Shown: piece by piece, positions 1 to 64,000 of the stretch
Position numbering within the stretch: the first letter of the stretch is position 1
Layout of the letters: each line of letters starts with the position of its first letter
NCBI RefSeq assembly: GCF_004792665.1
Contig: NZ_SRZX01000002.1
Coordinates: forward strand, 124,001 to 188,000
Direction of reading: 5' to 3'
DNA length: 64,000 nucleotides
DNA from: Marinobacter orientalis
Lineage (GTDB): Bacteria > Pseudomonadota > Gammaproteobacteria > Pseudomonadales > Oleiphilaceae
Notes under the pieces: model-generated
What the model was told of the DNA's origin: nothing
Database searches by the model: none
What the model saw: only the letters and a program-made list of their open reading frames with translations
Position numbers and translations under genes: made by a program

Positions 1-222
1 GATGAACTCGTCAACATGGTGATACAGGCCCCGAGCCGTGAGGAGCTGGTACATCGGGTGCGCGCCCTGGACCGGGTTCTGCTCCACGGGCATTACGTGG
101 TCCCGAACTGGTACCTGCCCAAGGATCGCATCGCCTACTGGTCCTTTCTGCAGCGCCCGGACGCTGTACCCAAAAACGGCGTTGATATTGACAACTGGTG
201 GGTAAAAAGCACTGACCAATGA
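1..222 (+). CDS. YejA-like peptide-binding protein of an ABC importer (C-terminal fragment)
   Basis: Only the last 73 codons are in the window; the reading frame is open from base 1, so the gene starts upstream. The fragment runs through RALDRVLLHGHYVVPNWY and ends in a DIDNWW-like segment. I recall this as the C-terminal signature of the periplasmic solute-binding protein YejA and other family 5 oligopeptide-binding proteins. The reading frame ends 38 bp before yejB, and yejB, yejE and yejF follow on the same strand, so this is the binding component of that importer. Signal peptide and binding lobes lie outside the window. Identity rests on a short tail plus context. Confidence 0.8.
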   Translation, partial: DELVNMVIQAPSREELVHRVRALDRVLLHGHYVVPNWYLPKDRIAYWSFLQRPDAVPKNGVDIDNWWVKSTDQ

Positions 223-260
223 CGCAGATCTCTGAAATATCTCTGACGGAGCTCCGCTGA

Positions 261-1346
261 ATGGGCAGTTATATCCTCAGGCGCCTGGCGCTAATCATCC
301 CCACCCTGCTGGGGATCATGCTGCTTAATTTCGTTATTGTTCAGGCCGCCCCGGGTGGCCCGGTCGAACAGCTGATTGCCGAGACCGAAGGGCATGGTGG
401 CGGCGCCCTCGCCAGGGCCAGTGGCGGTGGTTCCGGCGGCGAAGTCAGTTCTTCCAGCGGCGACAGCCGCGGCTCCCGTGGCCTGCCGGAAGAACTACTC
501 CGTGAAATTGAAGTCATGTACGGCTTCGATAAGCCACCCCACGAGCGTTTCCTGAAAATGCTGGGCGATTACGCCACCTTTGATTTCGGAGACTCGTTCT
601 TCCGCGACCGCTCGGTGATCGAGTTGATACTGGACAAGATGCCGGTGTCGATATCACTGGGCCTGTGGTCCACCCTGATTATCTATCTGATTTCCATTCC
701 ACTCGGTGTCCGCAAGGCGGTTACCGATGGCTCCCGCTTCGACGTCTGGAGCAGTTCCGTCATTGTCGTGGGCTACGCGATTCCCGGCTTCCTGTTTGCA
801 ATACTGCTGATCGTCCTGTTTGCCGGTGGCAGTTACCTGGACTGGTTTCCGCTGCGGGGGCTAACGTCGTCCAACTTCGACGAACTGAACTGGTATCAGA
901 AAATCGGTGATTATTTCTGGCACCTGGCGCTGCCGGTGACCGCCAACGTGATCGGCGGTTTCGCTACCCTCACCCTGCTGACCAAGAACTCTTTTCTTGA
1001 TGAAATCAGCAAGCAATACGTGGTGACGGCAAGAGCCAAGGGCCTGGAAGAGAAACAGGTACTTTACGGACATGTATTCCGCAACGCCATGCTGATTGTT
1101 ATCGCCAGCCTTCCGGGCGTGCTGGTTTCGCTGTTCTTTACCGGTTCGCTGCTGATTGAAGTGATCTTTTCTCTGGACGGGCTCGGGCTGCTCGGCTTTG
1201 AGGCCGCCCTTAACCGGGATTACCCGGTGATCTTCGGCACGCTCTTTATCTTCACGCTCATGGGGCTGGTGCTGAAGCTGATCAGCGATATCACTTACGT
1301 TCTGGTTGATCCCCGCATTGATTTTGAAAGCCGGGAGGGGTCATGA
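261..1346 (+). CDS. yejB: Peptide/microcin C-type ABC transporter permease YejB
   Basis: A 361-residue inner-membrane permease, one of the two channel subunits of a YejABEF importer. TM1 spans about residues 8-29 and is followed by APGGPV, a typical start in this family. A Gly/Ser-rich loop covers about residues 44-76, and the E. coli protein, as I recall it, has a comparable low-complexity insert. The MetI-like core follows, with the EAA loop ([20 protein letters not shown]) near residue 260 that contacts the ATPase. It starts with ATG and its stop overlaps the yejE start by 4 nt (ATGA). In E. coli the system takes up microcin C; in Pseudomonas a homologue (Npp) imports peptidyl-nucleoside antibiotics. 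The substrate here is inferred, not shown. Confidence 0.93.
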
Positions 1347-2371
1347 GCGTGGTAAAGCTGACCCCGATCCAACAGCGCCGGCTCGCCAACTTCCGCAAAA
1401 ACCGTCGTGGCTTCTGGTCGCTGTGGATATTCCTGATCCTTTTCGGGCTTTCCCTGATTGCCGAGGTCATCGCCAACGACGCGCCGCTGGTCGCTTACTA
1501 CAAGGGGGATCTCTATTTTCCGGTGGTGGAAAGCGTGCCCGAGGAAACCTTCGGCGGTTTTCTGCCCACAGAAGCAGACTACCGGGATTCTTTTATTGCC
1601 GATGAGATCGAAGCCAACGGATGGATGATCTGGCCGCCGATACGCTTCAGCTACAACACAACCAACTACAACCTCGAGGTTCCCTCTCCGGCACCTCCAA
1701 GTGCCGAGAACTGGTTAGGCACCGACGACCAGGGCCGTGACGTTGCCGCCAGGGTCATCTACGGATTCCGGATTTCGGTCCTGTTCGGGCTTATTCTCAC
1801 CATACTCAGTTGCATTGTCGGCGTCATCGTGGGTGCTATCCAGGGCTTCTACGGCGGCAAGATTGACCTGATCGGGCAGCGATTCATCGAAGTATGGTCC
1901 GGGCTTCCGGTGCTGTATCTGCTCATCATCCTCTCCAGTATCGTGCAGCCGAACTTCTGGTGGCTGCTGGGTATCATGCTGCTGTTCAGCTGGATGGGGC
2001 TGGTGGATGTGGTGCGGGCGGAATTTCTCCGCGCCCGCAATTTTGAATACGTCAAAGCCGCCAGGGCCCTGGGGCTGGGCAATCGCAAGATCATGTTCCG
2101 GCATATTCTGCCCAACGCCATGGTGGCGACCCTGACCTTTCTGCCGTTCATACTGACCGGTGCCATCACCGGCCTGACCTCCCTGGACTTCCTGGGTTTC
2201 GGCCTGCCCTCGGGCTCTCCCTCCCTCGGTGAGCTGATTGCCCAGGGCAAGTCCAACCTCCATGCGCCCTGGCTTGGCATCTCGGCATTCGTTTCCCTGT
2301 CGGTCATGCTGACGCTGCTGGTTTTTGTCGGCGAAGCGGTGCGTGATGCCTTCGACCCGAGAAAGAACTGA
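1343..2371 (+). CDS. yejE: Peptide/microcin C-type ABC transporter permease YejE
   Basis: A 342-residue second permease subunit. It has an N-terminal TM helix (about 22-42), a long periplasmic segment, and then the [17 protein letters not shown] entry into the MetI-like domain that marks the DppC/OppC/YejE side. An EAA loop ([20 protein letters not shown]) is near residue 240. The ATG lies 4 nt inside yejB behind a strong GGGAGGGG ribosome site, so the two permeases are translationally coupled. The stop is 1 bp before the preferred yejF ATG. It should pair with YejB as a heterodimer in the inner membrane. Confidence 0.93.
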
Positions 2372-2372
2372 T

Positions 2373-3962
2373 ATGTCGCAGCTGCTGGAAATCAAAGATC
2401 TGTCCATCTCGTTTGACGCCACTATTCAGGCTGTCCAGCAGCTGTCCCTCAGGATTGGCCGCGGAGAAACGGTGGCGCTGGTTGGCGAAAGCGGATCCGG
2501 AAAATCGGTATCGGCCCTGTCCATTCTGCGCCTGCTTGACGAGCGTCACGCCAGCTACCCGACCGGCGAAATCCTGTTCCAGGGCGAAGATATGCTGAAA
2601 GCTAACCAGAAGCGGCTGCGGCAGATTCGCGGCAGCCAGATCAGCATGATCTTCCAGGAGCCGATGACATCCCTCAATCCGCTGCATACGGTTGAGAAAC
2701 AGATCAGCGAAACCCTGGCCCTGCACAAGGGTATGCGCGGCTCTCAGGCACGGGCCCGCTGCATCGAACTGCTGGAGCTGGTCGGCATTCCGGCACCGGA
2801 AGAGCGCCTGAAAAGCTACCCTCACCAGCTATCCGGAGGCCAGAAGCAACGGGTGATGATCGCCATGGCCCTGGCCAATGAACCTGACCTGCTGATTGCC
2901 GATGAGCCGACAACCGCTCTGGATGTCACCGTGCAGAAACAGGTACTGGAGTTGCTCAAGGAGCTTCAGCACAAGCTGGGCATGGCCATCCTGTTGATTA
3001 CCCATGACCTGTCCATCGTTCGTCGCTACGCGGACCATGTGGTGGTCATGGAGCGGGGCCTGTTGGTGGAGGAGGCGGCAACTACCACCCTGTTTGAGGA
3101 GCCTCAGCATCCCTACACCCGTCGCCTGCTTGATGCGGAACCGCCGGCCTCGCCTTCCGGTGCCATGGTCAACAACAAGCCGCTGCTGGATGTCGATGAT
3201 CTGGATGTCCGCTTTATTATCCGCAAGAGCCTGCTGGGCAAACCCAAAGTCTGGTTTCAGGCCGTTGACAAGGTCAGTTTTTCCCTCAACCAGGGCGAGA
3301 CACTTGGCATCGTTGGGGAAAGCGGCAGCGGCAAAACCACCATCGGCCACGCGCTGCTGAAACTGACCGGCAGCACCGGTAGCATACGGCTGACCGGAAA
3401 CGAATTATCGCAACTGGACCAGAAAGCGTTCCGCCCCTGGCGCAAACGCATCCAGATCGTCTTCCAGGACCCCTTTGGCAGTCTCAGCCCGCGGATGTCG
3501 GTTGCCGAAATTGTGCGGGAGGGTCTGGAGATACACACACCGGCAAGTGCCGAGGAACAGGACAGCAAAGTCATCCGGGCACTGAACGACGTCGGTCTGG
3601 ATCCCGAGGCCCGGCACCGTTATCCCCATGAGTTTTCCGGCGGTCAACGGCAGCGGATTGCCATTGCCCGGGCCCTGGTCCTGCAGCCGGAACTGATCAT
3701 TCTGGATGAGCCCACCTCGGCCCTTGATCGCACGGTTCAGAAGCAGGTGATTACCCTGCTGCGGGAACTGCAGGACAAATATGGTCTAAGCTATGTGTTT
3801 ATCAGCCACGATCTGGCCGTTGTCAGGGCGCTCAGCCACAAACTGCTGGTGCTCAAAAACGGCCGCGTGGTGGAATATGGAGAAGCATCCGGAATTTTCA
3901 GCACACCACAACACGAGTACACCCGTGAACTGCTTGGAGCGGCGCTCTTTTACGCCCGCTAA
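2373..3962 (+). CDS. yejF: Peptide ABC transporter ATP-binding protein YejF (two nucleotide-binding domains)
   Basis: A 529-residue fused ATPase that drives the YejBE channel. Each half carries a full set of ABC motifs. The first has GESGSGKS (residues 38-45), LSGGQKQR and LLIADEPT; the second has [16 protein letters not shown] and [13 protein letters not shown] linker near residue 260 joins the two, with the HPYTRRLL tail typical of OppD/DppD after the first domain. The ATG at 2373 is preferred over an in-frame start 48 bp upstream because it follows the yejE stop and the next residues, [13 protein letters not shown], match the usual start of an ABC domain. It is the last gene of the importer operon; fabI starts 104 bp later. 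Confidence 0.93.
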
Positions 3963-4066
3963 CATGACCCGATAACCCGGGCCGGGCACTACGACCAATT
4001 GAGCGTTACCCGCACCGCTGCGGTTCATGGATAATGCCTTAAACTGAAACACAGGGGAGAATCGTT

Positions 4067-4852
4067 ATGGGATTACTCAGTGGCAAGAAAGCACTGATTG
4101 TCGGCGTTGCAAGCAAGCATTCCATTGCCTATGGCATTGCAGAAGCCTTTGCCAGAGAGGGCGCCGAACTGGCTTTCACCTACCAGAATGAGAAGCTCAA
4201 GTCCCGGGTGGAAACATTTGCCGGGGGCTGGGGCAGCTCTCTGATCTTTCCCTGCGATGTCGCCAGCGATGACGAAATCGAGGCCGTATTCACCGAGCTG
4301 GGAAAGCACTGGGATGATATCGATGTCATCGTCCATTCTGTTGGTTACGCACCCGCGAACGAGCTGGACGGCAATTATGTTGACGTTACCACCCGCGAAG
4401 GCTTCCGCATCGCCCACGACATCAGCTCGTACAGCTTCGTTGCCCTGGCGAAGGCCGGCCGCAAGATGCTGCACGAAAACAGCTCTCTGTTGACCCTTAG
4501 CTATCTCGGCGCGGAAAAAGTATTGCAGAACTACAACGTGATGGGGCTTGCCAAGGCTTCCCTGGAAGCCAACGTGCGCTACATGGCCGGCAGTCTGGGG
4601 CGTGATGGCATTCGGGTTAACGCCATTTCCGCGGGGCCCATCAGGACTCTGGCAGCCTCCGGCATCAAAAGCTTCCGCAAAATGCTTGCGGAGAACGCCC
4701 GCAGGGCACCTCTGCGCCGCAACGTGACTACTGATGAAGTCGGTAATGCCGCCGCCTTCATGTGTTCCGATATGGCCAGTGGTATTACCGGTGAGATCAT
4801 GTACGTAGACGCCGGCTTCAACATTACCGGCATGGGCGAACTGGAAGACTGA
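4067..4852 (+). CDS. fabI: Enoyl-[acyl-carrier-protein] reductase (NADH) FabI
   Basis: A 261-residue SDR-fold enzyme that reduces trans-2-enoyl-ACP in the last step of each fatty-acid elongation cycle; it is the target of triclosan in FabI-type bacteria. The glycine-rich cofactor site is [15 protein letters not shown]. The catalytic residues Tyr146, Tyr156 and Lys163 (YNVMGLAK) fall at the E. coli positions, and the substrate loop [13 protein letters not shown] is intact. The ATG follows an AGGGGAGA ribosome site. It has its own 104-bp upstream gap but lies beside a yej-type importer, an arrangement I also recall from Pseudomonas. A hairpin lies just after the stop. Confidence 0.97.
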
Positions 4853-4868
4853 CAGCGCTCGCAGATTC

Positions 4869-4890
4869 CCGGTGGGGCCTCCCCCACCGG
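4869..4890. terminator. Stem-loop between convergent fabI and the PilZ gene
   Basis: A perfect 9-bp stem, CCGGTGGGG (4869-4877) with CCCCACCGG (4882-4890), around a 4-nt loop. It lies in the 47-bp gap between convergent genes. No clear T tract follows on either strand, so intrinsic termination in both directions is plausible but not certain. Confidence 0.5.
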
Positions 4891-4899
4891 AAATCGTCG

Positions 4900-5310
4900 T
4901 TAACCCTCCGACATTGCCCTGGCAATCGCTTCCACCCATTCCAGGTACGCGGTATCGTCCGACGCCAGGATCTGAAGGCCCACCAGCCAGCCCCCGGCAT
5001 CGTCCGGGCGACACCACACCACTTCCACGATTAAGCGGAACGGTTCGGAGACCTCTTCCAGGCTCACCAGGGCGGACAATATTGCCTGCCTTGTTAATGG
5101 TTCAGAGCTGACAAGCCGGATTCCCGTTGCAGACAGATCGCTGGTTTGCGAGACGAGCAGGCGTTCGATGCTCTCACCGGCGTCGTCCGGAACTGACGAC
5201 TCCAGCTCCAGCGTTACCTTTGCCCTTGCTGTCAGCCGGTATTCGGAGCGGTTATCCCCGGACGCTGGAGAATCGTCACGGTCACCAAAGCTGTAATCAA
5301 TATCGCTCAT
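4900..5310 (-). CDS. PilZ-domain protein with canonical c-di-GMP motifs
   Basis: A 136-residue cytosolic protein. It has the two signatures of c-di-GMP-binding PilZ domains: RSEYR (RxxxR, residues 21-25) and DLSATG (DxSxxG, residues 58-63). A beta-barrel-like stretch follows, including VEVVWCRPDDAGGWLVGLQI. The ATG at 5310 is preferred to one five codons upstream because GAGGTGG precedes it at good spacing. It lies 29 bp downstream of the DUF1631 gene on the same strand, so the two are probably co-transcribed. Unlike the type IV pilus PilZ at 42265-42615, it should bind c-di-GMP. The output is unknown. Confidence 0.8.
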   Translation of the reverse strand: MSDIDYSFGDRDDSPASGDNRSEYRLTARAKVTLELESSVPDDAGESIERLLVSQTSDLSATGIRLVSSEPLTRQAILSALVSLEEVSEPFRLIVEVVWCRPDDAGGWLVGLQILASDDTAYLEWVEAIARAMSEG

Positions 5311-5339
5311 GAGCTTCCACCTCAAGCGCCGGTCCGGGG

Positions 5340-7163
5340 TCAGTTCCGGCCTACCCGGATGCGTCCTACAACCCTGGACAGGGTATCGTCGAATTGTGCG
5401 GATATGCCCAGCACGCGAATACGGCCGGCAACGATCTCATCCACCAGTTTGTCCACCAGGAATTCACGGCGGTTAAGCCCCAGGCGGTCGACAAATACCA
5501 GTTTCTTTGAGGCGTTGATTCTCACCGCCAGTTTCAGGCGAAGCGGGGCCTGATCCTCGCTGCGGCTTTCTTCCACAATCCAGCCACCAGGTTTGATACC
5601 GTCGACAAGCTCCCGCGCCGCGGCTTCTTTTTCGCGCAACAACCGGTCCTGTTCCGCTTCTTCATCCGCCAGACGCCGGACAGCCGCTGCTTCCTCGCGG
5701 CGCGCAAGTTCTTCCCGTCTTGCGGTCTCCTCTTCCTGCCGGCGCCGTTCCACTTCTGCCTTTTCCCGTCGCAATGTCTCAGCCCTGGCTTTTGCTTCTT
5801 TGGCCGCCTGGCTGCGCTGAAGCTTCTGACGGTCCAGCACTACCGAGAGGGAGGTAATAGTCTCCGTCAACACCTCTCCGAAGGGTTTAAGCGGTGGCAA
5901 AGGGCGCAATGCGCCACCTTCTAGCGCGCTGACAAATCGCGGCCAGGGCAGCAGCCCGAGTTTGACACCCGCGCCGTTGGTCCAGAGCACTTCACGTGTC
6001 TCCGGTAACAGCGCAAAAAAGAACCGCCGCTGCTCACTGGTGCCCTCACCTTCCACGAACCATTTGCCCTTCAGGGGCGAAACCTCTTCTTCAGGGGGCG
6101 CAGTAAAGGTGAGCCATGAAGCATCCCAGGAGAAGCGATCATCCCCGGGCAATGCCGGCACCAGGTCGGGCGTCTCTCCCCGAAGGCGGGCTATCATTAC
6201 CGACTGAACGCCCTCCAGGGCTTTTTCTTCCAACGGTTTCCTGTACACACGGTTCCAGACATCGGTTATGCGGTCACCAATCTGCTCACCGACGGTGTAG
6301 AGCCGGTTGCGATCCTGATCCGAAAGGCCCGGATCGCCAACCCACACCAGCCATTCCAGAAGTTTGCCGGCATGGCGCCAGTTTTCACCCCCGGTTCCTT
6401 CTTCCCGGATAATCTGTTTCAGCAGCCTGAACCAGTGATCAAAAATGAAACCGACCACTGCCTGTGGCAGTTCACGATTCTGCAGGGCCCGTCCTACCAG
6501 GGCACGGGCTGTGTGTTCCGCACGCCGTTGTCTGGCAGCACCCTGCTCGGTTTCAAGCAGGCGGTCACGCAAACGGTCGTTCTGCTGTTCGCGCCTGGCA
6601 GCGTCGTCCTGCCAATGGCGGCAGAATTCCAGTACCTGTTCAATGTCACCTGAATTGAAACTGCCGGAAACCGCGATAACCAGCGCGTCCAGCTGGTCCA
6701 GAGTAACCCTGGCCGAGCGGCCACCAGAGGCGCTCCAGCCACGACAGTCCTGCAGACCATCCAGCCATTCAATCAGCGTTTCAGGAAGTGCCCCGGCACC
6801 ATCAAGGTTCATGCGCCAGGCAAAAAAGAACCGCAGGCGTGCGATGCGACGGGCCAGTTCAGGGTGCAGGCCACTGGTTTTGAGGAAAACACCCATAATG
6901 CGGTCGGCAACATAGGCGGCGTTGATCTGCCTTACGGACCAGGTCAGGGAAACAGAGCGGATCACACGGGTGACGGGCTCATCTCTCTGCTCGGTCCAGC
7001 AAGATAGCAGCAGCGGTCGCCAGTCGCTGACAGCGTCCGGTGACAGCTGCCTGGCGGGGTAAGGAAGATCGGGTACGCGAATGCCTGAGAGCACGTCGGC
7101 CATCTTTTCTGCAACTCGCTTTCGGGCCCGGACCTCCCCCTTGTTCTGCGTGCTCTGCTGCAT
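5340..7163 (-). CDS. DUF1631 family protein
   Basis: A 607-residue protein recognised as DUF1631, a family of unknown function in gammaproteobacteria that is sometimes misnamed thymidine phosphorylase. The N-terminal two thirds are helical. A conserved segment (KGKWFVEGEG, then FFFALLPETREVLWTN) lies near residues 365-395. A long, highly charged Arg/Glu/Ala coiled coil follows (about 440-520), and then a C-terminal beta-rich module (LRLKLAVRINASKKLVFVDRLG). No enzyme motif or membrane segment is visible. Family members I recall are near 700 residues or more, so this is a shorter form. The PilZ gene follows at once, suggesting a link to c-di-GMP signalling. Confidence 0.72.
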   Translation of the reverse strand: MQQSTQNKGEVRARKRVAEKMADVLSGIRVPDLPYPARQLSPDAVSDWRPLLLSCWTEQRDEPVTRVIRSVSLTWSVRQINAAYVADRIMGVFLKTSGLHPELARRIARLRFFFAWRMNLDGAGALPETLIEWLDGLQDCRGWSASGGRSARVTLDQLDALVIAVSGSFNSGDIEQVLEFCRHWQDDAARREQQNDRLRDRLLETEQGAARQRRAEHTARALVGRALQNRELPQAVVGFIFDHWFRLLKQIIREEGTGGENWRHAGKLLEWLVWVGDPGLSDQDRNRLYTVGEQIGDRITDVWNRVYRKPLEEKALEGVQSVMIARLRGETPDLVPALPGDDRFSWDASWLTFTAPPEEEVSPLKGKWFVEGEGTSEQRRFFFALLPETREVLWTNGAGVKLGLLPWPRFVSALEGGALRPLPPLKPFGEVLTETITSLSVVLDRQKLQRSQAAKEAKARAETLRREKAEVERRRQEEETARREELARREEAAAVRRLADEEAEQDRLLREKEAAARELVDGIKPGGWIVEESRSEDQAPLRLKLAVRINASKKLVFVDRLGLNRREFLVDKLVDEIVAGRIRVLGISAQFDDTLSRVVGRIRVGRN

Positions 7164-7284
7164 CCGTTCCCCGCGTCAGAAGCGTTGAAAAGGTTCATCA
7201 AATGACGCAGTATAACCAACTCGCCGGGGTTTACTGCAACTAAACACCGGCCAGTCATGTTTATGCGACGGGGATAACAACAGC

Positions 7285-8358
7285 ATGTCGGGCACCAAAC
7301 TAGAGAATCTGAATGTGGCGAGTCAGGAACCATTGATAACCCCTGAAGCGCTTAAGCAGGAGATGCCGCTTTCCGGCAAGGCAGCGGAAACCGTGGAAAA
7401 AGGCCGCCAGGCCATTTATGACATCATGGATGGCAAGGATCACCGTCTGTTTGTGGTGGTAGGCCCCTGCTCCATTCACGATGTAGAGGCAGCCCGTGAA
7501 TACGCCGCCAAGCTCCGGAAACTGGCCGACGAAGTCAGCGATACCCTGCTGATTGTGATGCGGGTGTATTTCGAGAAGCCCCGTACCACCGTGGGCTGGA
7601 AAGGCCTGATCAATGATCCACACCTGAACGATACCTTCGATATCGAGCAGGGCCTTCATATTGGCCGCCGCCTGCTGCTGGATATTTCCGAACTCGGCCT
7701 GCCGACAGCCACTGAAGCCCTTGACCCCATTTCCCCGCAGTATCTCCAGGACACAATTTCCTGGTCCGCCATCGGTGCCCGTACCACCGAGTCCCAGACG
7801 CACCGGGAGATGAGCAGCGGCCTGTCCATGGCCATCGGCTTCAAGAACGGGACCGACGGTAGCCTGGATGTGGCGATCAACGCCATGAAATCGGTTTCCC
7901 ATCCCCACAGTTTTCTGGGCATCGACCAGCAGGGCAAGGTGGCGATTATCCGCACCCGTGGCAACAATTACGGCCACGTGGTTCTCCGTGGCGGCGGTGG
8001 CAAGCCCAACTACGATTCGGTGAGTGTTGCCCTCTGCGAACAGGCATTGGAAAAAGCCAGCCTGCGCCCGTCCATCATGGTGGACTGCAGTCACGCCAAC
8101 TCCAGCAAGGACCCGGGCATTCAGCCACTGGTCATCCAGGACATTGCCCACCAGATTCTGGAGGGCAACCAGTCTATCCAGGGTCTGATGGTGGAAAGCA
8201 ATCTGAACTGGGGCAATCAGTCAATCCCGGAAAACCTGGCTGATCTCAAGTATGGCGTATCGGTGACTGACGCCTGCATTGACTGGGAAACCACCGAAAA
8301 AGCGCTGCGCGATATGCGCGACAAGCTCAAGGACGTGTTGCCGAAACGGCGCGGCTGA
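7285..8358 (+). CDS. aroG: 3-deoxy-7-phosphoheptulonate (DAHP) synthase, class I
   Basis: A 357-residue enzyme condensing phosphoenolpyruvate and erythrose 4-phosphate, the entry step of the shikimate pathway. It has VVGPCSIHD near residue 58, GARTTESQTHREMSSGL near 170, and KNGTDG and DCSHANSSKDP metal- and substrate-binding segments typical of AroF/AroG/AroH. Which amino acid feeds back on it cannot be decided by eye, so aroG is used generically. The gene stands alone, divergent from the DUF1631 gene across 121 bp. A GTTTA-N7-TAAAC inverted repeat (7229-7245) lies upstream and does not match the TyrR box as I know it. Its stop sits inside a hairpin shared with cobA. Confidence 0.92.
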   Translation: MSGTKLENLNVASQEPLITPEALKQEMPLSGKAAETVEKGRQAIYDIMDGKDHRLFVVVGPCSIHDVEAAREYAAKLRKLADEVSDTLLIVMRVYFEKPRTTVGWKGLINDPHLNDTFDIEQGLHIGRRLLLDISELGLPTATEALDPISPQYLQDTISWSAIGARTTESQTHREMSSGLSMAIGFKNGTDGSLDVAINAMKSVSHPHSFLGIDQQGKVAIIRTRGNNYGHVVLRGGGGKPNYDSVSVALCEQALEKASLRPSIMVDCSHANSSKDPGIQPLVIQDIAHQILEGNQSIQGLMVESNLNWGNQSIPENLADLKYGVSVTDACIDWETTEKALRDMRDKLKDVLPKRRG

Positions 8359-8361
8359 CAG

Positions 8362-8369
<8 letters not shown>
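8351..8369. terminator. Hairpin spanning the stop codons of convergent aroG and cobA
   Basis: GCGGCTGAC (8351-8359) and GTCAGCCGC (8361-8369) form a perfect inverted repeat around one base; a realistic fold is an 8-bp stem with a CAG loop. The aroG stop (8356-8358) and the cobA stop (8362-8364, minus strand) both lie inside it, and the genes are 3 bp apart. No T tract follows, so a terminator role is inferred. Confidence 0.45.
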
Positions 8370-10493
<2,124 letters not shown>

Positions 10494-10538
10494 TCAAAGG
10501 TAAGTGGATAAAGATCTGTAACTATCGATTGACTGGGC

Positions 10539-10544
10539 ATTATA
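10539..10544 (-). promoter_or_regulatory. Candidate -10 box for serS-cobA
   Basis: TATAAT, a perfect sigma-70 -10 hexamer on the minus strand, 67 bp before the serS ATG in the rarA-serS gap. No good TTGACA match is found 16-18 bp upstream, so the promoter is suggested by the -10 alone. Confidence 0.4.
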
Positions 10545-10592
10545 CCTGCGAGGATGTCTGTGGCTACAGCAGGCACGGTCAGGCGGACAATT

Positions 10593-11936
10593 TCAGTTTT
10601 GCGGGTAGCGCTTGCGGGGACTGTTGCGGTTCCATTGATCAAGCCGCTCCAGCTTTTCAGCAAGCCTGATTTCCAGGCCACGGTTTACCGGTACATAGTA
10701 CCGCCGTGGATGGATGGCTTCCGGCAGGTAGGATTCGCCGGCAGCAAACGCTTCAGGCTCATCGTGGGCGTAACGGTATTCATCGCCATGACCCATGGAT
10801 TTAAGCAGCTTGGTGGGCGCATTGCGCAGGTGGACAGGCACTTCGTAGTCCGGATCATTGCGGATATCAGCCATGCACTGGTTGAACGCCTTGTAAACGG
10901 CATTGCTCTTTGGTGCCAGCGCCAGGTATGTGACCGCCTGGGCAAGGGCCAGTTCACCTTCCGGTGAGCCCAGTCGCTCCTGTGCCTCCCAGGCATCCAT
11001 GGCAATCTGCAGCGCCCTGGGATCGGCATTGCCAATGTCCTCGCTGGCAATCCTTGCCAGACGGCGCGCCACGTAAAGGGGATCACAGCCACCGTCCAGC
11101 ATACGGCACAACCAGTACAGGGAACCGTCGGGGTCCGAGCCCCGCACCGACTTGTGCAACGCCGATATCTGGTCGTAGAAAACATCGCCGCCCTTGTCGA
11201 AGCGTCTGAGACTGGTCTGGAGGACCTGTTCCAGGTGATCACGGGTTATTTTCGCGCTGTTTTCGCCATCAGGCTCGGCAAGATCCGTTGCCACTTCAAG
11301 GATATTCAGCGCCCGCCTGGCGTCTCCCCCCGACGCCGATGCAATGAGGTCGAGCACGGGTTGTTCAACCGTGAAACGTCCGCCCAGACCTTCCGGGGAA
11401 GACAGCGCCCGCTTCAGCAGTTCCAGAATATCGTCATCCGACAGGTTCTTCAGTACATAGACCCGGGTGCGGGACAACAGTGCGCTGTTGAGCTCAAACG
11501 AAGGGTTTTCTGTGGTGGCCCCCACGAAAATGAAGGTGCCGTCCTCGATGTGGGGAAGAAAGGCGTCCTGCTGGCTTTTATTGAAACGGTGAACCTCGTC
11601 AACGAACAGCAGGGTATCCCGCCCTTCGCCGCGCTTGCGATTTTTCGCCCGCTCCACAATTGCGCGGATGTCCTTTACGCCGCTCAGAACAGCGGATACG
11701 GTCTCGAAGCTCAGATCGCTGAGGTTGGCAAGCAGGCGGGCAAAGGTCGTCTTGCCAACGCCCGGAGGCCCCCAGAGGATCATGGAATGGAGCTGCCCCT
11801 GCTCCACCGCCCGGCGCAGCGGTTTACCCTCGCCGACGAGATGTGCCTGACCGACGTATTCGTCAAGGCTTGCCGGACGCATTCGTGCAGCCAGGGGCCG
11901 GAACCCCTGCTGTTCCCCGAACAGGCTCTCCTGCAT
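10593..11936 (-). CDS. rarA: Replication-associated recombination protein A (MgsA/RarA AAA+ ATPase)
   Basis: A 447-residue AAA+ ATPase acting at stalled replication forks. It has Walker A GPPGVGKTTFA near residue 59, Walker B FVDEVHRFNKSQQDAFLP, sensor 1 GATTENPSFELNSALLSR, and the C-terminal tetramerisation part (SLYWLCRMLDGG, ARRLARIASEDIG, NPDYEVPVHLRNAP). The length is normal. Its ATG shares one base with the lolA stop (TGATG), giving tight coupling in the ftsK-lolA-rarA-serS order that I also recall from Pseudomonas. Confidence 0.96.
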   Translation of the reverse strand: MQESLFGEQQGFRPLAARMRPASLDEYVGQAHLVGEGKPLRRAVEQGQLHSMILWGPPGVGKTTFARLLANLSDLSFETVSAVLSGVKDIRAIVERAKNRKRGEGRDTLLFVDEVHRFNKSQQDAFLPHIEDGTFIFVGATTENPSFELNSALLSRTRVYVLKNLSDDDILELLKRALSSPEGLGGRFTVEQPVLDLIASASGGDARRALNILEVATDLAEPDGENSAKITRDHLEQVLQTSLRRFDKGGDVFYDQISALHKSVRGSDPDGSLYWLCRMLDGGCDPLYVARRLARIASEDIGNADPRALQIAMDAWEAQERLGSPEGELALAQAVTYLALAPKSNAVYKAFNQCMADIRNDPDYEVPVHLRNAPTKLLKSMGHGDEYRYAHDEPEAFAAGESYLPEAIHPRRYYVPVNRGLEIRLAEKLERLDQWNRNSPRKRYPQN

Positions 11937-12607
11937 CAGGCCCCGTCCCGGATCACATCCACGCCCTCGGGATAGTCGAGAACAAAGGCGCTGTCTTTCA
12001 CTTCAGCGTTGACCCGGATCTCGTCAAAACTCAGTACACTCAGCTGGGACAGGGAATCCTGCATTCGCATTTCCTGCAACTCACCCTTGAAAAAGGTCAG
12101 CCGCAGCGAGATGAAAAGCGAATCCTCGCTCCTGGGCTCGAGAGTGAACTCCCGGGTGTCGTCACCGACAGACCTCATGGATACCTTGTAGGTTTCATCA
12201 AGGTTGTCCACTTCCCCGCTCAGCAGCAACGCAGGGGTTGTCGAGACTTTTTCATCCAGGCTGTGAACGGTAACCTGCTCAAGATCCGGGTCGTAAACCT
12301 CTACCTTGTCGCCATCGCTGACCACGAACTGGGAATGGGGCTGGCTGGTTTCCCAATAGAAGAGTCCCGGGCGCTTGGCCTTGAGGGAGCCGCGGCTTTC
12401 CTGGACCCGGTTGCCATTTTCATTCACCACAATCTGGATGAATCTGGCCTGGAAGGACTGGTAACTTTCCAGCATCGAAGCCAGTTTGGCTGCGGCGTCA
12501 GAACCACTCTGCCCGTCACCCGTGTTTTCCGCCTGGGCCGGCATAACAGACACGAGCAGTGCCGCGAACATCGATAACAGCCACAAACTCCTTGGTGATC
12601 TCTTCAT
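11936..12607 (-). CDS. lolA: Outer-membrane lipoprotein carrier protein LolA
   Basis: A 223-residue periplasmic chaperone that takes lipoproteins from LolCDE to LolB. The N-terminus is a signal peptide (RSPRSLWLLSMFAALLVSVMPAQA) with an AQA cleavage site near residue 26. LolA features follow: a QARFIQIVVNENG-like first strand, RPGLFYWETSQPHSQFVVSDG, and a C-terminal EIRVNAEVKDSAFVLDYPEG. The ATG has AGGAG nine bases upstream. It lies 12 bp after ftsK and overlaps rarA by one base. Confidence 0.95.
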   Translation of the reverse strand: MKRSPRSLWLLSMFAALLVSVMPAQAENTGDGQSGSDAAAKLASMLESYQSFQARFIQIVVNENGNRVQESRGSLKAKRPGLFYWETSQPHSQFVVSDGDKVEVYDPDLEQVTVHSLDEKVSTTPALLLSGEVDNLDETYKVSMRSVGDDTREFTLEPRSEDSLFISLRLTFFKGELQEMRMQDSLSQLSVLSFDEIRVNAEVKDSAFVLDYPEGVDVIRDGA

Positions 12608-12619
12608 TGATCTGTACTC

Positions 12620-15235
12620 CTAATCTCTTGGTGGCGGTGGTGCCAGTACTTCACGGGCACCGTTGTGCCCGGCGGAGCTGACCACACCGGATGCTTCCAT
12701 GGCCTCTACCAGGTTTGCTGCCCGGTTGTAGCCGATCTTGAATTTCCGCTGGACGGATGAAATCGAAACACGCCGGCCTTCGGTCACGAACGCCACGGCT
12801 TCATCGAACAGGGCGTCCCCCTCACTGTCGCCGCCTCCTTCGCTCAGGCTCGGCACACCGGGCAGGTTTTCACCTTCGGCGCCGTTGAGAACATCGTCGA
12901 CATAAACCGGCTCACCACGGGCTTTCCAGGCACTGACCACCCGGTGCACTTCATCATCGTCCACAAAGGCGCCGTGAACACGCACCGGCAAGCCCGACCC
13001 CGGGGGCAGGTAAAGCATGTCACCGTGGCCCAGCAACTGCTCCGCACCGCCCTGATCCAGAACTGTGCGGGAGTCAATCTTGGACGACACCTGGAACGAC
13101 ATACGGGTGGGAATATTGGCCTTGATCAGGCCGGTAATCACATCAACCGAGGGTCGCTGAGTGGCGAGAATAAGATGGATACCGGCGGCGCGGGCTTTCT
13201 GGGCGATCCGCGCAATCAGTTCTTCCACTTTTTTGCCAACAATCATCATCATGTCGGCAAATTCGTCAATCACCACCACGATAAACGGCAGGGTCTCAAG
13301 TTCGGGCCGTTCCTGCTCATCATCTGCCAGGTACTGATCCGGCTTCCAGGTAGGATCCAGCAGCGGCTCTCCTGCCGCCACCGCATCCTTCACCTTGCGG
13401 TTGTAGCCGGCCAGATTACGGACGCCCAGGCTTGCCAGCAGCCGGTAACGCCGCTCCATTTCCGCCACACACCAGCGCAGGGCATTGGCGGCGTCCTTCA
13501 TGTCCGTGACCACTGGCGCCAGCAGGTGCGGAATACCGTCATAGATGCTCAGCTCCAGCATCTTCGGGTCCACCATGATAAAGCGGACTTCTTCCGGAGT
13601 GGCTTTGAACAGCATACTCAGCAGCATCGCGTTCACGCCCACCGACTTACCGGAACCGGTGGTACCGGCGACCAGCAAGTGGGGCATCTTGGCAAGATTG
13701 GCTACCATCGGGTTGCCGCCGATATCGTTCCCCAGCGCCAGGGTCAGCGCAGAGGAGGATTCCGTGAACACCCGGGCACTCAGTACCTCGCTGAGGCGGA
13801 CCATTTCCCGTTCTTCGTTGGGTATTTCGATACCGACAACGGATTTTCCGGGGATCACCTCGACCACGCGAACACTGAGAACCGCCAGTGCGCGAGCCAG
13901 GTCTTTCGCCAGGTTGGAGATCTTGCTCACTTTCACGCCGGGCGCCGGTTTGATTTCAAAGCGGGTAATAACCGGCCCGGGGTTAACCTCGACCACTTCC
14001 ACAGAAACGCCGAAGTCCGCCAGTTTTTCTTCCAGAAGCCGCGACATATGTTCAAGTGACTCTTCGGAATACCCTTTTTCCTTGCGCTCCTCCGGCGGAT
14101 CCAGCAGCGAGATGGGAGGAATGGGGCTTTCAATATCCTCCAGTAGCGATGCCTGTTTGCTGCTGCCACTCCCGCTTGTTGCAGACTGGTCTTCGCGCTT
14201 GAACGGAGAGATCTTCAGGGACTTGCCAGGCGGTGGTTTCTTGCCACTCTTGCGACCGGCTTCCGGGATATCCCGACCGTTTTCGGGAACTTCTGAATCC
14301 GGCGCGCTGTCATCCCGCGAGCTGAAGCTCTCAAGCCGCGCCGGCTCGACATCATCCACAGGGTGCACACCCTCGAGACCCGGCTCACGCCGCTCTTTCG
14401 GGGGCACTGCTGCTTTTGCCTTCGCTTTGCGCGGCCCGAGACGCAGCAGGCGCCGCCACCAGGACGCACCGTCAGTGTGCTTGTCTTTGCCCGCTGCCGG
14501 AACCCTGTCGCGTACGACCGGCGGCTCTGCACGCTTGCTGGCGGGCCCTGTCGCTGCCGTGTCTGGAGTACCCGAAGGCTGCCGCGCACTGCCGGCGGAT
14601 GAAAACAGGTTCCTGGTGCGGTCAGCGACCCGCAGAGTGAAGTTGCCCAGCTGATCCATCAACCAGAACCAGGAAAGCCCGGTACTGACCGTCAAGGCAA
14701 ACAGGAAGATGGCAATCAGCAAAAGCGTTGTTGCCGGCAGATTGAAGAAACGCACCATGGCATCGGAAACCGCCGCTCCCAGCACGCCACCGGAACTGAT
14801 CCCCAGCCCGAACACCGAGTACAGCGACAACAGGCTGGTTGCCGACAACAGGATCAGCAGAAATCCGCCAAATCTCACCAGAAACAATGGCATGTGCATG
14901 TCGATGGGATCATTTCGCCGCTGGATAAGCATCAGCGCGTAAGCCGCGATCATTACCGGGAACAGGAAGGCCACATGGCCAAAGAAGTCACGGAGCAGGC
15001 TGGCAAGCCAGGCACCGGTGCGACCGGCATAATTCTGCACGCTGGTTTCATGCCCGATACTGGCCCAGCCGGGGTCAGAAGGGCTGAAAGTCACCAGTGC
15101 CATACCCAGATAGATACACAGTGCAATCAGCGCGATCACTGCCCCTTCCCGGGCCCCCTGGGCCAGAAAACGGCGGAATCGCAACTGCTTGTCTGTCAGC
15201 TCTCCTGATTTTTTTGCTTTTGCGCTCTCAGCCAT
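12620..15235 (-). CDS. ftsK: DNA translocase FtsK
   Basis: An 871-residue septal DNA pump coordinating chromosome-dimer resolution with division. Four or five TM helices fill residues 30-200. A Pro/Lys/Arg/Glu-rich linker (about 210-385) is much shorter than in E. coli. The RecA-like motor has Walker [13 protein letters not shown] and Walker [15 protein letters not shown]-terminal winged-helix gamma domain ([20 protein letters not shown]) reads polar KOPS sequences and activates XerD. No strong Shine-Dalgarno precedes the ATG, which lies 7 bp after the metZ stop, so coupling to metZ translation is possible. Confidence 0.96.
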
Positions 15236-15241
15236 GAATGC

Positions 15242-16483
15242 TCAGACAGTTCCCTGACGGTAATTTTCAAGAGCCTCAAATCCGCGCTGCAAGTCGGTTT
15301 TGAGATCCTCAACAGCTTCAATACCTACCGAGATCCGTACCAGGTTTTCGGTAATGCCCGCCTGCTCCTTGTCTTCCGGAGACAGTCGGCCATGGGTGGT
15401 TGTGGCCGGATGCGTAATGGTTGTTTTGACATCGCCGAGATTGGCGGTAATGGAGATCATCCGGGTGGAGTCGATAAACCTCCAGGCCTGTTCCCTTCCG
15501 CCCTTTACGGTAAACGAGAGCACGCCGCCGAAGCCGCTCTGCTGTCGCTTTGCCAGCTCGTGCTGGGGATGGTCGGGCAAGCCGGCATAGAATACGCGGT
15601 CAACGGTGCCCTGCCCCTCCAGCCATCTGGCCAACTCTAACGCATTGTCACAGTGGGCGCGCATACGGATTGGTAAGGTTTCCAGACCCTTAAGAAAAAC
15701 CCAGGCGTTGAACGGGCTCATGGTGGGGCCGGCCGAGCGCAGAAAACCGTAGACTTCTTCCATCAGGTTGTGGGGGCCAACCACCACACCGCCAACGCAG
15801 CGGCCCTGTCCATCCAGGAACTTGGTGGCGGAATGAATAATGATGTCTGCGCCATGCTCTAACGGGCGCTGAAGCACTGGCGTACAGAAGCAGTTGTCCA
15901 CCACAAACAACGCGTCATTGTCATGGGAGAGTTGCGCCAGAGCCGCCATATCCGCCACTTCACACAGCGGATTGGACGGCGTTTCAATGAAGATCATCCG
16001 GGTTTCGGGCCGTATCGCAGCCTGCCAGCCAGCCATATCCGTCAGCCCCACAAAGGTGGTCTCCAGGCCGAATTTGGCCAGGTATTTCTGGAACAGGACA
16101 TTGGTGGTGCCAAACACACCCCGGGAGCAGATCACGTGATCACCGGACTTCAGCAAGGCCATACAGGTAGCCAGGATGGCTGCCATGCCTGAGGACGTGG
16201 CCACCGCCCGCTCGCCGCCTTCCATTGCTGCAATTCTGGCCTCAAACGCCTGCACAGTGGGATTGGTAAAGCGGGAATAGATATTACCCGGCTCCTCGCC
16301 TCCAAAGCGAGCTGCCGCCTGGGCCGCGCTGCCGTAGACGAAGCTCGACGTGGGGAAAATCGCGTCGCTGTGTTCAAGCTGGCCGGTACGGATCTGCCCG
16401 GCACGGACCGCGAGAGTGTCCACAGACATGCCCTCAAGATCCGATTCGGGGATCAGAACATGCTCCTCGCGGCGATAAGTCAT
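15242..16483 (-). CDS. metZ: O-succinylhomoserine sulfhydrylase
   Basis: A 413-residue PLP enzyme of the Cys/Met metabolism family making homocysteine directly from O-succinylhomoserine and sulfide. The PLP lysine lies in IIHSATKFLDGQGR, followed by GGVVVG. Upstream are SGMAAILATCMALLKSGDH, the PLP-stacking segment, and FIETPSNPLCEVAD. Substrate choice over cystathionine gamma-synthase is taken from context: purF-metZ is the MetZ arrangement in Pseudomonas. It follows purF by 30 bp and precedes ftsK. Its sulfide would come from the cysH/cysB pathway. Confidence 0.92.
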   Translation of the reverse strand: MTYRREEHVLIPESDLEGMSVDTLAVRAGQIRTGQLEHSDAIFPTSSFVYGSAAQAAARFGGEEPGNIYSRFTNPTVQAFEARIAAMEGGERAVATSSGMAAILATCMALLKSGDHVICSRGVFGTTNVLFQKYLAKFGLETTFVGLTDMAGWQAAIRPETRMIFIETPSNPLCEVADMAALAQLSHDNDALFVVDNCFCTPVLQRPLEHGADIIIHSATKFLDGQGRCVGGVVVGPHNLMEEVYGFLRSAGPTMSPFNAWVFLKGLETLPIRMRAHCDNALELARWLEGQGTVDRVFYAGLPDHPQHELAKRQQSGFGGVLSFTVKGGREQAWRFIDSTRMISITANLGDVKTTITHPATTTHGRLSPEDKEQAGITENLVRISVGIEAVEDLKTDLQRGFEALENYRQGTV

Positions 16484-16513
16484 GACAAACTCCTGTTTAC
16501 AACCATGGCCCGT

Positions 16514-18046
16514 TCAATCTTCGTCGTTATACAGATCAATAATACCGTTATCGGAGGAATCCGAAGAATCTCCGCCACCGGCCTGAAAGCGATTTTCATC
16601 GTTCCTGGCGGCTTCCAGCTTGTTCAGATACGCAGCGTTCACATCACCGGTAATGTAGTTGCCGGTGAACACCGAGCATTCCCAGCCTTCAATATCCGGG
16701 TTAACGTCGCTGACACAGGTAATCAGGTCTTCCAGATCCTGATACAGCAACCAGTCGGCCCCGATCAACTGGCCGATCTCATCAACGCTGCGATCGTGGG
16801 CAATCAGTTCATTCACCGACGGCATGTCGATGCCGTACACGTTGGGATACCGCACCGGAGGTGCCGCGGAAGCAAAATACACCTTGCGGGCACCGGCATC
16901 GCGGGCCATCTGGACGATCTCCTTACAGGTCGTGCCCCGCACAATTGAGTCGTCCACCAGCATCACGTTCTTACCGCGGAACTCGAGATCAATGGGGTTG
17001 AGCTTCTGGCGCACGGATTTCTTGCGCATCTTCTGGCCCGGCATGATGAAGGTACGGCCGATGTAGCGGTTCTTGATGAAGCCCTCACGGAATTTCACGC
17101 CAAGCCGATGGGCCATCTGCATCGCGGACGTACGGCTGGTGTCCGGGATGGGCATCACGACGTCAATATCATGATCCGGCCGTTCGCGCAGAACCTTTTC
17201 CGCCAGGGTTTCACCCATTCGCAGACGCGCCTTGTAAACCGACACCTGGTCAATAATAGAGTCGGGCCGCGCGAAATACACATGCTCGAACACGCACGGA
17301 TAGAGGTGGGGATCTTCTGCGCATTGCTGGGCATACAGCGTACCATCGGTTTCGATGTATACCGCCTCCCCCGGTGCGATATCCCGCACCAGCTTGAATC
17401 CGGCTGCGCTCAGGGCGACGCTTTCGGAAGCAATCATGTACTCCTCCCCGTCTTCAGTCTTGCGCACGCCATAACAGGCAGGACGAATACCATTGGGGTC
17501 GCGGAAGCCGACGATGCCATAGCCGGTGATCATCGCAATGACTGCATAAGCGCCCCGGCAACGCTTGTGCACAGCGCGAACGGCGGAAAAAATCTCTTCC
17601 TTGGTCGGGTCGAGCTTGCCCAGTTTCTGAAGCTCATGGGCGAACACGTTCAGCAATACCTCGGAATCCGAGTTGGTGTTGATATGGCGCAGATCGGTAC
17701 GAAACAGGTCGTTGCTGAGGTCTTCGGCGTTGGTCAGGTTGCCGTTGTGGGCCAGAGTAATGCCGTAGGGGCTGTTGACATAAAACGGCTGAGCCTCGGA
17801 AGAGCTGGAACTGCCGGCGGTAGGATAACGGACATGGCCGATCCCCACATTGCCTACCAGCCGACGCATATGGCGGGTACGGAACACATCCCGTACCAGC
17901 CCGTTGTCCTTGCGAAGGAAGAAACGCTCATCCTGGAAGGTAACAATACCCGCTGCATCCTGGCCCCGGTGTTGTAATACGGTCAGCGCGTCGTAAAGCG
18001 ACTGATTCACATTGGAAGTACTGACTATGCCGACAATGCCACACAT
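16514..18046 (-). CDS. purF: Amidophosphoribosyltransferase
   Basis: A 510-residue enzyme making 5-phosphoribosylamine from PRPP and glutamine, the first step of purine synthesis. It starts MCGIVGIV, so Cys2 becomes the N-terminal glutamine nucleophile. The glutaminase part has [35 protein letters not shown] and [10 protein letters not shown]. The phosphoribosyltransferase half has the PRPP loop [14 protein letters not shown] short acidic/Ser tail follows. It lies 35 bp after cvpA, the usual cvpA-purF pair. Confidence 0.97.
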
Positions 18047-18081
18047 GGATACGGTAATCTCCGAAGCGTTAAAACTGAATG

Positions 18082-18651
18082 TTAGCGGTACGCGGAAGCG
18101 GGTTCCACGATATCTTCCTGTTGAGAATCGGGCGGCTCGTCCATGCTTCCACCTGCAGGCCCGAGAAAGCGGGCGAATTCGTCTCCAAGCGTCCTTCGTG
18201 ACCAGTCTTCTACCACAGCCAGGCGGTCAATCATCACAGACGTGCGCCACCAGGTATCCTCTGCAAGGGGTGTGTAGCGGGTCAAGGCAATTGCAACAAT
18301 CACCACCACCACCCCCCGCAGCAGACCGAAGCCCATACCCAGCACCCGATCGGTCGCGGACAGGCCGGTAGCCCTTACCAGATGACCAATCAGGTTATTG
18401 ATGATGGCACCAACGATCAGGGTGGAAAAAAACAGGATGGCAAACGCGGCTACCAGGCGTACCAATGGGGTCTCAACGGTGCCCTCAAGGAGAGACTGCA
18501 TCTGGGGGTGGAACGTTCTGGCAATGATGAACGCACCCACCCAGGTTATCAGCGACAACGCTTCCTTGATGAAGCCACGCTTGAGACTGATAAGGGTAGA
18601 AACAGTAATCAGGGCAATGATGACCCAGTCGATCCAGATCAGCGCATCCAT
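18082..18651 (-). CDS. cvpA: CvpA family inner-membrane protein
   Basis: A 189-residue protein with four predicted TM helices (near residues 5-22, 28-45, 64-85 and 100-120) and a cytoplasmic C-terminal tail, the CvpA layout. The start [15 protein letters not shown] and the [20 protein letters not shown] loop are typical. CvpA was named for colicin V production and is linked to envelope-stress and purine-related phenotypes; its biochemical role is unsettled. It is directly upstream of purF, as in most gammaproteobacteria. Confidence 0.92.
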
Positions 18652-18746
18652 GGAAAACCCGGTGGAGAAACGGAAGCGCGAATTCTATCAGGAAACGTCA
18701 CCCGACCAAACCGCCCATTACGCAATACTGACCGCCACCCGCTATC

Positions 18747-19379
18747 CTATTTGCCCCCGGAGGTTACCAGGCTGTTGAGGCCGAAGGTTTTGTCCAGGAC
18801 CTGCTTGGCCTTTTCGGCTTCTGCTTTCTCGGCAAAGGGGCCACTGAAGACCCGGGTCAGCTCGGCGTCGCCGCGGGTTACTCGCTGGAGGTGGGAATTG
18901 TAGCCCTTGTCGCGGACCTTGTCCCGCAGTGCGCTGGCGTTATCACTGCTGCCGAAACTGCCCAACTGGACCACCCATGCGCCTTCCAGGGACCGGGTAA
19001 ACTCGGCAGAGCTCTCTTCGCTGGCCGGCTCTTCCGGCTCAGGCTCGCTGGCTTGCTGCCGGGATACCTCAGGCGCTTCAGCCGTGGGAGCCGGCTCGGG
19101 CGCCTCCACCCCGGATACTTCCTGCGGCGGCTCTTCAAAAGAAGGTTCGGGTACTGCAGGCTGCGACTCTCCGTTACCGGATTCTTCGAGACGGTAGGCA
19201 GGTGTACTGGTCACCTCGGGTTCCGGCGCTTCAACTTCGGGAAAGGGGGGCTCCTCGGGAATCTTGATGGAGGTGGACTCACGTTCGGAGTGTGGCTCAT
19301 CAAACATCATCGGCACAAAGATAACGGCAAGAGACACCAGTACGAGCGCCCCGATAATTCTTTGCTTCAGTCCGTCCAC
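18747..19379 (-). CDS. SPOR-domain cell-division protein (DedD-like)
   Basis: A 210-residue bitopic membrane protein. One N-terminal TM helix (about 8-24, IGALVLVSLAVIFVPMMF) is followed by a Pro/Glu-rich periplasmic linker (about 30-130). A C-terminal SPOR domain starts GAWVVQLGSFGSSDNASALRD and ends near residue 207. SPOR domains bind denuded peptidoglycan at the septum. The start is GTG (19377-19379) with AGGGGAT upstream; no ATG is in frame near it. It lies between folC and cvpA, where DedD-type proteins are common. Confidence 0.88.
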   Translation of the reverse strand: MDGLKQRIIGALVLVSLAVIFVPMMFDEPHSERESTSIKIPEEPPFPEVEAPEPEVTSTPAYRLEESGNGESQPAVPEPSFEEPPQEVSGVEAPEPAPTAEAPEVSRQQASEPEPEEPASEESSAEFTRSLEGAWVVQLGSFGSSDNASALRDKVRDKGYNSHLQRVTRGDAELTRVFSGPFAEKAEAEKAKQVLDKTFGLNSLVTSGGK

Positions 19380-19500
19380 GTTACGCTATCCCCTGTTCAT
19401 CCAAGACTTGCCATGATTGACCAATACTGTGCCCGATAGTAACCGCCGCCTGACGAGAACTCAAAGCCTCACGACGGGAATGACCGATATTTAAGACGGG

Positions 19501-20817
19501 TCATATTCCCAGAGCATCACGGGCTTGAGCAACGGTATGGAATGACCCGAACACAATCACCAGGTCATCCTTCGCCGCTTCCGCCAGTGCCTGCTCCAGG
19601 CCCTCCCCGACCGATGACGAAAGCTCTGGCGAGGCCTCCCCGACAATATCGGCGAGGCGTGCAGCGAGTTCCCGGCAGCCCAGGCCCCGGGGAACCGCCA
19701 GACCGGCAAGGTGCCACTGATCCACAACCCGGCTCATTGCCCGGGCTACGCCTTCCACATCCTTATCGGCGAGTGCGGCGTAGACCGCGATGACACGGCC
19801 GGCGGGCTTGCGCTGCCGGGCGATCCGGTCAGCCAGCCAGGCTGCCGCATGGGGGTTGTGACCAACGTCCGCAATCACCCGGGGCGAAAGCTTCAGAACC
19901 TCGTAACGCCCGGGCAGCGTAAGCTCCGCCAGTATCCGTTCGATAGACGACAATGCCAGGCCGGGTTCAAGCTGACGGATGGCAACAACCGCAGCGGCAA
20001 GACTGTGGACAGGAAGGCCGGTGTCGGGAATTCTGACCTCATCACCGTAACGGTCCTGCCTGAGGGTAAATCCCCCTGCAGCCCTGCCGTCATCCCCGGA
20101 CAGTACAAGCTGATAGGTTTCACCGGGGCGCTCCAGCAGTACTTTCTGGGCGGAAACCTGCTGGAGCACGGACGCCGGAGGATTGATGTCCGCATAAATG
20201 GCATTGATACCGGGGCGCAGTATTCCCGCCTTCTCGAAGCCGATAACCTCACGGTTGTCGCCGAGAAAGGACACATGATCTATGTCCACCGAGGTAATGA
20301 TCGCCAGATCCGGATCCAGCACATTCACCGCATCCAGCCGACCGCCAAGCCCCACCTCAAGAACCCAGTCTTCAACCCCGGCTTGCTCAAACAACACAAA
20401 CGCGGCCAGAGTGCCAAACTCGAAATAGGTCAGCGTGGTGTTGCCCCGTGCCGCTTCAACCCGTTCAAAGGCGCCAACCAGCATTTCGTCAGTAACGTTC
20501 GTGCCATTGATGCGGACACGTTCGTTGTAGTGCTGAAGGTGCGGCGAAGTGTAAGCGCCGGTCGACCGCCCTGCCCTGATCAGCAGTTGCTCGAGAGCTG
20601 CAACGGCACTGCCTTTGCCGTTGGTACCGCCAACAGTAATGATCCGCGCTGACGGATTGCGGCGGAACAGTCGCCGTAGCACCAGAAGAACGCGATCGAG
20701 GCCGAGGTCGATTTCGGAAGGATGGATGGATTCAAGATAAGCAAGCCACTGCTCAAGCGTGGCTCCGGCGCCCGGCATCTGAAGGTGCCGGGCGCTGGAA
20801 TCATTCGACGGGGACAT
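19501..20817 (-). CDS. folC: Bifunctional folylpolyglutamate synthase / dihydrofolate synthase
   Basis: A 438-residue Mur-ligase-family enzyme that makes dihydrofolate from dihydropteroate and adds glutamates to folates. The ATP loop is [18 protein letters not shown] near residue 55. [42 protein letters not shown] and [14 protein letters not shown] follow. The start is taken at ATG 20817 (MSPSNDSS), which has GGAAAG upstream, rather than 90 bp further up inside accD. With this start it overlaps accD by 17 nt. A 121-bp gap separates it from the SPOR gene. Confidence 0.95.
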
Positions 20818-21727
20818 CGCTTTCCGGTCGCTCCGATACTTCGAACTCGATCGGTGCTTCCGTAGCCGGCTTTTCCAGACCGGCAAATTTGGCCAGCAAT
20901 GCTGCAATGCGTTGGCGCATCTGGTGGCGGTGCAGAATCATGTCGATGGCGCCATGCTCCAGCAGGAACTCGCTGCGCTGGAAGCCCTCGGGCAGCTTTT
21001 CGCGAACTGTCTGCTCGATAACGCGGGGCCCGGCAAAGCCGATCAGCGCATAGGGCTCTGCGATGTTCAGGTCACCCAGCATGGCCAGGCTGGCGGAAAC
21101 GCCACCAAACACCGGATCCGTCATCACCGAAATGTAGGGAATGCCTTCCTGCTTCATGCGCTCAAGCACCGCTGCAGTCTTGGACATCTGCATCAGCGAC
21201 AGAATGGCTTCCTGCATTCGCGCGCCGCCACTGGCAGAGAAACAGACCAGGGGAATCCGCTCTTCCAGGCACACGTTGGCAGCCTGGACAAATTTCTCAC
21301 CCACCACCTGGCCCATGGAGCCGCCAAGGAAGTTGAATTCGAACGCCACCGCAACCAGGGGCGTCTCCAGGCAGTTGCCACGCATGGCCACAAGCGCGTC
21401 TTTCTCGCCGGTCGCCTTCTGGTTCTGGGCCAGTCTGTCCTTGTAGCGCTTGCTGTCCTTGAACTTCAGGCGATCCCAGGGCTCCAGATCTGCCGCAATT
21501 TCCTGGCGGCCTTCCTTGTCCAGAAAGATATCCAGGCGGCGGCGGGCCGTCACTCGCAAGTGATGCTGACATTTGGGACAGACATCCAGGTTCTTGTCGA
21601 GCTCCGGCTTGTAGAGAAAGGCCCCACACTTCGGGCACTTCTTCCAGAGCCCCTCAGGGACCCCGGTCCGTTGCTTGGATTCCGAGCGGATCTTGCTCGG
21701 CATGATCTTGTCCAGCCAGTTACTCAT
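20801..21727 (-). CDS. accD: Acetyl-CoA carboxylase carboxyltransferase subunit beta
   Basis: A 308-residue subunit forming, with AccA, the carboxyltransferase that makes malonyl-CoA for fatty-acid synthesis. The N-terminal four-cysteine zinc ribbon is present ([20 protein letters not shown] then PKC, residues 31-53). The crotonase-like core has [21 protein letters not shown], the oxyanion-hole region, and [20 protein letters not shown]. The C-terminal tail is acidic. It lies between trpA and folC; the accD-folC order is conserved in gammaproteobacteria. Confidence 0.97.
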
Positions 21728-21768
21728 GATCTCATCCTGTCCTTATATGCCTGCCGGATACCTGTGTG

Positions 21769-22581
21769 TCAGGAGGGCAGGCTGTCCAGTGCTTCGCGCA
21801 TCGGGTGAAGCAGATCTGACAGCGCCCGCTTGAGCTGATCAGGATCTGCCTGATTCCGGGCTATTGTATCTACCAGCACACTGCCGACAATTACACCATC
21901 GGATACCTGACCGACAGCTGCAGCGGTGGCTGCGTCACGGATACCGAAGCCGACAGCTACCGGTAGTGCCGTGAGTTCGTGAATGTGGGCGACATTCGCG
22001 GCAACCTCATCCACATCAATTTTGCCAGCGCCGGTCACACCCTTGAATGAAACATAGTACACATAGCCGGAACTGTGCTCACTGATTGCACGAATCCGGT
22101 CATCGGTGGTGGTCGGTGCCAGCAGAAATATCGCATCCAGGTTACGCGCGGTGAACAACGGCGCCACTTCATCCGCCTCTTCCGGCGGCAGGTCCACGGT
22201 CAGGATGCCATCCACGCCCGCATCGACAGCACCATCGGCAAACTTTTCCTGGCCCATGGCTTCCATGGGATTAAGATAGCCCATCAGCACGATGGGCGTT
22301 GCATCATCTTTTTCACGGAAGGTTTTCACCATCGCCAACACCTGGCGCAATGAGGTTCCGTGCCTGAGCGCCCGCTCACAGGCCTGCTGGATCACCGGGC
22401 CATCTGCCATGGGGTCCGAAAACGGAACACCCAGTTCGATGATGTCTGCGCCAGCGTCAACCAGGGTGTGCATCAAGCCAACGGTCTGATCCGGGTGCGG
22501 ATCCCCTGCGGTAATATACGGGATCAACGCCTTGCGACCCTGTTCCCTGAGGGTCCTGAGCACCCCTTCGATTCGACTCAT
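21769..22581 (-). CDS. trpA: Tryptophan synthase alpha subunit
   Basis: A 270-residue TIM-barrel enzyme cleaving indole-3-glycerol phosphate to indole, which tunnels to TrpB. The catalytic Glu is in [19 protein letters not shown] (about residues 48-66) with the catalytic Asp in SDPMADG. The phosphate-binding segment is [18 protein letters not shown], followed by [10 protein letters not shown]. Length and start are normal. It lies 20 bp after trpB. Confidence 0.97.
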
Positions 22582-22601
22582 GCCTGCTCCTTTGCTGTTG
22601 C

Positions 22602-23822
22602 TTAAACTTCTATGCCATCAATTTCAGCGACGGTCTGCATATCCTTGTCACCGCGTCCGGAGATGTTAATAACCACCACCTTGTCTTTATCCATGGATGC
22701 AGCAAGCTTGATTGCATACGCAACCGCATGGGCAGTTTCCAGCGCCGGCATGATGCCTTCGACGCGGGTCAGCTTACGGAAGCCGTCCAGCGCCTCGTCG
22801 TCAGTCACCGAGACGTAGTGTGCCCGGCCAATGTCCTTGAGCCAGCTATGCTCCGGACCAACGCCCGGATAATCCAGGCCGGCGCTCACCGAATGCGTAC
22901 CGGCGATCTGGCCGTTTTCGTCTTCCATCAGATAGGTCCGGTTGCCGTGAAGTACACCCGGCCGGCCGGCGCTCAGGGGTGCGGCGTGCTGGCCGGTATC
23001 GATACCAAGGCCACCTGCTTCCACACCATACAGTTCGACGCTTTCATCAGTCAGGAACGGATAGAACATGCCGATGGCGTTGGATCCGCCACCTACGCAG
23101 GCCACCAGTGCGTCCGGCAGCTTGCCGGTCCGGTCCAGACACTGTGCGCGAGTTTCCCGGCCAATCACCGACTGGAAGTCACGAACCAGCAACGGATAGG
23201 GGTGGGGGCCCGCCACCGTGCCGATGATATAAAAAGTATCATCAACATTGGCGACCCAGTCCCGCATGGCATCGTTCATGGCATCCTTCAGCGTGCGGGT
23301 GCCACTTGTGACCGAGTGGACCTCGGCGCCCAACAGCTTCATCCGGTATACATTCGGCGACTGTCGTCTGATGTCCTCTTCGCCCATGAACACGTGGCAC
23401 TCGAGACCAAGGCGGGCACAGACGGTTGCCGTGGCCACGCCGTGCTGCCCGGCGCCGGTTTCGGCTATCACCCGTTTCTTGCCAAGAAAACGGGCCAGAA
23501 GCGCCTGGCCGATGGTGTTGTTCACCTTGTGCGCACCCGTGTGGTTCAGGTCTTCGCGCTTGAGCCAGATCTGCGCACCACCGGTTTCACGGGTCAGCCT
23601 TTCGGCAAAATACAACGGACTGGGCCGGCCCACGTAATGCGCCAGGTCCCTGTCGAATTCGGCCTGAAACTCAGGGTCATCCCTGAGCCTCTTGTACTCG
23701 CGCTCAAGGGTCATCAGTGAATCAAACAGCGTTTCTGAAACAAATCTTCCGCCGTAGGCGCCAAAGTGACCCCGCGCATCCGGAAGCGCCTTGAGCATTT
23801 CTTCAGTCAGTTTCATCGACAC
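22602..23822 (-). CDS. trpB: Tryptophan synthase beta subunit
   Basis: A 406-residue PLP enzyme joining indole and serine to give tryptophan. The PLP lysine lies in [19 protein letters not shown] near residue 97, with [20 protein letters not shown] and the phosphate loop [15 protein letters not shown] at 23822 has GAGG six bases upstream and is preferred; an ATG two codons later (23816) has poorer spacing. It overlaps the end of trpF by 20 nt. In Pseudomonas trpBA sits elsewhere under TrpI; here it is with trpF. Confidence 0.97.
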
Positions 23823-24432
23823 GGTGAACCTCGTTTATAAAATCAGTGATTTTTTCGATGTCTTTGATGCCTTTGCTGCTTTCAACACCACCACTGACAT
23901 CAACAGCCCAGGGCCGAACCTGCGCGATAGCGCGGGATACGTTATCAGAAGCCAGCCCGCCGGCCAATATGAGTGGCAGAGGGCGGGTTCCCGGAATCAG
24001 CGACCAGTTGAAAGCCTGCCCGGTTCCGCCGTACCTGTGCGGATCCCAGGCATCCACCAACAAGCCACTGGCGTTGCCGTAAGCGCGGAACGCGTTGTCA
24101 ATGTCCAGAGCTTCCCGTACCCGCACCGCCTTGATCCAGCGCACACCGAAACTGTTGCAGAATTCAGGGGATTCGTCGCCGTGAAACTGCAGCAGGTCCA
24201 GAGGCACCTGTGACAGTACCTCTCTCACGAACCCTGCTTCCGGGTTCACAAACAGCCCTGTTGCTGTCACGAACGGGGGCACTGCCCTGACAAGCTCCCT
24301 GGTTTCCCTGGCCGTCACGCACCTGGGGCTCGGTTCATAGAATACAAACCCGAGGGCGTCCGCTCCAGCGGCAATCGAATCCACCACGTCCTGGTGCCGG
24401 GTAATCCCGCAAATCTTGACTCGGGTTCTCAT
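23803..24432 (-). CDS. trpF: Phosphoribosylanthranilate isomerase
   Basis: A 209-residue TIM-barrel enzyme for the third step of the tryptophan branch. It starts [15 protein letters not shown], with the general-base Cys in [35 protein letters not shown] and the C-terminal phosphate site [10 protein letters not shown] and [16 protein letters not shown] follow. It is 7 bp after truA and overlaps trpB by 20 nt, so trpF-trpB-trpA form one unit. Confidence 0.97.
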
Positions 24433-24439
24433 AAGGCAA

Positions 24440-25336
24440 TCATCGCTGCTTTCGATGTATGTGAGTCGGACTGCGTGGCCGGTTGTCAGCGGGACTGAAC
24501 CACGGCGTCACAAAACCCGGCCCGCATTGTGCCGCCGGAATCGAAAACTCAGCCGGGTATCCCACATCCACAAGGTACAACCCGTGAGGTGGCGCAGTCA
24601 CTCCCGCGGCCGTTCTGTCTCTGCTGCCCAGTATCTCACGAATCCATTCCGGGTGCTGCTTCCCGCTGCCAACAGCCATCAGTGCGCCGGCAATGTTGCG
24701 CACCATATGGTGAAGAAAGGCGTTGGCCTGGATATCAATTACGACGAATTCGCCCTTTCGGGTTACGTTAATCGCCTCAACAAAGCGTATGGGCGATCTT
24801 GACTGGCAACCTGCGGCCCGGAATGACGAAAAGTCATGCTCTCCATGCAGGAACTGGGCCGCCTGGTTCATCAACTGCGCGTCCAGTGGTCGAAAGGTCC
24901 AGCTGACCTGGCCACTGAGGATGCCGGGCCGTACCGGGTGATTGTAAATCACGTATCGATAACGACGATAGGTTGCCGAAAAACGTGCGTGGAAATCACC
25001 GCTACCATTACCTGCCCAATGCACGGCAATGTCTGCCGGCAGGGACGTATTGATACCCATTACCCATGAACGTCGGTTGCGTACTGAAGGCGTTTCGAAA
25101 TGGGCAATCTGGTAACTGGCGTGGACACCTGCGTCCGTTCGACCAGCGCAGACCAGATCGACCGGATGGTCCGCCACCAGTGAAACGGCGCGGGTCAGCT
25201 CTCCCTGCACAGAACGGACACCGGACTTCTGGTACTGCCAGCCGTGGAATCCCCGGCCATCATACTCGAAGGCCAGTGCGACACGCCCAGCCCCGATGGA
25301 ATGGTCGGTGGTCAGTGGTTGCGGTGTAAGAAACAA
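24440..25336 (-). CDS. truA: tRNA pseudouridine(38-40) synthase TruA
   Basis: Makes pseudouridine at positions 38-40 of the tRNA anticodon stem. The catalytic Asp lies in [12 protein letters not shown]. The conserved start [19 protein letters not shown] and [22 protein letters not shown] are present. The start is uncertain. No ATG or GTG lies in frame before the conserved region; the only standard options are TTG at 25336 (used here, 298 residues, no clear ribosome site) and TTG at 25372, which lies inside the fimV terminator hairpin and T tract. The C-terminus ends [12 protein letters not shown] followed by a variable tail of about 30 residues. Confidence 0.9.
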
Positions 25337-25371
25337 TGAAGTATCCGAATAGCGGTGCTGATAACAAAACA

Positions 25372-25414
25372 AAACGCCGGCTTTTGTCCAGGAGTTACCC
25401 GGTAGCCGGCGTTT
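25372..25414 (-). terminator. Intrinsic terminator after fimV
   Basis: AAACGCCGGCT (25372-25382) pairs with AGCCGGCGTTT (25404-25414), a perfect 11-bp stem around 21 nt. On the minus strand it is followed by a T-rich run (GTTTTGTTTTGTTAT). It lies 28 bp after the fimV stop and directly before truA, so fimV transcription should end here at least in part and truA needs read-through or its own start. Confidence 0.75.
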
Positions 25415-25441
25415 CGCGCTTCTGAACCTGATTATATCGAA

Positions 25442-28400
25442 TCAGGACAGATTTTTAAGGAGACCCTGCGCTTCCGCTTTCTGCTCCTCATCTCCTTCCA
25501 GTGCAACTTCCTCCAGGATGTCCCGGGCTCCATCCACATCGCCCATCTCCACATAGGCCCTCGCCAGATCCAGCTTGGTTGATGCCTCATCGGTTCCCGA
25601 CAGGAAGTCGAAATCGTCATCGTCCCCGAGCTCGGACTCATCAATGTCAGCCGCCCCGGAAGAAGTCCCGGCAAGTGTGGAGTCCGACGCCAACGGTGGC
25701 TCTTCAGCGTCCCCGGCGGACTGCCCGGCCTCAAAAGCCCTCTCGAGATCTTCGTCGCTCAGTTCCGGAAACTCATCCTCTACGGCTTCGACAGCGGCAA
25801 CCGTTGCTTCGGGATCGTCGGGCTCTTCGCTGCCCAGGCTGTTTTCCAGACCAGGCTCCCTGTCAAATAACGCTGCACCTTCCTCTGCCTCTGCCTCTGC
25901 CTCGGCGCTTACCCCTCCTGTATCCAGTCCTTCCGTACCAGCGGAATCGCCGGTGTCGGCAAATTCATCCATCAGGGCGAGATCATCGTCGGATACATCC
26001 AGCTCCAGGTCGTCCAGCTCGTTCCCGTCACTGTCAACGGACGTGTTGTCGTCGCCGGCAACCTTGTCCAGCTCCGCATCCAGATCATCAAGGAAAGACT
26101 CATCCAGTGAATCGAGCTCCTCTGCTGGCGACCCGGCAGTCCCGGCATCGGGTACGGATGTCGCCAGGTCTTCCTCATCAATCTCCAGTGAGCCGAACTC
26201 GTCGGAATCGTCTGTCTCCAGGTTATCGACTTCGCCGGTTTCCGTCCCGGACTCAAAGTCATCCTCCAGCGTGAAATCGAACGACTCGTCAGTCAGATCT
26301 TCGGCCTCGTCCCCCGAAACATCAATCTCGGACAGGTCGTATTCGATCAGATCGTCCGGATCGGACTTTGCTTCAGTGCCGGCCGTTTCAGTGCCGGCAG
26401 CTTCAGGTTCGTCCGGGTCCAGCTCTGCAAAGTCTGTTTCCAGACTGCCAAACTCGTTCTCCTCGATTTCGCCTGAATGGGATTCATAACGGTCTGAAAC
26501 AAGCTCATCGGAGAGATTATCCGCGGACGACACACCGCCCGTCTCAAAAGAATCGGACCTCAGCTGCGACTCAAGGTCGTCGATGCTGGGCATCGACTCG
26601 GCTTCTTCAAGACGCGACTGGAGCGCGTGGGCTTGGGCAACGGCCTGCTCGTCTTGCAGGGCCTCTACTTCGCGCATCTGCTTCTCGAACGACGCCCGGT
26701 CCTGTGTGTCTGCATAGACCGCCAGAAGTTTCAGCCGCAGATCCGTGCGGCTCGGCTCCCGGGAGATGGCCGTTTCCAGTGACTGCGCCGCCTGATCCAT
26801 CCGGCCATAGGCAATGTAGGCATCCGCTTCGGCCAACGGATCGCTATCAGCGCCCTGGGCACTTTCTTCTTCGTCCAGCGTCAGGTTGAAGGTATCGCTG
26901 TCATTCTCATTTTCGCCACCGAGCTGATCGTAGAACGCTTTTTCACGATTGGCGTTACGACGCGCCAGCAGCAGCAACAGCAATAGCAGAACGATCAGCC
27001 CCCCGCCGAGGGCAATCTGGTACATGGGGTTGTTGGTGATGGCGCCGATCACATTACCGGGGAAACCGCTGTCAGGTTGTGCCGGCGGAGCAGCCGGCTC
27101 CTGCTCTGCCTGCTGCGCCGGTGCTGCAACTTCTGCTTCTTCCCCGGATTCGTCAGCAGCCGTTGACATTTCAGCAACCGATTCGTCCACAGCAGGATCT
27201 TCCTCTGCCGGGGCCGCGTCCTGATCCGTGGCGGTGCCATCCGCAACACCGGTTTCGGTTCCGGTTTCAGCGGCATCGGATTCGTCCGTGTCCGCGCCGG
27301 CAACATCCGTTCCGGAAGCGGCCTCAATATCGTCTTCCGCTACCTGCTCTGCCAGGGTTTCTTCGTCAGGAGCGTCGACCGGTTGCTCACCGCCTGCCTC
27401 GGCTTCTGCCTGTTGAATCTCCGCAATCTGGGTATTCTTCAGTTCCAATAAACGCTGAAGTGTCTCTACCTGCTCCTGCAGGTCGTCAACACGGCCGGTG
27501 AGCTCTTCGTTTTCCCGGCGGGCGCTCTCCAGCTCTTCCATGGCAACGGCAGAACCCGCATCAACGCCACCGGCGGTGGAACCGTCGCCGCCTGCGGAAC
27601 CACCTTCCGCAGAATCGCGGCTGCCAGTGTCGTCGCTGGCCAACAATCTCAGCTCGTCGCCGCCGGTTTCGCCCTGGCCACTCTGACCGGAGGCAACCCG
27701 GGAATCCGCAGCCTCGTCGGTAGCGTCAACCGTGCGTTCAGGACTGGAGAGTGCCTCATTCTGCACGGCCACCTGCCGGTTGGCCTCGGCACGGGAACGG
27801 CTGCGAATGTCCTCGATATCGGGCACCCGCAGAACTTCACCGCGCTTGAGGCGGTTGATGTTGCCGCCCATAAAGGCGTCCGGATTGAGGTCCTGGAGTG
27901 CCAGCATCACCTGTTGCATGGAAACACTGTTGTCCGGGCGAACGCTGGCAGCGATATTCCAGAGGGTATCAGACGGCCCGGTGGGGCCGTAACTGCGGGC
28001 TCGCTCGCTCGCGGTGCGCTGAGGCGCCTGAGACCGTGCCTGAGCGCGGGGCTGCGTCTGCTGGCGCGACGGCTGCGCCGCCTCGCGAGTTGCAGGCGCC
28101 GCGATCTGTTCCTGTACACCGGATTCCTCGGCATAGACCGGTGGGTCAACCAGAACGGCGTATTCCCGCATCAGACGGCCATTGGGCCATGTCACTTCCA
28201 GCAGGAAATTAAGATAGGGTTCCCGTAATGGTTCACGGGACGAAACGTTGACCACCAGGCTGCCATCTGGTGTGGTGGTCACCCGGAAATCCAGTTTGGT
28301 AAGGAAATGGTTCCGATCGATACCGACCCTTTCATAGGCCGAATCGGGAGCGATATTTACAAATACATCGCCGGGGTCAACTCCCTCGCTTTTACGCAGA

Positions 28401-28531
28401 TTGATTTCTGCATCCAAAGGCTCATTCAGATAGGACTGTAATTCTATTTCTCCCAGACCCAGGGCCTGTGCGACGCCGGAACCGAGCCCTCCCGCCAGAG
28501 CCAGAGCAACCGCAAGCTTGCGTACCTTCAT
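25442..28531 (-). CDS. fimV: FimV-family pilus assembly / polar hub protein
   Basis: A 1029-residue bitopic inner-membrane protein. Order: signal peptide (about 1-24, ending AQA); FimV N-terminal domain (GLGEIELQSYLNEPLDAEI); LysM-type peptidoglycan-binding domain (about 185-250, DTLWNIAASVRP to RGEVLRVPDIED); coiled coil near 330-370 (ELESARRENEELTGRVDDLQ); Glu/Asp/Ala-rich linker; TM helix near 505-525 (GGGLIVLLLLLLLLARR); TPR-like cytoplasmic part (ADAYIAYGRMDQAAQSLETA); long acidic linker; C-terminal FimV motif (KLDLARAYVEMGDVDGARDI). In Pseudomonas FimV supports type IV pilus assembly, twitching and cAMP signalling at the pole. Its neighbours asd and truA are conserved. Confidence 0.93.
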   Translation of the reverse strand: MKVRKLAVALALAGGLGSGVAQALGLGEIELQSYLNEPLDAEINLRKSEGVDPGDVFVNIAPDSAYERVGIDRNHFLTKLDFRVTTTPDGSLVVNVSSREPLREPYLNFLLEVTWPNGRLMREYAVLVDPPVYAEESGVQEQIAAPATREAAQPSRQQTQPRAQARSQAPQRTASERARSYGPTGPSDTLWNIAASVRPDNSVSMQQVMLALQDLNPDAFMGGNINRLKRGEVLRVPDIEDIRSRSRAEANRQVAVQNEALSSPERTVDATDEAADSRVASGQSGQGETGGDELRLLASDDTGSRDSAEGGSAGGDGSTAGGVDAGSAVAMEELESARRENEELTGRVDDLQEQVETLQRLLELKNTQIAEIQQAEAEAGGEQPVDAPDEETLAEQVAEDDIEAASGTDVAGADTDESDAAETGTETGVADGTATDQDAAPAEEDPAVDESVAEMSTAADESGEEAEVAAPAQQAEQEPAAPPAQPDSGFPGNVIGAITNNPMYQIALGGGLIVLLLLLLLLARRNANREKAFYDQLGGENENDSDTFNLTLDEEESAQGADSDPLAEADAYIAYGRMDQAAQSLETAISREPSRTDLRLKLLAVYADTQDRASFEKQMREVEALQDEQAVAQAHALQSRLEEAESMPSIDDLESQLRSDSFETGGVSSADNLSDELVSDRYESHSGEIEENEFGSLETDFAELDPDEPEAAGTETAGTEAKSDPDDLIEYDLSEIDVSGDEAEDLTDESFDFTLEDDFESGTETGEVDNLETDDSDEFGSLEIDEEDLATSVPDAGTAGSPAEELDSLDESFLDDLDAELDKVAGDDNTSVDSDGNELDDLELDVSDDDLALMDEFADTGDSAGTEGLDTGGVSAEAEAEAEEGAALFDREPGLENSLGSEEPDDPEATVAAVEAVEDEFPELSDEDLERAFEAGQSAGDAEEPPLASDSTLAGTSSGAADIDESELGDDDDFDFLSGTDEASTKLDLARAYVEMGDVDGARDILEEVALEGDEEQKAEAQGLLKNLS

Positions 28532-28831
28532 GCTTTTTCCTTACCAGTCTCCGTTATTCGTTACTGTTCATGGGAACAGATATCGGACGAGGTTGGATGA
28601 CTTCCGTCTTGATTACTATCGTTATTATGTAATGTTTTTAATATTCAGCCCGGCAAGTATTGTTGATAATACGCCTTTAATCAATCAATCAGCCGCAGTA
28701 CCTGGACCATTTTTTTACGAATATTCAGTAACATATTGTTACCGAAAGATGATCCGGCCATTCCCTCGCCCGAAATGTCGCTATCCCGGGCCAACAGAGG
28801 CGCAATATTTACAAAGTGCATCCGAAAATAA
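28532..28831. other. AT-richer intergenic region upstream of fimV, no gene seen
   Basis: With the asd terminator this forms a 390-bp gap, the longest in the window. The stretch is visibly richer in A and T than the genes around it. TATTAT near 28660 and CATAAT near 28628 on the minus strand are possible -10 boxes, but no -35 at good spacing stands out. The simplest reading is the fimV promoter and a long untranslated leader. No convincing coding frame was seen. Confidence 0.5.
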
Positions 28832-28865
28832 CAGGGGCGGAGGCGCATTGCAGCCTCCGCCCCTG
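28832..28865 (-). terminator. Intrinsic terminator after asd
   Basis: CAGGGGCGGAGGC (28832-28844) and GCCTCCGCCCCTG (28853-28865) form a perfect 13-bp stem with an 8-nt loop. On the minus strand it is followed by TTATTTTC. It lies 56 bp after the asd stop, so it should end the leu-asd transcript before fimV. Confidence 0.8.
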
Positions 28866-28921
28866 ACCGGTTCTCTGAAACCGGACACAGTTGGCATAAT
28901 CTTGCCCACTGCGGGTCTTTA

Positions 28922-30037
28922 TTATTTCTCCTGCAGGATGCGAAGCATTCGCCGCAGTGGTTCTGCCGCGCCCCATAACAACTGGTCACCAACGGTAAAC
29001 GCCGAGATATACTCGGGGCCCATGGCAAGCTTGCGGATGCGGCCGATGGGAACGCTCAGGGTTCCGGTTACCTTCGCGGGCGTCAGCTCCTGAATGGTGG
29101 CATCCCGCTCGTTGGGGACCACCTTCACCCAGTCATTGGCCTTCGCCAGAATCGACTCTATCTCCGATATCGGCAGGTCCTTCTTCAGCTTGATAGTCAG
29201 CGCCTGGCTGTGAGACCGCATGGCGCCGATGCGAACACAGATACCATCGATGGGGATCGGGTTGTCGCTGCGGCCAAGAATCTTGTTGGTCTCAACACCC
29301 GCTTTCCATTCTTCCTTGCTCATCCCGTTATCCAGCTGCTTGTCGATAAACGGAATCAGGCTACCGGCCAGCGGCACTTCAAAGTGCTCGGTGGGGAACC
29401 CGTCAGAGCGCATGGTATCGGTAACCTTGCGATCAATCTCGAGAATGGCGGACGAAGGGTCTGCCAGCTCGTCACTCACCGAATCCTTCAGCTCGCCCAT
29501 CTGGTTCAGCAGTTCGCGCATGTTCTGCGCCCCTGAGCCGGAGGCGGCCTGGTAAGTCATGGGCGACACCCACTCGATCAGGTCCTGCTCCAGCAGGCCA
29601 CCAAGGGCCAGCATCATCAGGCTGACAGTACAGTTGCCACCGACATAATCCTTCACACCTTTTGCCAGTGCGTCATCGATCACCCTGCGATTGACCGGGT
29701 CGAGCACAATCACGGAGTGATCGACCATCCTCAACGTGGACGCGGCGTCAATCCAGTAACCCTGCCATCCGGCATCACGCAGCTTCTGATACACTGCTCC
29801 GGTGTAATCCCCGCCCTGGCAGGTAACCACTACATCCAGGGTTTTCAGGGTGTTGATATCGAAAGCGTCCTGTAAAGCGGGCACGCCTTCCTTCCCTACA
29901 TCCGGGGCCGGTTTTCCAGCCTGGGAAGTGGTAAAGAAGATGGGTTCGATATCTGCAAAATCGTTTTCTTCACGCATGCGCTGCATGAGGACAGAGCCCA
30001 CCATACCGCGCCAGCCAATAAGTCCAACTCGCTTCAT
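28922..30037 (-). CDS. asd: Aspartate-semialdehyde dehydrogenase
   Basis: A 371-residue NADP enzyme reducing aspartyl phosphate to aspartate semialdehyde, the branch point to lysine/diaminopimelate, threonine and methionine. The NADP site is [18 protein letters not shown] at the N-terminus; the catalytic Cys is in [18 protein letters not shown] near residue 135; [20 protein letters not shown] holds the substrate-binding and catalytic His region. It is the E. coli-length form. It follows leuB by 116 bp, the conserved leuB-asd-fimV order, and ends in a strong terminator. Confidence 0.96.
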
Positions 30038-30153
30038 GCGACCTTTGAACCTCGTTTTATGCCCGCCCGCTGCCTTTATCGCTGGCAGGGACAGGATGGA
30101 TGATCCCGCAACAACAGCGTCGCGTTGTCGTCGGGTCTTGAAAACTGTCGGCC

Positions 30154-31227
30154 TCAGAGCGCGGCAAGAACCGCGTCACCCATTTCCCGGGTAGACACTT
30201 TCCGCCCTTCGGGGGACATGATATCCGCCGTTCTCAGGCCCTGATCCAGCACCTTGCTGACCGCCGCCTCAATCGCCTCGGCCGCTTTTTCTTCACCAAG
30301 ACTGTAGCGCAGCATCATCGCTCCACTGAGGATGGTGGCCAACGGGTTGGCGATGCCCTGGCCCGCGATATCCGGCGCGGACCCGTGACAGGGTTCGTAC
30401 ATGCCCTGCTTCTCGGAGTTCAGGGAAGCAGACGGCAACATTCCGATGGAACCCGTCAGCATGGCCGCTTCGTCCGAAAGAATATCACCAAACATGTTGC
30501 CAGTCACAATCACATCGAACTGTTTGGGCGCCCGTACCAGTTGCATCGCCGCGTTATCGACGTACATGTGGGACAGTGCCACATCCGGATACTCCCGGCG
30601 CAGGTCTTCCATGATTTCACGCCACAGAACAGTCACTTCCAGTACGTTTGCCTTGTCGACGGAGCACAGTTTCTTACCGCGCTGCTGGGCGGTTTCAAAG
30701 GCTACCCGGCCGATACGACGGATTTCCGATTCGGTGTAGGCGTAAGTGTTATAACCCTGGCGTTCACCATTCTCAAGTTCACGCACGCCCCGCGGCTGGC
30801 CAAAGTAGATGCCGCCGGTCAGTTCGCGGACAATCATGATGTCCAGGCCCGATACCACTTCCGGCTTCAGCGAAGACGCCGAGGCCAGCTGCGGGTACAG
30901 AATTGCCGGGCGCAGATTGGCAAACAGCTCCAGGTTGGAGCGCAGCCCCAGCAAGCCCTTCTCCGGCCGGCTTGCCATGGGCCGGCTATCCCACTGGGGT
31001 CCGCCCACAGCGCCCAGCAGAATGGCGTCCGCCTTGCGGGCCTTGTCCAGGGTATCGTCAGGCAGCGGCGTATCGGTTTCGTCGATCGCAGCACCACCGA
31101 CCAGGCCGGACTGAAAGTGCAGCCCAAGATCGAATTTTTCGTTGATTCTGTGCAGCACCTTTTCGGCTTCAGCAACAATTTCCGGGCCGATGCCGTCGCC
31201 GGGGAGCATCAGGATAGATCGGGACAT
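30154..31227 (-). CDS. leuB: 3-isopropylmalate dehydrogenase
   Basis: A 357-residue NAD-dependent decarboxylating dehydrogenase of leucine synthesis. It starts [19 protein letters not shown]. It has [14 protein letters not shown], the catalytic Tyr in [20 protein letters not shown], the catalytic Lys in [36 protein letters not shown] with metal-binding Asp residues, and the NAD site [18 protein letters not shown]. It is 146 bp from leuD, and that gap carries a pair of inverted palindromic repeats. Confidence 0.97.
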
Positions 31228-31252
31228 TTTGTTTCCTTTGGATTCGTTGAAT

Positions 31253-31283
31253 TGTCGGATTACACTCCGCTAATCCGACCTAC
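31253..31283 (-). repeat. Palindromic repeat, copy 1 (type A), leuD-leuB gap
   Basis: Reads TGTCGGATTACACTCC then GCTAATCCGACCTAC on the plus strand. On the minus strand it has the form GTAGGTCGGATTAGC-GGAG-TGTAATCCGACA, with 8-bp arms TCGGATTA/TAATCCGA. It differs from copy 2, which lies 31 bp away in inverted orientation, at one base. Confidence 0.85.
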
Positions 31284-31314
31284 GGAATTACGGTTAATCA
31301 GTGCGCCCATCAAT

Positions 31315-31345
31315 GTAGGTCGGATTAGCGGAGCGTAATCCGACA
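31315..31345 (+). repeat. Palindromic repeat, copy 2 (type A), leuD-leuB gap
   Basis: GTAGGTCGGATTAGC-GGAGC-GTAATCCGACA, opposite in orientation to copy 1. Together they form a REP/BIME-like inverted pair, 70 bp 3' of leuB's start in plus-strand terms and 28 bp downstream of the leuD stop in transcription order. It could fold in the leuD-leuB transcript. Confidence 0.85.
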
Positions 31346-31373
31346 AACTCTCTCACAGCTGCCAAAACGCCGG

Positions 31374-32021
31374 TCAACCACCGGCCCCAAACAACCAGGG
31401 CGCAGTCTCCCGCCGGGACGCTTCATAGGCCTTGATCACCTCCGCATCCTCCAGCGTCACGCCAATGTCGTCGAGGCCGTTGAGCAGACAGTGGCGGCGG
31501 AAATCATCCACCTCGAAAGCGAACGTTTCACCGGAAGGCGTGGTTACGGTTTTTGCTTCAAGGTCAATGGCCAGTTGATAGCCTTCTTCCTTTTCCGCCT
31601 CCTGAAAAAGCTGATCAACAGTTTCCTCTTCCAGAACAATGGGTAACAGCCCGTTCTTGAAGCAGTTATTATAGAAAATATCTGCGAAACTGGGCGCTAT
31701 GATAACGCGGAAACCGAAATCTTCCAGCGCCCACGGAGCGTGTTCGCGGCTGGAGCCGCAGCCAAAGTTGCGTCGGGCCAGCAGCACGCTGGCGTTCTTG
31801 TAGCGGTCCTGGTTAAGCACGAAGTCCGGGTTGATCGGCCGCTGCGAAGAATCCTGGTCGGGCTTGCCCTCGTCAAGATACCGCAGTTCGTCAAACAGGT
31901 TCGGCCCGAAACCGGTGCGCTTGATAGACTTCAGAAACTGCTTGGGAATGATCATGTCCGTATCCACGTTGGACCGGTCCATGGGGGCAACAATGCCCCT
32001 GTGTTGCTTTAATGCTCGCAT
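31374..32021 (-). CDS. leuD: 3-isopropylmalate dehydratase small subunit
   Basis: A 215-residue swivel-domain subunit of isopropylmalate isomerase. It starts [25 protein letters not shown] and carries [21 protein letters not shown] and [20 protein letters not shown], the family hallmarks. The C-terminal tail beyond residue 200 is variable. It lies 17 bp after leuC. Confidence 0.97.
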
Positions 32022-32038
32022 GGTGTCTCTCCTGTGGA

Positions 32039-33457
32039 TCAGTTCATCATCTCGCGGACATCAACGAAGTGCCCGTTAATCGCCGCCGCTGCTGCCATTG
32101 CCGGGCTCACCAGATGGGTGCGCCCGCCAAAGCCCTGGCGACCCTCAAAGTTGCGGTTCGAGGTGGAGGCACAGTGCTCACCCTGCCCCAGCTTGTCGGC
32201 GTTCATGGCCAGGCACATGGAACATCCCGGATCCCGCCACTCCAGGCCCGCCTCGAGAAAGATCCGGTCCAGCCCTTCCTGCTCCGCCTGAACTTTCACC
32301 AGTCCGGAACCGGGAACCACCATGGCCTGCTTGAGCAATGGCGACACCTTGCGGCCTTTCACAACTGCCGCGGCTTCGCGGAGATCTTCAATGCGGCTGT
32401 TGGTGCAGGACCCGATAAACACACGGTCCAGTCTGATCTCGGTTATCGGCATATTCGGCTTCAGGCCCATGTATCTGAGGGCCCGGACAATGCCTTCCCG
32501 CTTGATGGGATCGGTTTCCGCCTCCGGGTCCGGCACATGGCCCCCAACACCGGCCACCATCTCCGGAGATGTACCCCAGCTCACCTGTGGCATGATCTCT
32601 GAGCCTTCCAGCTCAACGACCTTGTCGAAACTGGCGTCATCGTCGCTGTGCAGGGTCTTCCAGTATTCGATAGCCCGCTCCCGCATCTCGCCTTTCGGTG
32701 CAAACGGGCGGTCCTTGACGTAATCAATGGTGGTCTGGTCGACCGCCACCATACCCACCCGGGCACCCGCCTCTATGGACATGTTGCAGATGGTCATGCG
32801 GGCTTCCATGGAGAGGTCACGAATTGCCTCACCACCAAATTCAATCGCGTAACCGGTACCCCCCGCAGTGCCGATCCTGCCGATGATGGCCAGTACCACA
32901 TCTTTCCCGGTGACACCCGGCCCGAGTTTGCCGTTCACCTTAACCAGCATGTTTTTCATCTTCTGCTGGACCAGGCACTGGGTCGCCAGCACGTGTTCCA
33001 CTTCCGAGGTACCAATGCCGTGGGCGAGGCAACCGAAGGCGCCATGGGTCGAGGTGTGGGAATCGCCACACACAATACTCATACCGGGCAAGGTCGCGCC
33101 CTGCTCGGGCCCGATCACATGCACAATGCCCTGGCGCTGGTCCATGATCTTGAATTCAAGAATCCCGAACTCGTCACAGTTGCTGTCCAGGGTTTCCACC
33201 TGAATCCGCGACACCGGGTCGACAATGCCTTCCACGCCGCGGGCGCGGTCGGTAGTGGGTACGTTATGATCCGGAGTGGCAAGATTGGCATCCAGTCGCC
33301 AGGGCTTGCGCCCTGCCAGACGAAGTCCTTCAAAGGCCTGTGGTGAAGTCACTTCGTGAAGTAAATGCCGGTCGATGTAGATCAGCGCAGAACCGTCATC
33401 CCGCTGCTTGACGAGATGGTCGTCCCACAATTTGTCATATAAGGTCTTGCCCGCCAT
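32039..33457 (-). CDS. leuC: 3-isopropylmalate dehydratase large subunit
   Basis: A 472-residue aconitase-family subunit holding the [4Fe-4S] cluster. [21 protein letters not shown] supplies one substrate and cluster region; the cluster cysteines are in [17 protein letters not shown] and [13 protein letters not shown]. The start is ATG 33457 ([16 protein letters not shown]), matching the family N-terminus and preceded by GAGAGA; a GTG 12 bp upstream is less likely. It is the first gene of leuCDB-asd, divergent from a LysR gene. Confidence 0.97.
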
Positions 33458-33565
33458 GTTCTCTCTCACTTTCCGGGGGTTGCTGTTTTTACCGTTATGG
33501 AGCCATCTTACCGCTTACCCCCGAATAACCTCAATTCATGTTTTTTATGTTGTGCATTCCTTTCT

Positions 33566-33585
33566 GGCATATCAGAATTGATGCC
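33566..33585. promoter_or_regulatory. Candidate LysR-type operator between leuC and the LysR gene
   Basis: GGCAT-N10-ATGCC, whose interior ATCAGAATTGAT is itself nearly palindromic. It lies about 110 bp upstream of leuC and 186 bp upstream of the LysR ATG, a sensible position for a divergent regulator. The strict T-N11-A pattern is not seen, so this is a guess from symmetry and position. Confidence 0.35.
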
Positions 33586-33602
33586 GCTTGCCGGAATTAA
33601 TC

Positions 33603-33634
33603 GTAGGTCGGATAGAGCGAAGCGAAATCCGACA
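33603..33634 (+). repeat. Palindromic repeat, copy 3 (type B), leuC-LysR gap
   Basis: GTAGGTCGGATAGAGCGA-AGCGAAATCCGACA. It shares the GTAGGTCGGAT and ATCCGACA ends of copies 1 and 2 but has a different centre, defining a second subtype with 6-bp arms TCGGAT/ATCCGA. Confidence 0.8.
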
Positions 33635-33657
33635 GTTGGAGGTAACGCCACAACAGC

Positions 33658-33689
33658 GTCGGATTACGCCTACGGCTAATCCGACCTAC
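33658..33689 (-). repeat. Palindromic repeat, copy 4 (type A), leuC-LysR gap
   Basis: GTCGGATTACGCC-TACGGCTAATCCGACCTAC on the plus strand, so oriented opposite to copies 3 and 5. Arms TCGGATTA/TAATCCGA are perfect. Confidence 0.8.
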
Positions 33690-33714
33690 CTCCTTGTTCG
33701 GGCAAACACCAACC

Positions 33715-33746
33715 GTAGGTCGGATAGAGCACAGCGAAATCCGACA
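33715..33746 (+). repeat. Palindromic repeat, copy 5 (type B), just upstream of the LysR gene
   Basis: GTAGGTCGGATAGAGC-ACAGCGAAATCCGACA, nearly identical to copy 3. It ends 25 bp before the LysR ATG, so it lies in the leader or promoter of that gene. Confidence 0.8.
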
Positions 33747-33771
33747 AAACTTCATATCGAGGTCATCACAA

Positions 33772-34656
33772 ATGGACGCAAATTCGCTCAAGGCGTTCCT
33801 GACCATTGTAGACCAGGAGTCGTTTTCCGAAGCCGCGGAGCTGCTCCACCTGACGCAGCCTGCAATCAGCAAACGCCTGGCCGCACTCGAGAACCAGCTG
33901 GGAGTAAAGCTGATTGACCGGGGTAACCGACAGGTCAGGTTGACCGATGCCGGTGCCCGTTTGCTGCCCCACGCTCGTCAGATACTTGATGCGATTCATA
34001 ATGCGCGCATGGCATTGTTCCCGGAATCGGCAACGGTAGAAGGTGAATTGCGGATCATCGCCAGCCACCACATCGGCCTTCATCACCTGCCAAACTGGCT
34101 GCGGCGTTTTAACCGGGCCTATCCGGGGGTGTCACTGAGCCTGCAATTCATGGAATCTGATGCCGCCTATGAACAGATGCGTAAGCGCAATGCGGAACTG
34201 GCCTTTGTCACACTTAGTGACAGTATGGACAGCCACTTCATGGTATACGATCAGTGGGCGGACCCGATAGCGTTCGTGGTCGGTCCGGAACATCCGCTGG
34301 CCGCGATTGATTCGCCAGCACTGAGCGATCTGGCCAGCCATCCGGCCCTGCTGCCGGACACCACCACAGCAACCTACCGCGTGGTAAGCCGGTTATTTAT
34401 GGAGGCCACTCTGCCCCTGCACCCGCAGATGCCAACGAACTATCTTGAGACCATCAAGATGATGACCAGCGTCGGATTGGGTTGGAGCGTTTTACCTCTG
34501 AACATGGTGGATGACAGTGTTCGGCCTCTCGACCTTGGCTTCCCTGTCACCCGCGTACTGGGGGCAGTCGGGCTATCCGGACGACAGCTTTCCGGCGCTG
34601 CCAGGGCATTGATTGAAATCGTTAAATCAGAAGAAGGGAGTTTACATGAGTTTTGA
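33772..34656 (+). CDS. LysR-family transcriptional regulator (probable regulator of leuCDB)
   Basis: A 294-residue regulator. The winged HTH is at residues 1-65 (NSLKAFLTIVDQESFSEAAE, then LTQPAISKRLAALENQLGVK). A type 2 periplasmic-binding-like effector domain follows, with RIIASHHIGLHHLPNWLRRF and GLGWSVLPLNMV. The ATG at 33772 is the only start giving a normal LysR N-terminus; GAGG is nine bases upstream. It is divergent from leuC across 314 bp, which suggests control of leucine genes; the effector is unknown. Its last 11 nt overlap the pilU-like start. Confidence 0.88.
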   Translation: MDANSLKAFLTIVDQESFSEAAELLHLTQPAISKRLAALENQLGVKLIDRGNRQVRLTDAGARLLPHARQILDAIHNARMALFPESATVEGELRIIASHHIGLHHLPNWLRRFNRAYPGVSLSLQFMESDAAYEQMRKRNAELAFVTLSDSMDSHFMVYDQWADPIAFVVGPEHPLAAIDSPALSDLASHPALLPDTTTATYRVVSRLFMEATLPLHPQMPTNYLETIKMMTSVGLGWSVLPLNMVDDSVRPLDLGFPVTRVLGAVGLSGRQLSGAARALIEIVKSEEGSLHEF

Positions 34657-35791
34657 TGAATACCTCAGAGTTCTGGCCAGGAACGATGGCTCGGATCTTT
34701 ACCTGAGTACCGGCGCGCCACCATGTGCGAAGTTTCATGGTGCGTTGAAGCCAATCGATCGCACCCCGATGGCACCCGGCATGATCAAGGACATTGCCTA
34801 CCAGATCATGGACAAGGAACAGGTTGCGGAGTTTGAGCAGGAACTCGAAATGAACCTGGCGTACAGCGTTCGCAATGTAGGCCGGTTTCGGGTCAATATC
34901 TTTCGCCAGCGAAATGAGATCTCCATTGTCGCCCGCAACATCGTGGCTGAAATCCCGAATGCGGACGATCTCGGTCTGCCGCCGATTCTCAAAGAAGTCA
35001 TGATGACCAAGCGAGGGCTGGTTCTGTTCGTGGGTGCCACGGGCTCCGGCAAATCGACGTCTCTGGCGGCTCTGATCGATTACCGCAACGCCCATTCCTC
35101 GGGCCACATCATTACCATTGAAGACCCGGTGGAATACATTCACCGCCACAAGAAATGCATTGTGAACCAGCGTGAAGTCGGCGTGGATACACGCAGCTTT
35201 CATAAGGCGCTGAAGAACACGCTGCGTCAGGCTCCTGACGTTATCCTGATCGGCGAAATCCGGGATCGCGAGACCATGGAGCATGCACTGGCCTTTGCGG
35301 AAACCGGGCACCTGTGCATTTCAACCCTTCATGCCAACAACGCAAACCAGGCCCTGGACCGGATCATCAATTTCTTTCCGGAAGAGCGCCGGCCACAGTT
35401 GCTGATGGATCTTTCAATGAACCTGCGAGCGTTTGTTTCGCAGCGCCTGATCCCGACCGTCGATAAAAAGCGTTGCGCCGCGATCGAGATCCTTCTGGGC
35501 ACACCGACAATTTCTGAACTGATTCTGCGCGGACAGATGGAAGGCATCAAGGAAATCATGGAGAAATCCGCTAATATCGGCATGCAGACGTTCGACCTTG
35601 CCCTGTTCAACCTGTGGAAGGACGGCAAGATCAGCGAAGAAGAAGCACTGAAAAATGCCGACTCTCCCAACAACCTGCGCCTCAAGATCAAGCTTCACGG
35701 CCAGGGCGGCAGCTCGCCATCCACCACCGGGCCGACGGGCAGCGGTCTGTCATTGCAGGTTGAAGAAGACGAGGAAGACGAGCCGGGTTGA
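34646..35791 (+). CDS. pilU: PilT/PilU-family twitching motility ATPase (PilU-like)
   Basis: A 381-residue hexameric secretion ATPase that powers pilus retraction. Walker A GATGSGKSTSLAALI is near residue 135; the Asp box (IITIEDPVEYIHRH), Walker B (DVILIGEIRDRETMEHA) and His box (GHLCISTLHANNANQALDRI) follow. The start SFDEYLRVLARNDGSDLYLSTG and the longer acidic tail fit PilU rather than PilT. The ATG at 34646 has GGGAG five bases upstream and lies within the end of the LysR gene, so the two are coupled. No pilT is beside it, unlike the usual pilTU pair. Confidence 0.88.
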   Translation: MSFDEYLRVLARNDGSDLYLSTGAPPCAKFHGALKPIDRTPMAPGMIKDIAYQIMDKEQVAEFEQELEMNLAYSVRNVGRFRVNIFRQRNEISIVARNIVAEIPNADDLGLPPILKEVMMTKRGLVLFVGATGSGKSTSLAALIDYRNAHSSGHIITIEDPVEYIHRHKKCIVNQREVGVDTRSFHKALKNTLRQAPDVILIGEIRDRETMEHALAFAETGHLCISTLHANNANQALDRIINFFPEERRPQLLMDLSMNLRAFVSQRLIPTVDKKRCAAIEILLGTPTISELILRGQMEGIKEIMEKSANIGMQTFDLALFNLWKDGKISEEEALKNADSPNNLRLKIKLHGQGGSSPSTTGPTGSGLSLQVEEDEEDEPG

Positions 35792-35798
35792 ACCTGCG

Positions 35799-36947
35799 TC
35801 AGCAATTGTCTGCCAGCGGCGGGGGACGAAGCCCCCGCCAGGTGATGACAATTGCCACCAGCATGGCCACCGCACCCCCCCAGAAAGCGGCCGAGGTATT
35901 GAAACCCTCCACCAGAAAGCCCGACATCCAGGCACCGATAGCACCACCGGCACCAAAGGTCAGCCCGCTATATAACGCCTGGCCCTGGCCATGATGATGC
36001 TGGCCGAAGAAACCCTGGATGTATTGCACGGAAATGGCATGGAGCGCTCCGTAGGAGGCCGCATGGAGCAGTTGGGCAAAGATGAGCACAGCCAGTACAT
36101 CCGTCACTTCCGCGATCAGCACCCAGCGAATCATGGTCAGGGTCAGAGCCGCGATGGCGATCTGCCGCACCGTGAAGCTCCGGGTCAGCCGGTGCATCAC
36201 CAGGAATAACCCGATTTCAGCCACCACCCCCAGCGACCACAGCAGCCCGATCGCCAGCTTGCCATAATCATGCTGCGCGAGGTGTATGCTGAAGAACGTA
36301 TAATACGCCCCGTGAGACACCTGCAGCAGGAAATTCATCAGGAAAAACGTCACCACCGCCGGGTGCGTCACAATCGCCTTCAGACTGCCCTTGGGCGCCG
36401 GCGGCTTGCGCTCCCCACGCTCCGATGGCACCAGAAATGCCGACACCGCGATACCTGCAAATACCGGCAATAACAGCCACGGCAAAAGACGGATCGGCAC
36501 CAGCTCCAGAATCCCGCCCACCAGTGCAACAGCGCCGATAAACCCGACAGACCCCCAGAGCCGGACCTTGCCATACTTGTCCCGCTGGTCTCCCAGGGTC
36601 CGCAGGGTAATCACCTCATACAGCGGAAGAATCGCATTCCAGAAAAACGTAAACGCCAGCATCACCAGCAGAAGCCCGTAAAATCCCGGCTCCAGGAACA
36701 CCCCGGCAAAAAACAGCGAACCGGTAATCGCGCCGAACCGGACCAGACGAACCCGCTGCCCGGACCGATCCCCCAGCCAGCCCCACACGCTGGGCGCAAC
36801 AATCTTGGTCAGTTGGATCGTCGCCATGAGTGTGGCGATCTCGAGATAGGAAAAGCCCCGGCCTTCCAGATACAGGGACCAGTACGGGAGCAGACCGCCC
36901 AGTAGGGCGAAAAACCAGAAGTAGAGGTTGGAAAGGCGCCAGTAGAT
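35799..36947 (-). CDS. MFS transporter, HcaT-like, with an atypical or missing start codon
   Basis: An inner-membrane carrier of about 382 residues with some 12 TM helices, resembling the 3-phenylpropionate/nucleoside-type MFS group; substrate unknown. The first in-frame ATG (36827) would begin at ATIQLTKIVAPSVWGWLGDR, cutting off helix 1. Upstream, the same frame stays open for 46 codons and encodes a clear first helix (YWRLSNLYFWFFALLGGLLP, then YWSLYLEGRGFSYLEIATL) but has no ATG, GTG or TTG before the TAA and TGA stops at 36966-36971. An ATC at 36945-36947 has GGAG eight bases upstream and is placed here as the probable start. A small indel or sequencing error near 36950 is the main alternative. 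Confidence 0.72.
   Translation of the reverse strand: MYWRLSNLYFWFFALLGGLLPYWSLYLEGRGFSYLEIATLMATIQLTKIVAPSVWGWLGDRSGQRVRLVRFGAITGSLFFAGVFLEPGFYGLLLVMLAFTFFWNAILPLYEVITLRTLGDQRDKYGKVRLWGSVGFIGAVALVGGILELVPIRLLPWLLLPVFAGIAVSAFLVPSERGERKPPAPKGSLKAIVTHPAVVTFFLMNFLLQVSHGAYYTFFSIHLAQHDYGKLAIGLLWSLGVVAEIGLFLVMHRLTRSFTVRQIAIAALTLTMIRWVLIAEVTDVLAVLIFAQLLHAASYGALHAISVQYIQGFFGQHHHGQGQALYSGLTFGAGGAIGAWMSGFLVEGFNTSAAFWGGAVAMLVAIVITWRGLRPPPLADNC
35818..35839. terminator. GC hairpin downstream of pilU, inside the MFS 3' end
   Basis: GGCGGGGG (35818-35825) pairs with CCCCCGCC (35832-35839) around 6 nt. It lies 27 bp past the pilU stop, within the last codons of the convergent MFS gene. No T tract follows, so termination of pilU is only a possibility. 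Confidence 0.35.
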
Positions 36948-36997
36948 AACGGATTCTCCAGAGAGTTATCACAGAGGTTCAATCGCCACGGAGGACG

Positions 36998-37081
36998 GGG
37001 CCATTCAAAACCGTGGAGCGCCAGGGATGGCGCGACCGAGCCCTACATGGAAGTATTTACGTGGCGTGTTTTGAATGGCCC
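36998..37081. repeat. Intergenic element with perfect 14-bp terminal inverted repeats
   Basis: GGGCCATTCAAAAC (36998-37011) and GTTTTGAATGGCCC (37068-37081) are exact inverted copies enclosing 56 bp. Inside is a second hairpin, GCGCCA-GGGA-TGGCGC (37019-37034), followed by CCGAGCCCTACATGG. It has no gene and lies in the 217-bp gap between aroC and the MFS gene, ahead of palindrome copy 6. The layout suggests a MITE-like or structured repeat. I have an unverified impression of similar sequence in other marine gammaproteobacteria. Confidence 0.7.
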
Positions 37082-37118
37082 TGTTCTTCGTGGCAGGCAC
37101 CGGTTTTGGCCGTCTGAT

Positions 37119-37151
37119 TGTCGGATTACGCCTTTGGCTAATCCGACCTAC
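37119..37151 (-). repeat. Palindromic repeat, copy 6 (type A), downstream of aroC
   Basis: TGTCGGATTACGCC-TTTGGCTAATCCGACCTACG on the plus strand, the same family and subtype as copies 1, 2 and 4. It starts 13 bp past the aroC stop on the minus strand, between aroC and the 84-bp element. Confidence 0.8.
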
Positions 37152-37164
37152 GGGTGTTGATAAA

Positions 37165-38259
37165 TCAGGCCTGGCCTATGTCCGGGGTTGAGACAGAAAC
37201 ATCTCCGTTCTGGCCGCGATGGCGCAGATAATGGTCCATCAGCACAATAGCCATCATCGCCTCGGCAATCGGGGTAGCCCGGATACCCACGCAGGGGTCA
37301 TGCCGCCCGGTGGTGATCACCTCCACCGGATTGCCATCCACATCGATACTGCGCCCCGGCAACCGCAGGCTCGATGTCGGCTTCAGCGCAATACTGGCCA
37401 GAATCGGCTGCCCGGAAGAAATACCGCCCAGCACACCGCCGGCATGGTTGGACAGGAAACCCTCAGGCGTCAGTTCATCCCGGTGCACCGTGCCCTTCTG
37501 GTCAATACAGCCAAAACCGGCACCAATCTCCACGCCCTTCACGGCATTGATACTCATCAGGGCATGCGCCAGGTCGGCATCCAGCCGATCAAAAACGGGC
37601 TCCCCCAAACCGGGGGGCACACCCTCTGCCACGACATTGATACGGGCACCGATGGAATTGCCTTCTTTGCGCAGCGCATCCATGTAGGCCTCCATCTCAG
37701 GAACCCTGTCCGCGTCCGGGCAGAAAAACGGATTTTCATGGACCTGTTCCCAGTCCAGCTTCTCGATCTTTATCGGACCAAGCTGCGAAAGGTAGCCGCG
37801 GATCCTGATACCCAGCCGCTGTTCAAGAAACTTCCGCGCTACCGCACCGGCGGCCACTCGCATGGCCGTTTCCCGTGCCGAGGAGCGACCACCACCGCGA
37901 TAATCCCGCACACCGTACTTGTGCATGTAGGTGTAATCAGCATGAGCAGGACGGAACTGCCCGGAAATCTTTGAATAGTCCTTCGACCGCTGATCAGTGT
38001 TTTCAATAATCAGGCCAATGGGCGTACCAGTGGTTTTACCTTCGAAAACACCGGACAGAATCCTGACCTCGTCCGCTTCCCGGCGCTGGGTCGTATGCCG
38101 CGATGTGCCCGGCTTGCGACGATCCAGGTCCCGCTGCATATCTTCTGCCGACAGCTCCAGTCCCGGAGGGCAGCCGTCGATAATGCATCCAAGTGCTGCA
38201 CCATGGCTCTCACCAAAGCTGGTGACCGTAAACAGTTTTCCGAAGCTATTTCCCGACAT
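37165..38259 (-). CDS. aroC: Chorismate synthase
   Basis: A 364-residue FMN-dependent enzyme making chorismate from EPSP, the last shared step before tryptophan, phenylalanine, tyrosine and folate. It starts [27 protein letters not shown]. Family motifs are [40 protein letters not shown], and [15 protein letters not shown] near residue 270, with a C-terminal [18 protein letters not shown]. It lies 25 bp after prmB. It feeds the trp genes and pabB in this window. Confidence 0.97.
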
Positions 38260-38284
38260 GATTTCAGTATCTTATCCAGGGGTT

Positions 38285-39169
38285 TTAATGTAGGTCTTCA
38301 GCAGTTAACAGGAACACGCCGTCACCACCATTCTCGAATTCCAGCCAGGTAAAGGGCAGCTCCGGATACGCCTCCTGAAGCGCTGGCCAGCTGTTTCCCA
38401 CCTCCACAATCAGCAAGCCACCTGGATTGAGATGATTCGCCGCACCGGCAAGGATCCTGTGGGCAATATCCAGCCCATCACCACCTGCTGCCAGACCCAG
38501 TTCCGGCTCGTGGCTGTATTCCGCCGGCATATCCGCAATATCTTCAGCATCTACGTACGGAGGGTTGCTGAGGATGACATCGTAACGGCCTTCGATGCCG
38601 TCAAAAACATCCGAACGAACGGTTCTTACCCGGTCACCTACCTCATGATACTCGATGTTGGCGTCTGCCACCTCGAGGGCGTCGACTGAGATATCCGACA
38701 GATCCACCTCTGCTTCATCAAACACGGTGGCCGCAGCAATACCGATACAGCCACTGCCGGTGCACAGATCCAGCACCCTGCCTACCGGATGTTCTCCCAG
38801 CCAGGGTTGCAGACCGCTCTCAATCAGCTCCCCCAAAGGAGACCGCGGCACCAGCACGCGCTCGTCCACATGGAAGGGCAGCCCCATAAACCAGGCTTCT
38901 CCCAACAGATAGGCCAGTGGCACCCGCTCGCTGATCCGGCGCTCCATGCGATCGACGATCAGTTGCCGCTCATCCCGGGTCAGGCGCGCGTCCAGAAACA
39001 GGGTGTTGTTTTCCAGCGGCAAATGGAGGCTGCGCATGACCAGCTGGACCGACTCGTCCCAGACATTGTCGGTGCCGTGGCCAAAGAACAGGGGGGAATC
39101 GGCAAAACGGGAGCAAGCGTAGCGCAGGTAATCCCTGACGGTATGCAGGTCATCAATCGGGCTGGTCAC
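38285..39169 (-). CDS. prmB: 50S ribosomal protein L3 N5-glutamine methyltransferase
   Basis: A 294-residue SAM-dependent methyltransferase acting on a glutamine of ribosomal protein L3. SAM motif I is [16 protein letters not shown] and the glutamine-binding motif is [31 protein letters not shown] and [19 protein letters not shown] separate it from PrmC. The start is placed at GTG 39169, which has AGGAAGAGAG upstream and gives an N-terminus of E. coli length; an ATG 48 bp upstream is the alternative. It is followed by aroC. Confidence 0.93.
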
Positions 39170-39229
39170 AAACTCTCTTCCTGTCCGGAAATGGTCAAGG
39201 GGCGGAATTATACGCATCCGCCGCCATGT

Positions 39230-40441
39230 TTACAGCGCCATCGGGCCGGAGCTGTTGAGGTTGTCCTCGTACCGGTCCAGGGCCGCCGCCATGCGTTCGC
39301 GGCCCAACTGGATCAGCTCCGGCGCTCTGTGATAGTCATAACTGCGGCCGGCGTTCTTGGGAATATTCACCAGCAGATCCGGCGGATAGCCGGCAATCTT
39401 GTATTGCACCAGGGCGCTCTGCATGGTTTCAACGGTCAGGTTCATCACATCGAACTTGCCGATACCCAGTTTGTCCCAGTCAATGGTTTCGTGGTCATCC
39501 TTGCTCTTTGCGGGCTCCGCCCTGATCGCCTCCGATGTTTTGCCGGTTTCATTCCCGGCAACCGCCTTGCTGATCTTTTCTTCCGGAGAATCAGTCGTGC
39601 CGGGTTCCTTCCTTGCGGCAAAGGTCTTGATCGCATCCCAGTCAAACCAGCGGGAGGCCTTGTCACGGAGCTTGTCCATCCACTCATCCAGCTCAGCACC
39701 GTCATCTCCGGTGTCTGCAAACGCGGCATCCGGCACCCGACGGCTCTGGTCATCCTCACCACTGAGGTTCACCGCCACAACCATGTCCGCATGGGAGGAA
39801 ATGGTCGGAATAATGGGCAAAGGATTCAACAGCGCACCGTCCACCAGCACCCGACCATTCAGCACCAGGGGCGTCACCACGCTGGGGATGGCGACAGAGG
39901 CTCTGATCGCCTGGTCCAGCGGGCCTTCCTGGAACCAGATTTCCTTATGGGCCAGAAGATCGGTGGCGACTGCGGTGTAGGCCAATGGCAGGTCTTCGAT
40001 CCGGGTCTCGCCAATCATCTCCCGGACCACGGAAAAGATTTTCTCACCGCGAATGGCACCGACGGAATTGAAGGTCACATCCAGCAGTTTGAGTACGTCA
40101 AACTGGCCCAGGCCGGTTACCCAGTCCTTGTAGTCCTTCATCTTGCCGGCTGCGAACACACCGCCAATCAGTGCCCCCATGGAGCAACCGGAAATGGCAA
40201 CAATCTCATAGCCCCTTTCCACCAGTATCTCGATGGCGCCAATATGGGCGTAGCCCCTGGCGCCGCCACTACCCAGCGCCAGCGCAACGGTTTTGCCCTT
40301 GCCGGTTTTGCCTGAAGCAGGCTTTTCTTCCGCCCTGGTGGACTGTGCTGCAGAGATTCCGGTGCTGGTGACCAGCTGCGAAACAGCGTCTTTGGGCTTC
40401 TGCTCTTCATCCCGGGATGTGGAATCTGTCGGCTTGTTCAT
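39230..40441 (-). CDS. Patatin-like phospholipase family protein (RssA-like)
   Basis: A 403-residue predicted lipid acyl hydrolase. It has an oxyanion glycine-rich loop (LALGSGGARGYAHIGAIEIL), the nucleophile elbow GCSMG with the catalytic Ser near residue 93, and the catalytic Asp in VLVDGALLNPLPI. The N-terminal 50 residues are polar and low-complexity. A charged insert of about 100 residues (near 230-325) interrupts the fold before the C-terminal part, which is unusual beside the compact RssA. ATG 40441 with GAGGTG six bases upstream is preferred to a GTG three codons earlier. Substrate unknown. Confidence 0.85.
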   Translation of the reverse strand: MNKPTDSTSRDEEQKPKDAVSQLVTSTGISAAQSTRAEEKPASGKTGKGKTVALALGSGGARGYAHIGAIEILVERGYEIVAISGCSMGALIGGVFAAGKMKDYKDWVTGLGQFDVLKLLDVTFNSVGAIRGEKIFSVVREMIGETRIEDLPLAYTAVATDLLAHKEIWFQEGPLDQAIRASVAIPSVVTPLVLNGRVLVDGALLNPLPIIPTISSHADMVVAVNLSGEDDQSRRVPDAAFADTGDDGAELDEWMDKLRDKASRWFDWDAIKTFAARKEPGTTDSPEEKISKAVAGNETGKTSEAIRAEPAKSKDDHETIDWDKLGIGKFDVMNLTVETMQSALVQYKIAGYPPDLLVNIPKNAGRSYDYHRAPELIQLGRERMAAALDRYEDNLNSSGPMAL

Positions 40442-40446
40442 CCCTT

Positions 40447-41349
40447 TCACCTCGTAATCACCATCAGTTCAACGCGGTCGCCCTGGCGGTCGGGATTGGG
40501 TATGACCACCGCAGGCCCGACCGTAATAATCGTCTGCAGGCTTTCGGAAACGCCACTTTTGACAAGCACCCGGGCGAGGGAATTTGCCGCTTGTTCTGCG
40601 CGCTCCAGAGATTCCTCAAAGCTTTCGTCTTCCTGTAGTTCCGAATAGGCAGCCAGTATCACGCGAGCGCCTTCTTCCCCTGCCCAGTCATTGATGATTC
40701 GACGGTCAGCGCCGGTCCAGTCGAACTGGTAGGTAATACCGCCCTGCCAGGGCACAATAACCGGCCCCTTGATGCGGGCGCTCTCGTTGCCCAGGCCCGG
40801 GATCTCGGTGCCGCGGGGGGCCACCAGATGCTCAACCCACACGTACTCCCGATTGTTGCCCCGGGTAACGGTATAAACCAGGGTCAGCCAGGGCTGTCCG
40901 TTCTCATCGATCGAGCCTCCCACCAGATAATCCTGGTTGCTGTCCCGACCATAAAGCTCGGATTGATCAAATATCTGGTTTGCCCAGACATTACTGCGCC
41001 CGCAACCGCGGCCCGAGCACTCAAACAGCACCTGTGCACCCCGCGCCTGCAGCTCCCGCAGGTAATGATCCCGCGCTTCTTCACGGTTAGCGCCCCGTTG
41101 TACCTCATACAACTGTCCGACGCCCTTGACCGGAAGCCTGGCCATACTGGCCGACCGTATTTCATTGTTTACTTCCCTGACCGGGCTGAAAAGCACCAGG
41201 TGGCCGGGAGAATCGATGGTAATTTCCTCTTCCAGCTCCGCCTCGGAAAAAGCTTCCGGCGGGGGCATCTGGGCGGACACAAAGCCGGCCCAGCCCATAA
41301 ACAACATTGCCAGACAGGTCGCAGATTGCGATAAGCGTTTATTTTGCAT
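40447..41349 (-). CDS. DUF4892 domain-containing periplasmic protein
   Basis: A 300-residue protein with a signal peptide (ATCLAMLFMGWAGFVSAQ, cut near residue 27). I recognise the body as DUF4892: INNEIRSASMARLPVKGVGQ-like start, then a segment with CSGRGCGRSNVWANQIFDQ whose two cysteines could form a disulfide, and YLVGGSIDENGQPWLTLVYT. The C-terminal 70 residues (ARVLVKSGVSESLQTIITVG, VELMVITR) look like an OmpA-type peptidoglycan-contact fold, but the key motif is not clear. The start overlaps the hydrolase stop by 11 nt. Function unknown. Confidence 0.75.
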   Translation of the reverse strand: MQNKRLSQSATCLAMLFMGWAGFVSAQMPPPEAFSEAELEEEITIDSPGHLVLFSPVREVNNEIRSASMARLPVKGVGQLYEVQRGANREEARDHYLRELQARGAQVLFECSGRGCGRSNVWANQIFDQSELYGRDSNQDYLVGGSIDENGQPWLTLVYTVTRGNNREYVWVEHLVAPRGTEIPGLGNESARIKGPVIVPWQGGITYQFDWTGADRRIINDWAGEEGARVILAAYSELQEDESFEESLERAEQAANSLARVLVKSGVSESLQTIITVGPAVVIPNPDRQGDRVELMVITR

Positions 41350-42256
41350 CGTCTAGATAGCCTTTGACTGCATCAACAACCGGCCCGATATCCCCGTCGA
41401 GGTGGCAATGGTGGCCCCCGGCAACAGAAACCAGGTCAAGGCTGGTAATGGCATTGGTTCGTGAAGCCAGCTCCGGCCGGCTCGCCAGCAGGCCTTTTTC
41501 GGCCTTTATGAAGCGGGTTGGCGTAACAACGTTACCCAGACATGCCTCCACTTGTGATTCGTCCATCATGATCATCGAGGGATGTCGCAAACGCGGATCC
41601 GTGCGCCATACGAAACCATCTCCCCTCGGCTCCATGCTGCGTGCAACCAGCATTTCGGCAGCCTCCTGCGAGAGCGGGATCATTCCCCCCTGCCTGGCTT
41701 TGGCCGCTGCCCGCAAGTCAGGGTATACGACGTGTTTAGCGGAACCTGTCATCCGTTTTTCGATCGCTTTGCGCATCTGGCCAACCACTTCCTCCGGCTG
41801 CCGGCTGATCGGGCCCAGACTGTCGATCATCACCAGCCTGCGCACCCGCTCAGGAAAAGCCGCGGCGTACAGAACCCCGACAATCCCGCCCAGCGAGTGA
41901 CCAACAAGATCGACCTGTGGATGCCGCTCGCTACGAAAACAGGCTTCGACAAGTTCGGCCAGATCAGCAACGTAGTCCATCAACAGGTAGCCCTGACCCG
42001 GTGGCCGGTGGCCGGAATGCCCGTGACCGGCGAGGTCCACTGCATAGACATCCCTTTGCCCGGCCAGTTCCGGTGCCAGCCGGGCAAATGACAGAGCGTT
42101 GTCCAGCCAGCCATGAATCATCAGTACCGGGCAGTGGTTCGTGGAGCTGGCAGCGGGCCAGTGCAGGCCCGCAAGGGTGATGTGGTTCAGTGACCATTCC
42201 ATTTCCCGATGCAGAACAGTGGCATCGGAGAGAGCATCCAGAGCGGTATCATTCAT
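41339..42256 (-). CDS. Alpha/beta hydrolase
   Basis: A 305-residue cytosolic hydrolase. VLMIHGWLDNALSF holds the oxyanion HG, VDLAGHGHSGHR the strand 4 turn, and LVGHSLGGIVGVLY the nucleophile elbow with Ser near residue 120. The late GGHHCHLDGD provides the probable catalytic His. The layout fits small serine hydrolases of the lipase/esterase type; no substrate can be given. It is 8 bp after pilZ and overlaps the DUF4892 gene by 11 nt. Confidence 0.88.
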   Translation of the reverse strand: MNDTALDALSDATVLHREMEWSLNHITLAGLHWPAASSTNHCPVLMIHGWLDNALSFARLAPELAGQRDVYAVDLAGHGHSGHRPPGQGYLLMDYVADLAELVEACFRSERHPQVDLVGHSLGGIVGVLYAAAFPERVRRLVMIDSLGPISRQPEEVVGQMRKAIEKRMTGSAKHVVYPDLRAAAKARQGGMIPLSQEAAEMLVARSMEPRGDGFVWRTDPRLRHPSMIMMDESQVEACLGNVVTPTRFIKAEKGLLASRPELASRTNAITSLDLVSVAGGHHCHLDGDIGPVVDAVKGYLDDAK

Positions 42257-42264
42257 TGAAAAGC

Positions 42265-42615
42265 TTACATGGTGTGAGTGGGTCGATCCGAGCTCAGTGA
42301 ACCGGCAAGATAGGATTCGATCTTGGTGCGGGCGGTTTCGTCATCGCCGTTGAACTGAACGCCAATACCGGCGGCGCGATTGCCCTGGGCACCTTTTGGA
42401 GTAATCCAGATAACCTTGCCGGCTACAGGAATCTTTTCCGGTTCGTCCATCAGGTTCAGCAGCAGAAAAACTTCATCCCCCAGCTGATACTGTTTCTGTG
42501 TGGGTATAAACAGGCCACCCTGCCGGATGTAAGGCATATAGGCCGCATACAGTACGGCCTTGTCCTTGATGGTCAGGGTAAGAATGCCACTGCGCGCGCC
42601 AAAACCGGGCCCCAT
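42265..42615 (-). CDS. pilZ: Type IV pilus PilZ protein (non-canonical PilZ domain)
   Basis: A 116-residue protein resembling Pseudomonas PilZ, needed for type IV pilus biogenesis through FimX and the PilB ATPase. It has GARSGILTLTIKDKAVLYAA, IPTQKQYQLGDEVFLLLNLM and VIWITPKGAQGNRAAGIGVQ. The RxxxR and DxSxxG c-di-GMP motifs are absent, as in the founding PilZ, so direct nucleotide binding is not expected. ATG 42615 (MGPGFG) with AGGTG six bases upstream is preferred to a GTG three codons earlier. It follows holB, the conserved holB-pilZ pair. Confidence 0.93.
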   Translation of the reverse strand: MGPGFGARSGILTLTIKDKAVLYAAYMPYIRQGGLFIPTQKQYQLGDEVFLLLNLMDEPEKIPVAGKVIWITPKGAQGNRAAGIGVQFNGDDETARTKIESYLAGSLSSDRPTHTM

Positions 42616-42728
42616 AGTAAACACCTATCTCTTTTTTTGATGATCGGAGTCCTGAAACTCGTGATATTCCGCAATCATAACAGTAGTTGTTCAAAACTGC
42701 CCTATCCCGCCAGCAACCTGCGGGGCAA

Positions 42729-43754
42729 TCACCCCGCTGCCGGACGGCGAACCGGCATCAGTTTCTGCCAGGCCATCAGCAGCCGCCCCGCCTCAAACTC
42801 GGGATTCACATTGTAGACGCCAGCGGACCGGGCTTCATGGATCGCATCCAGAATTTCATGCGCCCGCCACGGCGGATTATGAGTGGCGAGGAACGTCAGC
42901 ATTTCCGCTGCGTCTTCATCCCGGGGATGGCTGCCAGCACCAATACGTGCCAGATCTCCGGCCCAACCTTCAAAAAGCCACAGCGCACTTTCAAGCCCCA
43001 TAGCCTTGAAGGGCTTTGCCGCTTCGGCAACAGAAAGCTGGCCTTTCATGAAGCGCCGGAAGTTCTCCAGTGCTTCATCGCGAACCGTGATGAAGTCACC
43101 GGTGGCATACTCAAGCGCCAGACGCGGGGCATTGGCAGATAGCCCCAGGGCCTTCTGGCATTGTTCCGGCGTTGGCCGGCTGTCGCTGTCCAGCTTTTCC
43201 ACGGTCGCGGCCAGCCAGTGCGCGGCCTGATCTTTGCCAGGAGTCGCAATCAGCAGACTCTGGCAACGGGACCGGATAGTGGGCAGCACCGGGCGCCCGC
43301 TCTCCTGGAGCAACACCAGCGTGACATCATCTGCCGGCTCCTCCAGTGTCTTCAACAGAGCATTGGCGGAGTTGATGTTGAGCTGGTCAGCCCGGTCGAT
43401 AATCGCAACCTTGCGCGTTGCTACCTGGGGAGAGCCCACGGCAAACGACGACAGGGCGCGAATCTGGTCGATCTTTATCATCCTGGATTTTTCCGGTGCA
43501 TACACACGGATATCGGGATGGGTGCCGGCAGACACCAGTTCACACTGCTTGCAGCGGCCACAGGGGGCGCCCCCGGCCCGGTCAGGCCGGTCACAGACAA
43601 GCAGCCCTGCCAGGGCGTTGGCAAACAGGCGCTTGCCGACACCGTGCTCACCAGTCACCAGCAGGGCGTGGGGCAGCCGCCCGCCCGTCATGCGCTGCAT
43701 CAGCCTGTCCCAGCTATCCTGCAGCCAGGCCATTGTTGCTATGGAGGTATTCAC
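42729..43754 (-). CDS. holB: DNA polymerase III subunit delta prime
   Basis: A 341-residue clamp-loader subunit. It has an AAA+ fold with GEHGVGKRLFANALAG, a four-cysteine zinc site (C near residue 54, then APCGRCKQC), DRADQLNINSANALLKTLEE, and the SRC motif in LPTIRSRCQSLL. GTG 43754 has GAAGGTG upstream and is used; an ATG seven codons later lacks a ribosome site but gives a more usual N-terminus. The start of holB is 11 nt from the transglutaminase stop. Confidence 0.93.
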   Translation of the reverse strand: MNTSIATMAWLQDSWDRLMQRMTGGRLPHALLVTGEHGVGKRLFANALAGLLVCDRPDRAGGAPCGRCKQCELVSAGTHPDIRVYAPEKSRMIKIDQIRALSSFAVGSPQVATRKVAIIDRADQLNINSANALLKTLEEPADDVTLVLLQESGRPVLPTIRSRCQSLLIATPGKDQAAHWLAATVEKLDSDSRPTPEQCQKALGLSANAPRLALEYATGDFITVRDEALENFRRFMKGQLSVAEAAKPFKAMGLESALWLFEGWAGDLARIGAGSHPRDEDAAEMLTFLATHNPPWRAHEILDAIHEARSAGVYNVNPEFEAGRLLMAWQKLMPVRRPAAG

Positions 43755-43764
43755 TCGTTCACCT

Positions 43765-45849
43765 TCAGTGGTTGCCCCCGGGGCGCCCCGGGGACTGGCG
43801 GTCAGCCTGTCTTTTCATCGCTGTCAGCAGCCGCTTCATTCTGGCCAGTTCGCCACGGCTGTCGGTTCCGGATTCACCGCCATAGTAATGTCTGTTGACC
43901 GCGCGGGCAAAAGCAGTTGCCGTTCCCGCCGCCTCAGGCATTACCCGGGACAGCCTTGAGGCCAGTTGCGACGGCGTTTCACCATGTCGGACAGGCACAC
44001 CTGCACGGTCACACAGGCGATGCCAGCGGGCAACGACACGGCTGAACGGATCCCGGCTTTCAGCACGCCGATACTGCCATGCCGTCATCAGACCGGCCAG
44101 CAGCAAACCCGCGCCTACGAGACCGGCGGTGATATAACCCAGCTCACGCAGGCCGATACCGCCGGGCAATCGGGACATCAGGTTCATCTGTGACTGACCC
44201 TGGTAGCCCACCACCCAGCGCTGCCAGTGATAGTTCATCAGGTCGAGCTGCAACGACGCCCACTGAAGCGCTGCCATATCACCGTAGCGTTGGGGAGAGG
44301 TCCATTCGTTTTCCAGAAAAGAGCCCTCATCCGCCATGGCATCCCTGAGGCCGGATTCGATCCTCTGGGGAGCAATCGCAGCGGTGGGGTCCACACGCAC
44401 CCAGCCCTGACCGGGCAGCCAGGCTTCCACCCAGGCGTGGGCGTCATACTGGCGGATGATCAGATAGTCGTCATCGGCGCCGGCATCGCCACCCTGATAG
44501 CCCACCACCACGCGCGCAGGAATGCCGGCGGCACGAAGCACAAAGGTAGCGGCACCGGCATAATGGGCACAGAACCCCCGTTTTTCATCGAACAGCAGGG
44601 CGTCGATGCCGTCATCGGGCATGGCAGGCGGGCGCAGGGTGTAGAAATACTCCTGCTGGCGGAACCGGTCCAGCAAGTGTTGAACAACAGCTCCGGGCCT
44701 GCGGAACTCCGCGGCAAGCTCTTCGGCAAACGCCCTGGCTCTGGGATTACCGGAACGGGGCAACTGGAGATACCGCTGTACATTATCGGGTACCCCACCA
44801 ACTTGATCAGACTGCGCTTCGTTGGCAAGCGCCATGCGGTATCTGACCGGGCTGTCCGCCGGCCGGTTAAAACGGAAAAGCCCCTGGTCGTCGGGTTGCA
44901 CATTATCCGAAACGGCTTCGGAACCTTCAAGAGCAAAAGCCCAGGTCTGATCCGTGGGCTCCATTAACACGTCATACTGACCGGATTCCAGCTCACCCCT
45001 GCCGCCGTCAACGGAGACACGCCCGGGCCTGCGGAACTGGCGCCCGGAACCCTGCTGCCAGGTGTCGCCCTCCAGCCGGTCGAGAATCAGGCCGCGCCAA
45101 TAACGGTCCCGGTAGGGAGGCGCTTCGCCACCGAAGGTAACCCGGAATGCCCGCTCACTGCTCTGGGCCAGGCTGGAAATATCACCGGGGGTCATGGAAT
45201 CGCTGATGCCGGTCCGCGCCTCACCCGATACCAGGGGCACACTCCATAAGGGGGCCATTCTGGGGAAAAACACGAACAGCAGCACCACAATCGGCAGGGT
45301 TTTCAACAGCATCATGCCCAGACGACGCCAGCCGGACTTCATGGCGCCGGGGATATCCGGCGCATTGACGATCTGCAGTCCAACAAACAGCATGGCAACC
45401 CCGGCCAGGTTAAGAACGCTCCAATGAATTTCCTGGTGAAACAGGAAATTGACCGTGGCCAGATAGACCAGAATAAAAAACAGCACGTAAAAATCCCGCA
45501 CCGAGCGGGTCTCCAGCCATTTCAGGCCCACCGCCAGCACAAAAAAGGACGACGCGGTTTCCACCGTGAAACGCCCCTGAACCGTGGCAATATAAATGGC
45601 CACCAGCACCAGCATAAGGCCGCTTCGCGACCACTTGCCGGGCAGTCTCAGGCGCCCGGTCTGGGCCAGCCAGCGCCAGCCGGCAAGAACGATGCAACTG
45701 GCGATCAGCCATACCGGTAACCGGTCCCACTGGGGCACCAGTAACAGGGCAAAGCTGGCGATCAACCAGATCATCGCCCGACCCGACACCAGCTCGGTGG
45801 TTTCCGGAGCATTGGCGGAGCGGTTCCGGTTTGTTAACCGCTTTATCAT
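43765..45849 (-). CDS. TgpA-like transglutaminase, DUF3488/DUF4129 membrane protein
   Basis: A 694-residue inner-membrane protein. About six TM helices fill residues 25-200. A periplasmic region follows with a transglutaminase-like core: Cys in GFCAHYAGAATFVLRAAGIP, His in YDAHAWVEAWLPGQGW, Asp in VRVDPT, near residues 425-490. One more TM (near 575-595, ITAGLVGAGLLLAGLMTAW) leads to a cytoplasmic C-terminal domain. In Pseudomonas TgpA is an essential periplasmic transglutaminase; the natural substrate is unclear. It overlaps the DUF58 gene by 4 nt, a conserved pair. Confidence 0.9.
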   Translation of the reverse strand: MIKRLTNRNRSANAPETTELVSGRAMIWLIASFALLLVPQWDRLPVWLIASCIVLAGWRWLAQTGRLRLPGKWSRSGLMLVLVAIYIATVQGRFTVETASSFFVLAVGLKWLETRSVRDFYVLFFILVYLATVNFLFHQEIHWSVLNLAGVAMLFVGLQIVNAPDIPGAMKSGWRRLGMMLLKTLPIVVLLFVFFPRMAPLWSVPLVSGEARTGISDSMTPGDISSLAQSSERAFRVTFGGEAPPYRDRYWRGLILDRLEGDTWQQGSGRQFRRPGRVSVDGGRGELESGQYDVLMEPTDQTWAFALEGSEAVSDNVQPDDQGLFRFNRPADSPVRYRMALANEAQSDQVGGVPDNVQRYLQLPRSGNPRARAFAEELAAEFRRPGAVVQHLLDRFRQQEYFYTLRPPAMPDDGIDALLFDEKRGFCAHYAGAATFVLRAAGIPARVVVGYQGGDAGADDDYLIIRQYDAHAWVEAWLPGQGWVRVDPTAAIAPQRIESGLRDAMADEGSFLENEWTSPQRYGDMAALQWASLQLDLMNYHWQRWVVGYQGQSQMNLMSRLPGGIGLRELGYITAGLVGAGLLLAGLMTAWQYRRAESRDPFSRVVARWHRLCDRAGVPVRHGETPSQLASRLSRVMPEAAGTATAFARAVNRHYYGGESGTDSRGELARMKRLLTAMKRQADRQSPGRPGGNH

Positions 45850-46883
45850 AAAGCGCCCTCGCCGCTGGCGTGGCGCGAATGCCCTGCGCCGCCAACGGCA
45901 CGGGTGCCAGTGGGCAATGGCCCACCTCCCTCTGGTTGTTCAAGACCGAAAACAGCCAGCGCCTTAATGCAGCGACTGGCATGGCCCGCGCCGGTGTCCG
46001 GCTCTATCACCTGACCCGGCAGATTCAGTCCGAAACGGCTGTTGCTCCTGGAGCGTTCCAGCACCTGATGCGCCAGATAGCCCAGCCGCAGTTCCCGCTC
46101 CACTCCTGCAAAGGCGTCATAATCCAGCCACTGGGGGCTGCCCTGCTCTCCCTCCCAGTCCGTGATAACCATTTCCCCGGTGCGCGCGTAGCGTTTCCAT
46201 TGCACCCGCTGGCTCATGTCCCCCTCGCGCCAGGGACGGATATCCGCATGATCATTGCCATCGATCGAGCGGGATTTGGCCTGTTCCTCACCATCCTGGA
46301 CGGTACTGGCCACCTCCGGCGCCGCCAGTGGACCGGGATAGACAATGCCGGCGCTGAGCGGCCGCAACCAGGACCACGCGCGGAAAAGCCCGAACGGAAA
46401 GCGGGTTTCCACCAGGATGCGATCCGGCTGCAGGTAACCACGCTGGTAGGCGGGAACCAACAGATTCAGGTCCGCCTGCTGGCCGGACGGGATATGCTGT
46501 TGGTGGAGAACCACCTCATCGCAGGCCAGCGACAGGGCCAGAGTATCGTGGCGGGGAGAAGCCGCACGCAGGCGAAACGGAACCACCTCCCCGGCAAAGC
46601 CCTCACCGGCCTGAATCAGGGTAAGCTCCAGCCCGGAAAGATTGCGGTGAGTCTGGTGCATGGCCGCCACCACGACTGCACCCAGGAGGAAGGTCAGCAG
46701 GTAGATCAGACTGTTCTGGTAGTTGATACCGGTGATCAGCATGATCAGCAACAGGAAGCCAAATACAACACCGGCGCCGGTAGGCATAATAAAGATATTG
46801 CGCTGCCCGAAAGAGCGGTGGTCAGAACGTGGAACGCGCCGGTTCACCCAGTGCCGCCAGCGGTCGCCAATTACCTTCAACAT
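45846..46883 (-). CDS. DUF58 domain-containing membrane protein
   Basis: A 345-residue protein. Two TM helices (about residues 35-75, GVVFGFLLLIMLITGIN then LIYLLTFLLGAVVVAAM) are followed by a soluble part with LIQAGEGFAGEVVPFRLRA and the DUF58 hallmark DIRPWREGDMSQRVQWKRYA, TGEMVITDWE. DUF58 proteins carry a von Willebrand-like fold and usually work with a MoxR ATPase and a transglutaminase. ATG 46883 (MLKVIGDR) is preferred to a TTG 39 bp upstream. No MoxR gene is beside it. Confidence 0.88.
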   Translation of the reverse strand: MLKVIGDRWRHWVNRRVPRSDHRSFGQRNIFIMPTGAGVVFGFLLLIMLITGINYQNSLIYLLTFLLGAVVVAAMHQTHRNLSGLELTLIQAGEGFAGEVVPFRLRAASPRHDTLALSLACDEVVLHQQHIPSGQQADLNLLVPAYQRGYLQPDRILVETRFPFGLFRAWSWLRPLSAGIVYPGPLAAPEVASTVQDGEEQAKSRSIDGNDHADIRPWREGDMSQRVQWKRYARTGEMVITDWEGEQGSPQWLDYDAFAGVERELRLGYLAHQVLERSRSNSRFGLNLPGQVIEPDTGAGHASRCIKALAVFGLEQPEGGGPLPTGTRAVGGAGHSRHASGEGAL

Positions 46884-47070
46884 AAATACCCTGCTGCTGA
46901 ACCGGTTTTCATCAGTGCCCAACTATAAACATGTTGACAGCCTTTGACAGGACAATACTGCAAATACCCGGATTCTGATCACAAATACCTCACCAATAGA
47001 TTGAAATGCGGTAACTTATCCCCACAGTCTACGGTTAACCCATGCAAGATTCTGGTAAGTATGTAGCATC
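46884..47070. promoter_or_regulatory. Divergent promoter region between the DUF58 gene and pabB
   Basis: A 187-bp gap between divergent genes, AT-richer than its flanks. On the plus strand TTGACAG occurs twice ten bases apart (from 46934 and 46944), each a perfect -35 hexamer, but no good -10 lies 16-18 bp after either. It should hold both promoters. Confidence 0.4.
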
Positions 47071-48375
47071 GTGAAAGCATTAAGAGCGGAAGACGCGGCG
47101 TGCCTCGTTTCACAGATCAGCGGCCACCATGGGTTTATCGATTATACCGATACCAGAACACAGCATCGGATTGTTACCGCATTTCCCCTGAAAAGCTGGC
47201 AGGTACCCCGGGATCAGCCTGCGTTCTCGGAACTGGCCACCGAGATTGAAAAAGCCTGGAAAAAATATGCTCTCCCGGAAGACCAGCCGACAGCCGGTGG
47301 CATCGCGGGCACCCTCTTTTATGAATCAGGCAATCTCACGGTGCCGGGTTTTAGCGGGCGGTACAGAACCGACAGCGGGAACTACGGTTACATCGGCCTT
47401 TACCTCTGGCAACTGACCCTCGATACGTCAGGCACGGAACCTCCCCGACTGGATTTCCACCCCGATTGCGACAGCAATACCAGGGCGCGGGTACTCGCCC
47501 TCGTCGGTCAGGGTCGGCGTCATTCTGCGCCTTTCAAAATCAGCGAGAGTTTCACCGCGGAACAATCCGCTGAGCATTACCGGAACGGTGTCTCCGCGGT
47601 ACTGCGCTACATCCACGCCGGTGACTGCTACCAGGTCAACCTGTCCAATAAATACGTCGGCAGCTACCAGGGCCCGCCCTACTCCGCGTTCCAGGCTTTG
47701 TGCCAGGCAATACCCGTTCCCCATGCGGCCTATGTCGATGCGGGTCCGTACCAGGTGCTCAGTATTTCGCCGGAATTATTTCTCAGTATCCAACAGGGTC
47801 GAAAGGTCGTCAGCAAGCCGATAAAAGGCACCAGGCCCCGGGATTTAATGTCCCCGGAAAACGATCAAAGAATTGCCGAGTCCCTGGCCGCTGCAGAAAA
47901 AGACCGCGCCGAAAATCTGATGATCGTGGACCTGATCCGCAACGACCTGTCGAAGTTCTGCGAGCCTTTTTCTGTCTCAGTGCCACAACTGTTCAGCATC
48001 GAAAGCTACGAGAATGTTCATCAACTGGTCAGTACGGTAGAAGGCAGGCTTCGGCCGGATTCCACTCCGTTTCGGGCGTTGCTCTCCGCCTTTCCCGGCG
48101 GTTCGATTACCGGTGCACCCAAACGCCGAGCGATGGAAATCATCGACAGTCTGGAACAGCACAGCCGGGGACCCTATTGTGGATCAGTATTCCGCTGGGA
48201 TTTCGCAAACAATCTGGAAAGCAATATCGCTATCCGTACCCTGATGACGGATTCTGCCGGACTGATTCACTGCTGGGCGGGGTGTGGCATTGTAGCGGAT
48301 TCCGACCCGGACGATGAGTATCGGGAATCCGTGGACAAGGTCCGGAAACTGATGGATGTGCTGGAGAACCTCTGA
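47071..48375 (+). CDS. pabB: Aminodeoxychorismate synthase component I
   Basis: A 434-residue chorismate-utilising enzyme that, with the amidotransferase PabA, makes 4-amino-4-deoxychorismate for folate. The C-terminal catalytic domain has YIHAGDCYQVNLSNKY near residue 190, KPIKGTRPRD with the catalytic Lys, ENLMIVDLIRNDLSKFC, FPGGSITGAPKRRAMEIID and AGCGIVADSDPDDEYRES. A PIKGT-type motif supports PabB over TrpE. The N-terminal domain is short. The start is GTG with no strong ribosome site. It is convergent with thrH, an order I recall from Pseudomonas. Confidence 0.92.
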   Translation: MKALRAEDAACLVSQISGHHGFIDYTDTRTQHRIVTAFPLKSWQVPRDQPAFSELATEIEKAWKKYALPEDQPTAGGIAGTLFYESGNLTVPGFSGRYRTDSGNYGYIGLYLWQLTLDTSGTEPPRLDFHPDCDSNTRARVLALVGQGRRHSAPFKISESFTAEQSAEHYRNGVSAVLRYIHAGDCYQVNLSNKYVGSYQGPPYSAFQALCQAIPVPHAAYVDAGPYQVLSISPELFLSIQQGRKVVSKPIKGTRPRDLMSPENDQRIAESLAAAEKDRAENLMIVDLIRNDLSKFCEPFSVSVPQLFSIESYENVHQLVSTVEGRLRPDSTPFRALLSAFPGGSITGAPKRRAMEIIDSLEQHSRGPYCGSVFRWDFANNLESNIAIRTLMTDSAGLIHCWAGCGIVADSDPDDEYRESVDKVRKLMDVLENL

Positions 48376-48395
48376 GCGCGGGAAGCCAGGGCCTA

Positions 48396-48418
48396 CCGGA
48401 GCAGCACCGCTGCCCCGG
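48396..48418. terminator. Imperfect hairpin between convergent pabB and thrH
   Basis: CCGG-A-GCAGC (48396-48405) faces GCTGC-C-CCGG (48409-48418) around ACC. It lies in the 57-bp gap between the two stops. No T tract is present on either side, so this is weak. Confidence 0.35.
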
Positions 48419-48432
48419 CAGGTTCAGAGCGG

Positions 48433-49044
48433 TCAGTTATGGATGGCGCTGGCCTTCAGGAACTCTTCGCGAAGTTCTTCAAACGTATGCACGGCAGGAA
48501 ACTGGGGAAACTCCTCAATCACATTCTGCGGCGCATGAAACAGAATACCCGCTTCCGCCTGGCCCAGCATCGTGGTGTCGTTATAGGAATCACCCGCCGC
48601 AATCACCCGGTAGTTCAGCAGCTGGAAGGCACGGACTGACTGGCGCTTGGGATCCCTCTGGCGCAGCAGGTAATCGGTAATGCGCCCCTCGTCATTCACC
48701 TCCAGCTTGTGGCAGAGCAATGCCGGATAGCCGAGCTTTTTCATCAGCGGCATGGCGAATTCGTAGAAAGTATCAGACAGAATCACCACCTGGAACCGCT
48801 CGCGCAGCCAGTCCAGGAACTCACTGGCACCGGGCAGCGGGTCCAGCTCGCCAATCACTTCCTGGATCTGTGGCAGGCCGTAGCCATGCTGGTCCAGCAG
48901 CCTCAGACGCTGCTGCATCAGTACGTCGTAATCGGGAATGTCGCGGGTGGTCGCCTTGAGTTCCTCAATGCCGGTTTTTTCCGCAAACGCGATCCAGATT
49001 TCCGGGATCAGTACTCCTTCAAGGTCAAGGCACGCGAGTTCCAC
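48433..49044 (-). CDS. thrH: Bifunctional phosphoserine phosphatase / homoserine phosphotransferase ThrH
   Basis: A 203-residue HAD-superfamily enzyme. The nucleophile is in ACLDLEGVLIPEIW (DLEG in place of the usual DxDGT), motif II is VILSDTFYEF, and motif IV is AAGDSYNDTTMLGQAE. The sequence closely follows Pseudomonas ThrH, which dephosphorylates phosphoserine and can transfer the phosphate to homoserine. The start is GTG 49044 with AGGAG six bases upstream. A GC hairpin sits in its leader. It is convergent with pabB and divergent from cysH. Confidence 0.94.
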   Translation of the reverse strand: MELACLDLEGVLIPEIWIAFAEKTGIEELKATTRDIPDYDVLMQQRLRLLDQHGYGLPQIQEVIGELDPLPGASEFLDWLRERFQVVILSDTFYEFAMPLMKKLGYPALLCHKLEVNDEGRITDYLLRQRDPKRQSVRAFQLLNYRVIAAGDSYNDTTMLGQAEAGILFHAPQNVIEEFPQFPAVHTFEELREEFLKASAIHN

Positions 49045-49075
49045 AATGGTCTCCTGATAGTTGAACGCTGGTCAG

Positions 49076-49099
49076 CCCGGCGGGTCGGTAACCGCCGGG
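49076..49099. other. GC-rich hairpin in the thrH leader
   Basis: CCCGGCGG (49076-49083) pairs exactly with CCGCCGGG (49092-49099) around 8 nt. It lies 32 bp upstream of the thrH GTG in the thrH-cysH divergent gap. It could be a leader structure or part of an operator; nothing more can be said. Confidence 0.4.
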
Positions 49100-49247
49100 T
49101 ATTGAAATCAGGCGGTATGATATGAAAAACGCGGACTGAATGCATCGTGGATCTGTGCGGCTATAACGATATATTCCGGCATTCCTTCAGACCAGAGCCT
49201 GTTAATGATAGATTTATCACACATTTAGACCCCAGGTGATGCTTTCA

Positions 49248-49970
49248 ATGACGGATATTTCACAGCTACAGACGGAGCTTGAGGGCCAGAGCCCCAGAGC
49301 CATCCTCAAGGCCGCCCTGGCGAAGTACGATAATATCGCCATTTCCTTCAGCGGTGCGGAAGACGTCGCCCTGATCGAGCTCGCCCACAAAATGACCGAC
49401 CGACTGCAGGTATTCACCCTGGACACCGCCCGCCTGCACCCGGAAACCTACGAATTCATCGAAAGAGTTCGCAAGCACTACGGGATAGACATCGAGGTGA
49501 TGTTCCCGGACGCCGCGGAAGTGCAGGATCTGGTCAACCGCAAGGGCATGTTCAGCTTTTACCAGGACGGCCATGCCGAATGCTGCGGTATCCGCAAGGT
49601 GAACCCGTTGCGCAGAAAGCTGTCCACCATGGATGCCTGGATTACAGGCCAGCGCAAGGACCAGAGCCCGGGTACCCGTAACGATGTGCCTGTAGTGCAG
49701 ATCGACGATGCTTTCGCAACAGACGACAAACAGCTGGTGAAATTCAACCCGCTGGCAAACTGGAGCTCAAAGGAGGTCTGGGACTATATCCGCATGACCG
49801 AGGCACCCTACAACAAGCTGCACGAAAAAGGCTTTGTCAGCATCGGGTGCGAGCCCTGCACAAGGGCCATCCTGCCGGGGCAGCATGAGCGCGAGGGCCG
49901 GTGGTGGTGGGAAGAAGCCACCCAGAAAGAGTGTGGTCTTCATGCCGGGAACCTGATCGCCCGGGACTGA
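49248..49970 (+). CDS. cysH: Assimilatory adenylyl-sulfate (APS/PAPS) reductase
   Basis: A 240-residue thioredoxin-dependent reductase giving sulfite. [14 protein letters not shown] is the PP-loop, [22 protein letters not shown] follows, and the cluster cysteines are in [17 protein letters not shown] and IGCEPCTR. These CC and CxxC pairs mark the [4Fe-4S] type that uses APS, as in Pseudomonas, unlike the E. coli PAPS enzyme. C-terminal ECGLHAGN holds the catalytic Cys. ATG 49248 fits the AGGTG site (nine bases); GTG 49236 and ATG 49239 are too close to it. It is convergent with cysB, its likely activator. Confidence 0.95.
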
Positions 49971-49981
49971 CCGGGCCGGTA

Positions 49982-50959
<978 letters not shown>

Positions 50960-50981
50960 CTACCCTGTCGCTCCCCATAAG

Positions 50982-50999
50982 GCCCGGCCATAACCGGGC
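50982..50999. other. Hairpin in the cysB leader
   Basis: GCCCGG (50982-50987) pairs with CCGGGC (50994-50999) around CCATAA, about 23 bp before the cysB ATG. No T tract follows in the cysB direction. It may affect ribosome loading or be incidental. Confidence 0.35.
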
Positions 51000-51062
51000 T
51001 ATGCATATGCTGGTGTTATTTTTGAAGAATACGCATAAAAACGTGATCTTTCATTCTTTTTG

Positions 51063-51068
51063 AGTATA
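51063..51068 (-). promoter_or_regulatory. Candidate -10 box for cysB
   Basis: TATACT on the minus strand, 104 bp before the cysB ATG in the 158-bp AT-rich gap after dinG. No matching -35 is seen at 16-18 bp, which would suit an activator-dependent or autoregulated promoter. Confidence 0.35.
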
Positions 51069-51117
51069 CAGAATCCGTTCCACCAAAGTTTAGACCAAAA
51101 ACAGGAGAACGCTGCCT

Positions 51118-53307
51118 TTATGGCTCGATGATACGCCGGAAAGGCGGCAAGGCATCCAGCAGTAACTGCCCATAGCGGCGTGCAATAATGCGCCGGTCCA
51201 GAATGGTAACGCGGCCGGTATCGGACTCTGTCCGTAACAGGCGCCCCACCGCCTGGACCAGTTTGATGGAGGCATCGGGTACCGTGATTTCCATGAACGG
51301 ATTCCCGCCCCGGTGCGTTACCCACTCCGCCAGGCTGGCCTCGATGGGATCGTCCGGCACCGAGAATGGCAGCCTTGTGATCACCACATGGCTGAGATAT
51401 TTACCGGGCAGGTCGATACCCTCGGCAAAACTGGCAACACCGAACAGCACGCTGGGAAGGCCCTCGTCGACACGGCTGCAATGACGGCGCAGCACCTCCC
51501 CTTTTGCCATGTCGTCCTGGGTGGTGATCAGGTCCGGATATTCCGGGGCCAGGGCGTCGCGCACCAGTTTCATCTGGCGCCGGGACGTAAACAGCACCAG
51601 GGTCGCCTTCTCGCCCGCCCACAGATCGGGCAGCCGCGATACCACCTGATCGGTAAAGCTGTCGTCTGTGGGCATGGCGGTCATGGCTGGCACTTCCACA
51701 GTCGCCATTTCGCCGTAGCGGAAAGAACTGGGAACCACCACAAAGCGGCTGGTTTCGGGCAGGCCCGCACGGGCTTTCAGGCGGTCGAACCGGCCCAGGG
51801 CGGTCAGGGTTGCACTGGTCAGAACCGCCCCATAGGCGCGGGACCAGAGCCTTGAATACAGCAGGTTGTCCGCCAGTACCGGGCTGCTGAACAGAGTGAT
51901 GTCTTCAGCGTGGTCCCACCGTTGGCGGACGGCCCAGCGAGCGGCCGGTGGCCCGGCGCGCTGCTTTGTCTTTGCCGCATCCTGCTGGCTCTGTTCCGGG
52001 TCCGCTGCCGGTTGACCGGGATTGTCACTCCAGGCCGCCCACAATCGCAGCTGGTCCTCTGCCCGGCTGTGGAAGGAACCGATCACCGGGTACCAGGATT
52101 CCGCCGTATCGCGGTCCACATCGCTGGCTTTACGTTCGTCGAATGCGGTCTGTAACTCCTCCACCATCACACCGAGCTGGCGCGCCAGCGTTGCCGTGGC
52201 TATCCGGGCTTCCACCGCCAGCCCTGCCAGCGCCTCCGGCAAGGCCCCTTCGGGATAGCGCCACTGGGCAGAACGGCGTTCTTCGTTGAATTCCCAGCCG
52301 GTGTTCTGTTCTGCTTCCTCGTAGACCTTCGCCAGGGTCAGATCCACTTCCCGGGAGGCAGAACTGATACGGTCGATGGTTTTTGCCGCCTGGGTGCCCG
52401 GGCTCAGGAACGGCTGCATCTTGCCCAGAGCCTGTGACAGCTGTTTCAGCCATTGGCGCGTGGAATTCAGTGGCACCGACGCCGCAAAATGGTTCAGCGC
52501 CTTGTCCGGCAGGTGATGGGCCTCGTCGAAAATAAACAGGGCATTCTCCGGCTCCGGCAGAATCGCGCCGCCGCCCAGGGCCAGGTCCGCCAGCACCAGA
52601 TCATGGTTGGCCACCACAATGTCAGCGTCGTCCAGGTCCTTGCGGGCATCGAAGAAGGCACAACTGTCGAAATAGCTGCAGTGCCGGTTGGTGCACTGGC
52701 GGTGGTCGGTGGTGACCTGCCGCCAGACATCGTCGGGAATCTGGTCGGGCCAGTGGTCCCGGTCACCATCCCACTTGCGGGAACCGTAGCTGGCCAGCAT
52801 GTCCTCGAAGAAGGCACGGGTGCCGGGTTCTTCCTTGCCCGGGCCATCGAGCAGGAACAGCGGCATGGTGTCGCTGTCGCCGTTGCCCTCGTCATGCAGG
52901 CGTGCTTCCAGCCGTGACATGCACAGATAACGCCCGCGGCCCTTGGCCAGGGTCCAGGTGAAATCCTGCTTGCTGTGTTTTTTCAGGTCCGGCAGGTCCT
53001 TGTGCACGATCTGGTCCTGCAGCGCCACGGTGGCGGTAGAAATTACCAGGGTTTTGCCCAGTGCCCGTGCCACGGGAATGGCGGCAATCAGGTAGGCCAG
53101 CGTCTTGCCGGTACCGGTGCCTGCTTCGACCACACAGGTGCCCGCCGGTGACGTGCGCTGGCCGTCATTCTCGGTAATATCCCCCATATAGCGGGCGATC
53201 TCGGCAATCATCAGGCGCTGGCCGTAACGTGCGCGAATATCCTTGCCGGCCAGTACGTCGCGGTAGGTCTGCTGTATCTGCTGTTTGACGTCCTCGGAAA
53301 GTGCCAT
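51118..53307 (-). CDS. dinG: ATP-dependent DNA helicase DinG
   Basis: A 729-residue superfamily 2 iron-sulfur helicase that unwinds 5'-tailed duplexes, D-loops and R-loops. Walker A is VVEAGTGTGKTLAYLI near residue 60. The four cluster cysteines are in GRGRYLC, and in QCTNRHCSYFDSCAFFDARK. The DEAH box is LFIFDEAHHLPD, and the motif VI region is KLVQAVGRLLRTESDTGRV. The ATG at 53307 shares one base with the gspB stop (TAATG) and replaces a TTG six codons upstream. It is the last gene of a probable mlaA-exeA-gspB-dinG unit. Confidence 0.94.
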   Translation of the reverse strand: MALSEDVKQQIQQTYRDVLAGKDIRARYGQRLMIAEIARYMGDITENDGQRTSPAGTCVVEAGTGTGKTLAYLIAAIPVARALGKTLVISTATVALQDQIVHKDLPDLKKHSKQDFTWTLAKGRGRYLCMSRLEARLHDEGNGDSDTMPLFLLDGPGKEEPGTRAFFEDMLASYGSRKWDGDRDHWPDQIPDDVWRQVTTDHRQCTNRHCSYFDSCAFFDARKDLDDADIVVANHDLVLADLALGGGAILPEPENALFIFDEAHHLPDKALNHFAASVPLNSTRQWLKQLSQALGKMQPFLSPGTQAAKTIDRISSASREVDLTLAKVYEEAEQNTGWEFNEERRSAQWRYPEGALPEALAGLAVEARIATATLARQLGVMVEELQTAFDERKASDVDRDTAESWYPVIGSFHSRAEDQLRLWAAWSDNPGQPAADPEQSQQDAAKTKQRAGPPAARWAVRQRWDHAEDITLFSSPVLADNLLYSRLWSRAYGAVLTSATLTALGRFDRLKARAGLPETSRFVVVPSSFRYGEMATVEVPAMTAMPTDDSFTDQVVSRLPDLWAGEKATLVLFTSRRQMKLVRDALAPEYPDLITTQDDMAKGEVLRRHCSRVDEGLPSVLFGVASFAEGIDLPGKYLSHVVITRLPFSVPDDPIEASLAEWVTHRGGNPFMEITVPDASIKLVQAVGRLLRTESDTGRVTILDRRIIARRYGQLLLDALPPFRRIIEP

Positions 53308-54032
53308 TACCGGGGACTCACCCAATTGCGGACAACCCCTACGCGGAATCGACGACCATCCATGCTCAGCTCTACGCCCTCCTCGGTAATCCGCTCCACG
53401 GTAATGCCGGAAAACGATTCCCCGTGCCGCAGGTAGTTGTCATTGATCGTCACCCGTCTGGACGATGGCTTGGACGCATAAATATGACTGTTGAAAATCA
53501 GGTCAGGTACCCTTTTCTGGAATGACAATGGGAGCTCTACAAGATGTGGTGTGCGTTCGGCAGCCGCATCGTTCTCGGCCGCCTCGGAGGGATTCACAGC
53601 GCTGGATTGCCTTGTCGTCGGGACGATGACTGTAGGCCGCTCGGGGCTGATTTCATCCAGTGAAGGCCGGGCTACGCCGGGCACCGGTATTTCGACGGCA
53701 TTGGCGAGCGAATCGCCGCGCCCTGCCGATGTCTCTGCAGGTGAAGGCGCCGGCCCGGGCCCGGTTATACCCGGCTCCGGCTCGGCTGCAACTGGCTCAA
53801 CCCCGGCAACTGGCGCGGCAGGCTCCTGAATTGCAGTGATGGAGTCCCGGGGCCACAATGCCCAGGCCAGAACGCCAGCATTCAGCACAAGACCGAGGCC
53901 GACCCACACCAGTACCGGTACGGATTTTTTTTTCGGTTTGTGGATCAGCTGCACCTGTTGGCCAAGATCCGGCACCCGGCCCTGACGGCGCTCTGTTTCC
54001 GATTTTCTCAGGGCATCAAGAATATAGGACAT
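53307..54032 (-). CDS. gspB: General secretion pathway protein GspB
   Basis: A 241-residue inner-membrane protein. It starts SYILDALRKSETERRQGRVP, the GspB/ExeB signature, has one TM helix near residues 38-58 (VPVLVWVGLGLVLNAGVLAW), a Pro/Ala/Glu-rich linker, and the C-terminal GspB domain (LPLSFQKRVPDLIFNSHIYA to RFRVGVVRNWVSP). With an ExeA/GspA ATPase it helps place the type II secretin in the peptidoglycan. It lies 5 bp after the exeA-like gene. The other gsp genes are not in the window. Confidence 0.9.
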   Translation of the reverse strand: MSYILDALRKSETERRQGRVPDLGQQVQLIHKPKKKSVPVLVWVGLGLVLNAGVLAWALWPRDSITAIQEPAAPVAGVEPVAAEPEPGITGPGPAPSPAETSAGRGDSLANAVEIPVPGVARPSLDEISPERPTVIVPTTRQSSAVNPSEAAENDAAAERTPHLVELPLSFQKRVPDLIFNSHIYASKPSSRRVTINDNYLRHGESFSGITVERITEEGVELSMDGRRFRVGVVRNWVSPR

Positions 54033-54037
54033 GCCGG

Positions 54038-55723
54038 TTAACCGCTCCCCGCTGATCGCAGCCGGGGACCGTCGGATTCCAGGTCATTATTCATCTGGAT
54101 AATCGTCATAGCGCCGGCAATACCGTCCACCTTCAGCCCTTTGCGTTTCTGGTACCAGCGAATCTGATCCCCGGTCGTCATGCGGTTTATACGATTCTCC
54201 TCTTCACGGGAGCCGGAGTAGCGGCTGGCCAGCTCCATCATTCGTGACCCCATCCATATCTGCGCTGACACACTGCTGTCGCTATCTTCTTCACTGTTCT
54301 GGCGAATGTGGGGAGGCACCTCCCACAACACCGTGAACTCACCAAACCAGTAAGGCTCCAGGCTGGAAAAGCTCAGGTCACGCTGGCCTTCCGGACGCTC
54401 TATGGTTGCGCGGTCACCCTCGAGCCCGCTCAGAACCGTGTAGCGGCTGTCACCCGCACCGTTGCGCAGTTGCAGAATGGCAGGCCGGTTCAGGTGTTCC
54501 AGGCTCCTTCGCGACCCCCGGTTATCGAGGCAGCCCAGGCCCTGCTCCTCGGCATAATCGCAGGCAATGGGATGGTTGGATGCCCTGTAGTCCCGGCCCC
54601 ACACAGCGAACAGTTCGCCGAAGGCCGCACGGAGAGAAAGGGTGTCATCAGGAAATTCGAAGTCTGGCAATGAGCCTTCGATGATGGTTACCGGCTCCGG
54701 CAAAAGCTCCGGGGTGGGCTCGAACGACGGCTCTACCCGTTCGATGGTTCCGGACAGGGCAACGCCGTCAGGTTCAGCGGATACCCCGGTAGTTATCCTG
54801 CCGGATGCCGGCAGGCGGTCCAGTGCCCAGGCGGTCATGACAACAGCCACCACAACACTGGCCGCTACCGGTACAAGGTACGATTTGCCGGAACGCCCTC
54901 CGGATTGCTTCCCGCGGCGGTTTCCGTTCACTTCCCGGGCCGCAGTGCGGATATGGGAAGCGCTGATCTGATGCTCGCCCTCCGCATAGGCACCCAGCAA
55001 AGCGCGATCACTGATCAGGTTGATCAGTCTGGGTATGCCCTTGCTTGAACGGTACAGGGCGCGCACCGCACCGTCGGTGAAAATCTCGCCCCGAAGTCCG
55101 GCAACACTGAGCCGGTAGCGCAGATAGGCTTCTATTTCCTCACGGCCAAGGGCATCCAGATGGTAGCGCGCGGTCACCCGCTGGTTCAGTTGCCGTAATT
55201 GCGGAAGCTCGAGAATCTCCTGCAACTCCGGCTGGCCCAGCAGCACAATCTGCAAAAGCTTTTTTTCGGCGGTTTCCAGATTGGTCAGCAGGCGCAGTTG
55301 TTCAAGTACCTCGGCAGACAGGTTCTGCGCCTCATCAATCATCAATACCTTGTGGCGGCCGGCGGCATGAGCCTTGAGCAGATCATCGTTGATCAGCCCC
55401 ACCAGTTCCTTGATGGACGCCCCCACCGGGTGGGGAATCTCAAGCTCGTCGCAGATGGACGACAATAATTCCCGCGCCGATAATCTGGGGTTCAGGATCA
55501 GGGCAATATCGACATGATCGGGAACGTTCTCGATGAAACAGCGGCTGACTGTGGTCTTGCCGGTGCCGACCTCGCCCGTAATCACGATGAACCCGCCCTG
55601 CCCCTGTACTCCATACATCAGGTGCGCCAGCGCTTCCTTGTGACGCTCGCTGAGATACAGGTAGCGGGGATCGGGAGCGATCGAAAACGGGGGCTCCCGA
55701 AAACCGAAGAAATCGTAGTACAT
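54038..55723 (-). CDS. ExeA/GspA-family AAA ATPase with peptidoglycan-binding domain
   Basis: A 561-residue bitopic protein. It starts YYDFFGFREPPFSIAPDPRY, the ExeA hallmark. The AAA domain has ITGEVGTGKTTVSRCFIENV near residue 45, VLMIDEAQNLSAEVLEQLR, and QIVLLGQPELQEILELPQLR. A TM helix lies near 280-300 (VPVAASVVVAVVMTAWAL). The periplasmic part has a C39-like segment (EEQGLGCLDNRGSRRSLEHL) and a C-terminal PG-binding motif (QIRWYQKRKGLKVDGIAGAM). It pairs with GspB; in Aeromonas ExeAB assembles the type II secretin. Confidence 0.9.
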   Translation of the reverse strand: MYYDFFGFREPPFSIAPDPRYLYLSERHKEALAHLMYGVQGQGGFIVITGEVGTGKTTVSRCFIENVPDHVDIALILNPRLSARELLSSICDELEIPHPVGASIKELVGLINDDLLKAHAAGRHKVLMIDEAQNLSAEVLEQLRLLTNLETAEKKLLQIVLLGQPELQEILELPQLRQLNQRVTARYHLDALGREEIEAYLRYRLSVAGLRGEIFTDGAVRALYRSSKGIPRLINLISDRALLGAYAEGEHQISASHIRTAAREVNGNRRGKQSGGRSGKSYLVPVAASVVVAVVMTAWALDRLPASGRITTGVSAEPDGVALSGTIERVEPSFEPTPELLPEPVTIIEGSLPDFEFPDDTLSLRAAFGELFAVWGRDYRASNHPIACDYAEEQGLGCLDNRGSRRSLEHLNRPAILQLRNGAGDSRYTVLSGLEGDRATIERPEGQRDLSFSSLEPYWFGEFTVLWEVPPHIRQNSEEDSDSSVSAQIWMGSRMMELASRYSGSREEENRINRMTTGDQIRWYQKRKGLKVDGIAGAMTIIQMNNDLESDGPRLRSAGSG

Positions 55724-55736
55724 AAGTATCCAGTCG

Positions 55737-56531
55737 TCAGAAATCCTCGAGCATCAGATCCTCGTCGTCATCGCTGGCAAAAGGATCATTCACGGTGCGG
55801 CCATCGCTAATCAGATAGGCCCTGCGTTGAAGGTAGGCGTTCCGGATAAAGGTATAGTCGTCTCCGGACATGAAGGCCTCGGCAGGAATCAGGTCAGCCC
55901 GCCGGTCTACAATCTGCAGTGCCCTGGCGTAATAGACATCCGGGCTTTCCGCCAGGTCCCAGGCGGAGGGCAACACCACCGTATCCGACAAAAAACCGCC
56001 AAAATCCCGCGGAGTCGATGGCCCCAGGAAAGGCAGCATCAGATAGGGTCCGGATTCCGTGCCCCAATAACCCAGGGTCTGACCAAAATCTTCCGGCCGT
56101 TCCGGCAGGTCGAACATGGTGGCCACATCAATGAACCCGCCCAGGCCGAACACGGTGTTATAGGTAAACCGCCCTGCAGCTACCACGGCGGACTCGCCCT
56201 TGAGCTGGAAGATGCTGTTGGCAAAATTACGGATTTCCGTCAGGTTACTGAAAAAGTTGGTTACCCCACGGTCCGCAAAACCCGGCATAATAGCCCGGTA
56301 GCCTTTAGCAACCGGCCTCAGGAACCAGTTGTCAATGGTTTCATTGAAACGGTATACCTTGCGGTTCCAGTCCTCGTAAGGGTCAATTTCGCTTGCCGGG
56401 GCGTCAAGCTTTTGCTGGGCCATGTCGGGGTCGGCCGGCTGAACAGTCTGCGCAGCCGCGCCACCTGCAAACAGGAACAGTGCAATCAGGGCGCCAGAAA
56501 GCGGGTGCCGGAAAAAAATGTCTCTCATCAT
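55737..56531 (-). CDS. mlaA: MlaA/VacJ family outer-membrane lipid-asymmetry protein lacking a lipobox
   Basis: A 264-residue protein of the Mla phospholipid-retrieval pathway. The body is clearly MlaA: DPYEDWNRKVYRFNETIDNW, RGVTNFFSNLTEIRNFANSI, RFTYNTVFGLGGFIDVATMF, and FGQTLGYWGTESGPYLMLPF. MlaA is normally a lipoprotein, but here the signal peptide (ALIALFLFAGGAAAQ) has no cysteine and looks like a signal peptidase I site; I see no Cys in the protein. It may be held by its donut fold in the outer membrane instead. Tandem ATGs (56531, 56528) are possible starts. It precedes exeA by 13 bp. Confidence 0.9.
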   Translation of the reverse strand: MMRDIFFRHPLSGALIALFLFAGGAAAQTVQPADPDMAQQKLDAPASEIDPYEDWNRKVYRFNETIDNWFLRPVAKGYRAIMPGFADRGVTNFFSNLTEIRNFANSIFQLKGESAVVAAGRFTYNTVFGLGGFIDVATMFDLPERPEDFGQTLGYWGTESGPYLMLPFLGPSTPRDFGGFLSDTVVLPSAWDLAESPDVYYARALQIVDRRADLIPAEAFMSGDDYTFIRNAYLQRRAYLISDGRTVNDPFASDDDEDLMLEDF

Positions 56532-56619
56532 CAGACCTGAGGTTGTTTAATCTGTTTCGGTTCGTCGAAAATACCGGCGTTTTGTCTTCTAATATTAACC
56601 CCCTACCAGGAGGAATCCG

Positions 56620-57027
56620 ATGTCAGTACCCGGGAATCTTGTCAGCACCCTTTCCGTGCCACTGCGCTGGGGTGACATGGATGCTTACGGTCACGCCAAC
56701 AACACAGTTTATTTCCGTTTTTTTGAAGAAGCCCGGATTGTCTGGCTGGCATCCCTTGAGCTTGGTGCGAAAAATGACCCCGACGGCCCGATCATTATAA
56801 AGACCAGTGCCACCTTTCTGAAGGAGCTTTCCCACCCGGCGACAGTCGAAGTAAGAACTTACGCTGACAAGGCAGGCAACTCCAGCCTTGACAGCTATCA
56901 TACCGTGACCGATGTCGAGACCGGAGAACTTTACGCCGAAGGCTATGCAAAGATCGTCTGGTTTGACCGCGTCAACCGCTCGTCCATGGCGCTGCCGGAC
57001 AAACTCCGGGCGCTGGCGGCCAGCTAA
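56620..57027 (+). CDS. Acyl-CoA thioesterase, 4HBT hotdog family
   Basis: A 135-residue hotdog-fold protein. PLRWGDMDAYGHANNTVYFR near residues 13-32 is the 4-hydroxybenzoyl-CoA thioesterase/YbgC-type motif with the catalytic Asp, and the Gly-His-Ala-Asn-Asn turn is typical. It likely cleaves acyl-CoA; the chain preference is unknown. The ATG follows an excellent AGGAGGAATCC site. It is divergent from mlaA (88 bp) and convergent with a FabH-like gene (27 bp). Confidence 0.88.
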   Translation: MSVPGNLVSTLSVPLRWGDMDAYGHANNTVYFRFFEEARIVWLASLELGAKNDPDGPIIIKTSATFLKELSHPATVEVRTYADKAGNSSLDSYHTVTDVETGELYAEGYAKIVWFDRVNRSSMALPDKLRALAAS

Positions 57028-57054
57028 CCGCCCGACACCCTCACTAACACCCTT

Positions 57055-58176
57055 CTATCGGCGGCGAACCACAACGCTGCCGATGGAATACCCGGCACCG
57101 AAAGAACAGATCACGCCCAGATCGCCGGTCGTAAAGTCATCCTTGTGCTTGTGGAACGCGATGATGGAGCCCGCCGAGCTGGTGTTGGCATACTCGTCCA
57201 GAATGACCGGTGCCTCTTCGGTATCGGCGTCACGGCCAAGTACCTTACGGGCAATCAGCTGGTTCATGTTCAGATTGGCCTGGTGCAGCCACATGCGCTT
57301 GAGATCATCCGGCGACAGCGACAGGCTGGAAAGCTGTTTCAGAATGGTTTCAGCCACCATCGGCGATACTTCCTTGAACACCTTCCGACCCTGCTGGACA
57401 AACAGCTTGTCGGGCTTGTTGATGCCAGACTTATCGCCGCGGTTGAGGAAACCGAAGTTATTGCGGATGTTATTGGAGAACTGGGTCTTGAGGCTGGTTC
57501 CCAGAATTTCGAAGCCCTGGCTTGCAGCCACGTCAGAGTCCCGCTCAACCAGGATGGCCGTGCAGGCATCGCCAAAAATGAAGTGGCTGTCGCGGTCGCG
57601 GAAATTCAGGTGGCCGGAACAGATTTCCGGGCTGACCACCAACACTGCCCTGGCGGTGCCATTCTCGACGGCATTGACCGCCGCCTGCAGGCCGAACGTC
57701 GCGGAGCTGCAGGCCACGTTCATGTCGTAGGCGAAGCCCTCTATGCCCAGTGCATCCTGAACCTCGACAGAAATGGCCGGGTACGGGCGCTGAAGGTTGG
57801 AACAGGCGACGATAACGGCATCCACATCCGCTGCAGACTTCCCCGCCTGCTCCAGCGCCTGGTTGCAGGCTGCAACCGACATTTCACACTGTACCGAGGG
57901 CTCGTCATTGCTGCGGTCCGGTATGTTCGGACACATGCGCTCCGGGTCCAGAATGCCTTCCTTGTCGATGACGTGCCGGCGCTTGATTCCCGATGCCTTT
58001 TCGATAAAGGCTGTTGAGGACGGCTGGAGTGGCTCTTCATTACCACTGGCGATCTCGTCGGCATGACGGGCATTGTGGAGTTCCACGAAGGCATTGAATG
58101 CTTCCACCAGCTCGTCGTTGGTAATGGTTGCTGGCGGTGTGTACAACCCGGTCCCGCTGATTACGGCTTTAATCAC
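57055..58176 (-). CDS. Beta-ketoacyl-ACP synthase III-like protein (FabH family)
   Basis: A 373-residue thiolase-fold enzyme. The Cys-His-Asn triad is intact: MNVACSSATFGLQ, WLHQANLNMNQL and DEYANTSSAGS. It is longer than E. coli FabH (about 317) because of an N-terminal insert (about residues 25-60). This larger form occurs in Pseudomonas, where one homologue diverts beta-oxidation products into fatty-acid synthesis (recalled, not checked). The start is GTG 58176. It follows hrpA by 129 bp and lies near fadD and a thioesterase, consistent with acyl-CoA metabolism. Confidence 0.88.
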   Translation of the reverse strand: MIKAVISGTGLYTPPATITNDELVEAFNAFVELHNARHADEIASGNEEPLQPSSTAFIEKASGIKRRHVIDKEGILDPERMCPNIPDRSNDEPSVQCEMSVAACNQALEQAGKSAADVDAVIVACSNLQRPYPAISVEVQDALGIEGFAYDMNVACSSATFGLQAAVNAVENGTARAVLVVSPEICSGHLNFRDRDSHFIFGDACTAILVERDSDVAASQGFEILGTSLKTQFSNNIRNNFGFLNRGDKSGINKPDKLFVQQGRKVFKEVSPMVAETILKQLSSLSLSPDDLKRMWLHQANLNMNQLIARKVLGRDADTEEAPVILDEYANTSSAGSIIAFHKHKDDFTTGDLGVICSFGAGYSIGSVVVRRR

Positions 58177-58290
58177 GCTAACCCCACATCGTAGTTGAAA
58201 AAAGGTTGTGAAACGAAACGATCAAACTGCACCAATGTTGGCTAAATTTTAACACAGTCTCACAGTTTTGGCCGCGACGACAATCGTCTT

Positions 58291-58319
58291 AGACCCGGCT
58301 TCTTTTCAGACCCGGGTCT
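58291..58319 (-). terminator. Hairpin across the hrpA stop codon
   Basis: AGACCCGG (58291-58298) pairs with CCGGGTCT (58312-58319) around 13 nt; the hrpA stop (58306-58308) lies in the loop. No good T run follows, so it is a weak terminator candidate. Confidence 0.35.
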
Positions 58320-61300
58320 TCTCCCACTGCCTGTCCAGACGTTTCACCGACACCGGCACTGCGGTACCGAGTTGCTGGGCAAAGAAGGATACGCGGAATT
58401 CTTCCAGCATCCAGCGGTACAGCACCAGCTCAGGGTCCCGTATAGCCTGGCGCTGCTGCTCATCCCGCTTGCTGGCATAGCGTGACCACAGCGGCTCCAT
58501 CAGGTGCAGGAACTCCCGCTCCCGGCCAAGCTCCCTGGGCATTTTTTCATAACGGATACTGGCCGCTTCGAAATAACGCCCGAAATGGGCCAGCCACTCG
58601 GGCGGCGTCGATACCAGAAATCCCGGATAAACAAGGTGTTGAAGCTGAAATTTCAGGTCAGCCATACTATTGGCCAGCGCCAGGCTGATCTTGCCTTTCA
58701 GCTGCTTCGCTACTTCATGGTAACCGGTCATGGCCTGATGCAGTCGTTCGTCTGCCTCTTCCAGCGCCGGAATAAAACCGGCGCGGCCGGCCTCGAAGGC
58801 CTGCTCAAAAGACGTGCTGTCCCGCGGCACTTCGTCGTTGACAAAATGCTGCATGGCCGTCGCCAGCAGCAAATCGTCCAGCAAAACACGGGCCTTGCCC
58901 ACCGGCGCGAACATCAGTGCAGACGCCTTGAAATAAGGCAGTTTCCGGTCAATGTCATCCAGGGTATTGCCCAGGCGTATCAGAATCAGCCTTGCTACGG
59001 CCTTGCGGGTGGCATCGTCAGCGGTGAGCCGGTCAAGGAAGCGGGTCTGGCGGACCGAATCGCCCTGGTCCTCCAGTGCCGGATACACAGTGACCTCCAT
59101 GCCGCCCTTCTCGGTTCTGACAGCCTGCGGAAGCTCGCCGAAGTCCCAGTCGCGGGAGGTTCTGGCAGGATCATCACCCGGTTGCTTGCGGCTGGCCGAT
59201 GACAGCGCAGCCTGCGCCCGACCTTCGAGCTCGTTCTGCAGTCTTTCCGTTTCCCGGCCCTCGGCGATGGGTTGGCCGGCATCATCCACAACCCGCAGGT
59301 TCATCCGCAGGTGTTTCGGCAGATCTTCCTGCGGCCAGGCCTCGGGATCGATCCGCACCCCGGTCATTCGCCGGAGCTGCTCACCCAGCTGCAATGCAAG
59401 CGGCTCATTGGATGGCTGCAGGTTTTCCAGGGCCGCCTCCACAAAGTCCGGCACTGGCACGAAATTGCGCCGCAAGGCCTTGGGAAGCCCCTTGACCAGC
59501 GCAATACACTTCTCCCGCAACAGGCCGGGCACCAGCCACTCAAGACGTCTGGTCGGCAATTGCCTGAGAGCCATCACCGGCGCCTGCAGGGTTACGCCAT
59601 CCCGCTCGCTGGTGGGCTCAAACTCGTAGCTGAGAGGGTAACGTACACCCTCCCATTCCAGAAAATCCGGGTACAGGGATCCGGCCCGTTCATCCACCGG
59701 ACGCTGGAGAATGTCAGACTCTGTCAGCTCCATATTGCGCAGTTCGTCGGCGCTGAGCTGCTTCCACCAGCTTTCGAAGTGGCGGCCGCTGACAATATCG
59801 GCCGGCAGGCGCTGATCGTAAAAATCCACCAGCACTTCGTCTTCCACCAGCAGATCCCGGCGCCGGGTCTTGCGCTCGAGGTTCTCGACGGTATCGAGCA
59901 ATTCCCGGTTGCGGGCAATGAATGGCGCTCTGGACTGGTAATCCCCCTCCACCAGCGCGCGGCGGATAAACAGCCTCCGGCATTCAGCCGGGTCTACCTT
60001 GCTGTAGGGAATCCGCCGTTTGGAGATGATGTCCAGTCCGTACAGGCTGACCTTCTCATAGCCCATCACCTGGGCACGCTTCTGCTCCCAGTGGGGCTCG
60101 AAATAATGATGTTTGACCACGTGGCCGGCGAGGGGCTCGATCCATTCCGGCTCGATCTTCGCCACCACCCGGGCAAACACACGGCTGGTTTCCACGATTT
60201 CAGCGGCCACAATCCACTTGGGGCCGGTCTTAGACACCCTGGAACCGGGGAAGATCATCACCTTGCGGTTACGGGTCGCCAGGTATTCCTTTTTCTCCAG
60301 CTTTACCGCCACCTGCCCCAGCAGGCCTGCCAGTATGGCCTTGTGGAGCGATTCATAACTGGCCGTTTCGCTGTTGAGTCTGAGCTTCTGCTCGCGGCAG
60401 ATCAGCGTAAGCTGGCGATGGATGTCCCGCCATTCCCGCATCCGCATCCACGACAGGAAGCTTTTCTGGCACAGCTTTTTGAGCTGGTTCTGGGACAGCT
60501 CCTGGCGCTGCTCCTCATAGAAATTCCAGATGTTCAGTAACGTCAGGAAGTCGGATTCCTTGTCATTGAACGGAGCGTGAGCCTGGTCGGCGGCCTGCTG
60601 TTTGTCCTGGGGCCGCTCCCGCGGATCCTGGACACTGAGACCGGCGATGATCACCAGTGTTTCCGCCAGGCTGCCCTGCTCCGAAGACGTGACCAGCATG
60701 CGCGCCAGTCGCGGGTCCAGCGGCAGCCGCGCCATGGTTCTGCCAAGGCCGGTCAGCTGGCGCCTGTCATCGACCGCCCCGAGTTCTTCCAGAAGCTTGT
60801 AGCCGTCATTGATCAGGCGGCGATCCGGCGGTTCCAGGAACGGGAAGTGGCGGATGTCCCCCAGCCCGGAGGTGGTCATCTGCAGGATAACGGACGCCAG
60901 GTTGGTGCGCAGAATCTCGGGGTCGGTATATTCCGGCCGGTTTATAAAGTCGGTTTCATCGTAAAGCCGGAAACAGATACCCGGCGCCACCCGGCCACAT
61001 CGCCCTGCCCGCTGGTTGGCACTGGCCTGGGACACCGGCTCGATGGGCAGACGCTGGATCTTCGAACGCACGCTGTAACGACTGATCCGCGCCACACCGG
61101 TGTCGATCACGTAGCGTATGCCCGGAACGGTCAGCGAGGTTTCCGCCACGTTGGTGGACAGTACAATCCGGCGACCGCGGTGGCTCTGGAAAATCCGGTT
61201 CTGTTCCTGGTTGCTGAGGCGCGAATACAGCGGCAATACTTCGGTATGGCGCAGGTCCGCATGGCGCAGAACCTTGCTCAGGCCGCGGATTTCCCGTTCA

Positions 61301-62232
61301 CCCGGCAGGAACACCAGCACGTCGCCCGGAGGCTGTTTTTCTGCCCGCTCGTGCTGTTCGATTTCCTCCATGGCGCGGAGCACACCATCGGTCCAGCCCT
61401 GATCGCGGTCGTCCTCGTCGCCGGCCAGGGGGCGGTAGCGGATGTCCACAGGGAAGGTCCGGCCACTGACCTCGATCACCGGGGCGTCGTTAAAGAACCG
61501 GCTGAAACGCTCCACCTCGATGGTGGCGGAGGTAATGATCACCTTCAGGTCCGGGCGCCTGGGCAGCAGCTGCCGCAGGTAACCCATCAGAAAATCGATA
61601 TTGAGGCTGCGCTCGTGGGCTTCATCGATAATCAGGGTGTCGTAACGATCCAGGAAGCGGTCATGCTGGACTTCCGACAGCAGAATCCCGTCGGTCATCA
61701 CTTTCAGGCGGGACTGCTCGGAGGTGGTATCGGTAAAGCGGACCTGGTAACCCACCTGGCCGCCGGTCTGTTCCCCCAGTTCCTCGGCAATACGGCCAGC
61801 CACCGTGCGGGCAGCAATCCGCCGCGGCTGGGTGTGGCCAATGAGGCCGCGAATACCGCGGCCGCTGTTCATACAGATCTTGGGAATCTGGGTGGTTTTG
61901 CCGGAACCGGTTTCCCCGGCGATGATCACCACCTGGTTCTGTTCGATCGCCTCACGGATATCATCGACGCGGTCAGACACCGGAAGTGAAGAAGGAAAGG
62001 TGGCGGGCTTATGCTGCGCCTGGCGCTCCCTGACACGGCCCAGGCCGCGGTCGAGCCACTGCGCGATCTTCTCGAGGTCTTTCTGCCCGGGACGGCCCTT
62101 CCTGCGGGCAATCAGCTTTTGGATACGCGCTGCTTCCAGCTGGTTACAGGCATCCAGCTGTTCCAGGACGGCCTTGACGGCCGCCCTGCTGTCCGGCGTA
62201 TGCGTGGTCTGTTGTGGTGAAACTTGCGTCAT
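58306..62232 (-). CDS. hrpA: ATP-dependent RNA helicase HrpA
   Basis: A 1308-residue DEAH-box helicase. Walker A is [20 protein letters not shown] near residue 105, the DEAH box is [20 protein letters not shown], motif III is [17 protein letters not shown], and motif VI is [20 protein letters not shown]. The HA2/OB region and the long DUF3418-type C-terminal half unique to HrpA follow. E. coli HrpA (about 1300) helps rescue stalled ribosomes. It lies 8 bp after fadD on the same strand. Confidence 0.96.
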   Translation of the reverse strand: [1308 protein letters not shown]

Positions 62233-62240
62233 CGGGTCCT

Positions 62241-63917
62241 TTACTTGTTGCTGGCTTCGTCCCGGAGCTCACGGCGCAGGATCTTGCCAACGTTGGTTTT
62301 CGGCAGCTCGTCGCGGAATTCAAACGACTTGGGCACCTTATACGCTGTCAGGCGCTCACGGCAGAATTCTTTCAGTTCGTTCTCCGTGACACCTTCCGCG
62401 GTTGGCACCAGGTAGACCTTTACGGCCTCGCCGCTTCTGGGGTCTTCCACGCCGACGGCGGCGCATTCGACCACCTTGGGATGGCCGCTTACCACATCTT
62501 CGATTTCGTTGGGGAACACATTGAAGCCGGACACAATAATCATGTCCTTCTTGCGGTCCACAATACGAATGTAGCCATCTTCCTGAATGAGGGCGATGTC
62601 GCCGGTTTGCAAGAAGCCATCATCGGTAAAGGACTTCTGGGTATCCTCCGGGCGCTGCCAGTAGCCGCGCATCACCTGGGGACCTTTCACGCACAACTCG
62701 CCCGGCGTGCCAATCGGTGTTTCATTGCCGTCATCATCAATGGTTTTGACTTCGGTACCCGGAATAGGAAGGCCGATGGTGCCAAGCTGAATCGCGCTAT
62801 TGGGGTTGAACGTGACCACCGGTGACGTTTCGGTCATGCCGTAACCTTCGGCAATTTCACAGCCGGTAACGCGCTGCCACATCTTGGCCGTGTCGCTGGT
62901 CAGCGCCATACCGCCGGACGAGGTCAGCTTGAGACCACTGAAATCCAGGTCCTGGAACTCTTCGTTGTTACACAGTGCCACGAACAGGGTGTTGAGGCCG
63001 AGGAACGCGGTGAATCTGTGGTTCCTGAGTTCCTTGACGAAACCCGGAATATCGCGGGGATTGGGAATAAGCACGTTATGGGCGCCGGCTTCCAGCATGA
63101 TGCCGCAGTTCAGGGTGAACGAGTAGATGTGATACAGAGGCAGGGGTGCAATAATCACTTCCTTGCCCTCTTCCACCGTGTCTTCCATCATCGGGCGAAC
63201 CTGGAGCAGGTTGGCCACCAGGTTGCCGTGGGTCAGCATGGCGCCCTTGGCAACACCGGTGGTACCACCGGTGTACTGGAGCACGGCAATATCGTCCTTC
63301 TTGCACTCAACCGGGGTAAACTTTTCCTTGCTGCCCGCACTGAGAACCGCGGGTAATTTATGGGCCTGCGGCAGACTGTAGGCCGGCACCATTTTCTTCA
63401 GGTGTTTTACCGCCGCGTTCATCACCGTGCGCTTCAGCGGTGAATGCATATCGGCTATCTCGGTGACAATAACGTGCTCGATGCCGGTGTGGGGAAGCAC
63501 TTTCTCGACATTGTGGGCCATGTTCGCCAGCACAACGATGGCCTTGGCGCCGGAATCGTTAAACTGGTGTTCCATCTCGCGGGTGGTATACAGCGGGTTG
63601 GTATTCACCACGATCAGGCCGGCGCGCATGGCACCGAAGACAACCACAGGATACTGGGAAACGTTGGGCATCTGAACCGCAATCCGGTCGCCCGGTTTGA
63701 GATCGGTCCTGTTTTGCAGCCAGGCGGCAAAATTGCGGCTCTGGGTATCCAGGTCGCGATAGGTAAGCGTAGCGCCAACAGCGCTGAAGGCGGGTCGATC
63801 GGCGTATTTCTGTACCGCCTGATCGAATACATCCACCATGCTGGTGTACCTGTCCAGGTCTATTTCGCGGGACACACCGGCGGGGTATTTGTCCTGATAG
63901 AACTGCTCAAAATCCAT
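62241..63917 (-). CDS. fadD: Long-chain-fatty-acid--CoA ligase
   Basis: A 558-residue adenylate-forming enzyme that activates fatty acids for beta-oxidation. The P-loop is AVLQYTGGTTGVAKGAMLTHGN near residue 210. ITEGYGMTETSPVV-like and DGFLQTGDIALIQEDGYIRI, VDRKKDMIIVSGFNVFPNEI (FACS signature) and the catalytic Lys in PKTNVGKILRRELRD follow. It closely resembles Pseudomonas FadD1. ATG 63917 is chosen because AGGAG is six bases upstream; a nearer ATG at 63923 abuts the site. The upstream 77 bp has TTGAT-N6-ATCAA (63978-63993), a possible operator. Confidence 0.95.
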   Translation of the reverse strand: MDFEQFYQDKYPAGVSREIDLDRYTSMVDVFDQAVQKYADRPAFSAVGATLTYRDLDTQSRNFAAWLQNRTDLKPGDRIAVQMPNVSQYPVVVFGAMRAGLIVVNTNPLYTTREMEHQFNDSGAKAIVVLANMAHNVEKVLPHTGIEHVIVTEIADMHSPLKRTVMNAAVKHLKKMVPAYSLPQAHKLPAVLSAGSKEKFTPVECKKDDIAVLQYTGGTTGVAKGAMLTHGNLVANLLQVRPMMEDTVEEGKEVIIAPLPLYHIYSFTLNCGIMLEAGAHNVLIPNPRDIPGFVKELRNHRFTAFLGLNTLFVALCNNEEFQDLDFSGLKLTSSGGMALTSDTAKMWQRVTGCEIAEGYGMTETSPVVTFNPNSAIQLGTIGLPIPGTEVKTIDDDGNETPIGTPGELCVKGPQVMRGYWQRPEDTQKSFTDDGFLQTGDIALIQEDGYIRIVDRKKDMIIVSGFNVFPNEIEDVVSGHPKVVECAAVGVEDPRSGEAVKVYLVPTAEGVTENELKEFCRERLTAYKVPKSFEFRDELPKTNVGKILRRELRDEASNK

Positions 63918-64000
63918 CACCATCTCCTGTTGGGCGTTTATGCTTATTTTGTACTTGCAATGTATGCCAAGGCCAGATTGATCAAAAAATCAACCAGACA

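Follow-up and report, generated by a model that had tools for sequence, protein, structure and literature searches.

A YPAL-like dispersed repeat near aroC in Marinobacter orientalis, with locus-specific arms, a conserved GGA-loop core and a strand signal

Introduction

What is the short palindrome that lies 3' of aroC in Marinobacter orientalis? In the 64,000-nucleotide stretch of DNA analysed here, which we call the window, an initial annotation had described an 84-bp element with perfect 14-bp "terminal inverted repeats" and had offered a MITE, a structured RNA or a double terminator as its possible identity. We find that the element is a copy of a dispersed YPAL/TwoAYGGAY-type repeat, a locus-variable form of a kind already known. 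What is new is the link between the names YPAL, Ysr224 and TwoAYGGAY, the spread of the repeat, the dynamics of its arms and a strand signal in its mispairs.

Results

The element occupies the gap between two minus-strand genes, aroC (chorismate synthase; 37165–38259) and an MFS transporter gene (35799–36827); the Pfam profile of the latter begins at position 41, and its true start probably lies further upstream, near 36950. The two 14-bp arms are exact (36998–37011 and 37068–37081) and enclose 56 bp, as first described, but they are not transposon ends. Inverted-repeat search and folding place them as the inner portion of a 27-nt inverted repeat, 89% complementary (36985–37011 and 37068–37094, plus strand), which forms a locus-specific stem whose arm sequence varies between copies. 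Between the arms lies the family-wide conserved core (37012–37067, plus strand), recognised by BLAST, by alignment and from the 86 places found at E ≤ 2.7e-5 with the covariance model R1 described below. Its first hairpin, GCGCCA-GGGA-TGGCGC (37018–37033, plus strand), holds CAGGGATG, of the CANGGANG type, and has a stem that differs by subfamily around a constant loop. This hairpin had been reported correctly; missing from that inventory was a second GGA hairpin, TACA-TGGA-AGTA (37044–37055, plus strand), which holds CATGGAAG, again of the CANGGANG type. The loop-adjacent pair of hairpin 2 is A-A in the window copy; in an alignment of 14 copies, changes on both sides are seen at two of the four pairs of this hairpin.

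The GGA strand of the window copy is the plus strand, antisense to both aroC and the MFS gene. A 110-nt segment of this strand folds at -68.0 kcal/mol, against -36.9 ± 3.0 in 200 shuffles (z -10.2), and the minus strand at -52.4 kcal/mol (z -6.25). At the gathering threshold Rfam gave no match anywhere in the window; a low-threshold search aligned RF01731 (TwoAYGGAY) end to end with positions 36978–37101 of the plus strand at 23.2 bits, the gathering score being 43, and the microRNA families that it also matched were taken as long-stem artefacts. The sequence has no T-run beyond the outer stem on either strand, and a terminator scan found nothing near the copy, although its loop limit of 3–8 makes the outer stem invisible to it. 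No promoter-like site was found within 36800–37300. A REP-like family, represented by GTAGGTCGGAT, shares this neighbourhood: the window holds six exact sites, against 0.02 expected, within 31273–31325, 33603–33725 and 37141–37151, the last being the closest to the element. Several other species likewise have this family next to the element at the aroC site. The genome has two Y1 transposase matches.

How widely is the element repeated? BLAST with the 84 bp, a search for further copies that the initial annotation had called for, returned 17 places in the genome. Their common part is the centre only, about 56 nt; the flanking arms vary in sequence between places, but at each place the two arms are complementary to one another. 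Fourteen full copies were used to build an alignment (A1) and the model R1, three of the 17 being left out as fragments or decayed. R1 then found 88 places in the genome at E ≤ 1 and 86 at E ≤ 2.7e-5 (150 of 1508 candidates scored). In A1, 92.6% of 539 cells are paired, compared with 35–46% when the partner is slid by one to three columns, and two-sided changes number 121 against 34.8 after shuffling. A pattern scan of named genomes gave at least 120 stretches; the 80 listed include Marinobacter, Stenotrophomonas, Rheinheimera, Microbulbifer, Halopseudomonas, Methylomonas, Pectobacterium and Yersinia similis, and R1 made 93 matches on them at E ≤ 1e-4. In this wider set, whose alignment is fitted to the model, 92.7% of 3433 cells are paired and two-sided changes number 1254 against 360, while two of five covariation measures are not outstanding (pairs with two-sided changes, 35 versus 31.8, 7/500; pair types, 133 versus 129, 77/500). 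Covariation is seen in the outer stem and both hairpins, in the 14 copies and also in the wider set. The element is neither a single copy nor short of covariation or relatives, and the 86 copies together with the covariation rule out a chance hairpin.

The copies measure 108 nt on average from stem to stem (range 63–118; 81 of the 86 within 102–120), and a tandem G-A is present in 11 of the 14 aligned ones. With gene orientation taken from a simple in-house codon scorer, 21 copies are sense and 24 antisense relative to co-directional neighbours, which amounts to no preference; 13 lie inside called frames and 2 have one neighbour only. Convergent gaps hold 21 copies and divergent gaps 5, and the distance to the gene has a median of 40 bp on the stop side versus 68 bp on the start side. 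Promoter-like sites are not in excess on the sense side of the copies (5 versus 7 of 86). Copies less than 400 bp apart are mostly arranged back to back (minus, then plus): all eight such pairs in this genome (for example G000 C1:258450/258664), 16 of 18 in three of four genomes read, and 8 of 12 among the named loci. The face-to-face order (plus, then minus) occurs in none of the 38 close pairs, and no common sequence is obvious by eye among the spacers of the back-to-back pairs inspected. Loci L015, L016 and L017 are truncated or decayed copies in this genome, and L016 abuts a GTAGGTCGGAT-type unit.

All 37 genomes of the genus, this one included, have R1 matches, from 2 to at least 71 per genome; the upper figure equals the number of candidates scored there and is a lower bound. 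Copy number is bimodal, with 2–10 in nine genomes and 31 to at least 71 in 28; two of the low counts come from genomes that are under 90% complete. In other families of the order 4 of 21 genomes match (58 genomes searched overall). In a class-wide draw of gammaproteobacteria, with 11 candidates scored per genome, 65 of the 369 genomes matched at E ≤ 1e-4; they represent 58 of the 272 genera. Y1 transposases, which occur in 17 of the 28 high-copy and 5 of the 9 low-copy genomes of the genus, do not track copy number, and a REP mobilised by such a transposase (RAYT) was set aside on this ground.

Which parts of the element persist at a locus, and which change? Arms were compared among 81 copies of this genome, five of the 86 having odd stem lengths. 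At identities of 0.6 or above 133 pairs of arms were found, which lies within the column-shuffled range (mean 109, maximum 156), and arm similarity is flat across core identity. In genome G039, six of eight copies read carry an identical 56-nt core on different arms. Seven copies read in G051 largely share their arms as well, so that core and arms may also move jointly. Of the 30 loci fetched for the aroC site, 19 contain the core, 18 of them in one orientation; the cores from 18 other genomes agree with that of the window copy at 46 to 52 of 54–56 positions, with widely different arms, and the core is better conserved than the stem. One locus at this site (L155, genome G036) carries two tandem GGA cores and mixed arms, and looks like a chimera of two elements.

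Forty of the 86 loci could be matched in 1.2 Mb of another genus member, G017: 16 copies have the same orientation there, 6 are inverted and 18 have no model hit, some of these last holding fragments or having an unclear match. Of the inverted copies, those at loci 12 and 22 retain similar arms; at locus 24 the arms persist around a core of another subfamily. Length limits removed two of the 16 same-orientation pairs; of the 380 stem positions in the other 14, 298 are unchanged, 64 have changed on both sides and still pair, 8 have changed on one side and pair, and 10 are broken. Of the 82 changed positions, therefore, 64 were altered on both sides with pairing retained and 18 were not. The changes are clustered (23 adjacent versus 11.0; 0 of 5000 permutations) in a set of 14 pairs from which locus 9, with unrelated arms, was dropped and to which inverted locus 22 was added. 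They are rarest in the innermost eight pairs (3/112), most frequent in the middle (34/126) and intermediate in the outer stem (23/145). Template switching is reported to homogenise arms, to invert spacers and to maintain RNA stems (PMC8604942, PMC8794818). Homogenised arms, an inverted spacer and clustered multibase changes, as reported for that process, are what we observe here, and we infer that template switching between the arms during replication produces both the arm changes and the flips and replacements of the core.

Traces of insertion were sought at the same loci. The initial annotation had suggested looking for target-site duplications, and direct repeats within 32 nt of the stem are not in excess (5.22 for own flanks versus 5.35 for crossed flanks, 81 copies), a comparison in which duplications of a few bases could be missed. 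An inverted target duplication on insertion was rejected, as ten G017 sites without the element, inspected by eye, show neither arms nor core. At the L004 site, absences of the element in G017 and G007 look like losses, since the outer arm of this genome recurs in five others. A single arm remains at that site in G029, which deletion between short repeats explains equally well. Locus L194 of G027 is a bare perfect hairpin where relatives at the L004 site (L188, L192) have a similar outer stem enclosing the core; it is either a pre-insertion target or a case of core loss. One copy with its flanks (G000 C1:1001381–1001476, 146 nt) differs by one base from G017, most other intergenic regions compared having diverged, and this near-identity may reflect a recent transfer.

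Is the palindrome kept as DNA or as RNA? If it were kept solely as DNA, A-C mispairs, read on the strand of the core, should be as frequent as G-U pairs. Among 1944 stem pairs from 81 copies, 1843 are Watson-Crick, 64 G-U, 6 A-C and 31 other; G-U is in excess in 42 copies and A-C in 4. In the 93 wider copies G-U outnumbers A-C by 97 to 21 in the outer stem, and only weakly in the stem of hairpin 1 (12 versus 6, p 0.24). R1 favours G-U when finding copies, and sets located by their flanks were therefore considered separately: orthologues at the aroC site located by the flanking gene have 17 G-U versus 1 A-C (16 of 18 analysed), the L004 site 2 versus 0 (9 of 10; p 0.5), and the G017 set 9 versus 2 (19 of 20 hand-picked; p 0.065), so that the aroC site alone is clear, with members that share descent. 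Since the wobble-type mispairs on the GGA-bearing strand are G-U and rarely A-C, this statistical asymmetry, whose cause we infer, suggests that the fold is under selection as the RNA of that strand. By gene context, G-U and A-C number 26 and 0 in the 23 copies antisense to both neighbours, 11 and 3 in sense copies, 9 and 3 in convergent and 6 and 0 in divergent ones, and 11 and 0 inside called frames. Antisense copies exceed sense copies in this bias (p 0.04), whereas a role in the transcripts of the neighbours would predict the opposite. Strand-linked mutation bias may contribute for this reason, and it is a possible cause of the wobble result.

The loops of the core follow the same strand. 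At least two CANGGANG occur on the element strand in 81 of the 86 copies and one in the other 5, counted anywhere in the 93–100-nt match; the opposite strand has none in 85 copies and one in a single copy, and thus never two. In the 93 wider copies the stem of hairpin 1 varies freely around a loop that retains A (82/88), G (86/88), G (89/90) and A (90/91), counted over the sequences that have a letter at the position. This alignment is fitted to the model; hairpin 2, preset by the pattern used in the search, gives no evidence of conservation in the wider set. Exact matches to the CsrA SELEX consensus occur in only 2 of 86 copies. Of 41 genus genomes, 40 have the csrA gene and the remaining one is 62% complete; as the gene is nearly everywhere, its presence tells little. 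Judged from its sequence, the conserved core with ANGGA loops looks like a candidate docking site for CsrA.

Several named families resemble the repeat. The RU-2 (YPAL) sequence printed in PMC2759123 has the same core order and GGA loops, and R1, built solely from copies of this genome, scores 54.7 bits on a copy in Yersinia similis (E 9.6e-10). Both repeats are intergenic, and the copies here lie near stop codons. YPAL is described as about 168 bp long with target duplications of 3–26 bp (PMC2229807), whereas the repeat here spans about 108 nt from stem to stem, has locus-specific arms and shows no excess of duplications. The R1 matches in Y. similis and Pectobacterium overlap Rfam RF02770 (Ysr224) on the opposite strand, at 126.5 and 73.3 bits (cut-off 70). 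Ysr224, reported among the most frequently annotated sRNAs (PMC9029176), is an sRNA model on the strand opposite the GGA loops, and the window copy scores only 20.2 bits on its other strand, below the cut-off of 70. TwoAYGGAY, recorded from human gut, gamma-Proteobacteria and Clostridiales (PMC2864571), has already been proposed to bind CsrA; its description mentions two matches to the CsrA motif, tandem G-A pairing within one stem and low conservation of the external stem (PMC4333381). The repeat shares with it two hairpins with AYGGAY-like loops, the tandem G-A and the variable outer stem. All 34 low-threshold TwoAYGGAY matches in the genome fall on R1 copies; because none reaches the gathering score (best 40.2), the link is tentative, that of a relative and not of a member. 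CsrA sites are GGA in hairpin loops and generally come in pairs (PMC4333381), a trait that the repeat shares with CsrB and RsmX/Y/Z. Those sRNAs carry numerous sites, in contrast to the two predicted sites in each of about 86 dispersed copies. In literature that was mostly non-subscription, we found nothing joining YPAL to TwoAYGGAY, Ysr224 or CsrA.

Discussion

We propose the following reading of the element, which we hold with slightly better than even confidence: it is a YPAL/TwoAYGGAY-type repeat whose arms are rewritten by template switching, whose fold is selected as RNA of the GGA strand, and whose loops are putative CsrA/RsmA sites. The RNA of that strand would offer two predicted sites to CsrA/RsmA, and copies would serve as dispersed decoys or as stabilising hairpins within host transcripts. 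For the window copy, such an RNA would require transcription antisense to aroC and the MFS gene. Among the identities considered at the outset, structured RNA is the best supported, by the covariation and by the strand-specific tolerance of wobble pairs.

What else could such a repeat be? The rival that we take most seriously, while thinking it unlikely, is a palindrome that spreads as selfish DNA, as proposed for YPAL, and has no role for the host; in this reading template switching alone keeps the arms paired and the wobble bias is mutational. Its patchy distribution over 58 of 272 genera, the missing model hit in G017 at 18 of the 40 matched loci, the lack of any orientation preference relative to genes and the identical cores on different arms in six of eight G039 copies would all fit such a history. 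DNA lacking an RNA role should nevertheless show neither the asymmetry of G-U over A-C nor ANGGA loops retained on unrelated hairpin-1 stems; moreover, no direct repeats beyond chance flank the copies, and transposases of the Y1 class, the one examined, do not track copy number.

A terminator or a stabiliser of mRNA 3' ends, for which the long stem would act in either orientation and the core would be incidental, appears improbable. The bias of copies towards stop codons and the excess of convergent over divergent gaps speak for it, as does the suggestion in a review that YPAL might affect the stability of upstream transcripts (PMC2229807). Such a function does not account for a core more conserved than the stem, nor for wobble pairs that follow the strand of the core when either strand should tolerate them; the window copy, in addition, has no T-run after its stem on either strand, which also speaks against the double terminator suggested at first. 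A MITE bounded by 14-bp terminal inverted repeats is very improbable. The element is multicopy, short and devoid of genes, and in a single copy its arms resemble terminal repeats, but these arms are not shared between copies, target-site duplications are not in excess, and the conserved sequence is central rather than terminal.

Returning to the YPAL/TwoAYGGAY-type repeat with an RNA-selected fold, one may consider the copies jointly. We speculate, while regarding the idea as doubtful, that together they act as a CsrA sponge scattered over the genome: tens of decoys with two sites apiece, every one transcribed from its own strand regardless of its neighbours, kept folded by template switching together with selection, and present in many gammaproteobacterial genera, of which YPAL, Ysr224 and TwoAYGGAY would be local sightings.

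The relevance of the repeat extends beyond this locus. The comparisons tie the YPAL repeat, the Ysr224 sRNA model and, tentatively, the TwoAYGGAY RNA into one family, and the strand signal predicts which strand carries the selected RNA, a prediction that can be checked at the bench. With dozens of copies per genome, the repeat also provides a natural set in which to watch template switching rewrite both arms and flip the centre in bacteria. If CsrA does bind these loops, CsrA titration would depend on how many copies of the repeat a genome carries, a number that runs from 2 to at least 71 among the species of a single genus.
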